A stretch of DNA of 64,000 bases from an uncultured Reyranella sp. (lineage in GTDB: Bacteria; Pseudomonadota; Alphaproteobacteria; Reyranellales; Reyranellaceae), in contig NZ_CAMFKM010000003.1 in NCBI RefSeq assembly GCF_945957355.1, positions 310,001 to 374,000 of the forward strand. The letters run 5' to 3'. The notes beneath the pieces are model-generated. The model was given only the letters and a program-made list of their open reading frames with translations. It did not search any database and was not told the DNA's origin. A program made the position numbers and the translations under genes. Positions 1 to 64,000 of the stretch are shown piece by piece (positions within the stretch are counted from its first letter, which is position 1; every line of letters starts with the position of its first letter).

Positions 1-944
1 CGGCAGGTGGTGTCGAGATTGCGGTGAAGGGGCGGGCGCTCGAACTGCAACGCGTTCGAGACATGCTGCACGCGCGCAACGAGGCGGCGGCCCGCGAGCC
101 GAAGGGTGCGGCGTCGACATCGAGGCAGAGCACGCGCGCGACGATCCAGTTGCAGAACGTGATCGTGAAGCGGGGATCCCTCGGATACCTCAACGGTCGC
201 CTGGAGATGAGAGGCGACCGCGTGGCCTCGGCGGATCTCACCATGGGCGGCGGCAAGGGCTCGACCTTCCGGGTGACGCCGGCCGGGCAGGGCCGCACGC
301 TGTTCTTCTACGTCGCCGATTTCGGCCAGCTGCTGACGGAGGCGGGCTGGATCGACGGACTGGTCAACGGCTACCTGCACATCGAAGGGAAGTTCAACGA
401 TACCTGGGCCGACCCGCCGCTCGAAGGCACGCTGAAGATGGGGCCCTTCCGGCTCCAGCGCGTGAATGCCCGTCGCGACATCGGCACGCTGAATTCCGCG
501 ATTGACGGCTTGAACAGCGCCGGGAATGCGCTGCAGCAGTTCGACAGCCTGAGCGCCAATCTGGTCAAGACGGGAGATCTGATCCAGGTCCGTAACGGGC
601 GGACGAGCGGTCAATCCATCGGGCTGACCACCCAGGGTGTCATCGACCTGGGCAACGATACGGCGCGGCTCAACGGCATCGTCGTGCCGGCCTTCGCGCT
701 GAACAATATTCTGTCGAACGTGCCGCTTCTCGGGCCGCTGCTGACCGGCGGCAAGGACGGCGGCATGTTCGCCGTCTCCTATCAGCTGCATGGTCCGTTC
801 GACGACCTCAAGACCGACGTGAACATGATGTCGGCGATGGCGCCGGGCGCCCTACGCGATCTGTTCAGCCCGCCCGCCAGCACGGGCGGTGCCCCCGCCG
901 CCCCGCCGCCGGCCGGATCATCGGATGGGCAGCGCGCGCCCTGA
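1..944 (+). CDS. AsmA/YhdP-like (DUF3971-type) C-terminal region, 5'-truncated by window edge
   Basis: Frame is open upstream of the GTG at 24 to the window edge; C-terminal pattern (FALNNILSNVPLLGPLLTGGKDGGMFAVSYQLHGPFDDLKTDVN) typical of AsmA/YhdP-like proteins. Confidence 0.7.
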   Translation, partial: AGGVEIAVKGRALELQRVRDMLHARNEAAAREPKGAASTSRQSTRATIQLQNVIVKRGSLGYLNGRLEMRGDRVASADLTMGGGKGSTFRVTPAGQGRTLFFYVADFGQLLTEAGWIDGLVNGYLHIEGKFNDTWADPPLEGTLKMGPFRLQRVNARRDIGTLNSAIDGLNSAGNALQQFDSLSANLVKTGDLIQVRNGRTSGQSIGLTTQGVIDLGNDTARLNGIVVPAFALNNILSNVPLLGPLLTGGKDGGMFAVSYQLHGPFDDLKTDVNMMSAMAPGALRDLFSPPASTGGAPAAPPPAGSSDGQRAP

Positions 945-950
945 CGAAGG

Positions 951-2204
951 CTAGACGGCGCGCACCAGCACGTGGCGCTTGCGGCCCGCCGAGAGCTTCA
1001 GCGTTCCTTCCGAATCGAGATCGCCTTCGCCGACGACCACCGTATCGCTGGCGATCGACTTGTCGTTCAGGCGCCCGCCGCCGCCCTTGATCAGCTTGCG
1101 TGCCTCGTTCCGGCTGTCGGCGAGGCCGGCTTCGTGCATCAGTTCGAACGCCGCGATGCCCGCCTTGAGCTTGGCCAGCGGCACTTCGACCGTGGGCAGC
1201 GTGTCGGCCTTGGTGCCTTCCTCGAAGGTGCGGCGCGCCGTTTCGGCCGCACTCTCGGCAGCCTCGCGGCCGTGTGCCAGCGTGGTGACTTCGGTCGCCA
1301 GGATCTTCTTGGCCTCGTTGATCTCCTGGCCCTGCAACGCTTCGAGGCGCGCCACCTCCGACAGCGGCAGGTCTGTGAACAGCTTCAGGAAGCGGCCGAC
1401 GTCGGCGTCCTCGGTGTTACGCCAGTATTGCCAGAAATCGTAGGGCGAGAGCCGCTCGGGATTGAGCCATACGGCGCCGGCCGCGGTCTTGCCCATCTTG
1501 GCGCCCGACGCCGTCGCCAGCAGGGGTGAGGTGAGGGCGAAGAGTTCGGCGCCCTGCATGCGCCGGCCGAGATCGGCGCCCATGACGATGTTGCCCCACT
1601 GGTCCGAACCGCCCAGCTGCACGATGCAGTTGTGGCGCTTGTTCAGCTCCACGAAATCGTAGGACTGCAGGATCATGTAGTTGAATTCGAGGAACGACAG
1701 CGGCTGGTCTCGCTCGAGACGCAGCTTCACCGAGTCCATGGTGAGCATGCGATTGACCGAGAAGTGCCGGCCCACGTCGCGCAGCAGCGGGATGTAGAGG
1801 AGGCCATCGAGCCACTCGGCGTTGTTGGCCATGACCGCATCGGTCGCGCCCTCGCCGAAGGTGAGGTAGTTGGCGAAGCTTCTCTTGATGCTCGCCATGT
1901 TGGCGTCGATCTGCGCCGTGGTCAGGAGTTGGCGCGTCTCGTCGCGGCCCGACGGGTCTCCGACCTTGGTCGTGCCGCCGCCCATCAGCGCGATCGGCTT
2001 GTGGCCGCTCTTCTGCCACCAGCGCAGCAGCATGATCTGCAACAGGTGGCCTACATGCAGCGAATCGGCGGTGCAGTCGAAACCGATATAGGCCGTGCGG
2101 ACGCCGCTCGAGAGCAGCTCGTCGAGACGGGCTGTGTCGCTGCACTGATGCACCATGCCGCGCTCGTGCACGATACGCATGAAATCCGACTTGAAACCCG
2201 ACAT
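951..2204 (-). CDS. tyrS: Tyrosyl-tRNA synthetase
   Basis: Class I aaRS signatures ([22 protein letters not shown]), C-terminal S4-like domain; start set at [16 protein letters not shown]. Confidence 0.97.
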
Positions 2205-2270
2205 CTTCCGCTCGGTCCGTTGCGTGGCTGATTGTCCCTGAAGGCGCCGGGGGTGTAACACATTCCCCCC

Positions 2271-3353
2271 ATGGCTTCATCCTTCCTGCGGGCCCTTGGC
2301 CTGATGAGCGGCACCTCGGTCGATGGTGTCGACGTGGCGCTGATCGAGACCGATGGCGAGCGCGTGGCCGCGTTCGGGCCGACCCTGACCGTGCCTTATC
2401 CGGACGAGGACCGCCGCACTATCCGTGCGGCGTTCGGCGCCACGGCGGAGACCGAAGCGACGCGAGCCGCCGAACGGGTCGTCACCGAGATGCATGTGGC
2501 GGCCGTTCGCGCCTGGGCCCAAAGGACGGGCATCGCGCCCGACACTATCGATCTCGTGGGCTTCCATGGCCAGACCATCACGCATCAGCCCGACCGCCAC
2601 TTCACCTGGCAGATCGGCGACGGCGCCGCGCTCGCGCGGGCGCTGGGCGTGCGGGTCATAAACGACCTGCGCACGGCCGACGTGACGGCGGGCGGGCAGG
2701 GCGCGCCGCTGGTCCCTGTATATCACGCGGCCCTCGCGGCCGACCTGACTCGGCCGCTCGCCGTCGTGAACATCGGCGGCGTCGGCAACGTCACCTGGAT
2801 CGGCGCCGACGGGTCGCTGCTGGCCTTCGACACGGGCCCGGGCAACGGACCAATCGACGACTGGTGCGCGCGCCGGGCCGGGCAACGCTACGACAAGGAC
2901 GGTACGCTGGCGGCGGCCGGCAAGGTCGATCGCGCCAGGGTGGAACGCTTCGCGGAGCACCGCTTCTTCGCGAAGGCGCCGCCCAAGTCTCTCGATCGCG
3001 GCGACTTCAACGATGCCTGGGCCGAAGGGCTGAGCGTTGCCGACGGCGCCGCGACGCTGACGCGCGGCACGGCCCGCGCCATCGCGCTGGCGGCGAAGCA
3101 CTTTCCGGCGCCGGTGTCACGATGGGTGATCTGCGGCGGCGGTGCGCGCAATCCGACACTGCTGCGTGCCATCGCCGAGGAGACGGCGGCCAAGGTGGTG
3201 ACGGCAGAGGATCTGGGATGGGACGGCGATGCGCTGGAAGCGCAGGCCTTCGCATTCCTGGCGGTGCGTTCCCTGCGCGGCCTGCCGCTGACGTTTCCCG
3301 GGACCACCGGCGTGCCGCATCCGATGACGGGCGGCCGGCTCAGCCAACCTTGA
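2271..3353 (+). CDS. anmK: Anhydro-N-acetylmuramic acid kinase
   Basis: [22 protein letters not shown]-terminus and GGGARNPTL motif. Confidence 0.96.
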
Positions 3354-3367
3354 TCAGCAGCCCCTGA

Positions 3368-4042
3368 TCAGGGCTCCTTGTTGCTCGTCGCACGACCCGG
3401 CGGATTGAGCAGGCTCTTGGCGACGTACTTGTCGACATCGACCGCGAGCTTGTCGAGCGAGTCGTGGAAGAAGTGGTTGGCGCCCTTGATGGTGCGCGAC
3501 TCGACCGTGATGCCCTTCTGGAGCGACAGGCGCGCCACCAGCTTCTGGATGTCGGCCTGCGGCACGACCTCGTCCTTCTCCGCGCCGACGATCAGGCCGG
3601 AAGACGGGCAGGGGGCGAGGAAGGCGAAGTCATAGGAATTGGCGGGCGGCGCCACCGAGACGAAGCAGTCGATCTCGGGCCGGCGCATCAGGAGCTGCAT
3701 GCCGATCCAGGCGCCGAACGAGTAGCCGGCGATCCAGCACGACTTGGCGTCGGCATTCATGCCCTGCAGCCAGTCGAGGGCCGCGGCAGCGTCGGACAGT
3801 TCGCCCATGCCGTTGTCGAAGCGCCCCTGGCTGCGGCCGACGCCGCGCGTATTGAAGCGCAGCACCGAGAAGCCGCGATTCACGAAGACGTGGAACAGCG
3901 AGAACACGACCTTGTGGTTCATCGTCCCGCCATATTGCGGGTGCGGATGCAGGATCAGCGCGATCGGCGCGCGTTCTTCCTTGCTCTGGTGATAGCGACC
4001 CTCAAGGCGACCTTCGGGGCCGGTGAACATCACGTCAGGCAT
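3368..4042 (-). CDS. Alpha/beta hydrolase
   Basis: LHPHPQYGGTMNHKVV, GYSFGAWIGMQ nucleophile elbow, ANHFFH. Confidence 0.85.
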   Translation of the reverse strand: MPDVMFTGPEGRLEGRYHQSKEERAPIALILHPHPQYGGTMNHKVVFSLFHVFVNRGFSVLRFNTRGVGRSQGRFDNGMGELSDAAAALDWLQGMNADAKSCWIAGYSFGAWIGMQLLMRRPEIDCFVSVAPPANSYDFAFLAPCPSSGLIVGAEKDEVVPQADIQKLVARLSLQKGITVESRTIKGANHFFHDSLDKLAVDVDKYVAKSLLNPPGRATSNKEP

Positions 4043-4115
4043 CGAGACTCCGGTTTTTCACCCTGATCGACCCTCCGGTCGTAACTGATCTGACAGTGGC
4101 ATATGGGGATTCTCG

Positions 4116-4140
4116 ATACTTGACCAACTCACTGGGATTT
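4116..4140 (+). promoter_or_regulatory. Candidate IscR type-1-like binding site overlapping the iscR promoter
   Basis: ATACTTGACCAACTCACTGGGATTT matches 19/25 positions of the E. coli type-1 consensus ATASYYGACTRwwwYAGTCRRSTAT (counted by hand); lies upstream of iscR. Confidence 0.5.
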
Positions 4141-4281
4141 ACTAAGTCCGAGCGACGCAGTTGGTTTTTTCCCAGAACCCCTGTCTGGGGCGCTGGCATA
4201 TCGTAGCAACGCCTTGGTTTTCAAGAACTTTAGGCGTTTCCATAGCGAAGACCGGCCGATTCCGGCCGTGAGGAGGATGCT

Positions 4282-4758
4282 GTGAAGCTCAGCACCAAGG
4301 GACGTTACGCCGTCATGGCGATGGTTGATCTGGCCAGACACGCCCAGGCGAAGCCGGTCAGCCTGTCGGATATCGCCACCCGTCAGGAAATTTCCCTTTC
4401 ATATCTCGAGCAGCTTTTCGCCCGTCTGCGGCGCGCCGGTCTCGTGAAGAGCGTCCGTGGTCCCGGCGGCGGCTATCGCCTGGCCAGGGGCTCGGCGGAC
4501 ACCAGGGTGTCGGAAATCATCCTGGCGGTGGACGAGCCGATCAGCGCCACGCGCTGCACCGAGATGGGCGCGACCGGCTGCCGGGCCGACCGCAGCAAGT
4601 GCCTGACGCACGACCTGTGGGAGGAACTCGGCAACCAGATCCACCTCTTCCTGAGCTCGGTGACCCTGCTCGACGTGCTGGAGCGCAAGCTCGCGTCGCG
4701 GTTCATCGAGGCGCCGTCGGCGGCGAACACCGAATCCTCGTTGGCCGCCGCCAGCTAG
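4282..4758 (+). CDS. iscR: Rrf2-family Fe-S regulator IscR
   Basis: MKLSTKGRYAVMAMVDLA, Cys-ligand region RCTEMGATGCRADRSKCLTHDLW; adjacent to isc genes. Confidence 0.92.
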   Translation: MKLSTKGRYAVMAMVDLARHAQAKPVSLSDIATRQEISLSYLEQLFARLRRAGLVKSVRGPGGGYRLARGSADTRVSEIILAVDEPISATRCTEMGATGCRADRSKCLTHDLWEELGNQIHLFLSSVTLLDVLERKLASRFIEAPSAANTESSLAAAS

Positions 4759-4784
4759 TTTCGCCAGTTGGTTTCGAAAGTCCG

Positions 4785-5915
4785 ATGTCCGCTCTCGCTT
4801 ACCTGGACCACAACGCCACTAGCCCCCTGAGGCCGGCGGCGTTCGATGCCATGGTGGAAGCGCTGCGCGCGGGCGGCAATCCCTCGTCGGTCCATACGGC
4901 CGGCCGCAAGGCGCGGGCGATCGTCGACAGGGCGCGCCGGGAGGTGGCGTCGCTTGTGGGGGCCCGCGCCACGGAGACGATTTTTACGTCGGGCGGTACC
5001 GAGGCCAACAACCTGGCCCTGGCGGGTACCGGGCGGCGGCGGGTGCTGGTGTCGGCCATCGAACATGACAGCGTTCGCCAAGCCGTGCCGCAGGCGGAAA
5101 TCCTGCCTGTCGATGGTGACGGTGTTCTCGATCTCGCCGCACTGGAGCGCGCGCTCGCGGCGCCGGCCGAGCCGGCGCTGGTGTCGGTGATGCTGGCGAA
5201 CAACGAAACCGGTGTACTGCAGCCGCTCGCCGAAATCGTGCGCCTGGCGCAAGCGGCCGGTGCGCTGGTGCATTGCGATGCCGTCCAGGGAGCGGGGAAG
5301 GTGCCGGTCGATTTCCGGGGCCTCGGCGTCGACTACCTGAGTCTGTCCGCCCACAAGCTGGGTGGCCCGACCGGTGTCGGGGCTCTGGTGGTTCGGAACG
5401 GTGCGCCATTCTCGACGGATCGCCGGGGCGGAGGACAGGAGTCCAATCGCCGTGCCGGGACCGAGAATGTCTCCGGCATTGCCGGCTTCGGCGCCGCTGC
5501 CAGTGAGGCGGCCTCGGGCCTGGACGTATCGGGATTTCGTGACCGGCTCGAACTTGCCCTTGTCCAGATTGCGGCAGGGGCAAATGTTTTCGGTGCAAGG
5601 GCGTCGAGGATTGGCAATACCACGTGCATATCGATGCCCGGCGTGCCGGCTGAAACGCAGGTCATGGCGCTCGATCTTGCCGGCGTCTGCATCAGTGCGG
5701 GCGCCGCCTGCTCGTCCGGCAAGGTGCAGCGGTCTCCGGTGCTCGAAGCGATGGGCGTACCGGCGGCGGAAGCGGCCTGCGCGATCCGGATCAGTCTCGG
5801 ATGGAATACCGAGGCGGCCGATATCGAACGCTTGATTGCCGCATGGCAGGACCTATATATCCGAGTGAATAAGTCGGATATTTCCCACACCCATCGTAGG
5901 GCCAGGGCGGCGTAG
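4785..5915 (+). CDS. Cysteine desulfurase (IscS/NifS-like, first copy)
   Basis: LDHNATSPLRP, SAHKLGGPTGVGAL, GGGQESNRRAGTEN, catalytic loop SAGAACSSGK. Confidence 0.92.
   Translation: MSALAYLDHNATSPLRPAAFDAMVEALRAGGNPSSVHTAGRKARAIVDRARREVASLVGARATETIFTSGGTEANNLALAGTGRRRVLVSAIEHDSVRQAVPQAEILPVDGDGVLDLAALERALAAPAEPALVSVMLANNETGVLQPLAEIVRLAQAAGALVHCDAVQGAGKVPVDFRGLGVDYLSLSAHKLGGPTGVGALVVRNGAPFSTDRRGGGQESNRRAGTENVSGIAGFGAAASEAASGLDVSGFRDRLELALVQIAAGANVFGARASRIGNTTCISMPGVPAETQVMALDLAGVCISAGAACSSGKVQRSPVLEAMGVPAAEAACAIRISLGWNTEAADIERLIAAWQDLYIRVNKSDISHTHRRARAA
5857..5881 (+). promoter_or_regulatory. Candidate IscR type-1-like binding site upstream of iscS
   Basis: ATATCCGAGTGAATAAGTCGGATAT: perfect 8-bp dyad (ATATCCGA/TCGGATAT), 21/25 match to the E. 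coli IscR type-1 consensus by hand; inside the 3' end of the upstream desulfurase ORF. Confidence 0.6.
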
Positions 5916-5933
5916 GAGTTTCAAGGGGTTAGC

Positions 5934-7172
5934 ATGACAGCCATTACCCAAATCCGGCGCAACGATCAGCCGATCTACCTGGACTATCAGGCCACCACGC
6001 CCATGGACCCGCGGGTCCTGGAGGCGATGATGCCCTATTTTACCCACAAGTTCGGCAACTCGGGTTCGCGCAGCCACGCCTACGGCTGGGAAGCCGAGGA
6101 AGGCACGGAGAAGGCGCGCGCCCAGGTCGCCAGGCTGATCGGGGCCGACGAGAAGGAAGTCATCTTCACTTCCGGCGCCACCGAGTCTAACAACCTCGCG
6201 ATCCGCGGTGTGGCCGAGTTCTACAAGGACCGGAAGAACCACATCATCACGACGGTGACCGAGCACAAGTGCGTGCTCGATACCTGCCGCCATCTGGAGC
6301 AACAGGGCTTCGAGGTCACGTACCTGCCGGTGCAGAAGGACGGGCTGCTGGATCTCGACGTGCTGCGTGCGGCGATCACCGACAAGACGGTCCTCGTCTC
6401 GGTCATGGCCGTGAACAACGAGATCGGCGTCATCCAGCCGTTGGCCGAGATCGGCAGGATCTGCCGCGAAAAGAAAGTCTTCTTCCACACCGACGCGGCC
6501 CAGGCTGCCGGCAAGATCCCTCTCGATGTCGAGGCGCTCAACGTCGACCTGATGAGCATCTCGGGTCACAAGATCTACGGGCCCAAGGGCATTGGGGCGC
6601 TCTACGTCCGCCGCAAGCCCCGGGTGCGGCTGGTGCCGATGATCGTCGGCGGTGGCCAGGAGCGCGGTTTCCGCTCCGGTACCCTGCCGACGCCGCTGTG
6701 CGTCGGTCTGGGCGAGGCGGCCGAGATCTGCATGAAGGAGATGGACGCCGAGGCCAAGCGGCTGAAGAAGCTGCAGGAGCGCATGCTGAACGGCTTGCGG
6801 GCCAAGCTCACGGATATCGTCGTCAACGGCGACCTCGAGCACCGTATTCCGGGCAACCTCAACATCAGCTTCGCGTATGTCGAAGGCGAGTCGCTGATGA
6901 TGGGCATCAAGAACCTGGCGGTTTCGTCCGGTTCGGCCTGCACCTCGGCCTCGCTCGAGCCCAGCTACGTGCTGCGCGCCCTGGGCGTCGAGGAAGACAT
7001 GGCGCACACGTCGCTGCGTATCGGCCTCGGCCGCTTCACGACGGAGCACGAGGTCGATACCGCGGTCGATGAGCTCGTGCGCCACGTCAACAAGCTGCGC
7101 GAGATGAGCCCGCTCTGGGAGATGGCCCAGGAAGGCATCGATATCAAATCCATCGAGTGGGCTGCCCACTGA
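5934..7172 (+). CDS. iscS: Cysteine desulfurase IscS
   Basis: [61 protein letters not shown]. Confidence 0.96.
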
Positions 7173-7208
7173 CGTTTCGGGCGCTGCTCGAGAATTGAGG
7201 AGAATGTC

Positions 7209-7619
7209 ATGGCTTACAGCGAGAAGCTGATCGATCACTACGAGAACCCGCGCAACATCGGGTCGTTCGACAAGACGGCCGGGGATGTCGGCACCGGCCT
7301 GGTCGGCGCACCGGCCTGCGGCGACGTGATGAAGCTGCAGATCAAGGTCGGCGCCGACGGGCTGATCGAGGACGCCAAGTTCAAGACCTTCGGCTGCGGC
7401 TCCGCGATCGCCTCCAGCTCGCTCGTCACCGAGTGGGTGAAGGGCAAGACGATCGACGAGGCCGAGGCGATCAAGAACACCGACATCGCGCGTCACCTGG
7501 CGCTGCCGCCGGTGAAGATCCACTGCTCTGTCCTTGCCGAGGACGCGATCAAGGCGGCGATTGCCGACTATCGTGCCAAGGCCGCTAAGAAGGACGACAA
7601 GGCCGACGCGGCCGAGTAG
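7209..7619 (+). CDS. iscU: Fe-S scaffold IscU
   Basis: MAYSEKLIDHYENPRNIGSF, ACGDVMKLQI, GCGSAIASSS, LPPVKIHCSVLAEDAIKAAI. Confidence 0.97.
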   Translation: MAYSEKLIDHYENPRNIGSFDKTAGDVGTGLVGAPACGDVMKLQIKVGADGLIEDAKFKTFGCGSAIASSSLVTEWVKGKTIDEAEAIKNTDIARHLALPPVKIHCSVLAEDAIKAAIADYRAKAAKKDDKADAAE

Positions 7620-7639
7620 CCATTCCGGAGCACATTCGT

Positions 7640-8032
7640 ATGACCACGACCACCGAGACTCCCAAGCCCGCAGCGGCCGCGCCGCGGCCGCGCCGCCCCC
7701 GTCCGAAGCTCATGACGGTGACGCCGCTCGCGGCCGAGCGCGTGAAGGCGCTGATCGACGGTCGTGGCAAGCCGACGGCGGGCGTCCGGATCGGCGTGCG
7801 TACCAAGGGCTGCTCGGGCTTGAGCTACACGCTGGAGTTCGCCGACAAGCAGGAGCCGATGGACGAGGTCATCGAGGCCGAGGGCATCAAGCTTCTGGTC
7901 GACCCCAAGGCTTCGCTGTTCCTGATCGGCACCGAGATGGACTACGAGGAAGAGAAGCTGAAGTCGGGCTTCGTGTTCCGGAACCCGAACGAGAAGGGCC
8001 GCTGCGGCTGCGGCGAATCCTTCCACGTCTGA
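7640..8032 (+). CDS. iscA: Fe-S assembly protein IscA
   Basis: RTKGCSGLSYTLEF and C-terminal CGCGESFHV. Confidence 0.95.
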   Translation: MTTTTETPKPAAAAPRPRRPRPKLMTVTPLAAERVKALIDGRGKPTAGVRIGVRTKGCSGLSYTLEFADKQEPMDEVIEAEGIKLLVDPKASLFLIGTEMDYEEEKLKSGFVFRNPNEKGRCGCGESFHV

Positions 8033-8041
8033 AGACCGGTC

Positions 8042-8554
8042 ATGGATCATTTCGCGCGGCTGGGACTGCCGGCGGCGCTCGATCTCGACGCCGCCGCGCT
8101 GGACAGGGCCTATTTCGCGCTTCAGCGGCAGTGGCATCCCGACCGGTTCGTCTCCCGGTCGCCCGAGGAACGGGCGCGAGCCTCGGCGGAGGCTGCGTCT
8201 CTCAACGAAGCCTACCGCACCCTGAAGGACCCGCTCAGCCGCGCCTTCTACATGGCCGAGCGGGCCGGCGTGGAACTGCCGGGCGACGGCAAGACCATCG
8301 ACGACCCGGACCTGCTGATGGAAGCCATGGAAGCGCGCGAGGCGCTGCATGACGCCGAAACGCTCGAAGCGGTCGACACGCTGGCCGCTGATGCGCGCCA
8401 GGATGTCCGGAAGGCGCTGGCGGGGCTCGCCAGTTTGTTCTTGGCAAACGACAGGGCCGCCATCAGAAAGACGCTCCTTCGCCTGCGTTACCTCGACAAG
8501 TTCGCCGAGGAAGCGCGGGCACGACGCATGAATATTGAACGGTCGACTTCATGA
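8042..8554 (+). CDS. hscB: Co-chaperone HscB (J-domain)
   Basis: J-domain WHPDRF, HscB-type C-terminus; 4-bp overlap with hscA. Confidence 0.93.
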
Positions 8555-10446
8555 CCTTGCTGGAGATCCACGAGCCGGGTGAAACGCCCCTGCCGCATGC
8601 CGGCGAGGGCTCGCTGGCGGTCGGCATCGATCTCGGCACGACCAACTCCGTGGTTGCCATCGCGCGCGACGGGACACCCGCGGCGCTGCACGACGAGACG
8701 GGCAGGGCGCTGGTGCCATCGGTGGTGGCCTATCCCGAGGCGGGCGGCGTACTGGTCGGTGACGATGCGCGCGCTCTGGTGGGCAGTGAGCCGCGCAACG
8801 TTGTGGCGTCGATCAAGCGCCTGATGGGCCGTGGCGCCGCCGACCTTCATGCCGTGGCCGGCGTGCTGCCCTATGAGGTCGAGCCAGGCACCGGCGAAAC
8901 CGATATGGTCAAGCTTCGCATCGGCGGCAGGGCGCGTTCGCCGGTCGAGATTTCCGCCGAGATCCTGAAGGCCCTGCGCACCCGTGCCGAGGCCGCGCTG
9001 GAAATGCCGGTCGAACGGGCCGTCATCACCGTGCCGGCCTATTTCGACGATGCCGCGCGCACCGCGACCCGCGACGCCGCGCGGGTTGCCGGTCTCGAAG
9101 TGCTGCGGCTGGTCAACGAGCCGACGGCGGCCGCACTGGCCTACGGCCTCGACAAGGGCTCCGAGGGACTCTACGCGGTCTACGATCTGGGCGGCGGCAC
9201 GTTCGACTTCTCGCTGCTGCGGCTCGAAAAGGGCGTGTTCCAGGTGCTCGCCACTGGCGGCGATACAGCGCTGGGGGGCGACGATTTCGACCGCGCCATC
9301 GCAGAGCGCATGCTGGGTGAGCGCACCCGCGATGGCTTGGCCGACGAGGTCGACGAGACCGCGGTCAAGGCCGCGCTGGCGTTGGCCCGCCACATGAAGG
9401 AACAGCTTTCCGACCGCGACCAGACCTCGGGCCGTCTCGAGGTCGCCGGCGTCCCGTCCTTCCACACGCTGACGCGCGACGGGTTCGACGCGATGGTGGG
9501 CGCCTATGTCGCGCGCACCCTCGACATCTCGCGCAACGTGCTGGCCGATGCCGGCATGGCTGCGGCGGACATAGAGGGTGTCGTGCTGGTCGGTGGTTCG
9601 ACGCGCGTGCCGCTGGTACGAGCCAAGGTCGCCGAAATGACCGGCAAGCCGCCGCTCACCGACATCGACCCCGACGAGGTCGTGGCGCTGGGCGCCGCCC
9701 TGCAGGCCGAGGCCTTGACCGGCGGCGGCGACACGCTGCTGCTCGACGTGACGCCGCTGTCGCTCGGCCTCGAGACGATGGGCGGCATCGTCGAGAAGAT
9801 CGTGCCGCGCAACACGCCGATCCCGGCGCAGCTCGCGCAGGATTTCACGACCTACCAGGACGGCCAGAGTGCCATGGCGATCCACGTGGTGCAGGGCGAG
9901 CGCGAGATGGTCGCCGACTGCCGCAGCCTGGCCCGCTTCGAGCTTTCGGGCATTCCGCCGATGACGGCGGGTGCGGCCCGCATCCGCGTTAGCTTCGCGG
10001 TCGATGCCGACGGGCTGCTCACCGTTTCGGCGGAGGAGCGCACGACCGGCGTTGCCCAGCGCGTTGAGGTGAAGCCGTCCTATGGCCTCAGCCACGAGGA
10101 CATGGCCGACATGCTCTACGACGGCATGGACAATGCCGAGGCCGACATGAACCTGCGCCTCCTGACCGAGGCGAGGGTCGAGGCAAGGCGTGGCATTCTG
10201 GCGCTGGAGGCAGCCCTCGCGAAGGATGGCAAACTGCTGTCGGGCGAAGAGCGCGCGGCGATCGATGCGGCGCGGGCGCGGCTGGAAACGGCGATGGAAG
10301 GCGAGAGCCGGGACGAGATCAATGCAGCGGCCGAGGCGCTCGAGGTGCTGGCCAAGCCTTTCGCGGAGCGGCGCATGGACCGCGGCATCCGGGAGGCGCT
10401 GTCAGGCATGTCCATGGGCGAGCTGGAAAACCGGGTCGGCGAGTAG
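8551..10446 (+). CDS. hscA: Fe-S chaperone HscA (Hsp70)
   Basis: [38 protein letters not shown]; between hscB and fdx. Confidence 0.96.
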
Positions 10447-10465
10447 CAGAGCAAGAGAGCGAGAG

Positions 10466-10801
10466 ATGCCGAAGATGACGTTTGTCCTGCGGGACGGGAC
10501 GCGCAAGGAAGTCGATGCGCCGCTGGGCCTTTCGGTGCTCGAGATCGCGCACCGGAACCACGTCGACATCGAGGGCGCCTGCGAGGGCTCGCTCGCCTGT
10601 TCGACCTGCCATGTCGTGGTCGAGAACGTCTGGTTCGAGAAGCTCGCACCCGCCAGCGACGACGAGGAGGACATGCTCGACCTTGCGTTCGGTCTCACGC
10701 ACACGTCGCGCCTGGGATGCCAGATCCGCATGACCGAAGCGCTCGACGGGCTGGTGGTCAAGCTGCCGGCGGCGACCCGCAACATGATGGTCGACAAGTA
10801 G
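10466..10801 (+). CDS. fdx: 2Fe-2S ferredoxin (ISC type)
   Basis: [41 protein letters not shown]. Confidence 0.95.
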
Positions 10802-10810
10802 GAGAGGCCG

Positions 10811-11017
10811 ATGGCCCGCAAGTTGCGCTGGACCGACGTGCAGGACATCGCGATCGAGCTTGAGGAGCGTCATCCCGACGTCGACAATGTCAACCTGCGC
10901 TTCACCGACCTGCATCGCTGGGTGATGGAGCTGCCGGATTTCGCCGACGATGCCGCGCGCTCGAACGAGAAGATCCTGGAAGCGATCCAGGCGGCCTGGA
11001 TCGACGAGCGCGACTAG
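10811..11017 (+). CDS. iscX: Fe-S assembly protein IscX
   Basis: LRWTDVQDIAIELEERHPDVDNVNLRFTDLHRWVMELPDF, diagnostic of IscX/YfhJ. Confidence 0.95.
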   Translation: MARKLRWTDVQDIAIELEERHPDVDNVNLRFTDLHRWVMELPDFADDAARSNEKILEAIQAAWIDERD

Positions 11018-11088
11018 GTCGGCGCTTGCCTGGCGCCGCAATTTGGCCGGAAATATGGGCGACACATAATGATCCGGGAGGGGTCCCC

Positions 11089-11658
11089 ATGATGGCGTCG
11101 AGAGTGCGTCCTCTGCTGCTGCCGCTGGTGCTGGCAGCGGGACTGGGCGCTTGTGCGTCCAACGCCGTTCAGCCCGGCATCGTCAGTTCTACGGGGCCGG
11201 TCTATGGCGGACCGGCGAGCGCGCCGCCGCCGCCAGGCGCGTCGACCCAGGTCGCCTACGCCACACCGGTTGGTGGGCAAGGTCGCGTCGTCTCGATTCG
11301 TGAGGTCGGTCTGGCGGGTAGCGGCGGTTCGGGTAGCGGCAACGGGGCCCTGATGGGCGGCATCATCGGCGGAGGCGTCGGTGCCACGATCGGCGCCATC
11401 ACCAGTCAGACGGTGGGTGGCGGTCTGGTCGGCCTGCTGCTCGGCACGGTCGGTGGTGCGATCGCCGGTACCATCGCCGACGGTCAGCGCAGCGGCGGTC
11501 GCGGCATCGAGGTCACGGTGCAGCGTGACGACGGGCAGAGCGTCACCGTGGCGCAGCGCGATGACGGGGACGTCCAGTTGGGTGACCGCGTACAGATCGT
11601 GCAGGATGGTCGCGGTGTGGCGCGGGTGGTGCGGGATACGTCGCGCAACCCGGATTGA
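11089..11658 (+). CDS. Glycine-zipper outer-membrane lipoprotein (SlyB/17-kDa antigen-like)
   Basis: Lipobox LAAGLGAC, Gly-zipper GGIIGGGVGATIGAITSQTVGGGLVGLLLGTVGGAIAG, GRVVSIREV. Confidence 0.85.
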   Translation: MMASRVRPLLLPLVLAAGLGACASNAVQPGIVSSTGPVYGGPASAPPPPGASTQVAYATPVGGQGRVVSIREVGLAGSGGSGSGNGALMGGIIGGGVGATIGAITSQTVGGGLVGLLLGTVGGAIAGTIADGQRSGGRGIEVTVQRDDGQSVTVAQRDDGDVQLGDRVQIVQDGRGVARVVRDTSRNPD

Positions 11659-11703
11659 GTTCCTCACGTTTTCTGATCGAAGAGTGCGAAAGGTGTCTTT
11701 CTG

Positions 11704-12219
11704 ATGTTCGGCTCATGGCGTGTCGGCCTTCTCGTTCCAGCCGTCCTCGCGTTGGGACTGGGCGCCTGCAATGGCAGCAGCGGCACGGTACAGCCCGGCG
11801 TGGTCAACACTTCCTCGCAAGGCGCGAGTTATCGCGGTGAGCAGGGACGGGTGGTCTCGATCCGTGAAGTGCAGGTGCGTGGAAGCCGCGGCTCGGGCGT
11901 GAGCGACGGCACGCTGATTGGCGGCGGCCTGGGTGCGGTCGGCGGTGCCGTGGCCGGCGGTGCCATCACCAACTCGGCGGGCGGCGCGGTGGTCGGCGGC
12001 CTGCTGGGGGCCGTGGCAGGCGGCATTGCAGGCACGGCAATCGACCAGAACGCCCCCCGGCGCGGCATCGAAGTCACGGTGCAGCGCGACGACGGCCAGC
12101 GCGTGACCGTTGCACAGCCCGACGACGGCGACATCCAGATGGGCGACCGTGTCGCCATCGTCTACGACCGCAATGGCGTCGCCAAGGTCGTCCGCGACAG
12201 CGGCTACCGCCGCGATTAG
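11704..12219 (+). CDS. Glycine-zipper outer-membrane lipoprotein, paralog of preceding gene
   Basis: Lipobox ALGLGAC, GRVVSIREVQV, GIEVTVQRDDGQRVTVAQPDDGDIQMGDRV. Confidence 0.85.
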   Translation: MFGSWRVGLLVPAVLALGLGACNGSSGTVQPGVVNTSSQGASYRGEQGRVVSIREVQVRGSRGSGVSDGTLIGGGLGAVGGAVAGGAITNSAGGAVVGGLLGAVAGGIAGTAIDQNAPRRGIEVTVQRDDGQRVTVAQPDDGDIQMGDRVAIVYDRNGVAKVVRDSGYRRD

Positions 12220-12246
12220 CCGCGGCTGGCGGGGCCAGGGGGCGAA

Positions 12247-12258
12247 GCCTATATAGGC
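12247..12258. promoter_or_regulatory. Perfect 12-bp palindrome GCCTATATAGGC immediately upstream of mnmA
   Basis: Palindrome ends 6 nt before the mnmA ATG at 12265; contains a TATATA -10-like element. Confidence 0.4.
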
Positions 12259-12264
12259 CGCGCC

Positions 12265-13404
12265 ATGTCACCTCCCTCTTCCCTGAATTCCCTCGGCCTC
12301 GACAAGCCGCCCGCGGATACCCGCGTGGTGGTCGCTATGTCGGGCGGCGTGGATTCGTCGGTGACGGCGGCACTCCTCAAGGAGCAGGGCTACGACGTCG
12401 TGGGCGTCACCCTGCAGCTCTACGACCATGGCGTCGCGGTGGGCAAGGCGGGCGCCTGCTGCGCCGGCCAGGACATCCAGGACGCGCGCCAGGTGGCGGA
12501 GCGTCTCGGGATTCCGCACTACGTGCTCGACTATGAAAGCCGTTTCCGCGCCGAGGTGATGGAGTCCTTCGCCGATGCCTATGCGCGCGGCGAGACGCCG
12601 GTGCCCTGCATCGCCTGCAACCGCACCGTCAAGTTCCGCGACCTGCTGCGCACGGCGCGCGAGCTCGGCGCCGAGGCGCTGGCGACCGGCCACTATGTCC
12701 GCCGTGTGATGGGCGAGGCGGGACCGGAGTTGCATCGCGGTGCCGACCCGGCGCGCGACCAGAGCTATTTCCTGTTCGGCACGACGCGCGAGCAGCTCGA
12801 CTTCCTGCGCTTTCCGCTCGGCGACCTGCCCAAGAGCGAGACACGCGCGCTCGCCGGGCGCTTCGATCTCGTGGTGGCGAACAAGCCCGACAGCCAGGAC
12901 ATCTGCTTCGTCCCACAGGGCAATTATGCGTCGGTCGTCCAGAAGTTGCGGCCGGAGGCCGTCGAGCCGGGCGACATCGTCGACATGGCGGGAAATGTCG
13001 TCGGCCGTCACGAGGGCATCGTGCGCTACACGGTTGGCCAGCGTCGCGGCCTGGCGCTGGGCGGGCGCGACGGCACCGATAACGATCCCCTCTATGTCGT
13101 GCGCCTCGAGCCCAAGACCCGCCGCGTGGTCGTGGGTCCGAGGTCGGCGCTCGGCCGTGACGAGATCACGCTATATGACGTGAACTGGCTGGATTTTCCT
13201 CACGAGGGACGTCTGCCGGTGCAGGTTCGCGTGCGCTCCAGCCAGTCCTTGCGTCCTGCGGAGATCGAGCTGACGGCGGAGGGGGCGGTCGTGCGCTTCG
13301 CCGAGCCGGAAATCGGCGTGTCGCCGGGACAGGCTTGCGTGATCTACGACGCCGCGACAGGCAGTCGCGTGCTGGGCGGCGGCTTCATCCGACGCTCGCC
13401 ATGA
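12265..13404 (+). CDS. mnmA: tRNA-specific 2-thiouridylase MnmA
   Basis: [61 protein letters not shown]. Confidence 0.97.
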
Positions 13405-13447
13405 AGCTGTAATCGTCGCGTCACCGGTTGCCCGGATAAGGCCGGGC

Positions 13448-14446
13448 ATGACGAGCGAACACACCCAGCGTCCTTTCTCGCGCCGCGATTCCCTCGCGGC
13501 GCTCCTCCTGGCGTTTGCCGCGGCGGCCCCTTCCGGGGCGCGCGCGGACGACTATCCCGCCAAGCCGGTCAAGCTGATCATTCCCTACCCGCCGGGCGGC
13601 GGCACCGACATCACCGGGCGCGCGATGGCGGCGCGCCTGTCCGACGTGCTCGGGCAGACCGTGGTCATCGAGAACAAGCCCGGCGCCACCGGCATGATCG
13701 GCGCCGCGAGCGTCGCGAAGGCGCCGGCCGACGGCTACACGGTCCTGTTCGGCGCGGCGAGTGAAATGGCGATCAACGCCAGCCTGTTCAAGAACATGAC
13801 CTACGATCCGCGCACCGACTTCGAGCCGGTGACCCTGGTGGCGACTTTCCCCCTGGTCTTCGTCGCGCCGGCGAACTCGACGCGATCGCTGAAGGAGCTG
13901 ATCGAAGCCGCGCGCACCAGGCCCGACACGGTGAGCTACGGATCGATCGGCAGCGGCAGCCCGCAGCATCTCGCGGCCGAGCTTCTGTCGAGCATGGCCA
14001 AGGCAAAGTTTCTCCACATTCCCTACAAGGGCTCGGGTCCGCTGGTGCAGGATGCCGTGGGCGGGCACATCGACATGGCCGTGAGCAGCGTGCCGCCGGC
14101 CGTGCCGCTGGTCCGCTCGGGCAAGCTGCGGGCGCTCGCCGTGACCTCGGCGGCGAGGTCGGAGGCCTTGCCCGACGTGCCGACGATGGCCGAGCTGGGT
14201 TTCCCCGGCTACGAGTTCAACACCTGGGTCGGTGTCGCGGTGCCGAAGGGTACACCGAAGGAGATCGTGGATCGGCTGCGCGTCGGGCTCGTCGGCGCGC
14301 TGGCTGCCGCCGAGGTCCAGAGCGCGCTGCGCGACCAGGGTGCGGTACCGGTCGGCTCGACGGCCGAGCAGTTCCGCCAGTTCGTGCGCGACGAGGTGGC
14401 GAAGAGCGATCGCATCGTTTCGCAGGCAGGCATCCAGCCGGAATGA
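13448..14446 (+). CDS. Bug/TctC-family tripartite tricarboxylate transporter substrate-binding protein
   Basis: YPAKPVKLIIPYPPGGGTDITGRAMA, ENKPGATGMIGAASVAKAPADGYT. Confidence 0.93.
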   Translation: MTSEHTQRPFSRRDSLAALLLAFAAAAPSGARADDYPAKPVKLIIPYPPGGGTDITGRAMAARLSDVLGQTVVIENKPGATGMIGAASVAKAPADGYTVLFGAASEMAINASLFKNMTYDPRTDFEPVTLVATFPLVFVAPANSTRSLKELIEAARTRPDTVSYGSIGSGSPQHLAAELLSSMAKAKFLHIPYKGSGPLVQDAVGGHIDMAVSSVPPAVPLVRSGKLRALAVTSAARSEALPDVPTMAELGFPGYEFNTWVGVAVPKGTPKEIVDRLRVGLVGALAAAEVQSALRDQGAVPVGSTAEQFRQFVRDEVAKSDRIVSQAGIQPE

Positions 14447-14483
14447 CGATTTCCCGAGGCCGGGCATGGTCTATCATGGTCTG

Positions 14484-15749
14484 ATGAACGTTTCCCGGCC
14501 CCGTAGGGCGATCCTGATCGTATGCGACGGCCTCGGTGCCGAGTGGGTCAGCGAAGCCCACACGCCGACCCTGGCGCGCCTGCTGGCCGGCCATTTCCGC
14601 GCCGACGATCATCGCGCGGTCTTTCCCTCGGTCACACGCGTCTCCGCCGCCTCGATCGCGACCGGCTGTTTTCCCGGCCGCCACGGCCTCGAAGGCAACC
14701 AGATGGCGCTGGTCGAGGACGGCCGCATCACCGTGCACAATGTCGGCGCGCCGTCCTTCCGACAGACCATGCGCCGCGTGACGGGCCGCACCCTGCGTGT
14801 TCCCACGATGGCCGAGCGGCTGGCTAAGTCGGGCGGCCAGGTCGCCTATTCGAACGTCTCGCCCGGTGCGGCGTATTTTCTCGATCCCGATCATTTCGGC
14901 ACGGTGCTGCACCGCGCCGGCTCGTTCGGCCCCGGTGGAACGTCGCTCACCGGTGACGCCCATCTCGACGTGAGCCACGATCTCGACGGCGACATCGAGA
15001 TGACCCGGCGCTTCTGCGAAGAGGTCGTGCCGTCCGACGGCTTCCGGTTGGCCATCCTGTGGCTCGCGAACCCCGACCTCACCCTGCACCACGATCCGCT
15101 GGGCTCGCCCGCGCATATCCATGCGCTGGAGATCACCGACCGGCTGGTGGCGCAGGTCGTCGAGACGGTGGCGGCGCATGAGCAGCGGTTCGATACGTTG
15201 CTGGCTGTCGGTTCGGACCACGGCCACGAGACGATCGGCCGCTCCGTCCATATCGGCAACTGGCTGGCGGAGAACGGCCTCGAGCGCGAACGGAGCGAGG
15301 CCCGCGTTGGCGTCGCGTCGCAGGGCACCTCGGCACTGATCTACGCGATGGGTGCGGCCAGAGCGGCGGTCGAAGATCTGTTGCCGAAGATGCACCGTGA
15401 ACCGTGGGCCGGTTCGATCCTGACCGGCGAGGCGCTGGCCGCGACCGGCCTGACGGCTGACGCGCTGGTGGCCGCCGTGGACACCACCCGTCACGACGAA
15501 CGCAACGACCATGGCGTCGCCGGCACGCGTTGGCTGGTCGAGGACGGCGAGGGTACGCCGGAAATCGGCTGCGGCCACCATGGCGGCCTGGGACCGGCCG
15601 AAACCCGTCCGTTCCTGACCTTCATCCATACCGCGTTCGGCCAGGGCGAGGCCGGCCGGCCGACGAGCCTCGTCGACATTGCGCCCACGATCCTGCGCTT
15701 CCTGGGGGAGGCGGCGGGCGACATGGACGGCGCCCCGGTCGGCGCCTGA
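14484..15749 (+). CDS. Alkaline phosphatase/phosphodiesterase superfamily protein
   Basis: ILIVCDGLGAEWV, FPSVTRVSAASIATGCFPGRHGLEGN, GSDHGHETIG; alternative ATG at 14466. Confidence 0.82.
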   Translation: MNVSRPRRAILIVCDGLGAEWVSEAHTPTLARLLAGHFRADDHRAVFPSVTRVSAASIATGCFPGRHGLEGNQMALVEDGRITVHNVGAPSFRQTMRRVTGRTLRVPTMAERLAKSGGQVAYSNVSPGAAYFLDPDHFGTVLHRAGSFGPGGTSLTGDAHLDVSHDLDGDIEMTRRFCEEVVPSDGFRLAILWLANPDLTLHHDPLGSPAHIHALEITDRLVAQVVETVAAHEQRFDTLLAVGSDHGHETIGRSVHIGNWLAENGLERERSEARVGVASQGTSALIYAMGAARAAVEDLLPKMHREPWAGSILTGEALAATGLTADALVAAVDTTRHDERNDHGVAGTRWLVEDGEGTPEIGCGHHGGLGPAETRPFLTFIHTAFGQGEAGRPTSLVDIAPTILRFLGEAAGDMDGAPVGA

Positions 15750-15766
15750 GCGATGCCGCTCGTTTC

Positions 15767-15796
15767 TTGACAGATCGAGGCTCGGCCGCATAAAAG
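15767..15796 (+). promoter_or_regulatory. Promoter of tRNA-Met
   Basis: TTGACA (15767-15772), 18-nt spacer, TAAAAG (15791-15796), about 11 nt before the mature tRNA 5' end. Confidence 0.65.
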
Positions 15797-15807
15797 CGCG
15801 CACCCGT

Positions 15808-15884
15808 GGCTGGGTAGCTCAGCTGGTTAGAGCACGGCACTCATAATGCCGGGGTCGGCGGTTCAAGTCCGCCCCCAGCTACCA
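15808..15884 (+). tRNA. tRNA-Met(CAT), elongator type, CCA encoded
   Basis: Cloverleaf folds by hand: acceptor GGCTGGG/CCCAGCT, anticodon stem CGGCA/TGCCG with loop CTCATAA, T-arm GGCGG-TTCAAGT-CCGCC, A + CCA. Confidence 0.95.
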
Positions 15885-15891
15885 ACTCCCT

Positions 15892-15928
15892 CACCAACCG
15901 ATTGAAAACCTTCCACAATCGGTTGGTG
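15892..15928 (+). terminator. Strong hairpin downstream of tRNA-Met
   Basis: CACCAACCGATTG ... CAATCGGTTGGTG, 13-bp perfect inverted repeat, 11-nt loop; no T-tract follows. Confidence 0.5.
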
Positions 15929-16044
15929 GGAGCAGGGAGAGCCTGATCGGAGGGAGCCGATCGACGTTTGGTGCCCAGCATGGGCGTCGCGTGGCGGTTT
16001 CGCAGCGATTTGCGAAACGACGAATTGCACCCAGACTTCAAATC

Positions 16045-16767
16045 TCAGGTGTCTGCCAGAAGCCGGAAGCGTCGACCCTTCCGACGTCCCTTCAATTTGA
16101 AATGATGTTCACCGGAGACGTACTCCCCGGCGGCAATTGCCGCGGCCACATCGGGATGAGTCCTCAGGTAGAAGGCCTCGTCGAAACGCGCCCCCTTGAC
16201 CGGCAACTGTCTTTGAACGCTATCCAGAAACTTTATCACCTGCTGGGCAACCGCGTCCCACCCGGACGGTGGCAAATCAAAATCATGGTCGGTGTCCACA
16301 AATCTCACGGTTACTGCCGGCGAAAGCGCGTAGTTTTCGGTGATGTCGATTGCTCCGTAGGCATCCCGCGTCCCCTGGAAGATCAGCGTAGGGACCGTGA
16401 TATGCGCGAGGTGGCTGAAGCGGATCGGCTCCAACACACTATTCGGATGTCGGAACGGGTAAGCGAAGCAGATGACCGCTTTGACCGGCCGACGCATGGC
16501 AAACACGGTCGCCACGCGGCCGCCGGATGATCTTCCGATCAACACTTCCTGCCCTGCTTCGCCATGCGCTGGAACCATTTTCTCCAGGAGCGCCACTCGC
16601 TCCGATACATCGAGGCGCGAAGGCAATTCCTCGCTTCGAACTTTTATCTCCTCTCTGCCGATCCACCTGGAGAACACCGGCGCAAGCCGCTGCCGAGCTG
16701 CATCCTCGACAGCCGTTCTTTTCAGGAATGAATCGCCTGAAAGAAAATAGGCAGGACCAAACATCAA
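16045..16767 (-). CDS. Tex30/KANL3-like alpha/beta hydrolase with C-terminal 'YLRTHPDVAAAIAAGEYVSGEHHF' module
   Basis: GRSSGGR nucleophile elbow, FQGTRDAYG, DTDHDFD; C-terminal FDEAFYLRTHPDVAAAIAAGEYVSGEHHFKLKGRRKGRRF. Confidence 0.75.
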   Translation of the reverse strand: MMFGPAYFLSGDSFLKRTAVEDAARQRLAPVFSRWIGREEIKVRSEELPSRLDVSERVALLEKMVPAHGEAGQEVLIGRSSGGRVATVFAMRRPVKAVICFAYPFRHPNSVLEPIRFSHLAHITVPTLIFQGTRDAYGAIDITENYALSPAVTVRFVDTDHDFDLPPSGWDAVAQQVIKFLDSVQRQLPVKGARFDEAFYLRTHPDVAAAIAAGEYVSGEHHFKLKGRRKGRRFRLLADT

Positions 16768-16943
16768 ACTGACACTCCCTTGAACTCATGGACTGACGTG
16801 AACGACGGCAGGAGCCACCTTTTGCCTTTGCCGGCACAGGAGCCGCAGTATGGACTCGCCTGAGCGGTGGGAGCCACTTGCGGCAAATCCTTGCGCCGCA
16901 ATGCCCCGGGCTCCCCGGGGGCTATCGCATGTCGCCCGTTTAC

Positions 16944-17067
16944 CCGTCGTCTCGACTGAAGCCGAGCGTCGAGGCGGAGTGGAGAGACCTTCACTCCGCG
17001 AATAGCCAGCGTTTGGTGGAGCGAAGGTCTTTCCACTTCGCGCTGCGCGCTTTGGTCGAGACGACGG
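16944..17067. repeat. Large imperfect palindrome (arms about 50-54 nt, 20-nt loop)
   Basis: Left arm 16944-16997 CCGTCGTCTCGACTGAAGCCGAGCGTCGAGGCGGAGTGGAGAGACCTTCACTCC; right arm 17018-17067 is its near reverse complement. Confidence 0.8.
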
Positions 17068-17149
17068 AAAGCTTCACATGCCTTAGCCCTAGGGCTCCCC
17101 GGGGGAGCGGCAAAGTCCTTGATGTCCTCTTTTGCGGCAAAGGTCGCCG

Positions 17150-17160
17150 CCAGCTACCAA
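17150..17160 (+). repeat. Partial duplicate of the tRNA-Met 3' end (CCAGCTACCAA)
   Basis: Identical to 15875-15885; 18/22 in the wider alignment CCGCCCCCAGCTACCAACTCCC vs TCGCCGCCAGCTACCAATTCCG. Confidence 0.45.
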
Positions 17161-17237
17161 TTCCGGCCCTGGTTCTGCGCCTCTGAGGTGCGGCCAAGGG
17201 CCTTTCATTTGCGCAGCAGGTGGGCCAATTTGTGACC

Positions 17238-18260
17238 ATGGCCCACGGACACGCGCAGCAGACCGACGTCATCATCATTGGGGCGGGGCCGGTTGGCCTC
17301 TTTGCCGTTTTCGAGTGCGGCATGGTCCGCCTGAACTGCCATGTCATCGATGTGCTGGACGATGCCGGTGGTCAGTGCACGGCGCTGTATCCCGAGAAGC
17401 CGATCTACGACATTCCCGGCTTCCCCCGGATCGAGGCAGCCGAGCTGATCGTCCGCCTGAAGGCCCAGGCGGCGGCCTTCCGGCCGGTCTATCACCTGGG
17501 CGAGCAGGTTCAGGCGCTGGAGCCGCTGACCGGCGGGTTCTGGCGGGTGACGACGTCCAAGGGCACCGTGCTGCAGGCCAAGGCGGTGATCATCGCCGCC
17601 GGTGTCGGTGCTTTCGGCCCCAACCGTCCGCCGCTGCCGGGCATCGAGGCCTACGAAGGCAAGAGCGTCTTCTACTACGTCACCCAGCGCGAGGCCTTTC
17701 GTGGCAAGCGCGTGGTGATCGCCGGGGGCGGCGACACGGCGGTCGACTGGGCGCTGTCGCTGGCCGAGATCGCCGGCCGCGTGTCGGTGATCCACCGCCG
17801 CGACAGGTTCCGCGCCGCGCCCGACAGCGAGGCACGGCTCAAGGCGCTGGCGAAGCAGGGCAAGGTCGACCTCGTCGTGCCGTACCAGCTCCACGGGCTC
17901 GAAGGCGAGGATGGCCAGCTCACGGCGGTAACGGTCGCCACGCTCGAAGGGGCGACGAAGCGCATCGAAGCCGACGTGCTGCTGCCGTTCTTCGGCCTGT
18001 CGATGTCGCTGGGGCCGATCGCCGACTGGGGACTTGCGCTGGAACGCAACCAGATCGAGGTCGATCCCGCGACGGCGGCGACGAGCAAGGCCGGGATCTT
18101 CGGTGTGGGCGACGTCGTCACCTATCCGGGCAAGCTGAAGCTGATCCTGACCGGCTTCGCCGAAGCCGCGATCGCGGCGCGTTCGGCCTACGCGCTGATC
18201 CACCCCGAGACGCCGCTGCACTTCGAGTATTCGACGACCTCGGGCGTGCCCGACGCCTAG
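17238..18260 (+). CDS. Ferredoxin--NADP(+) reductase (thioredoxin-reductase-like FNR)
   Basis: DVIIIGAGPVGLFAVFECGM, DDAGGQCTALYPEKPIYDIPGFP, VIAGGGDTAVDWALSL, GIFGVGDVVTYPGKLKLI. Confidence 0.93.
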   Translation: MAHGHAQQTDVIIIGAGPVGLFAVFECGMVRLNCHVIDVLDDAGGQCTALYPEKPIYDIPGFPRIEAAELIVRLKAQAAAFRPVYHLGEQVQALEPLTGGFWRVTTSKGTVLQAKAVIIAAGVGAFGPNRPPLPGIEAYEGKSVFYYVTQREAFRGKRVVIAGGGDTAVDWALSLAEIAGRVSVIHRRDRFRAAPDSEARLKALAKQGKVDLVVPYQLHGLEGEDGQLTAVTVATLEGATKRIEADVLLPFFGLSMSLGPIADWGLALERNQIEVDPATAATSKAGIFGVGDVVTYPGKLKLILTGFAEAAIAARSAYALIHPETPLHFEYSTTSGVPDA

Positions 18261-18269
18261 GAAATCGGC

Positions 18270-19013
18270 TTGGACGACTTCTGTCCCGATGCGAAACTCG
18301 GTTACCTCCGGAGCCGGACGCGGTTCGCGCCTGGCGAGAAGCTTCGGCTGGACGAGGCCTATCGACTTGCGCACCTGCCGCTAATCGCTCCGGACCATCC
18401 CGACGTCATACGTTCGCGGCTGGGCGCGACCTATCGCATGGGGCGGCACGAACGCATCTTCTCGCTGGTGTTGCCGGTTCCTCCCGATGCGCTGGAGAAG
18501 TCCGTCGCCTATCGGGAGCTGGAGCTCGCGCTCAGGCAATCGCCCTTCGGGAGCAAGATCGCCTGGGACCTTCTGGCAAGACGTCGGGCGAAGCTCCACG
18601 CAACGATCTGCGGATCTCTCTCGAAAGACGTGCCGCACCTTGTCTCCGACGTTGAACGGGCGGCACTCAGGCGGCTCGGCCCATTGCGCGTCGAACTGCG
18701 AGGCCTGTTCTCCGGCAACGTCAATGTCGGCCGCCTCTACCTTCGCGTCTATCCGGAGTGCCGGAACGGCGCGAACTCGCTACGGGAGATTCAACGGATC
18801 CTCGGCAGACCGGAAACGGACCTGTACCTCGTCGGTCTGTTCAACTTCCTGGATCACCTGGACTCCATGGAAGCGGAGGCACTGCGCGACCTCATCGAGC
18901 GGTGGTGGGACCGTCCCATCCTCACGATCGACGTGGTCTCGCTGTGGCTCCTCGGTGCCTCCGACGACCTCGTCCTGGATGCCAGGATCGAAGACGTGAT
19001 TCCCCTGGCATGA
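18270..19013 (+). CDS. Hypothetical protein, possible degenerate 2H-phosphoesterase-like fold
   Basis: TTG start with upstream AGGAAA; single HxT-type motif KLHATICGSL followed by GLFSGNVNVGRLYLRVYP; no second HxT. Confidence 0.6.
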   Translation: MDDFCPDAKLGYLRSRTRFAPGEKLRLDEAYRLAHLPLIAPDHPDVIRSRLGATYRMGRHERIFSLVLPVPPDALEKSVAYRELELALRQSPFGSKIAWDLLARRRAKLHATICGSLSKDVPHLVSDVERAALRRLGPLRVELRGLFSGNVNVGRLYLRVYPECRNGANSLREIQRILGRPETDLYLVGLFNFLDHLDSMEAEALRDLIERWWDRPILTIDVVSLWLLGASDDLVLDARIEDVIPLA

Positions 19014-19020
19014 GCCGCGG

Positions 19021-20093
19021 TCAAGCCGCCACCGAGAGCTTGCGCAGCGCCGCGAGACGGCGCGCATAGGGCGGGTCGTTCTCCGGCACGAGGGCCGGCG
19101 GCACGATGCTTTCGGCGAAGTGGCAGGCCACGACCTGGCCCTCGACGCCGCTGCCGTCCTGCAGCGGGCGCAACGCAGGCTCCTCCTGACGGCAGCGGTC
19201 CTGGGCGTAGGCGCAGCGCGTGTGGAAGCGGCAACCGCGGGGCGGATTGAGCGGGCTCGGCACGTCGCCGGCCAGCCGGATGCGGGCGCGCTGGGCGGTC
19301 GGATCGGGCACCGGCACGGCCGACAACAGTGCCTGCGTGTAGGGGTGCCGCGGCCGGGCGAACAGGCTGCGCTTGGGCGCCAGTTCGACGATCTTGCCGA
19401 GATACATGACCGCGACCCGGTCGGAGATGTGGCGCACGACGGCGAGGTCGTGGGCGATGAAGATATAGGACAGCCCCAGCTTGCGCTTCAGGTCCTGCAA
19501 CAGGTTGATGACCTGCGCCTGGATCGACACGTCGAGCGCCGAGACCGGCTCGTCGCAGACGATCAGCTTGGGCTGCGAGGCCAGCGCCCGGGCGATGCCG
19601 ATGCGCTGGCGCTGGCCGCCGGAGAATTCGTGCGGGTAGCGCAGCGCGTGCCACGCCGAAAGGCCGACCTCGCCCAGCAGCTCGTCGATGCGTTTGCGCA
19701 GGGCCGCGCCTGAGGCGATCCCGTGCAGGCGCAGCGGTTCGGCCAACGTCTCGCCCACGGTCAGCCGCGGATTCAGCGACGCGTAGGGATCCTGGAAGAT
19801 GATCTGCATGTCGCGGCGCAGGTCGCGCAGCGCTCCCCGCGAAAGGCCGCGCACGTCGCGACCCTCGAAGCGGATGGTGCCCTGAGTCGCCTCGATCAGG
19901 CGCAGCACCAGCCGGCCCGTCGTCGACTTCCCGCAGCCCGATTCGCCGACCAGCGCCAGCGTCTCGCCCGGCGCCACGTCGAAGGTGAGACCATCGACCG
20001 CGCGCACGATGCCGACCGCGCTCTGGAATACGATGCCGCGCTTTACCGGGAAGTGCTTGGCGAGGCCGGCGACGGAGAGGAGGGGCTCGGTGC

Positions 20094-20097
<4 letters not shown>
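19021..20097 (-). CDS. Oligo/dipeptide ABC transporter ATP-binding protein (DppF-like)
   Basis: Walker [13 protein letters not shown], signature [17 protein letters not shown]-terminal oligopeptide-ABC CRFHTRC motif. Confidence 0.95.
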
Positions 20098-21101
<1,004 letters not shown>

Positions 21102-21109
21102 GTTGCGCC

Positions 21110-22573
21110 TTACGTCACAGGCCGGGACTGCGGCAGGCGATCGCGCGTGCCGTAGACCGGGGGCGCGAGCTGGTCGGCGGTGCGGCCGGCCCAATCGCGC
21201 TGGCTCACCGTTTCGAGCCGCTTTCGCTGGCCTTCGACCAGACCGGCGGTCGCGGCTTCGACATCCACCGTCAGGACCTTGCCGTCCTTCACGACCTGAT
21301 TGCCGTCGACATAGACGTGGCGGATGGCGCGGTCGCCCGCCGAGTAGATCAGGCTGCGCACCGGCTCGTGGGCCGGCTGCATGTAGGGATGGCTCATGTC
21401 GACCAGCGAGAAGTCGGCCTTGCAGCCCGGCGCGAGGCGTCCAAGGTCGGACCGGCGCAGCATCCGGGCGCCGCCGATCGTGGCCGCCTCGAAGGCGTGC
21501 CGCGTCGTGCCCATCTTGTAGTTCATGGTGACGGCGCGGGCGAGGTAGCAGACCAGCCGCATCTCATCGAGCATGTTGTGCGGGAAGGTGTCGGTGCCGA
21601 TGCCGACCGTGATGCCCGCATCCATGTAGCGGCCGATCGAATTCATCACCATGCCGCGCCGCACGAAGACGGTCGGGCAGTGTGCGACGGACGCGCCGGA
21701 GTCGCGTAGCCGCTCGAAGTCGTTGGCATGCGGATAGTGGATCTGCGGATGGTCGTTCAGGAAGATGCCATGGCCGATGATGAGGTCGGGTCCCAGCACG
21801 CCGATCGAGTCGAGCCATTCGATGGGCGTCTTGCCGTGGCGATGGACCATCTCGTGGAACTCGACGACGGCCTGGCAGGCATGGGTCTGCATCGGCAGGC
21901 CGCGACGCCTGGCTTCCTGCAGGGCTTCCTTGAAGAAGCCCTCGCGGCAGGTATCGATCTGCGCCGGCCCGACCATCCCGGAAATGCGGCCGCTGGGATG
22001 TTTCGCGGCCTCGTCGAGCGTCGCCATCGAGGCTTCGAAGGCCTTCTCGCCGGCTTTCTCGTCCCAGGCATATTCGACCGTGTGACCGTTCTTCGTGTAC
22101 CAGACGCCCTGGCGCATCATCGGGCAGACGACGGCGCGGATGCCGGTCGCCGCGAGATCGTCGGCCCAGCCGGGGCGCGCCATCGACAGGTCGGTGATGG
22201 TCGTCACGCCGCTCTTCAACAGCTCGGAGACCGCCACCTTGGACGAGGGGCCGGCATCCTCGGGGTTGAGCCCAAAGACCGTCAGGTATTCGTAGAGCGA
22301 GCTCTGTCCGAGCTTGTCGCTGCCATACTCCTCGGTCAGGCCCTTGTTGGCAGGCTCGGAGAAGGGATGGCTGTGCACGTTCACGAGGCCGGGGATGGCC
22401 ATCATCCCCTTGCCGTCGATGGTCGTGTCGACCGGGCCCGTGTAATCCGGTCCGACATGGGCGATCTCGTTGCCCTTGAACACGAGATCTGCATTTTCGA
22501 GATAGACGTGCCGCCCTTCGGCCTCGTCCCACGCAACGACGTGGTCGAGGCCGGCGATCTTGGTCGTCTTCAT
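21110..22573 (-). CDS. Amidohydrolase family protein (AtzB/TrzN/SAH-deaminase-like)
   Basis: [43 protein letters not shown]; start [16 protein letters not shown]. Confidence 0.9.
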
Positions 22574-22608
22574 ACGCGCTTCGCTCCGGTTGCTTGGCTG
22601 ACTGCTGG

Positions 22609-24189
22609 TTATTTGTAGGCGAGGCCCAGGCCCTTGTAGAGGCCGCAGCCATAATTGCCGTGGGCCTTGATGGGCTTCAGTTTGGCGCCTGCCACGACGA
22701 ACAGCGGCTCGTGGAACAGCGGGATCCAGACGAAGGCATCGTGCACCTTCTGCTGCACCGCCTGATACGAGGCGGCGCGCGTGGCTTCGTCGAGGGCAGT
22801 GGAGCCCTTGTCGAGCAGCTCGTCGGTTTCCTTGTCCTTCCAGTTCATGCGGTTCGGGGTCGGCGCATTGGTCGACCGGAAGTAGAGGTTCAGTGCGTCG
22901 CCCGCGCTGACATACGGGAAGCTCATGCCGAAGGCGTCGAACTCCTGCGTGGCGAGCTTGCCCCAGGCGACCGTCGCGTCGAACAGCTGGATCTGCAGGT
23001 CGACGCCGACCTTGCGCAGGTCGCCCTGCACGGCTTCGGCGATCTCCTTGAAAGCGCCGGAGATGCCATAGATGACCGGCGCCAGCTTCTTGCCGTCCTT
23101 GTAACGGAAGCCGTCGGCGCCTTTCTTCCAGCCCGCCTCGTCGAGCAGCCTGTCGGCCTCCTTGATGTTCTCGCCATAGGCCGCCCGGTTGAGCTTGCCG
23201 TTGAAGTCGAGGACGTTGGGCATCAGCATCGTCGAGGCCGGATCGGCGAAGCCGAAGGTCACGGCCTCGGTGATCGCCTTCTGGTCGACGGCGAGGTTCA
23301 TCGCCTGGCGGACGCGCACGTCGTTGACCAGCTCCTTGTCGACCTTGAAGCCGATGAAGTAGGTCCAGAAGAAGTTCTCGGCCTTGGTCACCGAGAGGTT
23401 CTTGTTGGACTGCAGCTCCTTGATCGACCAGTAGGGCACGTACTGGCTGGCATCGGCCTGGCCGGCCTGCAGCGCGGTAACGCGGGTGTTCTCTTCCGGC
23501 ACCACCTTCCAGATCACCTTGTCGACCTGCGCCTCGGTGTAGTCGTAGATCGGCGGGCCCCACTTGTAGCCCTTGTGCTTGCTGAGCACCGTCGAGTCGC
23601 GCGGCGTCCAGCTCTCGAAGCAGTAGGGGCCGGTCCCGTCGAAGCCCTTCACGCCGAAGTCGGCGCCGAGCTGCTTGGCCTGCTCCACGTTCAGCACCGT
23701 GTGGAAGTACTGCGTCATCTGGTAGAGCAGCTCGGAGAACGGCTTCTTGAGCTTGTACTCGACGGTAAAGTCGTCGGGTGCGGTCACCTTGTCGACGTCG
23801 CCCATGCGCCACTTCACGAGACCCTTGGTCTCGGGATCGAGCCAGCGTTCGTAGGTGGCCACAACATCCTTGGCCGTCATCTTCTTGCCGCTGCAGAAGG
23901 TGACGTCGTCGCGCAGCTTGAACGTGTAGGTGAGACCGTCCGGCGACACCGTCCAGCTCTTAGCGAGGCCCGGCTTCAACGTCTTCATGTCGAAGTCGAG
24001 GTTCACCATGGTGTCACCCATCATGTAGATGACCTCGGCGCCCGAGCGGGCGGTCGACTTGTGCGGATCGTAGCGGTCGGTGTCGATCTCGCGCACGATC
24101 GTCACGCTCTTCTGCGCCATCGCCGGTGCCGCAATACCTGCTACGGCCATCGCGGCCAGCGTTGCCACTGTCAACTTTCTCATGCCCAC
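22609..24189 (-). CDS. Peptide/nickel-type ABC transporter substrate-binding protein (DppA-like)
   Basis: Signal peptide, TYTFKLRDDVTFCSGKKMTAKDVVATYERW SBP_bac_5 signature. Confidence 0.94.
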   Translation of the reverse strand: MGMRKLTVATLAAMAVAGIAAPAMAQKSVTIVREIDTDRYDPHKSTARSGAEVIYMMGDTMVNLDFDMKTLKPGLAKSWTVSPDGLTYTFKLRDDVTFCSGKKMTAKDVVATYERWLDPETKGLVKWRMGDVDKVTAPDDFTVEYKLKKPFSELLYQMTQYFHTVLNVEQAKQLGADFGVKGFDGTGPYCFESWTPRDSTVLSKHKGYKWGPPIYDYTEAQVDKVIWKVVPEENTRVTALQAGQADASQYVPYWSIKELQSNKNLSVTKAENFFWTYFIGFKVDKELVNDVRVRQAMNLAVDQKAITEAVTFGFADPASTMLMPNVLDFNGKLNRAAYGENIKEADRLLDEAGWKKGADGFRYKDGKKLAPVIYGISGAFKEIAEAVQGDLRKVGVDLQIQLFDATVAWGKLATQEFDAFGMSFPYVSAGDALNLYFRSTNAPTPNRMNWKDKETDELLDKGSTALDEATRAASYQAVQQKVHDAFVWIPLFHEPLFVVAGAKLKPIKAHGNYGCGLYKGLGLAYK

Positions 24190-24207
24190 ACCTCCTGCTG
24201 TTTCGAG

Positions 24208-25113
24208 TTATTGCCTCAACTTCGGATCGAGGGCGTCGCGCAGCGCATCCCCCAGGACATTGAATGCGAGCACCACGAGGAAGATCGCTGCGCAGGGCAG
24301 GGTCGAAACGTGTGGTGCGATCGACAGGAACTTGCGGCCGTCGGCAGCCATGCTGCCCAGCTCGGCGGTCGGCGGCTGGGCGCCAAGGCCGAGGAACGAG
24401 AGCGCGGCGCCCAGCAGGATCGCCTGGCCGAGCTGTAGGGTCATGTAAATCAGGATGGTCGGCCAGCAGTTGAGGGCGAGATACCGCCAGATCAGCGCCC
24501 CGTCGCCGAGACCGACCGCGCGGCCCGCTTCCATGTATTCCTGCTGCATGATCGACTGCGCGGCCCCGCGGGCGATGCGGGCAATCGACGGGACCGAGGC
24601 GATGCTGAGGGCGACCACGAGAGAGAAGAGGCCGGTGCCCATGACGGCCGCGATGGCCAGGCCGAACAGGATCGAGGGGAAGGAGAGCAGCACATCGACC
24701 AGGCGCATGAGCGGCTGGTCGAGGCGTTTGAAATAGGCCGCGCTCAAGCCGATCAGCGCGCCCAGTCCGCCGCCGACCATGACGGCGACGATGCCGATGC
24801 CCAGGGTGGCGCGCAGCCCGAACAGGATCCGGCTGAGCATGTCGCGGCCCTGGTTGTCGGCGCCCAGCAGGAAATCCGGGCAGCGCGCGCCGCCGATCGG
24901 GCAGAGGCGCAGCCGCATGTTGGAGGCATAGGGGTCGAAGGGCGCGATCCAGGGCGCGAGGATCGCCGCCCCGACGATCACGATGAGGAAGAGCGCCGCG
25001 AGGGCGGCCGGCGGATCGCGCAGGATGCGCCGCCATATGGCGTTCTTGCGCCGGATCGCTGCGATGGCGCTCTGGTCGGCCTGGCTCTGCAGGGGAAGGG
25101 CGGCGTCGGTCAT
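24208..25113 (-). CDS. Peptide ABC transporter permease (DppC-like)
   Basis: FLLGADNQGRDMLSRILFGLRATLGIG, EYMEAGRAVGLGDGALIWRYL. Confidence 0.93.
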   Translation of the reverse strand: MTDAALPLQSQADQSAIAAIRRKNAIWRRILRDPPAALAALFLIVIVGAAILAPWIAPFDPYASNMRLRLCPIGGARCPDFLLGADNQGRDMLSRILFGLRATLGIGIVAVMVGGGLGALIGLSAAYFKRLDQPLMRLVDVLLSFPSILFGLAIAAVMGTGLFSLVVALSIASVPSIARIARGAAQSIMQQEYMEAGRAVGLGDGALIWRYLALNCWPTILIYMTLQLGQAILLGAALSFLGLGAQPPTAELGSMAADGRKFLSIAPHVSTLPCAAIFLVVLAFNVLGDALRDALDPKLRQ

Positions 25114-26048
25114 CCGCGGGCGATCCTCGGATCGAGATAGGCGTAGAGGACGTCGACCAGCAGGTTGATCGACATGAAGCCGACGGCGAGGATCAGGATC
25201 GCACCCTGTGCCAACGGGAAGTCGCTCGAGGTGATGGCGCCAACCGCCATGCGGCCGACGCCCGGCCAGGCGAACATGGTCTCGGTCACGATGGAGCCGC
25301 CCAGCAGGAAGCCGATCTGCAGGCCGACCAGCGTGATGACGGGGATCATCGCATTGCGCAGCGCATGGCGGATCGTCACGCGCCAGTCCGAGGCGCCCTT
25401 GGCGCGGGCGGTGCGCACATAGTCGGCGCCCAGCGTTTCCAGAAGGGAGGTCCGGGTCATGCGCGCAACCGGGCCGATGAAGACGGCGCCCAGGGTCACG
25501 GCCGGCAGGATGATGCTCATGAAGCCGTCGGCGGTCCAAATCGGCCCGTTGCGCCCCTGGAAGGGCAACAGGCCTGCACCTCCGACATACTGGATCAGGA
25601 GCAGGCCGACCCAGAAGATCGGCACCGACACGCCCATGACCGAGAGCGCCATGATCGCGCGGTCGATCACCGTGCCGCGGCGGCGGGCGGCGAGGGTCCC
25701 CAGGGTGATGCCGAGCGGCACCGCCCAGATCAGGCAGGCCAGCATCAGCTCGATGGTCGGCCAGAGGGTGAGGGCGATCTCGTCGACGACGGCGCGGTTG
25801 GAGATCATGGAGCGGCCGAGATCGAGTTGGAAGACGCGGCCCAGATAGCGCCCGAACTGGACCCAGAGCGGCTGGTTCAGCCCGAGGTCGTTGCGGATGG
25901 CGTCGATCTCCGCTTTCGTTGCGGTCGGTCCGGCGACGACCGTTGCCGGATCCGTGGGCACGACCTGCAGCAGCAGGAAGCCGATGAGCAGCACCCCCAG
26001 CAGGACCGGAAACGAAATCATCAATCGATGAGCGATATGCCGCGCCAT
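25110..26048 (-). CDS. Peptide ABC transporter permease (DppB-like)
   Basis: MARHIAHRLMISFPVLLGVLLIGFLLLQVVPTDPA; DYVRTARAKGASDWRVTIRHALRNA. Confidence 0.94.
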   Translation of the reverse strand: MARHIAHRLMISFPVLLGVLLIGFLLLQVVPTDPATVVAGPTATKAEIDAIRNDLGLNQPLWVQFGRYLGRVFQLDLGRSMISNRAVVDEIALTLWPTIELMLACLIWAVPLGITLGTLAARRRGTVIDRAIMALSVMGVSVPIFWVGLLLIQYVGGAGLLPFQGRNGPIWTADGFMSIILPAVTLGAVFIGPVARMTRTSLLETLGADYVRTARAKGASDWRVTIRHALRNAMIPVITLVGLQIGFLLGGSIVTETMFAWPGVGRMAVGAITSSDFPLAQGAILILAVGFMSINLLVDVLYAYLDPRIARG

Positions 26049-26133
26049 TTACTTCGACACCTGCCCCGCTTCGGGTAAGAACGCTTGCCACCGCCGCAAC
26101 GCTCGACAAGCGCCCGGCGACTGGCATGATCGC

Positions 26134-26159
26134 TGCAACCTCATTCCTGGGGTGTTGCA
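26134..26159. promoter_or_regulatory. Dyad TGCAAC-N14-GTTGCA in the divergent dpp/hyd promoter region
   Basis: TGCAAC 26134-26139 and GTTGCA 26154-26159 within the 136-bp divergent intergenic region. Confidence 0.4.
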
Positions 26160-26184
26160 AGAACCGCGCCGAGGAAGGTCGACG

Positions 26185-27141
26185 ATGTCATCAGGAAAGC
26201 TGAACGAGCAGGCAAAGGGCGTTTACATCATCGCCGCCACGCCCTTCACGGACGAGGGCGCGGTCGACCTGCAGAGCGTCGACAGCTTGACCGATTTTTA
26301 TTTGGGCTGCGGCGTACATGGATTCACGCTGCTCGGCATGATGGGCGAGGCGCACAAGCTCACGGCCGACGAATCTCTTTCGGTGGTCAACCGCGTGATC
26401 GGCCGGGCCCAGGGCCGGCAGGTGATCGTGGGTGTAAGCCATGCCGGACTGGAGAACGTTCGTCGTCTCTCGCACGAGGCGATGATGGCTGGCGCCGCCG
26501 GCGTGATGGTCGCGCCGCCTCCCGGCCTCAAGGGCGACGAGGGCCTCTACAATTATTATACGCAGGTCTTCCAGGCGCTCGGCCCGCACATCCCGGTCGT
26601 GTACCAGGATTATCCGCAGACCACCGGTGTCTACTTGCCGGTCAACGTGTTCGAGCGGCTGGTCGACGAGTTCCCGCAACTCGTCATGCTGAAGCACGAG
26701 GACGCACCAGGTCTCGCCAAGCTGACAAAGGTGCGCGAGGGCGAGAAGAAGCCGGGCCGGCGTCGGGTGTCGATACTCGTCGGCAATGGCGGGCTCTACT
26801 ATCCGCAGGAGATGCGTCGCGGCGCCGACGGCGCGATGACCGGCTTTGCCTGGCCCGAGATGCTGGTGCAGGTCTATGACCTCTTCGCTCAGGGAAAGGC
26901 GGAGGAGGCCGAGGACCTGTTCGACATCTATCTGCCCCTGGTGCGCCACGAGGTACAGCCGGCGATCGGCCTGGCGCTGCGCAAGGAAGTGCTGTTCCGG
27001 CGCGGGGCCATCAAGAGCCCGAAGCAGCGGGCGCCCGGTTCGTCGCTGACGGCGGCGGACAAGAGCGAACTCGATGGAATGATTGCGCGCCTCGAGCGGC
27101 GTCTGGCGGCCGCCGGCCGTCTCGCCAAGGCGGCGGAGTAG
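26185..27141 (+). CDS. Dihydrodipicolinate synthase/N-acetylneuraminate lyase family protein
   Basis: GVYIIAATPFTDEGAVD, GFTLLGMMGEAHKLTADE, VVYQDYPQTTGV. Confidence 0.92.
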   Translation: MSSGKLNEQAKGVYIIAATPFTDEGAVDLQSVDSLTDFYLGCGVHGFTLLGMMGEAHKLTADESLSVVNRVIGRAQGRQVIVGVSHAGLENVRRLSHEAMMAGAAGVMVAPPPGLKGDEGLYNYYTQVFQALGPHIPVVYQDYPQTTGVYLPVNVFERLVDEFPQLVMLKHEDAPGLAKLTKVREGEKKPGRRRVSILVGNGGLYYPQEMRRGADGAMTGFAWPEMLVQVYDLFAQGKAEEAEDLFDIYLPLVRHEVQPAIGLALRKEVLFRRGAIKSPKQRAPGSSLTAADKSELDGMIARLERRLAAAGRLAKAAE

Positions 27142-27146
27142 GAAGA

Positions 27147-28616
27147 ATGGCTGAGTATGATTTGATCGTTCGCAACGCGAAGATCGTTACGGCCGAGCGC
27201 CAGACCGAGGGTGACATCGCCGTCAAGGATGGCCAGGTCGTCGAGATCGGCCCCGACCTCAAGGGCAAGGGCACGCGGGAGATCGATGCCGGGGCTAAGT
27301 TCGTGCTGCCGGGTGGCGTCGACAGCCACTGCCACATCGAACAGAAGTCGGGCATGGGCGTGATGTGCGCCGACGATTTCTATACCGGCACCGTCTCCGC
27401 CGCGTTCGGCGGCACCACCACGGTCATTCCCTTCGCCGCCCAGCATCGCGGCATGTCGCTGCGCCAGGTGGTGAACGACTATCACGAGGCGGCGACGCCA
27501 AAGGCGGTGATCGACTACGCTTTCCACCTGATCGTCACCGATCCGACACCGCAGGCACTGGGTCAGGAGCTGCCGGCGCTGATCAAGGACGGCTACACCT
27601 CGTTCAAGATCTACATGACCTACGACGCTATGAAGGTCAGCGACTACCAGATCCTCGACATCCTGGCCGTGGCGCGGCGCGACGGTGCGCTGGTCATGGT
27701 GCATGCCGAGAACCACGACATGATCCAGTGGCTGGCGCATCACCTGGTCGACCAGGGCCATGGCGCGCCGAAGTTCCACGCCATCGCCCATGCCCGCATC
27801 GCCGAGGCCGAGGCGACCAACCGCGCGATCTCGCTGGCGCGGCTGGTCGATGCGCCGCTGCTGCTGGTCCACATGTCCGAGATCGAGGCGATCGAGACGC
27901 TGCGCCAGGCGCAGAAGAAGGGGCTGAAGATCTTCGGCGAGACCTGCCCGCAATACATCGCGCTGACCGCCGACGACATGGACAAGCCCGGCGTCGAGGG
28001 CGCCATGTGGTGCTGCAGCCCGCCGCCGCGCGATTCGGCGGCACAGGAAGCCGTTTGGGCGGCGCTGAAGGACGGCACGTTCCAGACCTTTTCGTCCGAC
28101 CATGCGCCGTACCAGTTCAATGCCGGCGGCAAGATTCCCAAGGGCGATAAGACGACCTTCAAGGAGATGGCGAACGGCGTGCCCGGCCTCGAGATCCGCC
28201 TGCCGATGCTGTTCTCGGAAGGCGTCCAGAAGGGCCGCATCACCCTGCAGCAGTTCGTGGCGCTGACTTCCGCCAACCACGCCAAGCTCTATGGCCTCTA
28301 TCCGAGGAAGGGCACGATCGCGGTCGGCTCCGATGCCGACTTCGCGATCTGGGATGCCGACAAGGATGTGACGGTCACCTGGAAGGACCTGCACGACAAT
28401 GTCGGCTACACGCCCTACGAGGGACGTCAGCTCAAGGGCTGGCCTGTCACCGTGGTGAGCCGTGGCCGTGTCGTCGTCGAAGACGGCAAGCTCAACGCCG
28501 AGCGGGGCTCGGGCCAGTTCCTGCCCTGCGCCTCGCCCGATTCGTCCAGGCCCATCGGCCAGAGCGCGCCCGAACTGCAGGCCATGTCGCGCTTCGGCCT
28601 GAAGCCGCTGTTCTAG
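27147..28616 (+). CDS. Dihydropyrimidinase/D-hydantoinase
   Basis: GGVDSHCHIEQ, GYTSFKIYMTYDAMKVSD (carbamylated Lys), MVHAENHDMI, TFQTFSSDHAPY. Confidence 0.95.
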   Translation: MAEYDLIVRNAKIVTAERQTEGDIAVKDGQVVEIGPDLKGKGTREIDAGAKFVLPGGVDSHCHIEQKSGMGVMCADDFYTGTVSAAFGGTTTVIPFAAQHRGMSLRQVVNDYHEAATPKAVIDYAFHLIVTDPTPQALGQELPALIKDGYTSFKIYMTYDAMKVSDYQILDILAVARRDGALVMVHAENHDMIQWLAHHLVDQGHGAPKFHAIAHARIAEAEATNRAISLARLVDAPLLLVHMSEIEAIETLRQAQKKGLKIFGETCPQYIALTADDMDKPGVEGAMWCCSPPPRDSAAQEAVWAALKDGTFQTFSSDHAPYQFNAGGKIPKGDKTTFKEMANGVPGLEIRLPMLFSEGVQKGRITLQQFVALTSANHAKLYGLYPRKGTIAVGSDADFAIWDADKDVTVTWKDLHDNVGYTPYEGRQLKGWPVTVVSRGRVVVEDGKLNAERGSGQFLPCASPDSSRPIGQSAPELQAMSRFGLKPLF

Positions 28617-28620
28617 AGGA

Positions 28621-29580
28621 GTGAAGCAAGTGTCCCGCCGTCTCAAAGTCTCTTCCGCCCAGCTGGGTCCGATCCATCTCGCCGACAGCCGCGCGAGCGT
28701 GGTCAAGCGCATGATCGAGATGCTGAAGGAGGCCGACAGCCGCGGCTCCAAGTTCGTCGTGTTTCCCGAACTCGCGCTCACGACCTTCTTCCCGCGCTAC
28801 TGGATGGAGGATCCCAACGAGGTCGAGAAGTACTTCGAGAGCCAGATGCCGAGCCCGGACACGCTGCCGCTGTTCGAGCTGGCGCGCGAGAAGGGCATCG
28901 GCTTCTACCTGGGCTATGCGGAGCGGACCGAGGAAGAGGGATCGACGCATCACTTCAACACGTCGATCCTGGTGGGACCCGACGGCAGGCTGATTGGCAA
29001 GTACCGAAAGGTCCATCTGCCCGGCCACGACGAGCATCGTCCGACGGTGCCGTACCAGCATCTCGAGAAGAAGTACTTCGAGGTCGGCAACCTGGGCTTC
29101 AACGTCTGGAAGATGTTCAAGGACGAGGTGATCGTCGGCCAGTGCATCTGCAACGATCGCCGCTGGCCGGAGACGTTCCGCGTCATGGCGCTGAAGGGCG
29201 CCGAGATGGTGGTGCTGGGCTACAACACGCCCAGCGACAACGTCTACGCGCCGCATGAGCCGCCGTACCTGCGTGTGTTCCACCACATGCTGTCGTTGCA
29301 GGCAGCTGCCTATCAGAACGGCATCTGGGTCGTGGCGACGGCCAAGGCCGGCAAGGAAGACGGGTTCTGGCTGCATGGCGGTTCGGTGATCGTCGCGCCG
29401 ACTGGCGAGATCGTGGCCAAGGGCACGACCGAGGACGACGAGGTCATCTCCTACGATTGTGACCTCGGCCTCGGGGAATACATCCGCAACACCACCTTCA
29501 ACTTCGCCAAGCACCGCCGCCCGGAGCACTACAAGCTGATCAGCGAGCGCACCGGCGTGAAGCTCGAACCGTCGAACTGA
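28621..29580 (+). CDS. N-carbamoyl-D-amino acid amidohydrolase (nitrilase superfamily)
   Basis: FVVFPELALTTFFPRYW, KYRKVHLPGHDEHRPTVPYQHLEKKYFE, GQCICNDRRWPETFR. Confidence 0.93.
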   Translation: MKQVSRRLKVSSAQLGPIHLADSRASVVKRMIEMLKEADSRGSKFVVFPELALTTFFPRYWMEDPNEVEKYFESQMPSPDTLPLFELAREKGIGFYLGYAERTEEEGSTHHFNTSILVGPDGRLIGKYRKVHLPGHDEHRPTVPYQHLEKKYFEVGNLGFNVWKMFKDEVIVGQCICNDRRWPETFRVMALKGAEMVVLGYNTPSDNVYAPHEPPYLRVFHHMLSLQAAAYQNGIWVVATAKAGKEDGFWLHGGSVIVAPTGEIVAKGTTEDDEVISYDCDLGLGEYIRNTTFNFAKHRRPEHYKLISERTGVKLEPSN

Positions 29581-29591
29581 GGAACAGGGTC

Positions 29592-30215
29592 ATGCAATAC
29601 GCCGCTTCCGACGTTAATCCGCACGATCGCTACAAGATCCTGACGGCCTTCGTGCTGCCGCGGCCGATCGCCTGGGTGACGACGCTGGGGCCGACGGGCG
29701 TCGTCAACGCCGCGCCGTTCAGCTTCTTCAACGTCTTTGCCGAGGACCCGCCGCTCTGCATGTTCGCCATCAACAAGCGGCCGGACGGGCGCCTCAAGGA
29801 CACCTGGACCAACATCCAGCGCACCGGCGAGTTCGTGGTCAACCTGACCGACGAGCCGCTGGCGCTCAAGATGCACCAATCGAGCGGTGATTTTCCGCCG
29901 GACGTCGGCGAGCCGGACTATCTCGGCCTGAAGCTCGCGCCGTCGGTCGACATCAAGACGCCGCGCCTGGCCGACGCGCCATGGGCGATGGAGTGCAAGA
30001 CCTGGCAGGTCATCAACGTGAAGGACGACCGCCAGCTCGTGATCGGCGAGGGCTCGCGCTTCCACATCCGCGACGAGCTGTGGGACCCCAAGGCGATGCG
30101 CGTGCACATGGACAAGTACCATCCGGTCGGCCGCATGTTCGCCGACCGCTATTGCCGCACCGACGACCGCATGGAGTTTCCCGCGGCGCCGGTCGTCAAG
30201 GCTGCGGCCGAGTGA
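29592..30215 (+). CDS. Flavin reductase family protein
   Basis: LPRPIAWVTTLGPTGVVNAAPFSFFNVFAEDPPLCMFAI. Confidence 0.92.
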   Translation: MQYAASDVNPHDRYKILTAFVLPRPIAWVTTLGPTGVVNAAPFSFFNVFAEDPPLCMFAINKRPDGRLKDTWTNIQRTGEFVVNLTDEPLALKMHQSSGDFPPDVGEPDYLGLKLAPSVDIKTPRLADAPWAMECKTWQVINVKDDRQLVIGEGSRFHIRDELWDPKAMRVHMDKYHPVGRMFADRYCRTDDRMEFPAAPVVKAAAE

Positions 30216-30231
30216 CGGTCCGCCCCCGTCG

Positions 30232-30894
30232 TTAGCTCCAATTCAGTCGGCTGCGGCCGATCGCCATCGAGACCGCGGCCTGGCTGGGCTCGACCACGGG
30301 CAGGCCGACGTGGCGCTGCAGGCGGTCGCGGTAGCGCGCCATGCCGGCGCAGCCCATCACCAGCACGTCGGCGCCGTCCTCGTCGCGCAGCTCGGCGGCG
30401 ACCTCGGCCATGCGGCTGAAGGTACGGGCCTCGTCGGCGAGCTCGACGACCCCGAGCCCGATCGCCCGGTCGCCCGCCATGCGATCGTTGAGGCCCATCT
30501 GGCCGACGTAGCGCAGGTGACGCGGGATCGACTTGCGCAGGATCGAGATCACGCCGAAGCGCTGCCCGAGGGTGAGGGCGGTCAGGATGCCGCACTCGGC
30601 GATGCCCAGCACCGGTCTGGTCGTCAGTTCGCGCGCGGCATGCAGGCCGGGGTCCGAATAGCAGGCGATCACGAAGGCCGAGCAGTCCCTGTCGCGTTGC
30701 TTCACCATGGCGCCGATCAGGGGAACGACCTGCTCGACATGTCCCTGGTTCTCGATGCCGGGCGGACCGTCCTTCAGCGTCACGCATTCGATGGTCGGAC
30801 CACCGGTGATGCGCAACGGCTCCATGGCGGTGTCGATGCCGCGGGTGACGGCTTCGGTGGAGTTGGGATTGATGACGAGGATGCGGTCGGACAT
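30232..30894 (-). CDS. Asp/Glu/hydantoin racemase family protein
   Basis: RILVINPNSTEAVTRGID, AFVIACYSDPGLHAARE, VLVMGCAGMARY. Confidence 0.93.
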   Translation of the reverse strand: MSDRILVINPNSTEAVTRGIDTAMEPLRITGGPTIECVTLKDGPPGIENQGHVEQVVPLIGAMVKQRDRDCSAFVIACYSDPGLHAARELTTRPVLGIAECGILTALTLGQRFGVISILRKSIPRHLRYVGQMGLNDRMAGDRAIGLGVVELADEARTFSRMAEVAAELRDEDGADVLVMGCAGMARYRDRLQRHVGLPVVEPSQAAVSMAIGRSRLNWS

Positions 30895-30982
30895 GGGCCG
30901 CAAGATGGCCTCTAAATTGCTATTCAACAATGCCTGATCTAACGTTGCCGCTTGGGGATTTCATGGGAAGGAAACTGAGAAA

Positions 30983-31831
30983 ATGCTGAACCGTCGCTTT
31001 GCCGCGCTGGCCCTCGCGGCCCTGATGTGCGCGAGCCCCGCGTTGGCCCAGGACAAGAAGCCGCCGTTGCGCACCGGCGTCGATGGCACCTTCGCACCGC
31101 ACGCCATGCCGAAGCTGGGCGGCGGTGTCGAAGGCTTCCAGATCGACGTCTTCACCGAGGCCGCCAAGCGCATGAAGCGCGACATCACGATCGATGCCGT
31201 GAGCTTCTCCACCCTGATCCCGGGCATGCAGTCAGGCCGCTACGACTTCATCGCGGCACCGACCACGGTGACCAAGGAGCGCGCCGAGAACATGCTGTTC
31301 ACCGCCGGCTACCTGTGGACCGCGTTCCAGTTCGGCATCAAGAAGGGCAGCGCGCCGATCAAGAGCTGGGCCGACCTGAAAGGCAAGGCCGTGGCCGTGA
31401 ACAAGGGCACGCCCTACGAGACGCTCGCCAAGAAGATGGCAGAGCAGCACGGCTTCACCGTGCAGGTCTACGACACGCAGCCCGACGCCACGCAGGCCGT
31501 TCTCTCCGGCCGCGCCTACGCGACGCTGGGTGGCAACACCACGATCGTCTACGCGGCGTCCAAGAACCCGCAGTTCATCGCCGACCTCGAACTCGCCGAA
31601 ACGCGCGCCCACTGGGCCGCGCCCGTCCCGAAGGACAATCCCAAGCTTCGCGCCGAGCTGCAGGATGCGCTCGACTGCATGAAGAAGGACGGCACCATGG
31701 CAAAGTTCTACGAGAAGTGGTTCAACAAGAAGCCGGCGGCCGACGATCTCGCGGTCGTGGTCACGCCGGGATACGGCGTGCCGGGCATGCCGGGCTACGA
31801 TCCGACGCCGCATGAGCTGAAGTGCAACTGA
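30983..31831 (+). CDS. Polar amino-acid ABC transporter substrate-binding protein
   Basis: GVDGTFAPHAMPKLGGGVEGFQIDVFTEAAKRM SBP_bac_3 signature with signal peptide. Confidence 0.93.
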   Translation: MLNRRFAALALAALMCASPALAQDKKPPLRTGVDGTFAPHAMPKLGGGVEGFQIDVFTEAAKRMKRDITIDAVSFSTLIPGMQSGRYDFIAAPTTVTKERAENMLFTAGYLWTAFQFGIKKGSAPIKSWADLKGKAVAVNKGTPYETLAKKMAEQHGFTVQVYDTQPDATQAVLSGRAYATLGGNTTIVYAASKNPQFIADLELAETRAHWAAPVPKDNPKLRAELQDALDCMKKDGTMAKFYEKWFNKKPAADDLAVVVTPGYGVPGMPGYDPTPHELKCN

Positions 31832-31837
31832 CGTTAT

Positions 31838-31860
31838 CGTCGCCTCCGGTCGAGGCGACG
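31838..31860 (+). terminator. Intercistronic hairpin between SBP and ATPase genes
   Basis: CGTCGCCTC-CGGTC-GAGGCGACG, 9-bp perfect stem. Confidence 0.5.
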
Positions 31861-31870
31861 GATTAGGCTC

Positions 31871-32614
31871 ATGGCAACGAATCACATCGTCGACGCGCGC
31901 GCCATCCACAAGCATTTCGGCACCCTTCATGTCCTGAAGGGTGTCGATCTGAAGGTAGACGAGCGCGAGCTGGTCTTCATCATCGGGCCGTCGGGCTCGG
32001 GCAAGTCGACCTTGCTGCGCTGCCTCAACCGGCTGGAGGAACCGTCCTCCGGCTCGATTGTGGTCGACGGCATCGACATGCTGAACCCGAAGACCGACAT
32101 CAACCATGCCCGTCGCCGCATCGGCATGGTTTTCCAGTCGTTCAACCTCTATCCGCACATGACGGCGCTGGGGAACGTGACGCTGGCGCTGCGCAAGGTG
32201 GCCGGCAAGGGCCGCGCCGAGGCCGAGGCTCTCGGTCGGGCGGCGCTGGAGCGCGTGGGCCTCGCCGAACGCGCCGACCACACGCCGGGCCAGCTTTCCG
32301 GTGGTCAGCAGCAGCGGGTCGCCATCGCCCGTTCAATTGCGCTGGAGCCGCGCGTGATGCTGTTCGACGAGCCGACCAGTGCACTCGATCCGGAACTGGT
32401 CGGGTCGGTGCTCGAGGTGATGCGCGGCCTGCGCGAAAGCGGCATGACGATGATCGTCGTCAGCCATGAGATGGGCTTCGCGCGCAACGCGGCCGACCGG
32501 GTCGTGTTCATGGATGACGGGCTGACCGTGGAGCAGGGGCCGCCCGCGGCGATCTTCGAGAACCCGACCCACGAACGCACGCGCGCCTTCATCGGCCAGA
32601 TCCAGCGGCACTGA
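31871..32614 (+). CDS. Amino-acid ABC transporter ATP-binding protein (GlnQ-like)
   Basis: GPSGSGKSTLLRCLNRLEEPSSG, LSGGQQQRVAIARS, VSHEMGFARNAADRVVFMDDG. Confidence 0.95.
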   Translation: MATNHIVDARAIHKHFGTLHVLKGVDLKVDERELVFIIGPSGSGKSTLLRCLNRLEEPSSGSIVVDGIDMLNPKTDINHARRRIGMVFQSFNLYPHMTALGNVTLALRKVAGKGRAEAEALGRAALERVGLAERADHTPGQLSGGQQQRVAIARSIALEPRVMLFDEPTSALDPELVGSVLEVMRGLRESGMTMIVVSHEMGFARNAADRVVFMDDGLTVEQGPPAAIFENPTHERTRAFIGQIQRH

Positions 32615-32627
32615 GGGCCGCACGGCA

Positions 32628-33308
32628 ATGAGCGGCTGGGACAAGTTCGTCGAGACCTTCTTCAACGCGAAGGTGATGGTGAAGTACCTGCCGGATATCC
32701 TGTCCGGTGTGGTGGTCACCATCGAGCTCGCGCTGCTGATCATCGTCACCGGCCTCGGGGCGGGGCTAGCGCTGGCCCTGCTGCGCAGCCTGGCCATCCG
32801 GCCGCTCAACTGGCTGATCATCTTCATCGTCGACCTGTTCCGCTCGCTGCCGCCGCTGGTCATCATCGTGCTGATGTATTTCGGGCTGCCCTACGCAGGG
32901 CCGGCCCCGTCGGGATTCGTATCGACCTGGCTATCGCTCGCCTTCGTGCTGATGGCCTTCTCCGAGGAGATTTTCTGGGCTGGAATCACATCGATCCCGA
33001 AGGGCCAGTGGGAGGCCGCGCGCTCGACCGGCCTGTCGTTCGGCCAGACCCTGTTCAACGTGGTGCTGCCGCAGGCTTTCCGGCTCACCATCCCGCCGCT
33101 GACCAACCGCACCATCGCCATCACCAAGGGAACGGCGCTCGGCACCGTCGTGGCCGTGACCGAGATCCTCGGGCAGGCGAGTTCGGCCATGTCCAACTCG
33201 TACAATCCCTCGCCGCTGATGATGGGCGCGGCGGCCTATGTCGTCCTGTTCCTCCCCGTGGTCGTCGCGGCGCGCTGGATCGAGACCAGGTTCGCGTGGA
33301 AGCGATGA
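32628..33308 (+). CDS. Amino-acid ABC transporter permease
   Basis: HisM-type permease, EAARSTGLSFGQTLFNVVLPQAFRLTIPPLTN. Confidence 0.93.
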   Translation: MSGWDKFVETFFNAKVMVKYLPDILSGVVVTIELALLIIVTGLGAGLALALLRSLAIRPLNWLIIFIVDLFRSLPPLVIIVLMYFGLPYAGPAPSGFVSTWLSLAFVLMAFSEEIFWAGITSIPKGQWEAARSTGLSFGQTLFNVVLPQAFRLTIPPLTNRTIAITKGTALGTVVAVTEILGQASSAMSNSYNPSPLMMGAAAYVVLFLPVVVAARWIETRFAWKR

Positions 33309-33970
33309 TCGAGGCCTTCTTCAACATCGAGATCATGAAGGCGGCCTGGCCCATCGTGCTGACGGGCCTCTGGAACACGATCCTGCTGTCGCTGATCGTC
33401 GTGCCGCTCGGCCTGCTGGGCGGCCTGATCCTGGCGCTGCTCGCCTCGATCAGGCATCCGCTTGTGCGCTGGCCGCTGATGGCCTGGGTCGACTTCTTCC
33501 GGGCCTTCCCGCCGCTGGTGCTCCTGGTCCTGCTGTTCGCGGGCCTTCCGTTCGCCGGCCTCGAACTGGGCGGCTTCGCCTGCGTGGCGATCGCCTTCTT
33601 CCTGAACACCGGCTCCTACTACGGCGAGATCTTCCGCGCCGGCATCGATTCCGTGCCCGCCGGCCAGGTCGAGGCAGCACGGTCCACCGGCCTCACCCGG
33701 ATGCAGGCCATGCGCTACGTCGTGCTGCCCCAGGCGGTGCGCAACGTGATGCCGGACCTGCTCTCCAATACGCTGGAAGTCGTGAAGCTCACGTCGCTGG
33801 GTTCGGTGGTCGCCGTGCCGGAACTGCTCTACGAGGCCCGGCAGGCGCAGAGCATCACCTACAATCCCACGCCAATCGTGATGGCCGCCGTGATCTACTT
33901 CCTGCTGCTTTGGCCGGTCGTGCGGCTGTTGAGCCGGTTGGAGAATCGCGCGCTGGCCGGCCGCCGCTGA
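33305..33970 (+). CDS. Amino-acid ABC transporter permease
   Basis: EAARSTGLTRMQAMRYVVLPQAVRNVMPDLLSN; 4-bp overlap with previous permease. Confidence 0.93.
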   Translation: MIEAFFNIEIMKAAWPIVLTGLWNTILLSLIVVPLGLLGGLILALLASIRHPLVRWPLMAWVDFFRAFPPLVLLVLLFAGLPFAGLELGGFACVAIAFFLNTGSYYGEIFRAGIDSVPAGQVEAARSTGLTRMQAMRYVVLPQAVRNVMPDLLSNTLEVVKLTSLGSVVAVPELLYEARQAQSITYNPTPIVMAAVIYFLLLWPVVRLLSRLENRALAGRR

Positions 33971-33980
33971 CGGCGCGGCG

Positions 33981-34370
33981 TCAGCGCTTCGGTGCGCAGC
34001 CGCGGTAGGTCACGGTCTGGTTGGCGCCTTCCTCGACGAAGGCGGTGTCGCCCTTGCTCCAGAAAACGAAAGTGCCGCTCGCATCGGCATAGCGGATTCC
34101 CGAGCCTGAGAGCGTCTGCGGCAGGCTGAACTTGCGCCCGTCGCTCAGCTGCACCACGACCCGCCCGCCGGGAATCGGCCGTCCGTCGGCTCCGACGCTC
34201 GATTTGCCGTCATAGTAGTCCGCGACGATCGTCTTGTTCTGCTCACACTGGTAGCGGACCGTGGACATGGGGGCGCCGGGAGGCGGCGCTTTCAGGGGCG
34301 GACCGTCATTGCACGCCGAAATTGCTGGCGTGAACAGAAGGGCAGCGGCCAAAGCCGGGAGACGAGGCAT
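33981..34370 (-). CDS. MliC-like lysozyme inhibitor lipoprotein
   Basis: Lipobox PAISAC; YQCEQNKTIVADYYDG...GIRYADASGTFVFWSKGDTAFVEE. Confidence 0.8.
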   Translation of the reverse strand: MPRLPALAAALLFTPAISACNDGPPLKAPPPGAPMSTVRYQCEQNKTIVADYYDGKSSVGADGRPIPGGRVVVQLSDGRKFSLPQTLSGSGIRYADASGTFVFWSKGDTAFVEEGANQTVTYRGCAPKR

Positions 34371-34444
34371 ATCCGAACACCGGACCGCAAAGAGGGAACG
34401 AATTTTCCTCAACGCCGCCAATGGCCGAAAGTTTCGCGACGCCG

Positions 34445-34846
34445 TCAATCGCGCGCGAGGGCCTCGATCAGGTCGAGCGTCTTCGTCCGCAGGCTCTTGC
34501 TCCGGATCTTGTAGTAGGCACGGACCAGTTCGAGCGTTTCGCGCTTGGTGTTGAGATCGCCATCGGCCGACTTGCTGGCGGCCTTGGGGCGGCCGGGCTT
34601 GCGCTTGGTCCCGGCGGCGGCGGGGTCCATGCCATCGAAGAAGTGGGTCACGGGGACGTCGAGGACCTTGGCGAACTCGAACAGGCGGCTGGAGCTGATG
34701 CGGTTGAAGCCGCGTTCGTACTTCTGAACCTGCTGGAAAGTAAGACCCACGGCCTTGCCGAGATCCGTCTGGCTCATGCCGAGGAGCGCGCGCCGTTGCC
34801 GTAGCCGGTTTCCGACGTGAGTGTCTACGGGATGGGAAAGAGCCAA
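34445..34846 (-). CDS. XRE-family HTH transcriptional regulator
   Basis: VGNRLRQRRALLGMSQTDLGKAVGLTFQQVQKYERGFNRISSSRL; TTG start preceded by GGAGG. Confidence 0.9.
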   Translation of the reverse strand: MALSHPVDTHVGNRLRQRRALLGMSQTDLGKAVGLTFQQVQKYERGFNRISSSRLFEFAKVLDVPVTHFFDGMDPAAAGTKRKPGRPKAASKSADGDLNTKRETLELVRAYYKIRSKSLRTKTLDLIEALARD

Positions 34847-35038
34847 ATGATCCTCCGAAATACGCTGTGGATATCGCACGCGGGGCTTACAGCCACCTTT
34901 CGATCGATACGGTGATGCACGTCCAGGCGCGAAACTTCGCAGCACGGACCTCGCGGGCGAGAGGCGGTTGCCGACGGGGTGCAAGCTCCATACCCTCCGG
35001 GTCAAGCGGCAAAGACCGCAATCCCGGAGGACTTCACG

Positions 35039-36007
35039 ATGCTGTCAACTATCCGAGGCGCCCTCGCATGCCTGCTTGCGCTGGCCGTTGTGCAGCCGGC
35101 CGCCGCCCAGACGAACTGGCCGGACAAACCGGTCAAGATCGTGGTTGGCTTCACGGCGGGAAGCTCGACGGACGTCACGGCGCGGATGTTCGCACAGAAG
35201 TTTTCCGAGGCCTGGGGCCAACCGGTGATCGTGGAAAACATCGCCGGCAATTCGGGCGCGATCGGTGTCGACCGTGTCGCCAAGGCGGCGCCCGATGGAT
35301 ACACGCTGATGTGGTCGGGAAACGCCGCCATCACCATCCTGCCCTCGATGCAGGCCCTCCCGTTCGATCCGCTGAAGGATCTCACGCCGATCTCGACCTC
35401 GCTCGTCATGCCATCGCTGTTCATGGTGAACAACGATCTGCCGGTGAAATCGATCCCTGAGCTGATTGCCTACGCCAAGGCCAATCCGGGGAAACTGTCC
35501 TACGGCACGCCGGGCGTCGGCACGCCGCAGCACATTGCGGGCGAGCTGTTCTGCTTCCTGGCGGGCATCAGGATGGAGCACATTCCCTATCGCGGCGCGA
35601 ACATGGCGGATCTCATGAGCGGTGTGGTCCAGGTCGGCATCCAGAATGCCGGCGCGGCGATGCCGCTGGTACGCGACGGCCGCGTGCGCGGCATTGCGGT
35701 TACTTCGTTGAAGCGGACCCGGAGTGCGCCCAACCTGCCGACGCTCGCGGAGCAGGGCTTTCCGGGTTTCGAGGCGACTTCGTGGTTTGCCCTGCTCGGG
35801 CCTGCCGACCTGCCAAAGCCGATCGTGGACAAGGTGCGGGCGGAGTCGCTGAAGGTGCTGGCCGATCCCGAGATGGAAAAGAAATTCACCACCATGGGTC
35901 TCGACCTCCTCGGCAGCACGCCGGAGGAAACCCGGGCCGCCATAGCCGCCGACATCCCCAAGTGGGCCAAGGTCATCAAGGACGCAAACATCAAGACGGC
36001 GAAGTAG
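35039..36007 (+). CDS. Bug/TctC-family substrate-binding protein
   Basis: NWPDKPVKIVVGFTAGSSTDVTARMFAQKFSEAWGQPVIVENIAGNSGAIGVDRVAKAAPDGYT. Confidence 0.93.
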   Translation: MLSTIRGALACLLALAVVQPAAAQTNWPDKPVKIVVGFTAGSSTDVTARMFAQKFSEAWGQPVIVENIAGNSGAIGVDRVAKAAPDGYTLMWSGNAAITILPSMQALPFDPLKDLTPISTSLVMPSLFMVNNDLPVKSIPELIAYAKANPGKLSYGTPGVGTPQHIAGELFCFLAGIRMEHIPYRGANMADLMSGVVQVGIQNAGAAMPLVRDGRVRGIAVTSLKRTRSAPNLPTLAEQGFPGFEATSWFALLGPADLPKPIVDKVRAESLKVLADPEMEKKFTTMGLDLLGSTPEETRAAIAADIPKWAKVIKDANIKTAK

Positions 36008-36015
36008 CCGCCGGC

Positions 36016-36390
36016 TCAGTACTCTTCGATCACCTGTCCGTTGGGATGGATCGTGACCCTCTTCGGCACGCCCTGAGGCCGGGTCGGCACGGGGTCGCGG
36101 CTGACCCTGGCGCGCCAGGAGCCGTCATTCTGCTCTTCCAGTCTCTGAACCTTGTAGCCCTGGTTCTCGAGTCGGTCGCGCTGCAGGGAGTAGGTGTTGG
36201 GCTGCGGCGCCGGCGGCGCCATGACCGGCGCGGGCGGGGCGACGGGAGGCGGCGGCAGGGCGCCGGGCGACATGGTGTCGGGCATGCGGCCGCCATTGCC
36301 GATCGAGCCTGGCACCAATTGGCCGAAGGCCGTGTCCGCCGCGGCGACCAGGGCCATCACGAAGACGAGGGTGAGCAGGGTGGGACGCAT
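36016..36390 (-). CDS. Secreted PepSY-like small protein
   Basis: Signal peptide; RDRLENQGYKVQRLEEQNDGSWRARVSRDPV; GC-rich coding start at MRPTLLTLVFVMAL. Confidence 0.65.
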   Translation of the reverse strand: MRPTLLTLVFVMALVAAADTAFGQLVPGSIGNGGRMPDTMSPGALPPPPVAPPAPVMAPPAPQPNTYSLQRDRLENQGYKVQRLEEQNDGSWRARVSRDPVPTRPQGVPKRVTIHPNGQVIEEY

Positions 36391-36445
36391 GCGGTTTATA
36401 TAGGGTGTCTGCCCCGGTCTTGCTAAGAGGGGGCGGGGGAACCGA

Positions 36446-37912
36446 ATGAAGATCAAGGGCGCGGCGTCGCGTAAGTTGCTTTCCGATATCCTGGCGTCGG
36501 CCGCCCACGCCGCGCCCTTGCCCAAGGTCCTGGGCCCCATCAGCATCGTGTTCATGGGCATCGGCGCCATCATCGGCGCCGGCATTTTCGTCCTGACAGG
36601 CACGGCCGCGGCCCTCTATGCCGGGCCCGCCGTGGTCGTGTCCTTTATGCTGGCCGGCATCGCCTGTGCGTTCGTGGCGCTCTGCTACGCGGAGCTGGCG
36701 GCGCTGATGCCCGTTTCCGGCAGCACCTATACCTACACCTATGCGAGCCTGGGCCAGCTCGCGGCATGGCTGGTCGGCTGGAACCTCATCCTCGAATATT
36801 CGATCGGTGCGGCTGCAGTCGCCGTCGGCTGGTCGGGTTACTTCAACGGCACTCTGGCCTCCGTCGGTCTTGCCATTCCGCCCCGGCTGTCGGTCTCGAC
36901 CGGCCAGGCCGTCCAGCTCGCCGACGGCTCGACGACGACCGCGATTGCCAACCTGCCGGCCGCGGCGATCGTGGCGCTTCTGACGCTCCTGCTGGTCCTG
37001 GGGACGCGCGAGTCGGCGCGACTCAACAACTTCATGGTGGCGCTCAAGCTGCTCGTCATCCTGGCGTTCATCGGCTTCGGGATCAGCCATGTCTCGGTCG
37101 CGAACTGGCAGCCGTTCGTGCCGCCGAATGCCGGCACATTCGGGACCTTCGGATGGAGCGGCGTCCTGCACGGCGCCTCGGTCGTATTCTTCACCTACAT
37201 CGGATTCGACGCCGTCTCCAATTGTGCGCAGGAAGCAAGGCGGCCCCAGCGCGACATGCCGATCGGCATCCTGGGCGCACTCGTGATCTCGACGGTCCTC
37301 TATGTGATGGTGGCGGGCGTGCTGGTCGGCGTCGTGCCGTACCATCAACTGAACGTGGCGGCCCCGGTCGGGCTGGCGGTCGATCACATGGGCATTGGCT
37401 GGTTCGCCGCGCTGATCCAGCTCGGCGCAATGATCGGGATCACGACGGCGATCCTCGTTCTGCTCTACGGACAGGGTCGGATTTTCGCGACCATGGCAAA
37501 TGACGGCCTGATGCCGTCGCTGTTCAGCCGCGTTCATCCGCGGCTGAAGACGCCCTGGATGAGTCAGATCCTGATCGGCTTGATCGTGGCTGCAATCGCC
37601 GCCGTGGCCCCGATCGAGACGCTGAGCGAGCTGGTCGGCGTGGGCACGCTGTTCTCGTTCCTGATGGTCTGTGCGTCGGTGGTGAGGCTTCGACACCTGG
37701 AGCCGCATGCCCCGCGTCCATTCCGGGTACCCGCCGTCCCGTTGGTGCCGATACTCGGCATCCTGTCCTGCCTTGGCCTGATGGTCGGACTGGCGCCGGT
37801 GACATGGGCGCGACTCGTCCTCTGGATCGCGATCGGGCTGGTCATCTACTTCGCCTACGGCCGATCGCGCGCCACCCGTCGCTTGCCGGGTGGCGCTCAA
37901 AGCAGGGAGTGA
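36446..37912 (+). CDS. APC-family amino acid permease
   Basis: GIGAIIGAGIFVLTGTAAALYAGPAVVVSFMLAGIACAF; multiple TM segments. Confidence 0.93.
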   Translation: MKIKGAASRKLLSDILASAAHAAPLPKVLGPISIVFMGIGAIIGAGIFVLTGTAAALYAGPAVVVSFMLAGIACAFVALCYAELAALMPVSGSTYTYTYASLGQLAAWLVGWNLILEYSIGAAAVAVGWSGYFNGTLASVGLAIPPRLSVSTGQAVQLADGSTTTAIANLPAAAIVALLTLLLVLGTRESARLNNFMVALKLLVILAFIGFGISHVSVANWQPFVPPNAGTFGTFGWSGVLHGASVVFFTYIGFDAVSNCAQEARRPQRDMPIGILGALVISTVLYVMVAGVLVGVVPYHQLNVAAPVGLAVDHMGIGWFAALIQLGAMIGITTAILVLLYGQGRIFATMANDGLMPSLFSRVHPRLKTPWMSQILIGLIVAAIAAVAPIETLSELVGVGTLFSFLMVCASVVRLRHLEPHAPRPFRVPAVPLVPILGILSCLGLMVGLAPVTWARLVLWIAIGLVIYFAYGRSRATRRLPGGAQSRE

Positions 37913-39498
37913 CGTTTCCGCGTGAGGGGCACGACGACGACGCTCGCGCCAGGGCGGGCAAGGGCCGCGGCAACGGCCGCCGTCACCTGTGCGCCGGTCT
38001 TGGCCAGCGTCGCCGGTGCTCCGTAGCCTTTCGCCAGGGCTTCGAGATCGATGCCGGGCAGATCGAGGCCGGGCACGTTCGGTGTCTCCTCGAGTTCGGC
38101 GAAGGATTTCAAGATGGCATATTCGTGGTTCTGCAAGACGACGAAGACCACGTGCGCCTTCTGCTGAACCGCGGTGTAGAGCGCCTGGATCGAATACTGG
38201 AACGAGCCGTCTCCCATGAGGGCGATCACCGGCCGATTGCGACCGCTGCTTCGCTCCGCCAGTGCAAGCCCTACCGCAGCCGGCATGTCCCAGCCGAGGC
38301 CGCCAGAGGCGAAAGTGTAGAAGCTATCGGGCTTTGCGATGCGGAACTGGTCCTGCATCTCAGCCACGACGGAGGGCGCTTCCTCGACGAGCACGTAGTC
38401 CGCCGGGCAGGCGTCGCGGACAGCGGCCATGATCGCCTCGGCGGCCAAAGGCTGCGCTTCCATGTCGGGCTTCTTCGGCGCAGCGCGCAGGGGCGCGGAC
38501 ACGGATGAGGTCCGCTTCTTCAAGAACGGCTGGATCGCCTCGAGGAAGAGCTTGGCATCGGATACCAGACTGTCGCCGACCGGCGCCTTGGACGACATGT
38601 TCGGGTCGTCGGTGACGTGAAGCAACCGCATCCCCTTCGGCAGATAGTCTCCACCGACATAGGGATAGTAGCGGAAGACCGGCGCCCCGACGACGATCGC
38701 GAGGTCGTGGCCTTCCAGCTTCTTGCCCAGCGGGCCGATCGCGGACGGAAGCGCGCCGGCATGTTGGCGATGGCTTTCGGGGAAGGGCGTGCGCTCTGCA
38801 AAGGGCGCGGTCCAGACCGGGACGCCGAGCGCTTCGGCGAAGCGGACGCCCTCGTCCCACGCCTGGCTGCGGGCGATGTCCGAGCCATAGACGATGACGG
38901 GCGACCTGGCGGCATTGATGCGCTCCGCGAATTCGGCGACGCGCGCGGGATCGGGGCCGACGCGCGTGGCGATCGTGCGGAAGGCATCGATCTCGGGCAT
39001 CGGCCTGTCCCAGTCGTCGAGCGGTAGGGAAAGGAATACCGGTCCGGCAGGCTGCTGCAGGGCCGTCGCATAGGCGCGCATGAATGCGGCGGGGATGTCC
39101 TCGGCGCGCGAGGGCTCATACGACCACTTCACCCAAGGCCGCGGCAAAGTCACGGCGTCGATGTTGGTCAGGAGTGGCTCGAGCAGCAGCATCTCGCGGG
39201 TCTGCTGGCCGGCGGTGATGATCAAGGGAGTCTTGTTCTGGTAAGCGGTCACGATACAGCCGAGCGCGTTGCCCATGCCGGCCCCGGTATGCACGTTGAC
39301 GATGACCGGCTTGCGGAGACCCTGGGAGATGCCGTCGGCGATACCGACGACGCTGGCTTCCTGCAGGGCCAGCACGTAATCGAAATCTACAGGGAAATTC
39401 TTTAGGAACGTCTCTTCGGTCGAGCCAGGATTGCCGACGATGGTCGTCAGGCCAAGCTTGCGGAGCAGGTCGAAGGTTACGTCCTTGACGGTGCGCAT
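37897..39498 (-). CDS. mdlC: Benzoylformate decarboxylase-like ThDP enzyme
   Basis: GNPGSTEETFLKNFP, VNVHTGAGMGNALG, ALMGDGSFQYSIQALYTAVQQ. Confidence 0.85.
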   Translation of the reverse strand: MRTVKDVTFDLLRKLGLTTIVGNPGSTEETFLKNFPVDFDYVLALQEASVVGIADGISQGLRKPVIVNVHTGAGMGNALGCIVTAYQNKTPLIITAGQQTREMLLLEPLLTNIDAVTLPRPWVKWSYEPSRAEDIPAAFMRAYATALQQPAGPVFLSLPLDDWDRPMPEIDAFRTIATRVGPDPARVAEFAERINAARSPVIVYGSDIARSQAWDEGVRFAEALGVPVWTAPFAERTPFPESHRQHAGALPSAIGPLGKKLEGHDLAIVVGAPVFRYYPYVGGDYLPKGMRLLHVTDDPNMSSKAPVGDSLVSDAKLFLEAIQPFLKKRTSSVSAPLRAAPKKPDMEAQPLAAEAIMAAVRDACPADYVLVEEAPSVVAEMQDQFRIAKPDSFYTFASGGLGWDMPAAVGLALAERSSGRNRPVIALMGDGSFQYSIQALYTAVQQKAHVVFVVLQNHEYAILKSFAELEETPNVPGLDLPGIDLEALAKGYGAPATLAKTGAQVTAAVAAALARPGASVVVVPLTRKRHSLL

Positions 39499-39601
39499 GC
39501 CGAATGTCCCTCGTCAGACCGAGCGTGAAGGCCTGCATCCTAGACGGCGGCCATGACGGCGGCACGGCATTCTTTGCGGTGCCCGGACGCAGGCATACGA
39601 A

Positions 39602-39632
39602 CGGAGCGCCCCATGAGGGATAGGGCGCTCCG
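39602..39632 (-). terminator. Terminator-like hairpin downstream of 39662..39994
   Basis: CGGAGCGCCC (39602-39611)/GGGCGCTCCG (39623-39632), 10-bp perfect stem, 11-nt loop. Confidence 0.55.
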
Positions 39633-39661
39633 CCGTACCGCAGGCGTGTAGGGTGTGGCTC

Positions 39662-39994
39662 CTACTGCTCGCGGATATTTCCCTTCGGGTCGAGCGTCAC
39701 CGCGACCTCGACGTTGTTGCGCATCGCCTTGGCGGTCCAGTTGCCGGCCGTGTCCCGTGTCAACGACTTCACGCCGTTGTAGCCTTTCGCCTCGAGCTGG
39801 GCCTTGGCCGCAGCCTCGGCGGCCGTGGCGTTCGGCGAAGTTGCCGGCAAGTTGGTGTTCGGATTGCTGGTCTGGCCCGGCATCGAGTTCATGTCACGGC
39901 CGGCCGGCGTGCTCGGCTGCATCGTCTGCGCGAACGAGGCGGTGCCGATCCCGGTCATGGCAAGCGCGGCGAGCGTCATGAGGGTCTTCTTCAT
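39662..39994 (-). CDS. Secreted PepSY-like small protein
   Basis: Signal peptide; AKAQLEAKGYNGVKSLTRDTAGNWTAKAMRNNVEVAVTLDPKGNI. Confidence 0.75.
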   Translation of the reverse strand: MKKTLMTLAALAMTGIGTASFAQTMQPSTPAGRDMNSMPGQTSNPNTNLPATSPNATAAEAAAKAQLEAKGYNGVKSLTRDTAGNWTAKAMRNNVEVAVTLDPKGNIREQ

Positions 39995-40152
39995 GGTATT
40001 CCTCCGTGGCGGGTGAATGGCGTGGGCTGTGCCGGATCAACGTCGCCCCCGTGGAAGGTGTTGCATCGGATCGCAGAAAGCGATCGTCAGGAAATGGCCC
40101 TGATCTCAACGCGCTATCCGCACACTTCTCCAGCCGCTAATGACAAGTCTCG

Positions 40153-40599
40153 ATGAGCGATTTCGTCTTGAGCCATGGTGGTCTGTTCGCCGCCGCCTTC
40201 CTCGCCGCGACGGTGTTTCCCTTCCAGTCCGAACTGGTGCTGGTCGGCCTGCTGGTTGCCGAGCCGACCCATTGGCCCACGCTGCTGCTGGTGGCCAGCG
40301 TGGGCAATACGCTGGGATCGGCAGTCAACTGGGTCCTGGGCCGTTTGATCGAGCGCTACCATGACCGGGCGTGGTTTCCGGTGAAGGCGCGCGATTATGA
40401 GCGCGTCGAGCGCTGGTATGCCCGATGGGGTGTATGGTCCCTGCTGTTCGCATGGTTGCCGTTCGGCGGGGACGCCCTCACCGTGGTGGCCGGCGCGATG
40501 CGAACGCCGCTGCTGCCGTTCCTCGTGCTGGTCGCGATCGGCAAGACGGCCCGGTATGCCGTCCTTGTCGCTGCAACGGTGGGATGGTTCGTCGGGTGA
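40153..40599 (+). CDS. YqaA/DedA-family (SNARE-associated) membrane protein
   Basis: AATVFPFQSELVLVGLLV, ASVGNTLGSAVNWVLGR, RYARWGVWSLLFAWLPFGGDALTVVAGAMR-type motif. Confidence 0.88.
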   Translation: MSDFVLSHGGLFAAAFLAATVFPFQSELVLVGLLVAEPTHWPTLLLVASVGNTLGSAVNWVLGRLIERYHDRAWFPVKARDYERVERWYARWGVWSLLFAWLPFGGDALTVVAGAMRTPLLPFLVLVAIGKTARYAVLVAATVGWFVG

Positions 40600-40660
40600 A
40601 AACTGCGTGGCACCGAATTTGCTTCCTCTCGCAGTGCTCGACACGGACAGGGAGGCAGCC

Positions 40661-41659
40661 ATGCAGTCATCATCGTTCCGCCGACGTACCGGATTGGCGG
40701 CGCTTGCGCTGACGCTGCTGTCCGCCATGCCGGCGCTGGCCCAGGACAAGGTCCGCTTCCAGACCGACTGGATCCCGTCAGGCGAGCACGCGATGTACTA
40801 TGGCGCGTGGAGCAAGGGCATCTACGCCAAGCACGGCATCGACATCACCATCACGCGCGGATACGGCTCCGGCGACACGGTCACCAAGGTGGCATCGGGC
40901 GCAGCCGATTTCGGCGTCGCCGACATCGCGGCCGTCATGACGGCAAGGGCCCGCACCAACGTGCCGGTCAAGACCATCGCCGTGCTCTACAATGAATCGC
41001 CGCATTCGCTGTTCGTGCTGAAGAGTTCGGGCATCACGACCTTCAAGGGCCTCGAGGGGAAGAAGATCGGCATTACCCCGGGCAACAGCCATCGCTTCTA
41101 TTTCCCCGAAGTCGCCAAGAAGGCGGGGACCGATCCCAACAAGCTGATCTGGACGAACATGGACGGGGCGGCGATGGCGGCGCAGCTCATCGCCAAGAAC
41201 ATCGATGCCGCGCCGTTCTATTCGATCCATTACTATTACATCAACAAGGCCGCGGTGAAGGCGGGCGAGGAGATCCTGCCGCTGCCGTTCGTCGAGGTCG
41301 GCTTCAAGATCTACGCCGCCTCGCTCATCACCACCGACAAGATGATCCAGGACAAGCCGGACCTGGTGAGGCGTTTCCTGGCCGCGACCAAGGAAGCCTT
41401 CGAATGGGCCGCGGCCAATCCCGAGGAAGCCTGCAAGCTGCATGTCGCGCGCTTTCCCGAGGTCGAGCTCGACGACTGCATGGGCAGCGTGAAGGCGGTG
41501 ATGAAGTTCGTCTTCAACGACCACAGCAAGGAATTCGGCTGGGGCAAGGAAAGCCCGGAGCGGCTCAAGTTCTCGTGGGAGACGATCGCCACGGCGAACG
41601 AGCTGAAGCCCGGGTTCGACTACAAGACCGCGATCGACACGAGCAAGGTCACCAAGTAG
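40661..41659 (+). CDS. ABC transporter substrate-binding protein (NMT1/ThiY-like)
   Basis: VRFQTDWIPSGEHAMYYGAWSKGIYAKHGIDITITRGYGSG. Confidence 0.92.
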   Translation: MQSSSFRRRTGLAALALTLLSAMPALAQDKVRFQTDWIPSGEHAMYYGAWSKGIYAKHGIDITITRGYGSGDTVTKVASGAADFGVADIAAVMTARARTNVPVKTIAVLYNESPHSLFVLKSSGITTFKGLEGKKIGITPGNSHRFYFPEVAKKAGTDPNKLIWTNMDGAAMAAQLIAKNIDAAPFYSIHYYYINKAAVKAGEEILPLPFVEVGFKIYAASLITTDKMIQDKPDLVRRFLAATKEAFEWAAANPEEACKLHVARFPEVELDDCMGSVKAVMKFVFNDHSKEFGWGKESPERLKFSWETIATANELKPGFDYKTAIDTSKVTK

Positions 41660-41669
41660 GGGGCGGGAA

Positions 41670-42452
41670 GTGATCTCGCTCAATCGGGTCACGCGCATCT
41701 TCAACAGTCGTGACGGAGACCAGGTCACGGCGCTCCAGGACGTGTCGCTGGAGATCGGCCGCAACGAGTTCATCACTCTCGTGGGGCCCTCGGGCTGCGG
41801 CAAGTCCACCCTGTTGCGCATCGTGGCCGGCCTGATCCTGCCGACGGCGGGCCGGGCCTTCATCGGAGGGCAGGAGATCACCGAGCCGAGGGCGGAAACC
41901 GGGATCGTGTTCCAGGCGCCGACACTGCTGCCCTGGGCCAGCGTGCTCGACAACGTGCTGTTCCCGCTGCGCATGATGCACCGCATCGATTCCACCAGCA
42001 CCGACAAGGCGATGGCGCTACTCAAGCTGGTCGGCCTCCAGGGCTTCGAAGGCAAGTCGCCGCGCGAGCTGTCGGGCGGGATGCAGCAGCGGGTCGCCAT
42101 CTGCCGGGCGCTGGTGCACGATCCGGACATCCTGCTGATGGACGAGCCGTTCGGGGCGCTCGACGCGCTGACGCGCGAAGAGATGACCATGGAGCTGCTG
42201 CGCATCTGGAGCGAGCGGCCCAAGACCGTGCTGTTCGTGACGCACTCGATCACGGAGGCCGTTGTGCTGGCCGATCGCGTGGTCGTGATGTCGCCGCGGC
42301 CCGGCCGGATCGCCGAGATCATCGATATCGGCCTGCCGCGCCCGCGCAGCTTCGAGACGGAGGCCTCGCCGGAATTCCACGAGGCCAGCCAGCGCATCCG
42401 CCAACTCATCTTCGGAACACGCCATGTCGGTCCAGGCCGCGCCGCCGCTTGA
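41670..42452 (+). CDS. ABC transporter ATP-binding protein (TauB/SsuB-like)
   Basis: GPSGCGKSTLLRIVAGL, LSGGMQQRVAICRALVHDPDILLMDEPFGALDALTRE. Confidence 0.94.
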   Translation: MISLNRVTRIFNSRDGDQVTALQDVSLEIGRNEFITLVGPSGCGKSTLLRIVAGLILPTAGRAFIGGQEITEPRAETGIVFQAPTLLPWASVLDNVLFPLRMMHRIDSTSTDKAMALLKLVGLQGFEGKSPRELSGGMQQRVAICRALVHDPDILLMDEPFGALDALTREEMTMELLRIWSERPKTVLFVTHSITEAVVLADRVVVMSPRPGRIAEIIDIGLPRPRSFETEASPEFHEASQRIRQLIFGTRHVGPGRAAA

Positions 42453-43254
42453 AGAGCGGCCGAAGCCGCCCCGACGACGAAGGAGGAGCGCCGCCCTCTA
42501 TGAGATGGTGGTGCCGCTGCTGGCCACGATCGGGCTGTTCGTGGCATGGGAGGGCGCTTGCCGCCTCTTCCAGATTCCTGGCTATCTCGTGCCGTCGCCG
42601 GTCGATATCTGGAACGAAACGATGGCCATCGGCCCCACCGTGGCCGGCCATACGATGGCGACCTTCAAGACCGTCATGCTGGGGTTCGTGGTCTCGATCC
42701 TCATCAGCCTGCCGCTGGCGGTAGTCCTCACCGCTTCGCCCGCCATCGCGGCGGCCGTCTATCCCTTCCTGGTCTGGACCCAGTCGATCCCCAAGGTAGC
42801 GCTCGCTCCGATCCTCGTGGTGTTGCTCGGAACCAACGAATTGCCGCGCATCGTCATCACCGTGCTGGTGGCGTTCTTCCCGCTGGTCATCTCGATCGCG
42901 ACCGGGCTCCTCTCGGTACCTCCGGAGCTGATCGAACTGAGCCGTGCCTGCCGCGCCTCGAAGCTCAGCGAGTTGCTGCGGATCAGGCTACCCTATGCGA
43001 TTCCCTTCATCTTCGCAGGCCTCAAGGTCGCGATCTCGCTCGCCGTTGTCGGCGCCGTCGTCGCCGAGTTCGTCAACGCCGATGCCGGATTGGGTTTCCT
43101 GATCCAGACCTCGACGGCGTTCTTCAAGGTGCCCGTGGCATTCGGGGCACTTATCATCCTGTCGGTGATGGGTGTCGTTCTGTTCCAGATCGTGGTGGTC
43201 GCCGAACGGGTGTTCTTCCCATGGTCGAGCAGCAATGCGACTCCGGGTGCCTGA
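42424..43254 (+). CDS. ABC transporter permease (SsuC/TauC-like)
   Basis: BPD_transp_1-type permease, ELSRACRASKLSELLRIRLPYAIPFIFAGLKVAIS. Confidence 0.92.
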   Translation: MSVQAAPPLEERPKPPRRRRRSAALYEMVVPLLATIGLFVAWEGACRLFQIPGYLVPSPVDIWNETMAIGPTVAGHTMATFKTVMLGFVVSILISLPLAVVLTASPAIAAAVYPFLVWTQSIPKVALAPILVVLLGTNELPRIVITVLVAFFPLVISIATGLLSVPPELIELSRACRASKLSELLRIRLPYAIPFIFAGLKVAISLAVVGAVVAEFVNADAGLGFLIQTSTAFFKVPVAFGALIILSVMGVVLFQIVVVAERVFFPWSSSNATPGA

Positions 43255-43280
43255 CCGACTGCGCAAGGGGAGTGTGTGAT

Positions 43281-44816
43281 ATGGCGAAAGCCTCCAAAGC
43301 CTCGATGACCGTGATCCGCGGCGGCCGCGTGGTGGACATCAAGGGGCATGCGGCCCCCAAGGCCGACATCCTGGTGAACGGCGATACCATCATGGAGATC
43401 GGGACGAAGGTCTCGGCGCCGGAGTCGGCCACCGTGATCGACGCCAGGGGCAAGCTGCTGCATCCCGGCCTGATCAACGGCCACACGCACAGCCACGGCA
43501 ACCTCGCCAAGGGCATGGTCGACCGCGTGACTCTCGAGCTGCTGCTGACGGCTGGCCCCTACATGAGCGGCGCTCGCACGCTCGAGGACAAGTACCTGTC
43601 GAGCCTGATCGGGGCTGCTGAGATGGTGATGAAAGGCTGCACCGCAGCCTATGACCTGGCGGCCGAGTTCCCCATGCCGACGGCTGAGGGCCTCGCTGCG
43701 ATCGGGCAGGCTTATGCCGATGTCGGCATGCGGGCCATGCTGGCGCCGATGGTCGCCGACACCAGCTTCTTCGAGGCGATCCCGGGCCTGATGGAGCAGC
43801 TGCCGCGGTCACTGCAGAAGGAGGTCGAGGCCTATAGGTTCTCGCCCTACAAGGCGAGCGTGAAGCAGATGAAGAAGGCGCTGCACGGCTGGAAGCTCGA
43901 CCGCCTGGGCGTTCATCTGGCGGTCGCGCCGACCATCCCGCATCACTGCAGCCGGGAGTTCCTGCTGGCCTGCCTGAAGCTCGCCAAGGACTACGATACC
44001 GGTCTTCATACCCATGTCTCCGAATCGAAAGTGCAGGTGATCGCCGGCTACCGGCTCTACGGGACTTCGCTCACCGCCTACATGGACTCGCTGGGCCTCG
44101 TCGGACCGAAGTTCACCGTGGCGCACGGTGTGTGGCTCGACGGGGACGACATGAAGCTGCTCGGCGACAAGGGGGCTTCGGTCTCGCATAATCCCGGCTC
44201 GAACATGGTGCTGGGCAACGGCATCGCCGACATGCGGGGCATGCTGGATGCCAAGGTCAATGTCGGCATCGGGACGGATGGCGCGAGCTGTTCGGACAAT
44301 CAGAACATGTACGAGAACATGCGGCTGGCTTCGATGGTCTCCAAGGTGCAGGGGCCGGATAACCGCGAGTGGATCACGACCGAGGAAGTGCTGCATGCGG
44401 CGACGGCGGGCAGCGCGCGGGCGCTGGGGCTCGGCGACAGGATCGGCAAACTGGAGGCTAGCTACAAGGCCGACATCGTGTTCCTCGACCTCGGGCACAT
44501 CAACTGGATCCCGTTCAATGATCCGACCAACCAGATCGTCCATACCGAGGACGGTTCCGCCGTGCATTCGGTGATGGTCGGCGGTCGCATGATCCTCGAG
44601 GACCGCAAGCTGCTGAACGTCGACATGGCCCAGCTTGCCCGCCTGGCCGAGAAGGCGCGGGAGCGGCTGGAGCGGGGCCGCAAGCCCGCCAAGGCGCTCT
44701 ACGACAAGCTCGAGAAGGTGGTGAACACGTTCTGTCCGGGGCTCGCCAAGCAGCCGCTACATATCGACCGGTTCGGCGGCGGGCACCATCACGGCCACCA
44801 CCCGCATCACCACTAG
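43281..44816 (+). CDS. Amidohydrolase family protein with His-rich C-terminal tail
   Basis: LLHPGLINGHTHSHGNLAKG, GLHTHVSESKVQ, GIGTDGASCSDNQNMYENMR; tail GGGHHHGHHPHHH. Confidence 0.9.
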   Translation: MAKASKASMTVIRGGRVVDIKGHAAPKADILVNGDTIMEIGTKVSAPESATVIDARGKLLHPGLINGHTHSHGNLAKGMVDRVTLELLLTAGPYMSGARTLEDKYLSSLIGAAEMVMKGCTAAYDLAAEFPMPTAEGLAAIGQAYADVGMRAMLAPMVADTSFFEAIPGLMEQLPRSLQKEVEAYRFSPYKASVKQMKKALHGWKLDRLGVHLAVAPTIPHHCSREFLLACLKLAKDYDTGLHTHVSESKVQVIAGYRLYGTSLTAYMDSLGLVGPKFTVAHGVWLDGDDMKLLGDKGASVSHNPGSNMVLGNGIADMRGMLDAKVNVGIGTDGASCSDNQNMYENMRLASMVSKVQGPDNREWITTEEVLHAATAGSARALGLGDRIGKLEASYKADIVFLDLGHINWIPFNDPTNQIVHTEDGSAVHSVMVGGRMILEDRKLLNVDMAQLARLAEKARERLERGRKPAKALYDKLEKVVNTFCPGLAKQPLHIDRFGGGHHHGHHPHHH

Positions 44817-45160
44817 TAGCCGAGGCGCCAGCCTCTCTGCAGGTAGCCGTAGCGAACCAGACGCACGGCCATGACGCCGTTCAATGCAATGCCGCCGACG
44901 ACGGTTATGAGCATCAGCAGCATGCCTTCCAGCGAGGCGCTGAATAGGTAGACGATGACGGTGAGACCGAAGATTATCCCGCCGGCAATGGCGATCATGG
45001 CGAGAAGGTCAATGAAAGCCAGGAAGTAGAGTCGCTTCGAAAGCACGAAAAGCGGGCCGCCGAAGGCCGCCCAAGTATATGACCAGCGATCGATGACCAC
45101 GAGATCGTCGGTCTCGGCCTTGTCGAAGCGATAGGTTGGAAACAGTGCGTCTAGGATCAC
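44813..45160 (-). CDS. Small membrane protein, DUF2628-like
   Basis: Two to three TM segments; GTG start; stop codon overlaps the convergent amidohydrolase stop. Confidence 0.6.
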   Translation of the reverse strand: MILDALFPTYRFDKAETDDLVVIDRWSYTWAAFGGPLFVLSKRLYFLAFIDLLAMIAIAGGIIFGLTVIVYLFSASLEGMLLMLITVVGGIALNGVMAVRLVRYGYLQRGWRLGY

Positions 45161-45250
45161 TGGATTTCGGCAGCTTTCGGGGACTGGGGGGAGACGGAAT
45201 TTACCGTCGAACCTATCATGGCCTATGCAATTGAGCCAGCGACGGCACGC

Positions 45251-45817
45251 CTATGCGGCTGTAACGCCGATCAAGCTGTCGTGTAACCAGAACATGGCGA
45301 CGTAGGCTACGGTCCCCAGTCCGACGACCAGCAGATCGTTGATCGACCACCCCACCGGCGGAGCGCCCGTATCGCCCCGGCGCTTCAGGGCAATGCGATC
45401 GTAGACGGCCCAGGCAAGCAGACCGCCGAACACCAACATTGAGCCCAGGTCGCCGTTCACCAGGAGATGGGACAGGGCCCAGGCCTTCACTCCCACCAAC
45501 ATGGGATGCCGCAGCAGCGATTTGATCCGGCTCGGCGGCGCATACGCCGCCGTAAGGGCTACGAATGCAAACCACAGCAGAACCAGCGCAATTGGATGGA
45601 AAAGCGAGGGCGGGTTCCACACCTGGACGTAGCCCGCGCTGCGATAACTGCCGAAGCCGATGAAGATCAGGAGCAACCCGGCCGCGGACAGCAGGGAATA
45701 GATGCCCTTGTAAGCCGCGTCGCCCAAACGCCCGATAACCGCTGCCCGTGTTGACCGCAGGGTGGTGAAGAAATGAACGCCAAGAAACAGGGCCAGACCC
45801 AGGATCAACAGTGACAT
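45251..45817 (-). CDS. nnrU: NnrU family membrane protein
   Basis: Multi-TM protein with RHPMLVGVKAWALSHLLVNGDLGSMLVFGGLLAWAVYDRIALKRR. Confidence 0.85.
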   Translation of the reverse strand: MSLLILGLALFLGVHFFTTLRSTRAAVIGRLGDAAYKGIYSLLSAAGLLLIFIGFGSYRSAGYVQVWNPPSLFHPIALVLLWFAFVALTAAYAPPSRIKSLLRHPMLVGVKAWALSHLLVNGDLGSMLVFGGLLAWAVYDRIALKRRGDTGAPPVGWSINDLLVVGLGTVAYVAMFWLHDSLIGVTAA

Positions 45818-45836
45818 GCAGTCTCTATAGCACACA

Positions 45837-45863
45837 TATTATTGCGCATTAGGCGCAATAATA
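45837..45863. promoter_or_regulatory. 11-bp perfect inverted repeat upstream of nnrU (candidate operator)
   Basis: TATTATTGCGC-ATTAG-GCGCAATAATA, just upstream of TATAGA-GACTGC-ATG. Confidence 0.55.
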
Positions 45864-45877
45864 CGCGCATTGTTTGC

Positions 45878-45895
45878 GTGCAGGCTCGCCTGCAC
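45878..45895 (-). terminator. Hairpin downstream of 45903..46202
   Basis: GTGCAGGC-TC-GCCTGCAC, 8-bp stem. Confidence 0.4.
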
Positions 45896-45902
45896 ACCCG
45901 GG

Positions 45903-46202
45903 CTATCGTGAAGTCTGCGTGACACTCCCGGTCGTGTCGACGGAGACGGCGACCTCGACGTTGTTCTTGGTGGCGAGGGCCTCCCAGGAACCGTCCTCCT
46001 TGCGCTTGAGAGCCTTGATGTTGGTATAGCCGCTCGCCTCGATCTGCGTCCGAGCCGATGTAGCGGTCTGGGGGGCACTTCCGGGCATGCCGGCTGGCGG
46101 GGCAGCCGGCGTCGTTGACGTGCCGGTGGCCGGAGGCATCTGGGCATTTGCGCTCGACGCGGCGACGATCAGGGCCGCGGCCGTCGAAAGGACGGTTTTC
46201 AT
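45903..46202 (-). CDS. Secreted PepSY-like small protein
   Basis: Signal peptide; ARTQIEASGYTNIKALKRKEDGSWEALATKNNVEVAVSVDTTGSV; GAGGAG upstream of ATG. Confidence 0.75.
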   Translation of the reverse strand: MKTVLSTAAALIVAASSANAQMPPATGTSTTPAAPPAGMPGSAPQTATSARTQIEASGYTNIKALKRKEDGSWEALATKNNVEVAVSVDTTGSVTQTSR

Positions 46203-46377
46203 CGTAACACTCCTCGGACAAAGACTGTCCGGTCTAATGCGGAAATCCTCCAGGCGTTGCGAGGTTCTGCCCCGAATTCATCCCGGTACGATCATCATTC
46301 GGCCCCACATGGGGGCAACCGTACACTGGCCTGTCGCGTTCCATTTCCACGGTCGCAAGGCCGTTGAAGGGGTTCTC

Positions 46378-46947
46378 GTGAAGATTCTGCCCGTGCTTGT
46401 TTCCTCGGGACTTATGCTGACGGTTTTTCCGGTTCTGGCGCAGCAGCTCGCGCTTGCGCCGGGCCGGTCAGACTGCGCCGGCGCTGAGCCCGATCCGGTG
46501 GAGATCAGCTGGAATGCGCCTTGCCAACAGGGCGATTGGCTCTTCGAACCGGGCGTCGGTTGCCGCATGTGGGACTGGCACCCCGACAAGCACGACAAGG
46601 TGACGTGGAGCGGGGCGTGCCGCTCCTCGCTCAAGGAGGGCAACGGAGTGTCCCAGTGGACCGAACATGGCCTGCCGATCGATCGCTTCGAGGGCAGCTA
46701 CCGCAACGGGCGCCGCGAAGGTGCTGGCCGTTATGTCTGGAACGCAACCGATCGCTTCGAGGGCACCTACGCCAACGATTTGCCGAACGGATTCGGGACG
46801 GTAACGCTGGCGGGTACTACGCTTTCAGGCGAATGGCGCAATGGATGCCTGAAGACGGGCGACAAGGTCGTGGCGATCGGTGTTCCGCGGGCCAGTTGCG
46901 AGCATGAACCGGAATACACGGCCGAGACGGCGACCTTGCCTAATTAG
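46378..46947 (+). CDS. Secreted MORN-repeat protein
   Basis: FEGSYRNGRREGAGRYVWNATDRFEGTYANDLPNGFGTVTLAGTTLSGEWRNG; GTG start with signal-like N-terminus. Confidence 0.75.
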   Translation: MKILPVLVSSGLMLTVFPVLAQQLALAPGRSDCAGAEPDPVEISWNAPCQQGDWLFEPGVGCRMWDWHPDKHDKVTWSGACRSSLKEGNGVSQWTEHGLPIDRFEGSYRNGRREGAGRYVWNATDRFEGTYANDLPNGFGTVTLAGTTLSGEWRNGCLKTGDKVVAIGVPRASCEHEPEYTAETATLPN

Positions 46948-47477
46948 GCGATGTTGAAATAGTGCAGCGCCATGCCGATCAAGCCCGAGGCCACGATCGG
47001 ATAGGCGGGATTGATCTTGGTCCGCCACAGCAGCAGGAAGACTGCCAGCGCAATCACGCCGAAGAAGATCTCGGTGATCGCACCGCGTCCCATGATGATC
47101 GCACCGGCCAGCACGAGCCCGACCGCTACCGAACCGAGACCCGTCTGAATCGACGGGCGCCAGCGCCAGGTCGCAAGGTGGCTCCACAGGCGGCCGACGA
47201 AGAAGGTCAGCAGACCCGTCGGCAGGAAGAAGGCGACGAGGGCCACCAGCGCGCCGGGTATGTGCCCCACGACGGTGCCGATCGACGCCACCATCATCAT
47301 GTTCGGGCCGGGGGCGAGCTGGCCCAGGCTGTAGAAATGCAGCAGCTCCGGAAAGGTCAGCCAGTGATAGGTGTCGACCGTGAGCTCCTTCATTTCCGGG
47401 AAGGCGGCCATGCCGCCACCCACGGTCAGGAGCGACAGGTAGGCGAAGACGCCGGCGAGGTCCCAGAGCTGCTTCAC
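46944..47477 (-). CDS. chrA: Chromate transporter, second half-gene
   Basis: LSLLTVGGGMAAFPEM, SLGQLAPGPNMMMVASIG; GTG start overlapping upstream stop. Confidence 0.9.
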   Translation of the reverse strand: MKQLWDLAGVFAYLSLLTVGGGMAAFPEMKELTVDTYHWLTFPELLHFYSLGQLAPGPNMMMVASIGTVVGHIPGALVALVAFFLPTGLLTFFVGRLWSHLATWRWRPSIQTGLGSVAVGLVLAGAIIMGRGAITEIFFGVIALAVFLLLWRTKINPAYPIVASGLIGMALHYFNIA

Positions 47478-48046
47478 CGGACATCCTTGTCGTGCGGCCG
47501 GTGCCACCAGATGGCGATGATCCCGGCCACGATCAGCGCATACGGCACCGGCACCTTGAAGAAGGCCACAGCGACGGCCGTGGCCGCCACGAACACGTAG
47601 TCGGCTGCGGTCTTGAGCGTCTTGGCGCCGAGCTGGACAAGGACGACGACGACGAGGCCTACGGCGCCGGCCGCAATCCCGTGCAGGAAGGCCTTCGACC
47701 AGGGACCGTCTCCACCCGCACCATAGAGGAAACCTGCGGCGATCATGAGACTGGCGCCGGGGAGGCACATGCCCAGGGTGGCGACCAGGGCGCCCATGCC
47801 ACCCCTCAGGCGGTCGCCCACCAGGATCGACATGTTGGTTGCGTTGAGGCCGGGCAGGGTCTGGCTGATCGAGAGCAGCTCGACGAAGCTCAGATCGTCG
47901 AGCCAGCGCTGGCGCACGACGAGGCCGGTTCGCAGATAGGCGACCACGCCACCGCCCAGGCTCGTCGCGCCCATGACCAGGAAGACCCAGAAGAGCTTTC
48001 CGAGTGATGGCGGTGGCGGCGGCGATGGGGTTTCTGCGACGCTCAT
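47474..48046 (-). CDS. chrA: Chromate transporter, first half-gene
   Basis: VMGATSLGGGVVAYLRTGLVVRQRWLDDLSFVELLSISQTLPGLNATNMSILVGDRLRG. Confidence 0.9.
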   Translation of the reverse strand: MSVAETPSPPPPPSLGKLFWVFLVMGATSLGGGVVAYLRTGLVVRQRWLDDLSFVELLSISQTLPGLNATNMSILVGDRLRGGMGALVATLGMCLPGASLMIAAGFLYGAGGDGPWSKAFLHGIAAGAVGLVVVVLVQLGAKTLKTAADYVFVAATAVAVAFFKVPVPYALIVAGIIAIWWHRPHDKDVR

Positions 48047-48993
48047 TCGTGCGCTTGCGGCGGGTTGCCCTTAAGGCGGTACACGGCGCCGGTCTTGGTC
48101 GTGGTCAGCGTCAGCCAGTCGGCCGCAACCTGCTGGAGCTCCAGAAAGAACCTTTCGCAATGGTTCAGTGACTTGTGCTTGATGTCGTCGGGGCCTGCGA
48201 ACCGCAGCTGGAAGGCGAACTCGCCGACGAACGCATGGTGGTCACCGCGCGCGCGCCAAAGGCCGAGATTGGCCGTCGCCGCCGTGTGATGGCCGAAGTC
48301 GAGCAGGCAGATGTCCTGCAGCAGTTCCTCGACGATCGTCTGGTTGACGAGGGAGATGTCGTTGGGACCGTCACAGGAGATCGCACCCAGCGTCGGGAAG
48401 ATCTGGGTCAGCTCCGGCAGGGACATGTTGCCAAGCGACGACATCACGATCCGGGCCGCCTGGGGGGCCTGGCTGAGGCCGAACTCCACATTGTGCGAGA
48501 GCAGGCGCCGGATTCCGCCGATCCTCTCCTTGAGGGGCATGATCTCCAGCTTGAACTTGATCTTGTACTTGCCATCGATATGCGGCCGCACGTCGAGGGC
48601 CTGGGCCTTCACCATGTTGTCGCTGCGATATTTGAAGACGATCTCGGGATCGCCGATCGCGAAGCCGTCCTCATAGGCGATGCGCCGGCGGACGATGAAG
48701 TTGTTGTTGTAGAGATGGTAGCCACCGGTATCGAGGAACAGGACCTCGCGGACCTCGGGGCGCTGCTGGGATTTTGGCGTGTGCTGGTAGCCGACGCCGG
48801 TAGTGGCCGCGGCTCGCTGGACGAGTGCCGCGAACTCCTTGAAAACGCGGGCGGAGGTGAAGCGATCGGGCTTGAGGATCAGCTTGCACTGGAGGTACTG
48901 GATCTCATCGCAGCGTCGCCCGTCGGCGTAGAGACTGTCCTGACGCTCGGAAAGCCATTGCGCGATCTGCCCGTCATCCTGATGTGAATGCAT
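48043..48993 (-). CDS. Hypothetical protein, CYTH-like
   Basis: EVLFLDTGGYHLYNNNFIVRRRIAYEDGFAIGDPEIVFKYRSDN; 4-bp ATGA overlap with chrA half-gene. Confidence 0.6.
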   Translation of the reverse strand: MHSHQDDGQIAQWLSERQDSLYADGRRCDEIQYLQCKLILKPDRFTSARVFKEFAALVQRAAATTGVGYQHTPKSQQRPEVREVLFLDTGGYHLYNNNFIVRRRIAYEDGFAIGDPEIVFKYRSDNMVKAQALDVRPHIDGKYKIKFKLEIMPLKERIGGIRRLLSHNVEFGLSQAPQAARIVMSSLGNMSLPELTQIFPTLGAISCDGPNDISLVNQTIVEELLQDICLLDFGHHTAATANLGLWRARGDHHAFVGEFAFQLRFAGPDDIKHKSLNHCERFFLELQQVAADWLTLTTTKTGAVYRLKGNPPQAHE

Positions 48994-49024
48994 TGTCTCT
49001 CCCTGACGATACCGTAGCGCCGCT

Positions 49025-49324
49025 CTATGGCGATGTCATCTGAGCCGACGCGGGCTGATCCACGCGGCCATAGGTGTCGACCTTGCCGTCGGTGAAGCAG
49101 ACGTAATAGCGATCCGACATCGACCAGGGCGTCCGGCTCCAGAAGTCCTTGAGCACGGTGTAGTAGGCGCAATCCTTGCCCGGCGAATGGGCGGACCCTT
49201 CGGGCGGCCCCATGACCGATCGCACCTGCTCGCGGTCCATCCCTGCCTGGAGGCGCTCGACATTGTCGCCGTGTACACAGCCGGCCAGAAGCAGGGGTGC
49301 AAGCAGACAGGGAAGATACTTCAT
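49025..49324 (-). CDS. BamE/SmpA-like lipoprotein
   Basis: Lipobox LLLAGC; VERLQAGMDREQVRSVMGPPEG. Confidence 0.75.
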   Translation of the reverse strand: MKYLPCLLAPLLLAGCVHGDNVERLQAGMDREQVRSVMGPPEGSAHSPGKDCAYYTVLKDFWSRTPWSMSDRYYVCFTDGKVDTYGRVDQPASAQMTSP

Positions 49325-49405
49325 GGCTTTCTCCTGTGATTAGTAGGGTTGGGCCTCGCCGCCAACAATTGTCGTGCAGGCCCCTGACTGGCGCAATTCC
49401 GAACG

Positions 49406-50635
49406 ATGCGGTACGTCCACAGCATGCAAGACCACTCCAGATTCGTCGCGCCGGGCCTCCCGGCTTCGCTGAGCGGCGCCACCGCCGGCATGGCCGAAAC
49501 GCCCATTTCCGAAGTGGCGATGACCGTGTTCGGAGACCCGGACGTGGTGCCGCTCTGGTTCGGCGAGAGCGATCTCGTGACACCGGATTTCGTGCGCGAC
49601 GCCGCGGCCAAGGGGCTGCAGGCGGGCGAGACGTTCTATACGTGGCAGCGGGGAATCCCTGAGCTGCGGAGCGCGCTGTCGGCCTATACCGAACGCCTGT
49701 ATCGCATCAAGTGCCCGATCGAGCGCCTCACGGTGACGACCGGCGGCATGCAGGCGATCCTGCTGACCTGCCAGCTCCTGCTGGATCCGGGCGACAATAT
49801 CGTGATCGTCTCGCCGATCTGGCCGAACATCACCTCGGCCACCAGGCTGGTGGGCGGGGTTCCGAAGTATGTGGCGCTCGACCGCACGCCGGGCGGTGGT
49901 TGGAAGCTCGACCTCCAGAAGGTCTTCGATGCCGTCGATGACCGCACACGCGCGATCTTCGTCAACTCGCCGGGCAATCCGACCGGCTGGACGATGTCCA
50001 CCGAGGAGCAGGCGGCCCTGTTGGACTTCACCCGCAAGCGCGGCGTCTGGATCATGGCCGACGAAGTTTACGCTCGCCTGATCTACACGAAGCGACCCGA
50101 CGGCCGGCAGGCGGCGCCGTCCTTCCTCGAGCTCGCCGGTCCCGACGACCCGGTCATCGTGCTCAACAGCTTCTCCAAGCCGTGGGCCATGACGGGCTGG
50201 CGCCTGGGATGGCTCACCCATCCGGCGGCGCTGGGCGACCAGTTCGCCAAGCTGGTGCAGATCAACACCTCGGGCGTTCCCGCCTTCCTGCAGAAGGGTG
50301 CGGTAGCCGCGCTGGAGCAGGGCGATGATTTCGTCCACGAGATGGTCGAACGCTGCCGTGCCGGTGGGGAACTCGTGTTCCAGCGTCTTTCTGCGCTGCC
50401 GAAGGTGACGATCGCGCGGCCGGACGCGGCGTTCTACGCCTTCTTCTCGGTCGAGGGCGTGAGCGACACGCTGGCCTTCTGCAAGACGATGGCGAAGCAG
50501 TACAAGGTGGGCCTGGCCCCCGGCGAGGCCTTCGGGCCGGGCGGGCAGGGCAATGTCCGCCTGTGCTTCGCGTCGAGCGCGGAGCGGCTGAGCAAAGGCC
50601 TCGATCGCATCGAAGCGGCGGTCAAGGCGTTGTGA
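49406..50635 (+). CDS. Class I/II pyridoxal-phosphate aminotransferase
   Basis: NSPGNPTGWTMS, ADEVYARLIY, VLNSFSKPWAMTGWRLGWL; alternative start 49424. Confidence 0.94.
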   Translation: MRYVHSMQDHSRFVAPGLPASLSGATAGMAETPISEVAMTVFGDPDVVPLWFGESDLVTPDFVRDAAAKGLQAGETFYTWQRGIPELRSALSAYTERLYRIKCPIERLTVTTGGMQAILLTCQLLLDPGDNIVIVSPIWPNITSATRLVGGVPKYVALDRTPGGGWKLDLQKVFDAVDDRTRAIFVNSPGNPTGWTMSTEEQAALLDFTRKRGVWIMADEVYARLIYTKRPDGRQAAPSFLELAGPDDPVIVLNSFSKPWAMTGWRLGWLTHPAALGDQFAKLVQINTSGVPAFLQKGAVAALEQGDDFVHEMVERCRAGGELVFQRLSALPKVTIARPDAAFYAFFSVEGVSDTLAFCKTMAKQYKVGLAPGEAFGPGGQGNVRLCFASSAERLSKGLDRIEAAVKAL

Positions 50636-50642
50636 TGCCGGT

Positions 50643-51416
50643 ATGCCAGCGCCTTCCTCCATCGCCGTCCATCACCTGCGCAAGGTGTATGGCGAGATCG
50701 TCGCCGTCGACGATCTGAGCTTCTCGGTGCCGCGCGGCGCGGTGCTGGGATTGCTCGGCGGCAATGGTGCGGGCAAGACGACGACCATCGCCATGCTGCT
50801 CGGCCTCCTCGAACCGACGGCCGGCAGCATCGAGATCCTCGGCGTCGACATGCTGAGACGACGCTACGCGGCGCTGCCGCGCATGAATTTCTCCTCGCCC
50901 TACGTCGACCTGCCGCATCGGCTGACGGTGCGCCAGAATTTGCAGTTCTACGGCCGGCTGTATGGCGTGAAGGGCCTGCGTCAGCGCATCGAGGAGATCG
51001 CCGAGCATATGCAGGTCTCGGCCTTCCTCGACCGGCAGGCGGGCAGGTTGTCGGCCGGGCAGAAGACGCGGGTGGCGCTGGCCAAGGCGCTGATCAACCG
51101 GCCGGATGTTCTGCTGCTCGACGAACCGACGGCGTCGCTCGACCCCGATACCGCCGACTGGGTGCGCGGCTATCTCGAAGCCTATCAGCGCGAGACCCAC
51201 GCCACGATCCTGCTCGCCTCGCACAACATGGCCGAGGTCGAGCGGCTGTGCGACGACGTGATCCTTCTGCAGGCCGGCAAGGTGTTCGAGCGCGGCAGCC
51301 CGCGCGAGCTGCTCGAGCGGTTCGGCCGCGAGGACATGGAGGAAGTGTTCCTCGACATGGCGCGCGGCCGGGGCCGCGGGCTCGACGCGCTGAAGCGGGA
51401 GGAGCGCGCGCCATGA
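50643..51416 (+). CDS. ABC transporter ATP-binding protein
   Basis: GGNGAGKTTTIAMLLGL, LSAGQKTRVALAKALINRPDVLLLDEPTASLDPD. Confidence 0.94.
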   Translation: MPAPSSIAVHHLRKVYGEIVAVDDLSFSVPRGAVLGLLGGNGAGKTTTIAMLLGLLEPTAGSIEILGVDMLRRRYAALPRMNFSSPYVDLPHRLTVRQNLQFYGRLYGVKGLRQRIEEIAEHMQVSAFLDRQAGRLSAGQKTRVALAKALINRPDVLLLDEPTASLDPDTADWVRGYLEAYQRETHATILLASHNMAEVERLCDDVILLQAGKVFERGSPRELLERFGREDMEEVFLDMARGRGRGLDALKREERAP

Positions 51417-52210
51417 GCGGCTCCTTGCAACGCATATACGCCCTCGTGTTGCGCCATATCTATCTCTGGCGCAGCTCGATCATGCGCTTGGTCGATTCGA
51501 TCTACTGGCCGGCCGTGCAGATGGTGATGTGGGGCTTCATGACCCAGTACCTTCTGCCCCAGGCATCGTTCGTGGCGCAGGCAGCCGGTGTGCTGCTGTC
51601 GGGACTGTTGCTGTGGGAGGTCGTGGTCCGCGGCAACCTCTCGCTGTCGATCGCTTTCCTGGAAGAGATCTGGTCGCGCAACCTCGGCCATCTCTTCGTC
51701 AGTCCCATCCGTTCCTGGGAATTGGCCGCCGGCATCATCGTCGCGTCGCTGCTGCGCACCCTGCTGGGCATGATCCCGGTCTCGCTGCTGGCCTGGGCGT
51801 TCTTCGGCTACTCGATCTACACGCTCGGCCTGCCGCTGCTCGCCTTCTTCGTGATCCTGCAGATGTTCTCCTGGTCGATCGGGCTCGCCATGTCGGGCCT
51901 CGTGATGCGGGTGGGGCAGAGCGCGGAGAGCTTCGCCTGGGCGGCCGTCTTCGTCCTGATGCCGGTGAGCGGAGTCTACTATCCCGTCTCGGTATTGCCG
52001 CACTGGCTGCAGGTCGTCGCCTGGGGATTGCCGCCGGCCTACATCTTCGAGGGCATGCGCTCCATCATGCTGGAGAACACGGTCCATTGGGACCTGCTGG
52101 CCGTCGCTTTCGGGCTGTCGGCCGTCTACCTGGTAATCGGTTTCCAGGTGTTCCAGTGGTTCTTCCGCTCCTCGCGCCAGGCCGGTTCCCTCCTCGGGCA
52201 AGGTGAGTAG
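51413..52210 (+). CDS. ABC-2 type transporter permease
   Basis: Multi-TM, YPVSVLPHWLQVVAWGLPPAYIFEGMR; 4-bp overlap with ATPase. Confidence 0.92.
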   Translation: MSGSLQRIYALVLRHIYLWRSSIMRLVDSIYWPAVQMVMWGFMTQYLLPQASFVAQAAGVLLSGLLLWEVVVRGNLSLSIAFLEEIWSRNLGHLFVSPIRSWELAAGIIVASLLRTLLGMIPVSLLAWAFFGYSIYTLGLPLLAFFVILQMFSWSIGLAMSGLVMRVGQSAESFAWAAVFVLMPVSGVYYPVSVLPHWLQVVAWGLPPAYIFEGMRSIMLENTVHWDLLAVAFGLSAVYLVIGFQVFQWFFRSSRQAGSLLGQGE

Positions 52211-52236
52211 AATAGGGCCGTTTCCGGAGGTGAGTG

Positions 52237-52632
52237 ATGTTCAAGCACGTGATGGTTCCCGCTCTTCTATCGCTCGCCGCCGCAGCGTGTTCGACCGTAG
52301 ACAAATTGGGCAGCGAGCCCATCAAGCCGCCGAAGCCCGTGCCGGCTTGGTCGAGCGTCTATACAGTCCCCTATGACTCGATGGTGACCTGCCTCGCGGC
52401 CCCGGCGGCCAGCGGCTTCGTGGTGAACATCGAGCCGTCGTCGGCGCCGGGGACGACGACGGTCCTCTACGTGCCGCAGAGCGCCCCGCAGGCGGAGTCG
52501 CGCTATGTCGTGAAGCGCGTGCCCGACGGCACGATCCAGGTCGACTGGATCCGCGTCGGCACGGTGGGCGGTCTCGACTGGCTCGACGTGCAGGCCCGCC
52601 AGCGCGCCAACCGCTGCGGCGGGATCGGCTGA
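52237..52632 (+). CDS. Hypothetical lipoprotein
   Basis: Lipobox LAAAAC; alternative start 52234. Confidence 0.7.
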   Translation: MFKHVMVPALLSLAAAACSTVDKLGSEPIKPPKPVPAWSSVYTVPYDSMVTCLAAPAASGFVVNIEPSSAPGTTTVLYVPQSAPQAESRYVVKRVPDGTIQVDWIRVGTVGGLDWLDVQARQRANRCGGIG

Positions 52633-52637
52633 TCCGG

Positions 52638-53504
52638 CTACCGGGCGTTCAGCACCGCAGTACAGGCCGCCGGCAGCTTCGGCCGGTAGGGCTTGGGCGG
52701 GGTGGTCGGCGGCACGAGCGGTGCCTTGCGGAACCATGATTCGAGCGCTTCGCCACAGCCGTCGTCGTGCGCATAGTCGGCCTGCGGCTGGCACTGCGGA
52801 TTGCCCGGCGGGCAGTAGAGTCTCACGTGGAAATGCGAATCGTGCCCGTACCAGGGGACCAGCTTGCGCAGCCACGAACGGTCGCCCCCGACCGTCTGGC
52901 AGAGCCGCTGCTTGATCCATTTGTTCACGAACATGCGGTCGAGGTTCGGCATCTGCGCGGCCGTTCTCAGCAGGAATACATGCTGCTCGTTGAAGACCGA
53001 GTCGTCGATCCCGCTGTCGTCGGCGAGCACCAGAGAGCGCAGGCGGGGATTTTCGCGGTCGGTGGGCGTGCGGCGCGCCCCGGGCTGCCGTTCGAACCAG
53101 ATGTCGGCATCGAGCCCGACCTGGTGGCTGGCATGGCCCGACGGGGCGGGCCCGCCACGCGGCTGGCCGATGTCGCCGATGTAGAGATGCGCCTGGCCGG
53201 CGGCCCGGATCTTCTCCGACAGGGTCTTGATAAACTCGATCGTGACCGGCTGGCCCCAGTAGCGGTTGCGGCTGACGCGGATGGCTTCATAGCCGGGCCC
53301 TTCCAACGGCAGCGCCTGCGCGCCCTGCAGGCAACCCGCGGTATAGAAACCGATCGACTGCGTCGGCCCGGGTGCCGGCGTCATCACGGTGGCCCAGTCA
53401 TCGGCGCGGGCCGCGTTCGTGAGGAAAAGGAGGGCCGCGAGCAGCGGAATCGCGAAGCGCATCATCTTGTTGCCACGATAGTCGCTCGCTAAGACTTTGC
53501 CCAT
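52638..53504 (-). CDS. mepA: Penicillin-insensitive murein endopeptidase
   Basis: IGDIGQPRGGPAPSGHASHQVGLDADIWF, WYGHDSHFHVRLYCP; true start may be MMRFAIPL near 53462. Confidence 0.95.
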   Translation of the reverse strand: MGKVLASDYRGNKMMRFAIPLLAALLFLTNAARADDWATVMTPAPGPTQSIGFYTAGCLQGAQALPLEGPGYEAIRVSRNRYWGQPVTIEFIKTLSEKIRAAGQAHLYIGDIGQPRGGPAPSGHASHQVGLDADIWFERQPGARRTPTDRENPRLRSLVLADDSGIDDSVFNEQHVFLLRTAAQMPNLDRMFVNKWIKQRLCQTVGGDRSWLRKLVPWYGHDSHFHVRLYCPPGNPQCQPQADYAHDDGCGEALESWFRKAPLVPPTTPPKPYRPKLPAACTAVLNAR

Positions 53505-54303
53505 GGCCGACTATGAGTTCCTCACTATCGACCGGCAGGGCGCCGTCACCTTCCTGACACTCAACCGGCCGCAGCGGCGCAATGCGCTGACGCACCGGAT
53601 GATGCTGGAACTGGAGGATGCCTTCGTGGGCGTCGGCAACGACGCGGCCTGCCGCGTGCTGGTTCTTCGCGGGGCGGGCGGGCATTTCTGCGCCGGGGGC
53701 GATCTCGACACGATGGCCGACCTGCCGCCCGTGCCGCCGGGTGGCACGGACCCGCTGCTCCCGACCTATCGCCAGTTCGGCAACGCGCTGCTGGCGCTGG
53801 AAGCCCTGCCGCAAGCCACCATCGCGGTGGTCGAAGGCTCGGCGGTCGGGGCGGGCTTCGGCATGGCCTGCTGTTCGGACGTCGTCATCCTGCGCGAGGA
53901 CGCCCGTTTCGGTATTCCCGAACCGAAGGTGGGCTTCATCCCGTCGCAGATCATACCGTTCCTGGTTCGGCGGCTCGGAGAAGGGCCGGTCCGCGATCTG
54001 GCGGTGACGGGTCGCGTGATCGATGCGGCCGAGGCGTATCGCCTGGGCGTGGGACGCTATCCCTGCCTGACGGACGCCGACGTCGAAGCCACGCTTCAGG
54101 GTCTGCTCGATGACATCCTGAAGATGGAACCCAAGGCGTTGGCCGTGGCCAAACGGCTGGTCCTGTCCTGCGCGAAGAAGGACGATCTCGACGTACTCGA
54201 CGAGGCGGCCGCGAGCCTGGTCGGCCTGCTGCGCGAGCCGGAGGCGGCCGAGGGCATCCGGCATTTCATGGCGAAGACGACGCCCTCATGGGCCAAGAGG
54301 TAG
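53503..54303 (+). CDS. Enoyl-CoA hydratase/isomerase family protein
   Basis: LNRPQRRNALTHRMM, GAGGHFCAGGDLDTM, GSAVGAGFGMA. Confidence 0.93.
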   Translation: MADYEFLTIDRQGAVTFLTLNRPQRRNALTHRMMLELEDAFVGVGNDAACRVLVLRGAGGHFCAGGDLDTMADLPPVPPGGTDPLLPTYRQFGNALLALEALPQATIAVVEGSAVGAGFGMACCSDVVILREDARFGIPEPKVGFIPSQIIPFLVRRLGEGPVRDLAVTGRVIDAAEAYRLGVGRYPCLTDADVEATLQGLLDDILKMEPKALAVAKRLVLSCAKKDDLDVLDEAAASLVGLLREPEAAEGIRHFMAKTTPSWAKR

Positions 54304-54305
54304 AC

Positions 54306-55142
54306 ATGCGAAACTATCGCCACATTGAAGTGAGGCCGGTCGCTGGCGCCCTGGGCGCGGAGATCCACGGCGTCGACATCGCACAGGATCTCGACGCGGA
54401 AGTCGTGGCGGAGATGCGCCAGGCCTTCCTCGACCATCTCGTGATCTTCCTGCGCGATCAGACCGTGACGCCGCTGCAGCAGCTCGCCTTCGCGCGGAAG
54501 TTCGGCGAACCCGTCGAGTATCCTCAGCTCAAGGGGCTGCCGGAATCGCCGATGATCACGCCGGTGGTGAAGCTCGAGCACGAGCGCAACAATTTCGGCG
54601 GCATCTGGCACTCCGACACGACGTACCTGCAGATGCCGCCGATGGGCAGCATGCTGCTGGCGCGCGAGGTGCCGCCATTCGGTGGCGATACGATGTTCGC
54701 CAACCAGTACCTGGCCTACGAGGCGTTGTCGGACGGGCTGCGGGCGACACTCGACGGGCTGGTCGGCGTCAGCTCTTCCGCCAAGGCCGATGTCACCAAG
54801 ACCCGCGAGGACCGCATGAAGGCCGCGGGTGCCGAGCTGAAGGTGATGACGGCGGAGCATCCGATCGTGCGGACGCACCCGGAGACCGGCCGCAAGGCGC
54901 TCTACACATCCGATGCCCATACCGCCCACATCAAGGGCTGGGCGGAGAAGGAGAGCCTGCCGCTGCTGCGCTTCCTGTGGGAGCACCAGACGCGGCCGGA
55001 ATTCACCTGCCGCTTCCGCTGGGAACCGGGTTCGCTGGCCTTCTGGGACAATCGCTGCGCCATGCACAACCCGATCAACGATTACCACGGCTTCCGGCGC
55101 GTCATGCATCGGATCACGCTGGCCGGCGACAAGCCGCGATAG
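54306..55142 (+). CDS. TauD/TfdA-family Fe(II)/2-oxoglutarate dioxygenase
   Basis: WHSDTTYLQMPPMGSMLLAREVPPFGGDTMFAN; C-terminal FWDNRCAMHNPINDYHGFRRVMHRITLAGDKP. Confidence 0.94.
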   Translation: MRNYRHIEVRPVAGALGAEIHGVDIAQDLDAEVVAEMRQAFLDHLVIFLRDQTVTPLQQLAFARKFGEPVEYPQLKGLPESPMITPVVKLEHERNNFGGIWHSDTTYLQMPPMGSMLLAREVPPFGGDTMFANQYLAYEALSDGLRATLDGLVGVSSSAKADVTKTREDRMKAAGAELKVMTAEHPIVRTHPETGRKALYTSDAHTAHIKGWAEKESLPLLRFLWEHQTRPEFTCRFRWEPGSLAFWDNRCAMHNPINDYHGFRRVMHRITLAGDKPR

Positions 55143-55153
55143 GGGAGCTGCAC

Positions 55154-56464
55154 ATGTCGGGAGCGGGAGGATTGCTGGCGGTCCTGGTGCTGGTCGCGGC
55201 CAACGGGTTCTTCGTGGCTGCGGAATTCTCGCTGGTGGCCGTTCGCCGCAGCCGGGTGATCGAACTGGCCGCCTCGGGACGGATGAACGCCCAGGCACTG
55301 ATACGCGCGCTCGACCATTTGGATTCCAACCTTGCCGCCACGCAACTCGGCATCACCATCTCGTCGCTGGCGCTGGGCTGGATCGGCGAACCGGCGATCG
55401 GTCACCTGATCGAAAAGCCACTGGCGGACCTTTGGGGCACGACCGCGGGCATCAGCGCCTACGCCATCGCCGTCGGCATCTCCTTCGTCCTCATCACGGC
55501 CCTGCACATCGTGCTGGGGGAGCTGGCGCCCAAGAGCCTCGCGCTCCAGCGCAGCGAAAGCACGGCGCTGTGGGTCGTCCGGCCGCTCGGCCTGTTCCGG
55601 TGGCTGCTCAGCCCGGCGATCCTGGTGCTGAACGGTATGGGCAACCTCGTGCTGAGGCTGTTCGGATTGCGGCCGGGAGCGGGCGAGGAGTCCCTGCATT
55701 CGCCTGGCGAGTTGAAGCTGCTGGTCGAGGCCAGCCAGGATGCCGGTCTCCTGCAGGATGCGCAGGAAGAGGTCGTCGTGCGTGCGCTCGACATCGGCAA
55801 CCGTCGCATCGGGGAAATCATGACGCCGCGCACGGAGCTCGACTGGATCGACGTCGCCGACGATCGCGACGAGATCGCGCGTTGGGTTCTCGAAAGCCCG
55901 CATGAGCAGATGCTGGTCGGGCGAGGGAGCATCGACAACCTGCTGGGCGCCGTCAGCAAGACGGACCTGTTGAACCAGATGCTGCGGGGCGGCCCGCTCG
56001 ATCCGGGCGCGGCGGTGGCGACGCCGCTGATGGTCCATGAGGCCATGCCGATCTTCAAGGTACTGGAGCAGTTCAAGAAGACGCCCGTGCGCCTGGCCGT
56101 CGTGGTCGACGAGTATGGCGGCATCGAGGGCATTGTCACCCAGGCCGACTTGCTGGAGGCGCTGGCGGGCGACCTTCCGGCGGCGCCCGGCGAGGATCCC
56201 GACGTGGTCGAACGCGAGGATGGCTCGCTGCTGATCGACGGCATGGCGCCCGTCCACGCGACGCTGGACCGCCTGCAGCTCGACAAGCTGCCGGTCAGCA
56301 CCAGGTTCCACACGATCGCGGGCTTTGCGCTGGCCCAGCTCGGTCATCTGCCGGTGGCCGGCGAGCAGTTCACCTACGAAGACTGGACCTTCGAGATCGT
56401 CGACATGGATGGACGGCGCATCGACAAGCTGCTGGCGCGCCGGACGCCGACGCTCGAGGCTTAG
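55154..56464 (+). CDS. CNNM/CorC-type hemolysin-family protein with CBS domains
   Basis: NGFFVAAEFSLVAVRRSRV, IMTPRTELDWIDV, VVDEYGGIEGIVT. Confidence 0.94.
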   Translation: MSGAGGLLAVLVLVAANGFFVAAEFSLVAVRRSRVIELAASGRMNAQALIRALDHLDSNLAATQLGITISSLALGWIGEPAIGHLIEKPLADLWGTTAGISAYAIAVGISFVLITALHIVLGELAPKSLALQRSESTALWVVRPLGLFRWLLSPAILVLNGMGNLVLRLFGLRPGAGEESLHSPGELKLLVEASQDAGLLQDAQEEVVVRALDIGNRRIGEIMTPRTELDWIDVADDRDEIARWVLESPHEQMLVGRGSIDNLLGAVSKTDLLNQMLRGGPLDPGAAVATPLMVHEAMPIFKVLEQFKKTPVRLAVVVDEYGGIEGIVTQADLLEALAGDLPAAPGEDPDVVEREDGSLLIDGMAPVHATLDRLQLDKLPVSTRFHTIAGFALAQLGHLPVAGEQFTYEDWTFEIVDMDGRRIDKLLARRTPTLEA

Positions 56465-56486
56465 GGCGGGATGACTGTGGTCAAGG

Positions 56487-56560
56487 GGAGCGCGCAACTC
56501 CAGTTGCGCTCATATTCTTTTAATCGACGAAGCCTGAGCGCCACTGGAGTGGCGCGCTCC
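56487..56560. repeat. REP-like element: two hairpins in inverted orientation
   Basis: GGAGCGCGCAACTCCAGTTGCGCTCA (56487-56512) and TGAGCGCCACTGGAGTGGCGCGCTCC (56535-56560); reverse complement of one matches the other except two compensatory changes. Confidence 0.75.
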
Positions 56561-56570
56561 GATGAGTCCG

Positions 56571-59006
56571 TCAGCGCGTCGCCGGATTGAGTGTGATCGT
56601 GCCGACGGCGCTGCGCGCCGTTTCGGCGCGTGTGCCGCCGATGTTGATGTAGGCGAGCTTCTGCCAGGGTTGGACGAAGTTGCGGGCCCACGGCGAGAGC
56701 ATGTTGCCCGACTGGCCGAGCGGGGTCGCGAAGCGGCTGTTCTCGAGATCGCTGAAATCGTAGATGCCGCGATAGCCGGCGCCGTGCACGGCGTCGAACG
56801 GCCGGTTGCCCCTGAAGGAGGGGGAGGCGCGGTTCAGCGTCTGGTTGCCGCCGTCGGACGGGTAGCGCACCGATGCGATGTCGCGCAGCAGCGGCACGCC
56901 GTCGAACAGCGGATGGCGATGCACCGCGAAGTGTTCCCGTCCCCACTGCCATTTGGTCATGTCGGGACCCTGACGGCGCGCGATCCAGTCGAGCGCCCGG
57001 TCTAGCGCCAGTGCGATCGCATCCTCGCACGATTCGGCCGGCTTCGTGCCGCCGTCGTCGCACCAGCCCGGCTTGTCGCGCAGGATGCGGATCATCAGGG
57101 GTACATTGGGCACGGCGATCGAATTGAAGAGATCCTCGCCCAGCTCGTCGGCGAGCAGACCGCGCTGCAGCTCGGTGATCCAGGCATTGTAGATCAGGGG
57201 TTCGGGCCGGCTCGCCAGCATGAACATGTTCCAGCGGCTCAGCAGGTCGCGCGCCTGGGCGGCGCGAGTGTTGCGCGCTGCGCCCTTCAGGAGGTAGGGC
57301 AGCATCTCGGCGGCATCGAGCGTGAGATTGTCGGCCTGCATGACGATCATGCCGTAGACCGGATGGCGCTCGACCTCACCCAGAAGCTCGGCAGCGCGGC
57401 GCTGGCGATAGGGCTCGGCCCAGTCCTTGCTGATGAAATGGCGATAGTCGTCGGGCACCAGGCGGCCATTGGCGTTGACGATCACGCCGCCGACCGGATT
57501 GTAGACGCGGGGCAGCTCCTCGAACGGCACGAAGCCCGCCCAGTCGTATTCGGAAGTCCAGCCCGGCACCGGCATCGAGCCGTCGCCCTTGCGCCGGATC
57601 GGCACGCGCGCCGGAGAGATCAGGCCGATGTTCCCCGACGTGTCCGCATAGACCATGTTCTGCATGGGCGAGACGATGCGGCGGGCAGCCGAGAGAAATT
57701 CGTCCCAGTTCTGCGCCGAGCCGACGCGCGCAAAGCCCTCTGCCGAGGTGTCGGCGCCGTCGAGTGCGGTCGCCTGGAGGGCGAGCACATGTCCCTGGGG
57801 CGTGAGGTTCTCGCCGTGGCGGACGAAGTCGTCGATCACCGGACCATGGCGCGTCTCGCGCACGCGCATGGTGATCGGATCGCCCCAGGCAACCTTGATG
57901 GTCTCTTCCCGTACCGCGAAGGGGCGGGCGCCGTCGGGCGTGATGTATCGGTTGGGATCGGTCGGATCGACGCGCTCGACGAAGATGTCCTGGCTGTCGA
58001 GATTGGTGGTCGTGAAGCCCCAGCCGATGATTCCGTTGTGGCCCAGCACCACGGCCGGCGAGCCGGGCGAGGTGGCGCCGCGGATGTCGAACCCTGGTCC
58101 GATCAGGCGGGCGAGATACCAGACGCCCGGAAAGGAGAAGCCGAGATGCGGGTCGTTGGCGAGCAGCGGGCGCCCCGACACGGCGTGCGCGCCCGAGAGC
58201 ACCCACTCGTTGGACGCTTCACGCTTGCGCGTCACCTCGTTGTCGGTGCCGCGGAAAATCCGGTCGAGGTCGATGTCCTTCACGGCGGCCATGACCATCG
58301 AGAGGGTCGAGTCCTTGCTGTCGCCGGACGGCTCGATCAGGAACTTCACCCCGTCCTCGCCGATCTTCTGCGACAGCCGCAGGCGCAGCAGCTCGGCGCG
58401 CCAGTTGCCGTCGAGGCCGAGCGCCATGAGCTTGGCCCAGACCAGCGAATCGGCCGGCCGCCATGGCTCGGGCCGGTAGCCGCCCGCGGACAGGAGCTTG
58501 ATCAGCGTGAGTTCGAGGCCGAACTGCTGATCGTCGTCTGACAGCCAGGCATTCACGCCGGCGGCATAGGCGTCGAGCCGGGCGCGCATGGCGGGCGAGA
58601 GGGCATTCACGCTTTCCGACGCGCGCCGGTAGACGCCCAGGCCGCGCATCGTCCGGTCGCTGTCCACGAGGCCGTTGCCGACCAGGGCGGGCGGCACGAG
58701 TTCCGCCAGTCGTCCCTGGCCGATGCGGCGCATCAGCTCCATCTGCCAGAAGCGGTCCTGGGCGTGGACGTAGCCCAGGGCGAAGGAAGCATCGTCGATC
58801 GAGCCCGCGATGATGTGCGGGACCGCATTCTTGTCGCGCAGGATCTCGACTGGAGCCTTCAGGCCGGCCACGTCCATCGTGCCGCTGTAACTCGGAAGGG
58901 CGCCGTGTACGTGGAAGTAGGTACCGGTGAGGAAGACCGCGAGCGCCAGCGCCGTGCCGGCCAGAACCTTTCCGAGGACGGCAGCGACGCGGACCAACAG
59001 CCTCAC
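56571..59006 (-). CDS. Penicillin acylase family protein
   Basis: N-terminal DKNAVPHIIAGSIDDASFALGYVHAQDRFWQMELMRRIGQGRLAEL; SNEWVLSGAHAVSGRPLLANDPHLGFSFPGVWY. Confidence 0.95.
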   Translation of the reverse strand: MRLLVRVAAVLGKVLAGTALALAVFLTGTYFHVHGALPSYSGTMDVAGLKAPVEILRDKNAVPHIIAGSIDDASFALGYVHAQDRFWQMELMRRIGQGRLAELVPPALVGNGLVDSDRTMRGLGVYRRASESVNALSPAMRARLDAYAAGVNAWLSDDDQQFGLELTLIKLLSAGGYRPEPWRPADSLVWAKLMALGLDGNWRAELLRLRLSQKIGEDGVKFLIEPSGDSKDSTLSMVMAAVKDIDLDRIFRGTDNEVTRKREASNEWVLSGAHAVSGRPLLANDPHLGFSFPGVWYLARLIGPGFDIRGATSPGSPAVVLGHNGIIGWGFTTTNLDSQDIFVERVDPTDPNRYITPDGARPFAVREETIKVAWGDPITMRVRETRHGPVIDDFVRHGENLTPQGHVLALQATALDGADTSAEGFARVGSAQNWDEFLSAARRIVSPMQNMVYADTSGNIGLISPARVPIRRKGDGSMPVPGWTSEYDWAGFVPFEELPRVYNPVGGVIVNANGRLVPDDYRHFISKDWAEPYRQRRAAELLGEVERHPVYGMIVMQADNLTLDAAEMLPYLLKGAARNTRAAQARDLLSRWNMFMLASRPEPLIYNAWITELQRGLLADELGEDLFNSIAVPNVPLMIRILRDKPGWCDDGGTKPAESCEDAIALALDRALDWIARRQGPDMTKWQWGREHFAVHRHPLFDGVPLLRDIASVRYPSDGGNQTLNRASPSFRGNRPFDAVHGAGYRGIYDFSDLENSRFATPLGQSGNMLSPWARNFVQPWQKLAYINIGGTRAETARSAVGTITLNPATR

Positions 59007-59010
59007 CGGG

Positions 59011-60168
59011 TCAGCCGCCCAGATAGGAGAGGATCGTATCGCGGTCGCCGTCGAGGTCGGGCGCGGCGGGGCGTGTCGTCGGATCGGGGAAGGCAGACAT
59101 CTTGAGCGGGTTGCCCGCCAGCTTCAGCATGCCGCCGCTGCCGTCCGGCACGTCGACCAGCATGTTGCGCGCGGCAACCTGCGGATGGGCGATGGCCTGG
59201 GCGATGTTGTTGATCGGTCCGCAGGGCACGCCGCCCTTGGACACGACGGCGATCCAGTGGTCGGTCGTGTCGGTCTTCAGGACGGACTCGATCTCGTCCT
59301 TCAACTTCTTCTGGCTCTTCTGGCGCAGGGCATTCGACGCGTAGGCAGGGTCGGTCGCCATGTCGGGGCGGCCGAGCGCCTCGCACATCTTGATGAACAG
59401 GCTGTCGTTGCCGGCGGCGATGATCATCGAGCCGTCGGCCGTGGCGAAGGCCTCGAAGGGCGTGATGGTCGGGTGGCGCGCACCGAGCGGACCGGGGATC
59501 TCCTTCTCGACCGTGTAGCGCATGATCGCGTTCTCGAGCAGCGCGAGCTGGCAGTCGAACATCGCGATGTCGACCTTGGTCGATTCACCGGTCTTGAGCC
59601 GGTGCACGAGTGCCGCGTTCACGGCGACGGCCGTGTAGAGGCCCGCGCCGATGTCACCGATCGACATGCCGACCCGGCTGGGCGGCTGGCCCTCGTTGCC
59701 TGTGATGCTCATCATGCCGCCCTGGCCCTGCATGACCATGTCGTAGGCAGGGTCCTTGGAGTTCGGGCCGGTGTGGCCGAAGCCCGAGGCCGAGGCGTAG
59801 ATCAGCTTAGGGTACCTGGCGTGCAGCGTCTCCCAGCCGTAGCCCAGCTTCTCCATCGTGCCGGGGCGGAAGTTCTCGACCACCACGTCGGCCTTCTCGA
59901 GCAGCTTCTCGAAGATCTTGCGGTGCTCGTCGTTCTTGAGGTCGAGCGCGATGCTCTCCTTGCCGCGGTTCACCGAGGCGAAATAGGTCGACTTGCCGTT
60001 CACGAAGGGGCCGTAGGCACGGGCATCGTCGCCGCCCTTGGGCGGCTCGACCTTGATCACCCGGGCGCCCATTTCGGCCATCAGAAGGGTACAATAGGGG
60101 CCCGCCAGGATGCGGGAGAGATCGACGACGAGAATGCCCGACAGGGGGCCCTTGGTATTCTGGGTCAT
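59011..60168 (-). CDS. CaiB/BaiF CoA-transferase family protein
   Basis: VVDLSRILAGPYCTLLMAEMGARVIKVEPPKGGDDAR, NRGKESIALDLKN. Confidence 0.95.
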   Translation of the reverse strand: MTQNTKGPLSGILVVDLSRILAGPYCTLLMAEMGARVIKVEPPKGGDDARAYGPFVNGKSTYFASVNRGKESIALDLKNDEHRKIFEKLLEKADVVVENFRPGTMEKLGYGWETLHARYPKLIYASASGFGHTGPNSKDPAYDMVMQGQGGMMSITGNEGQPPSRVGMSIGDIGAGLYTAVAVNAALVHRLKTGESTKVDIAMFDCQLALLENAIMRYTVEKEIPGPLGARHPTITPFEAFATADGSMIIAAGNDSLFIKMCEALGRPDMATDPAYASNALRQKSQKKLKDEIESVLKTDTTDHWIAVVSKGGVPCGPINNIAQAIAHPQVAARNMLVDVPDGSGGMLKLAGNPLKMSAFPDPTTRPAAPDLDGDRDTILSYLGG

Positions 60169-60177
60169 GCCCGGTTC

Positions 60178-61053
60178 TTAGCCAGTGGATCGTCGTGAAT
60201 CCAGCCACACATTGGCCGCTGCCGCCGAGATGACGATGAGACCGCCGAACAAGGTGAGATCGTCCGGCTTTTCGCCATCGAACAGCCACACCCAGATCGG
60301 CCCCAGCACCAGTTCGAGCAGGCCGAGCAACGAGGCCTGGGCTGCCGGAATGCGTTTCAGGCTGGCCATGTAGAGCAGCAGGCCGACTGCGAGCTGACCC
60401 GGGCTGAGGGCAAACAGCCACGGAAGCTGCGACCAAGTGACGTTCCCGGGATACGCAAAAGGCAGCGCCACGAGGCCGGAAATGACGCCGGCGAGCCAGA
60501 TCGAGGGCGTCATGCCGATGTCACGGCGGTGGCGCACCACCACGTAGTTGCCGCTCATGCACAGCACGACGATGAAGGCGACGGCCATGCCCGCCAGGGC
60601 GCCGGGCTGCAGCGATCCGGCGACACTGATCGCCAGGCCGACGACCGCCGCCGCCATGGCGAGGATGGTGTGACCATGCAGGGGCTCGCGCAGGAACAGC
60701 CGGGCGGCAATCGCCGTGATGAACGGCGTCGCGCCAAACACGATCAGCACGTTCGCCACCGGCGCGAGGCCCAGCGCCAGGATGAAGCTCACGAAACCGC
60801 CGGAGAGCAAAATGGCGCTGAGCAGCAGGGCCGGCCCGCCGTTGCGCACGTCGATCAGGACTTGCCGTCGCTGCCAGATCAGGAGCGGCAGCATCGTCGC
60901 GACGAGAAGGGCCGAACGCCAGAAGGACACATCCCATGCGGGAAGGTCGATCCGTCGCACGATGACGCCGGCGGTGCTGAATGTGATTGCCGCCGCGACG
61001 GCGAACAGCACTCCGAGCAGCGGGGAACTTGGCGGGGTGACGGACGTTTTCAT
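60178..61053 (-). CDS. EamA/DMT-family transporter
   Basis: About ten hydrophobic segments, paired EamA repeats. Confidence 0.9.
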   Translation of the reverse strand: MKTSVTPPSSPLLGVLFAVAAAITFSTAGVIVRRIDLPAWDVSFWRSALLVATMLPLLIWQRRQVLIDVRNGGPALLLSAILLSGGFVSFILALGLAPVANVLIVFGATPFITAIAARLFLREPLHGHTILAMAAAVVGLAISVAGSLQPGALAGMAVAFIVVLCMSGNYVVVRHRRDIGMTPSIWLAGVISGLVALPFAYPGNVTWSQLPWLFALSPGQLAVGLLLYMASLKRIPAAQASLLGLLELVLGPIWVWLFDGEKPDDLTLFGGLIVISAAAANVWLDSRRSTG

Positions 61054-61082
61054 CGCAACGAAAGCGTGAATACGGATCGACC

Positions 61083-62090
61083 GTGCCCCCGTCCATCGAT
61101 TCCCTCGATCTGCCGCCGTTCAAGCCACGCTTTCCGTGGTGGGGGCCGGACCTGCAGACCATAGCCATCCTGCTGACGGGGCGTGCGTCGGATCTCGCGC
61201 CGCATACCAGCGAGCGGATGGCTTTTCCCATGGCCGACCGGACTGGCGATATCCTCCTCGGAATGCTCGATAAGCCGGCTGAACCTGCCGAGCAGCGGCC
61301 TCTCGTGCTCCTGATTCACGGGCTGACGGGCAGCGAGGACAGTCCCTACATGCTGAACGCCGCACGATACCTGCTCGACAGCGGCTACTGCGTGTTGCGC
61401 CTGAACATGCGGGGATCCGGTCCCTCGCGGCCCTACTGCCGGGAGCACTATCACCTCGGACGTACCGCTGACTTCCGCCGCGTGCTCGCGCAACTGCCGG
61501 AGGATCTCACCGCAAACGGCGTGGTCGCCGTCGGCTATTCGCTGGGTGGGGCGATGCTGCTGAAGTATCTGGGCGAGGAGGGATCGTTCTCGCCCCTGTT
61601 GGGAGCCGCCACGATCTGCGCCCCGATCGACCTGATCCGGACCTGCAAGCACATGTCGCGGGCGCGCAACTGGCTCTATCAGGCCTACCTCCTGAACGAC
61701 ATGAAGGCCGAGGCGCTGGCGCCGGGGGCGCTGACGTCGCCGGAGGAGCGGGAGATCATCAGGGCGGCGCGGAGCGTCAGGGAATACGACGACCGGTTCA
61801 TCTCCCCGCGCTACGGCTTCCGCGGTGCCGAGGATTACTACGAGCTTTGCTCGCCGCTCGCCTTCATGCCCGAGATCCGCGTGCCGACGATGGTCATCGC
61901 CTCGTGCGACGATCCCTGGATTCCCGTCGAGTACTATCGGGAGTTCAACTGGGCCGACAATCCGTCTCTCGTGCCCCTGATGCCGCCGGCGGGCGGGCAT
62001 ATCGGCTTCCATGCCCATGACAGCACGCGGCCCTGGTGCGATCTCGCGGTGGAGAAATTCATCGACCGGCTTGCTACCATCGAGGCGTGA
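61083..62090 (+). CDS. YheT-like alpha/beta hydrolase (copy 1)
   Basis: FKPRFPWWGPDLQTIAI, LIHGLTGSEDSPYM, GYSLGGAMLLKYLGEEG; GTG start. Confidence 0.9.
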   Translation: MPPSIDSLDLPPFKPRFPWWGPDLQTIAILLTGRASDLAPHTSERMAFPMADRTGDILLGMLDKPAEPAEQRPLVLLIHGLTGSEDSPYMLNAARYLLDSGYCVLRLNMRGSGPSRPYCREHYHLGRTADFRRVLAQLPEDLTANGVVAVGYSLGGAMLLKYLGEEGSFSPLLGAATICAPIDLIRTCKHMSRARNWLYQAYLLNDMKAEALAPGALTSPEEREIIRAARSVREYDDRFISPRYGFRGAEDYYELCSPLAFMPEIRVPTMVIASCDDPWIPVEYYREFNWADNPSLVPLMPPAGGHIGFHAHDSTRPWCDLAVEKFIDRLATIEA

Positions 62091-63064
62091 AGCTCGATCT
62101 CCCGCTGTTCCGTCCGCGCTTTCCCTGGTGGGGCGCCGATCTCCAGACCGTCGCCAACTTCGTACGCTCGGCAAAGCGGACGTTGGCTCCTCACGATTCC
62201 GAAAACTTGCTGATCGACCTGCGGGACGGCACGGGCGACCGTCTATTCTGCACGCTCGACAGACCCGCGGTACCCAGGCCCGGCACGCCGCTCACGATCC
62301 TGGTCCACGGGCTGACCGGCTCGCAGGAGAGCCAGTACATCTACAGCATGGCGTGCCGGCTGCTCGATGCCGGCGAACGGGTGCTGCGGGTCAACCTGCG
62401 GGGTGCCGGGCCGTCGCGGGCGACCTGCCGCGGGCAATACTATGCGGGCCGCAGCCACGACTTCCGCGCGCTGCTGGCGAACCTGCCAGCCGAGCTGACA
62501 CGCGATGGAATGCGCGCGGCGGGTTACTCACTGGGCGGCGCAATGCTTCTCAAATACCTCGGCGAGGAAGGAGAGGCCGCCCCTCTGCTTGCGGCGGCGA
62601 CAGTGTGCGCGCCCATCGACCTGTCCGCGACCTGCCGCCGGATGCTGGAGCGCCGCAACACGATCTACCATCGCTATATTCTCGGACAGATGAAGATCGA
62701 GGCAACGGCGGCGGGGGCGGAAATCACGGCGGCGGAGAGAGAGGCCATCCTCGGATCGCGTTCGGTCTGGGATTACGACGAAGTTTTCATCGCGCCGCGC
62801 CACGGCTTTGCCGGTGCGGAGGATTATTACGAACGCTGCAAGCCGGTCCATTTCATGGGCGGCATCCGCGTGCCGACATTGGTGCTGGGCGCGCTGGACG
62901 ATCCCTGGATTCCCGGTGCGCTCTACAGCAGCTACGACTGGGCAGGCAACAAGGCGCTGATGCCGCTGTTGCCGACGCGCGGCGGGCATGTCGGCTTCCA
63001 TGGCGCCGCCAGCCGCCATCCCTGGAGCGACGAGGCCATCATGAGGTTTTTCGATCGTGGGTGA
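62087..63064 (+). CDS. YheT-like alpha/beta hydrolase (copy 2, tandem paralog)
   Basis: FRPRFPWWGADLQTVAN, LVHGLTGSQESQYI, GYSLGGAMLLKYLGEEG; GTG start overlapping upstream stop. Confidence 0.9.
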   Translation: MKLDLPLFRPRFPWWGADLQTVANFVRSAKRTLAPHDSENLLIDLRDGTGDRLFCTLDRPAVPRPGTPLTILVHGLTGSQESQYIYSMACRLLDAGERVLRVNLRGAGPSRATCRGQYYAGRSHDFRALLANLPAELTRDGMRAAGYSLGGAMLLKYLGEEGEAAPLLAAATVCAPIDLSATCRRMLERRNTIYHRYILGQMKIEATAAGAEITAAEREAILGSRSVWDYDEVFIAPRHGFAGAEDYYERCKPVHFMGGIRVPTLVLGALDDPWIPGALYSSYDWAGNKALMPLLPTRGGHVGFHGAASRHPWSDEAIMRFFDRG

Positions 63065-63074
63065 GGTGGAGCCG

Positions 63075-63200
63075 ATGGCGATGATCGTGGGCGTGGCCTG
63101 TTCAGCGGTCGCACTCGTCCTGGCATGGCGCGCCTATCGCGGCGCGGCAGAGGAGCAGGAACGGCGCAAGCGGGAACGCGAGGAGCGCGAACGCCGCTAG
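63075..63200 (+). CDS. Putative 41-aa single-TM microprotein (not in ORF track)
   Basis: MAMIVGVACSAVALVLAWRAYRGAAEEQERRKREREERERR; SD-like GAGGTGGAG upstream. Confidence 0.5.
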   Translation: MAMIVGVACSAVALVLAWRAYRGAAEEQERRKREREERERR

Positions 63201-63685
63201 CTGAGTTGCAGCGCCTCGACCGGAGGCCCGTCGCGCAGCAGGGCGGGCAGCAGCGTTCCGAGGGCAAGCGGCTCGAAGCGCTCGGACGACGAGGCGATCT
63301 CCTCGGCGGTCCACCAGCGATGGCCGAGCGTCCAGCTCCGTTCCTTCTCGTCAAGGCCCGACACGTCGATCTCGGTTCGGTCGGTGCGTGCCAGGAAGAA
63401 GCGCTCCCTGTGCAGCACGTCCTTGCCGCGCCAGCTCATGACTCGCTCTCGCGACCAGACCCAGCGCGGGGTGCCGATGACCGGCAGCCTGGTTTCCTCG
63501 CCGGCCTCGCGTACCGCGGCCTGGGCATAGTCCTCGCCCGGATCGACCATGCCGCCGATCATCACCCAGAAAGGATCGAAGAACGGCTTGGCCGGATCGA
63601 AGACGTGGGGATCGTGGACGTTGAACAGGAACAGCCGGTCCTGCGGATCGAGCAGGATCAGGCGGGCCGAGGGGCGTTCGATCAT
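63197..63685 (-). CDS. NUDIX hydrolase
   Basis: GGMVDPGEDYAQAAVREAGEET Nudix box. Confidence 0.92.
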   Translation of the reverse strand: MIERPSARLILLDPQDRLFLFNVHDPHVFDPAKPFFDPFWVMIGGMVDPGEDYAQAAVREAGEETRLPVIGTPRWVWSRERVMSWRGKDVLHRERFFLARTDRTEIDVSGLDEKERSWTLGHRWWTAEEIASSSERFEPLALGTLLPALLRDGPPVEALQLS

Positions 63686-63695
63686 CGGCAGGCGA

Positions 63696-64000
<305 letters not shown>

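Follow-up and report, generated by a model that had tools for sequence, protein, structure and literature searches.

In E. coli the iscRSUA genes are driven by one promoter, and we know of no internal type-1 promoter before iscS in that organism. IscR type-1 operators are themselves well known. The isc locus of an uncultured Reyranella sp., a bacterium of soil and water, raises the question of whether its Fe-S assembly genes have a second promoter of this kind, written into the last codons of the gene in front of iscS. The locus was studied within a window of 64,000 nucleotides (the whole stretch of DNA analysed; contig NZ_CAMFKM010000003.1, positions 310,001 to 374,000), and positions are counted from its first letter. 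A first-pass annotation, made from the letters of the window, had pointed to an IscR type-1-like box inside the 3' end of a cysteine desulfurase gene and suggested that iscSUA-hscBA-fdx-iscX has a promoter separate from that of iscR. Searching the literature for IscR in Reyranella, or for an IscR promoter located internally before iscS, turned up no relevant paper.

The isc locus and the dyad before iscS

The genes concerned are as follows.

4282 to 4758, forward strand: iscR, the proposed cognate regulator (NCBIfam TIGR02010, 189.7 bits; alignment with E. coli IscR; PDB relatives 4hf1, 4hf2 and 4chu)
4785 to 5915, forward strand: NifS/IscS-like cysteine desulfurase 1, with the predicted promoter-operator in its last codons (330 bits to NCBIfam NifS, short of the equivalog cut-off)
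5934 to 7172, forward strand: iscS (NCBIfam IscS, 702 bits, above the cut-off), the first gene of the predicted internal promoter
After iscS, to 11017: iscU, iscA, hscB, hscA, fdx and iscX (NCBIfam names)

Every gene from iscS onward has an NCBIfam match, and the order iscS-iscU-iscA-hscB-hscA-fdx-iscX is that of an isc operon. IscS, IscU, HscB, HscA and IscX score above a curated NCBIfam cut-off; for IscA and Fdx these are the best NCBIfam matches, yet they stay below the equivalog cut-offs. Desulfurase 1 and iscS are separated by 18 nt without a terminator, so transcription from the iscR promoter should read through, and an internal promoter would therefore add to that read-through and not replace it. 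A search of Rfam over positions 3000-8500 gave no match.

The regulator encoded at the head of the locus looks like an IscR. Aligned with E. coli IscR, it has the SYLEQLF recognition helix, the RGPGGGY motif and C-x7-C-x6-C-LTH ligands. The stretch ISLSYLEQLF...SVRGPGGGY is identical at the winged-helix residues S40, Y41, E43, Q44 and R59 (E. coli numbering), and the Cys3His ligands of a [2Fe-2S] cluster are present in all Reyranella IscR proteins, with a spacing one to two residues longer than in E. coli. In E. coli, IscR represses the iscRSUA genes including its own, and the Reyranella protein is alike in recognition helix and Fe-S ligands. TIGR02010 is its best family by far, at a score below the equivalog cut-off of 207.55 bits; it is called an IscR orthologue from its residues and context and not from that model.

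The elements before iscS, three of them inside the desulfurase gene, are these.

5832 to 5837, forward strand: -35-like TTGATT (TTGATY in the genus), on the Leu-Ile codons TTG-ATY; TTGAT is invariant, and TTG (10% usage) has no synonymous changes
5854 to 5859, forward strand: -10-like TATATA, 16 nt 3' of the -35 and overlapping the dyad; TATAT is invariant, and the codons CTA (0.7% usage) and TAT are frozen
5857 to 5881, forward strand: predicted IscR type-1 operator, a near-perfect dyad ATATCCGAGT-N5-A(G/C)TCGGATAT at about -9 to +16 of the predicted iscS promoter
5923 to 5928, forward strand: Shine-Dalgarno-like AAGGGG before the iscS ATG, in a conserved leader TTTCAAGGGGTTAGC and kept in most of the genus alignment

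The dyad, ATATCCGAGTGAATAAGTCGGATAT, agrees with the E. coli IscR type-1 consensus (ATASYYGACTRWWWYAGTCRRSTAT) at 21 of 25 positions. On recount, the sequence, coordinates and number of matches given in the first-pass annotation all held, as did the encoded desulfurase tail YIRVNKSDISHTHRRARAA, the TTGATT-16 nt-TATATA arrangement and the distance of about 50 nt to iscS (52 nt from the end of the dyad to the ATG at 5934). The strict E. coli pattern with up to three mismatches found nothing, because the dyad has four. One difference lies in position 9 of the left arm, where the dyad reads GAGT against GACT in the consensus, and the five-base spacer is frequently G-rich in relatives against WWW in the consensus. 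In 5.76 Mb of order-3 Markov background modelled on the window there was no match at 21 of 25 and there were three at 20 or better, and the 5.79-Mb genome has a single copy of the exact dyad. By its match to the consensus, the dyad qualifies as a putative IscR type-1 operator.

A weight matrix was also trained on 27 operon-promoter sites from alphaproteobacteria other than Reyranella, none of them located before iscS. Training without Reyranella sites avoids circularity, and the 27 sites are not independent of the E. coli consensus since they were chosen as the best consensus matches before cysE-iscR or iscR. With this matrix in palindromic form, the iscS dyad is the top site in the window at 24.3 bits, the fourth-ranked site reaching only 5.8, and nothing as high appeared in 5.76 Mb of first-order Markov sequence. 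Two P. aeruginosa IscR sites known from DNase footprints score 24.6 and 25.2 bits with the same matrix, level with the dyad. The isc sites of P. aeruginosa follow the same 25-nt half-site logic (site B is ATAGTTGACCTAATTACTCGGATAA), and the left arm of site A reads GAGT like that of the dyad (PMC6599224).

The promoter hexamers are less striking as such. TTGATT-N16-TATATA agrees with the sigma-70 consensus at 8 of 12 positions, short of 9 of 12 at a spacing of 16-18 nt, and the pair is absent from the output of a standard promoter scan. The hexamers and their spacing are conserved among relatives (30 genomes), and the case for a predicted iscS promoter rests on this conservation, not on consensus match. 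The strength of such a promoter is uncertain; by consensus it would be weak.

Conservation and codon choice in Reyranella

Every one of the 30 Reyranella genomes in the alignment keeps the dyad and the TTGATY-N16-TATATA-like element. None of them departs from TTGAT, TATAT or CCGAG, and the TATATA position always lies 16 bases from TTGATY. Dyad position 17 alternates between C and G, as it does among the type-1 sites of the training set.

The first-pass annotation had proposed to weigh conservation of the dyad against codon constraint, and the comparison bears out its expectation: the inner synonymous sites are frozen and the flanking ones vary, so protein sequence does not explain the conservation of the DNA. 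Synonymous changes were counted on a 28-genome tree constructed from the codons ahead of 5800. None occurs at the six-fold codons TTG (5832), CGA (5862) and TCG (5874), and the 41 other conserved six-fold codons show a mean of 6.8 changes, with a minimum of 1 and none at zero. A permutation test gave p = 1.5e-4. At CTA (5853) the only replacement is TTA, which preserves TATAT. Several of the frozen choices are rare in the genome (CTA 0.7%, CGA 3.3% and TTG 10% usage), and the inner six-fold codons undergo 0-2 changes.

The edges of this constraint are narrow. The codon at 5880 reaches one base past the dyad with its third position (5882) and has 7 changes; the codon at 5820, beyond the -35, has 6. 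Bases immediately flanking the elements vary freely, and most codons outside are unfrozen. Several of the frozen codons rank among the rarest, and the constraint boundary closely fits the element, so that selection for coding and for regulation can be seen acting together here in a clean natural example.

A probable second IscR-controlled promoter and its alternatives

The iscR promoter itself carries two predicted sites.

4116 to 4140, forward strand: predicted IscR type-1 site 1 of the iscR promoter, overlapping the -35 TTGACC (4120-4125); second in the window at 21.7 bits and conserved in the genus
4144 to 4168, forward strand: weaker IscR-like site 2, starting at the -10 region and placed like the iscS dyad; third in the window at 10.6 bits

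The iscR promoter shares half-sites with the iscS dyad. Site 2 reads CCGAGC-N5-AGTTGG in window-like members of the genus, and its left arm varies in others. Since the -10 region is where site 2, too, starts (TAAATCCGAG in relatives, compared with TATATCCGAG), the putative iscS promoter resembles the site-2 half of the iscR promoter, with a better dyad. The tandem layout of the Reyranella iscR promoter resembles the two sites of P. aeruginosa. There, the IscR type-1 sites of the isc promoter overlap core promoter elements and holo-IscR represses (PMC6599224). The P. aeruginosa sites lie in the intergenic iscR promoter, whereas Reyranella has an extra one farther downstream, within the 3' end of a coding region, where it would serve iscS.

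The iscR leader contains a further near-invariant block, ATATCNTAGNAACGCCTTGGTTTTCAAGANCTTTNGGCGTT, at 4198-4238 throughout the genus. It may form an RNA hairpin with an invariant loop, and covariation is weak, with one doubly changed pair. It could serve as an RNA element or as a second site for a protein.

Taken with the codon data, these features make it very probable that the element in front of iscS is a Reyranella-specific promoter for iscSUA-hscBA-fdx-iscX, repressed by holo-IscR and embedded in coding sequence. RNA polymerase would use the TTGATY/TATATA pair and start near 5866. The dyad begins within TATATA and spans this predicted start, so by position alone operator and core promoter overlap and the site is placed as a repressor's would be. 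Holo-([2Fe-2S])-IscR, whose gene lies two genes upstream from iscS, would bind across the -10 and the start and repress. When clusters are scarce, IscR would lose its cluster and leave the type-1 site, and the assembly machinery would be transcribed more. Since the iscR promoter has type-1 sites of its own, the regulator with desulfurase 1 and the core machinery would be on two IscR-controlled promoters, and these could differ in set point. The comparative evidence (shared half-sites, the matrix, and the invariant -35, -10 and spacing) supports the operator and promoter suggested by the first-pass annotation; its word "separate" should read "additional".

It is tempting to go further and suppose that the promoter in coding sequence, and not the iscR promoter, is the main regulated promoter of the Reyranella Fe-S machinery, with machinery and regulator tuned to different cluster levels. 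The idea comes from the dyad outscoring every other such site found in the genome, and we offer it as a tentative one, somewhat doubtful at present. The literature yielded no description of such two-level tuning of machinery against regulator for isc operons. The internal promoter could also be minor beside read-through from the iscR promoter.

Bound IscR might instead act as a roadblock to transcription arriving from the iscR promoter, at a real site with no internal promoter. The short terminator-free gap between desulfurase 1 and iscS and the weakness of the hexamers would suit this explanation. However, a roadblock has no need of TTGATY and TATAT, which are kept invariant through rare codons and at constant spacing, and we consider it very unlikely.

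The dyad might also act in RNA and not as a DNA operator, as a hairpin in the iscR-desulfurase-iscS transcript that serves processing, stabilises the message or controls iscS translation. In E. coli there is processing or RyhB-type control near iscS, and the Reyranella transcript can fold an 8-bp stem (z = -3.1 against shuffles). Yet pair 9-17 is broken in 18 of the 30 genomes and pair 4-22 in 5 of 30, with a double compensatory change in one sequence only, which indicates that the arms are conserved as sequence and not for pairing. The same half-sites occur at the iscR promoter with non-complementary arms, and the fixed TTG and TAT in the upstream -35 and -10 are not what selection for a hairpin would produce. 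An RNA hairpin therefore seems very unlikely.

A transcription factor other than IscR could be the one that binds. Five Rrf2 proteins in the genome score above the family cut-off, and the left arm does deviate at position 9. Against this, the SYLEQLF helix occurs among these five in IscR alone, the genes of the other four have no comparable sites near them, and a matrix built from iscR and cysE promoters scores the dyad like footprinted IscR sites. We give this explanation very little weight. An origin of the dyad by chance or by protein-coding constraint on the desulfurase C-terminus can practically be dismissed: although the genus also conserves the encoded YIRV-x-x-SDI tail, the synonymous freeze (inner six-fold codons frozen, several of them rare, and most outer ones not) already refutes such an origin, and in one outgroup (G038) the YIR protein context persists although the dyad is absent.

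If the predicted IscR-repressed promoter is real, a whole genus has its isc operon divided into two units under IscR control, and the second promoter-operator lies within the codons for an enzyme of the pathway. Promoter searches confined to intergenic DNA would miss such an element. In the literature searched, no genus-conserved IscR operator with its own promoter in coding sequence was found dividing an isc operon.

Occurrence within and beyond the genus

Scored with the matrix, the iscS-proximal site reaches 16-25 bits in 12 of 12 named Reyranella loci. The other alphaproteobacterial loci scored give at most about 1 bit before iscS, save one. The nearest relative sampled beyond the family, in the same order (G037), has no such site before iscS and a strong one upstream. 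The exception is an alphaproteobacterial MAG (L097, 4138-4162) with an intergenic type-1-like site, ATAGTTGACTTCAGCACTATGTTAT, between a desulfurase and iscS at 13.4 bits; it may be an independent origin of the same arrangement.

The cysE-iscR-desulfurase-iscS operons in the other Rhodospirillales examined have the Reyranella gene order from iscR onward, and their operon promoter likewise carries a type-1 site. They differ in having a single type-1 site about 900-1000 bp before iscR, ahead of cysE, and none before iscS, whereas in Reyranella iscR stands directly behind the promoter and a second site precedes iscS. In four loci of non-Reyranella Rhodospirillales and relatives (L048, L081, L094 and L104), cysE (serine acetyltransferase) comes first in the isc operon with the IscR site ahead of it. 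At the operon head Reyranella lacks cysE and has a divergent hydrolase instead.

Two alphaproteobacterial isc-suf operons offer partial parallels. In Caulobacter an IscR ChIP peak lies at the sufB end, for which separate regulation was suggested; like the Reyranella dyad, it is at the 3' end of a coding gene within the operon (PMC11475020). Unlike the Reyranella site, this peak precedes suf genes and is stronger in iron-scarce cells (PMC11475020). In Rhodobacter sphaeroides an internal promoter before sufB likewise subdivides an Fe-S operon (PMC4618611). That promoter is described as IscR-independent (PMC4618611), whereas the one predicted in Reyranella has the window's best IscR site.

Sites were also ranked genome-wide by pattern and profile searches. 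A genus-wide pattern, drawn after the site was seen, has matches in 46 of 46 genomes, against 1 match in 46 genomes for the reversed-pattern control. In one genome (G017) the match sits elsewhere, and no close desulfurase 1 orthologue was found there. Where identified, the recurrent matches are those of iscS, iscR and rpoH. A profile of these three kinds of sites (R1) ranks the iscS dyad and the iscR promoter at the top in their own genome, with E-values that are not independent because R1 contains the window site. A second pattern match in the genome (C1:272954, L033) falls within a reading frame resembling that of an epimerase and was dismissed as probably due to chance.

Across Reyranella (L144-L154), the rpoH (sigma-32) promoters show type-1-like sites, either one or a pair spaced by about 40 nt, placed around a TTGACC; a CIRCE-like TTAGCAGTC-N9-GAGTGCTAA comes next. 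In the window's own genome (L155, about 1400-1530; G000:C3:66333) the rpoH sites are degenerate, at 10-13 bits. This layout suggests that the heat-shock sigma factor may be under joint control of IscR and HrcA in the genus. In Caulobacter, rpoH has been reported as one of the confirmed IscR targets (PMC11475020).
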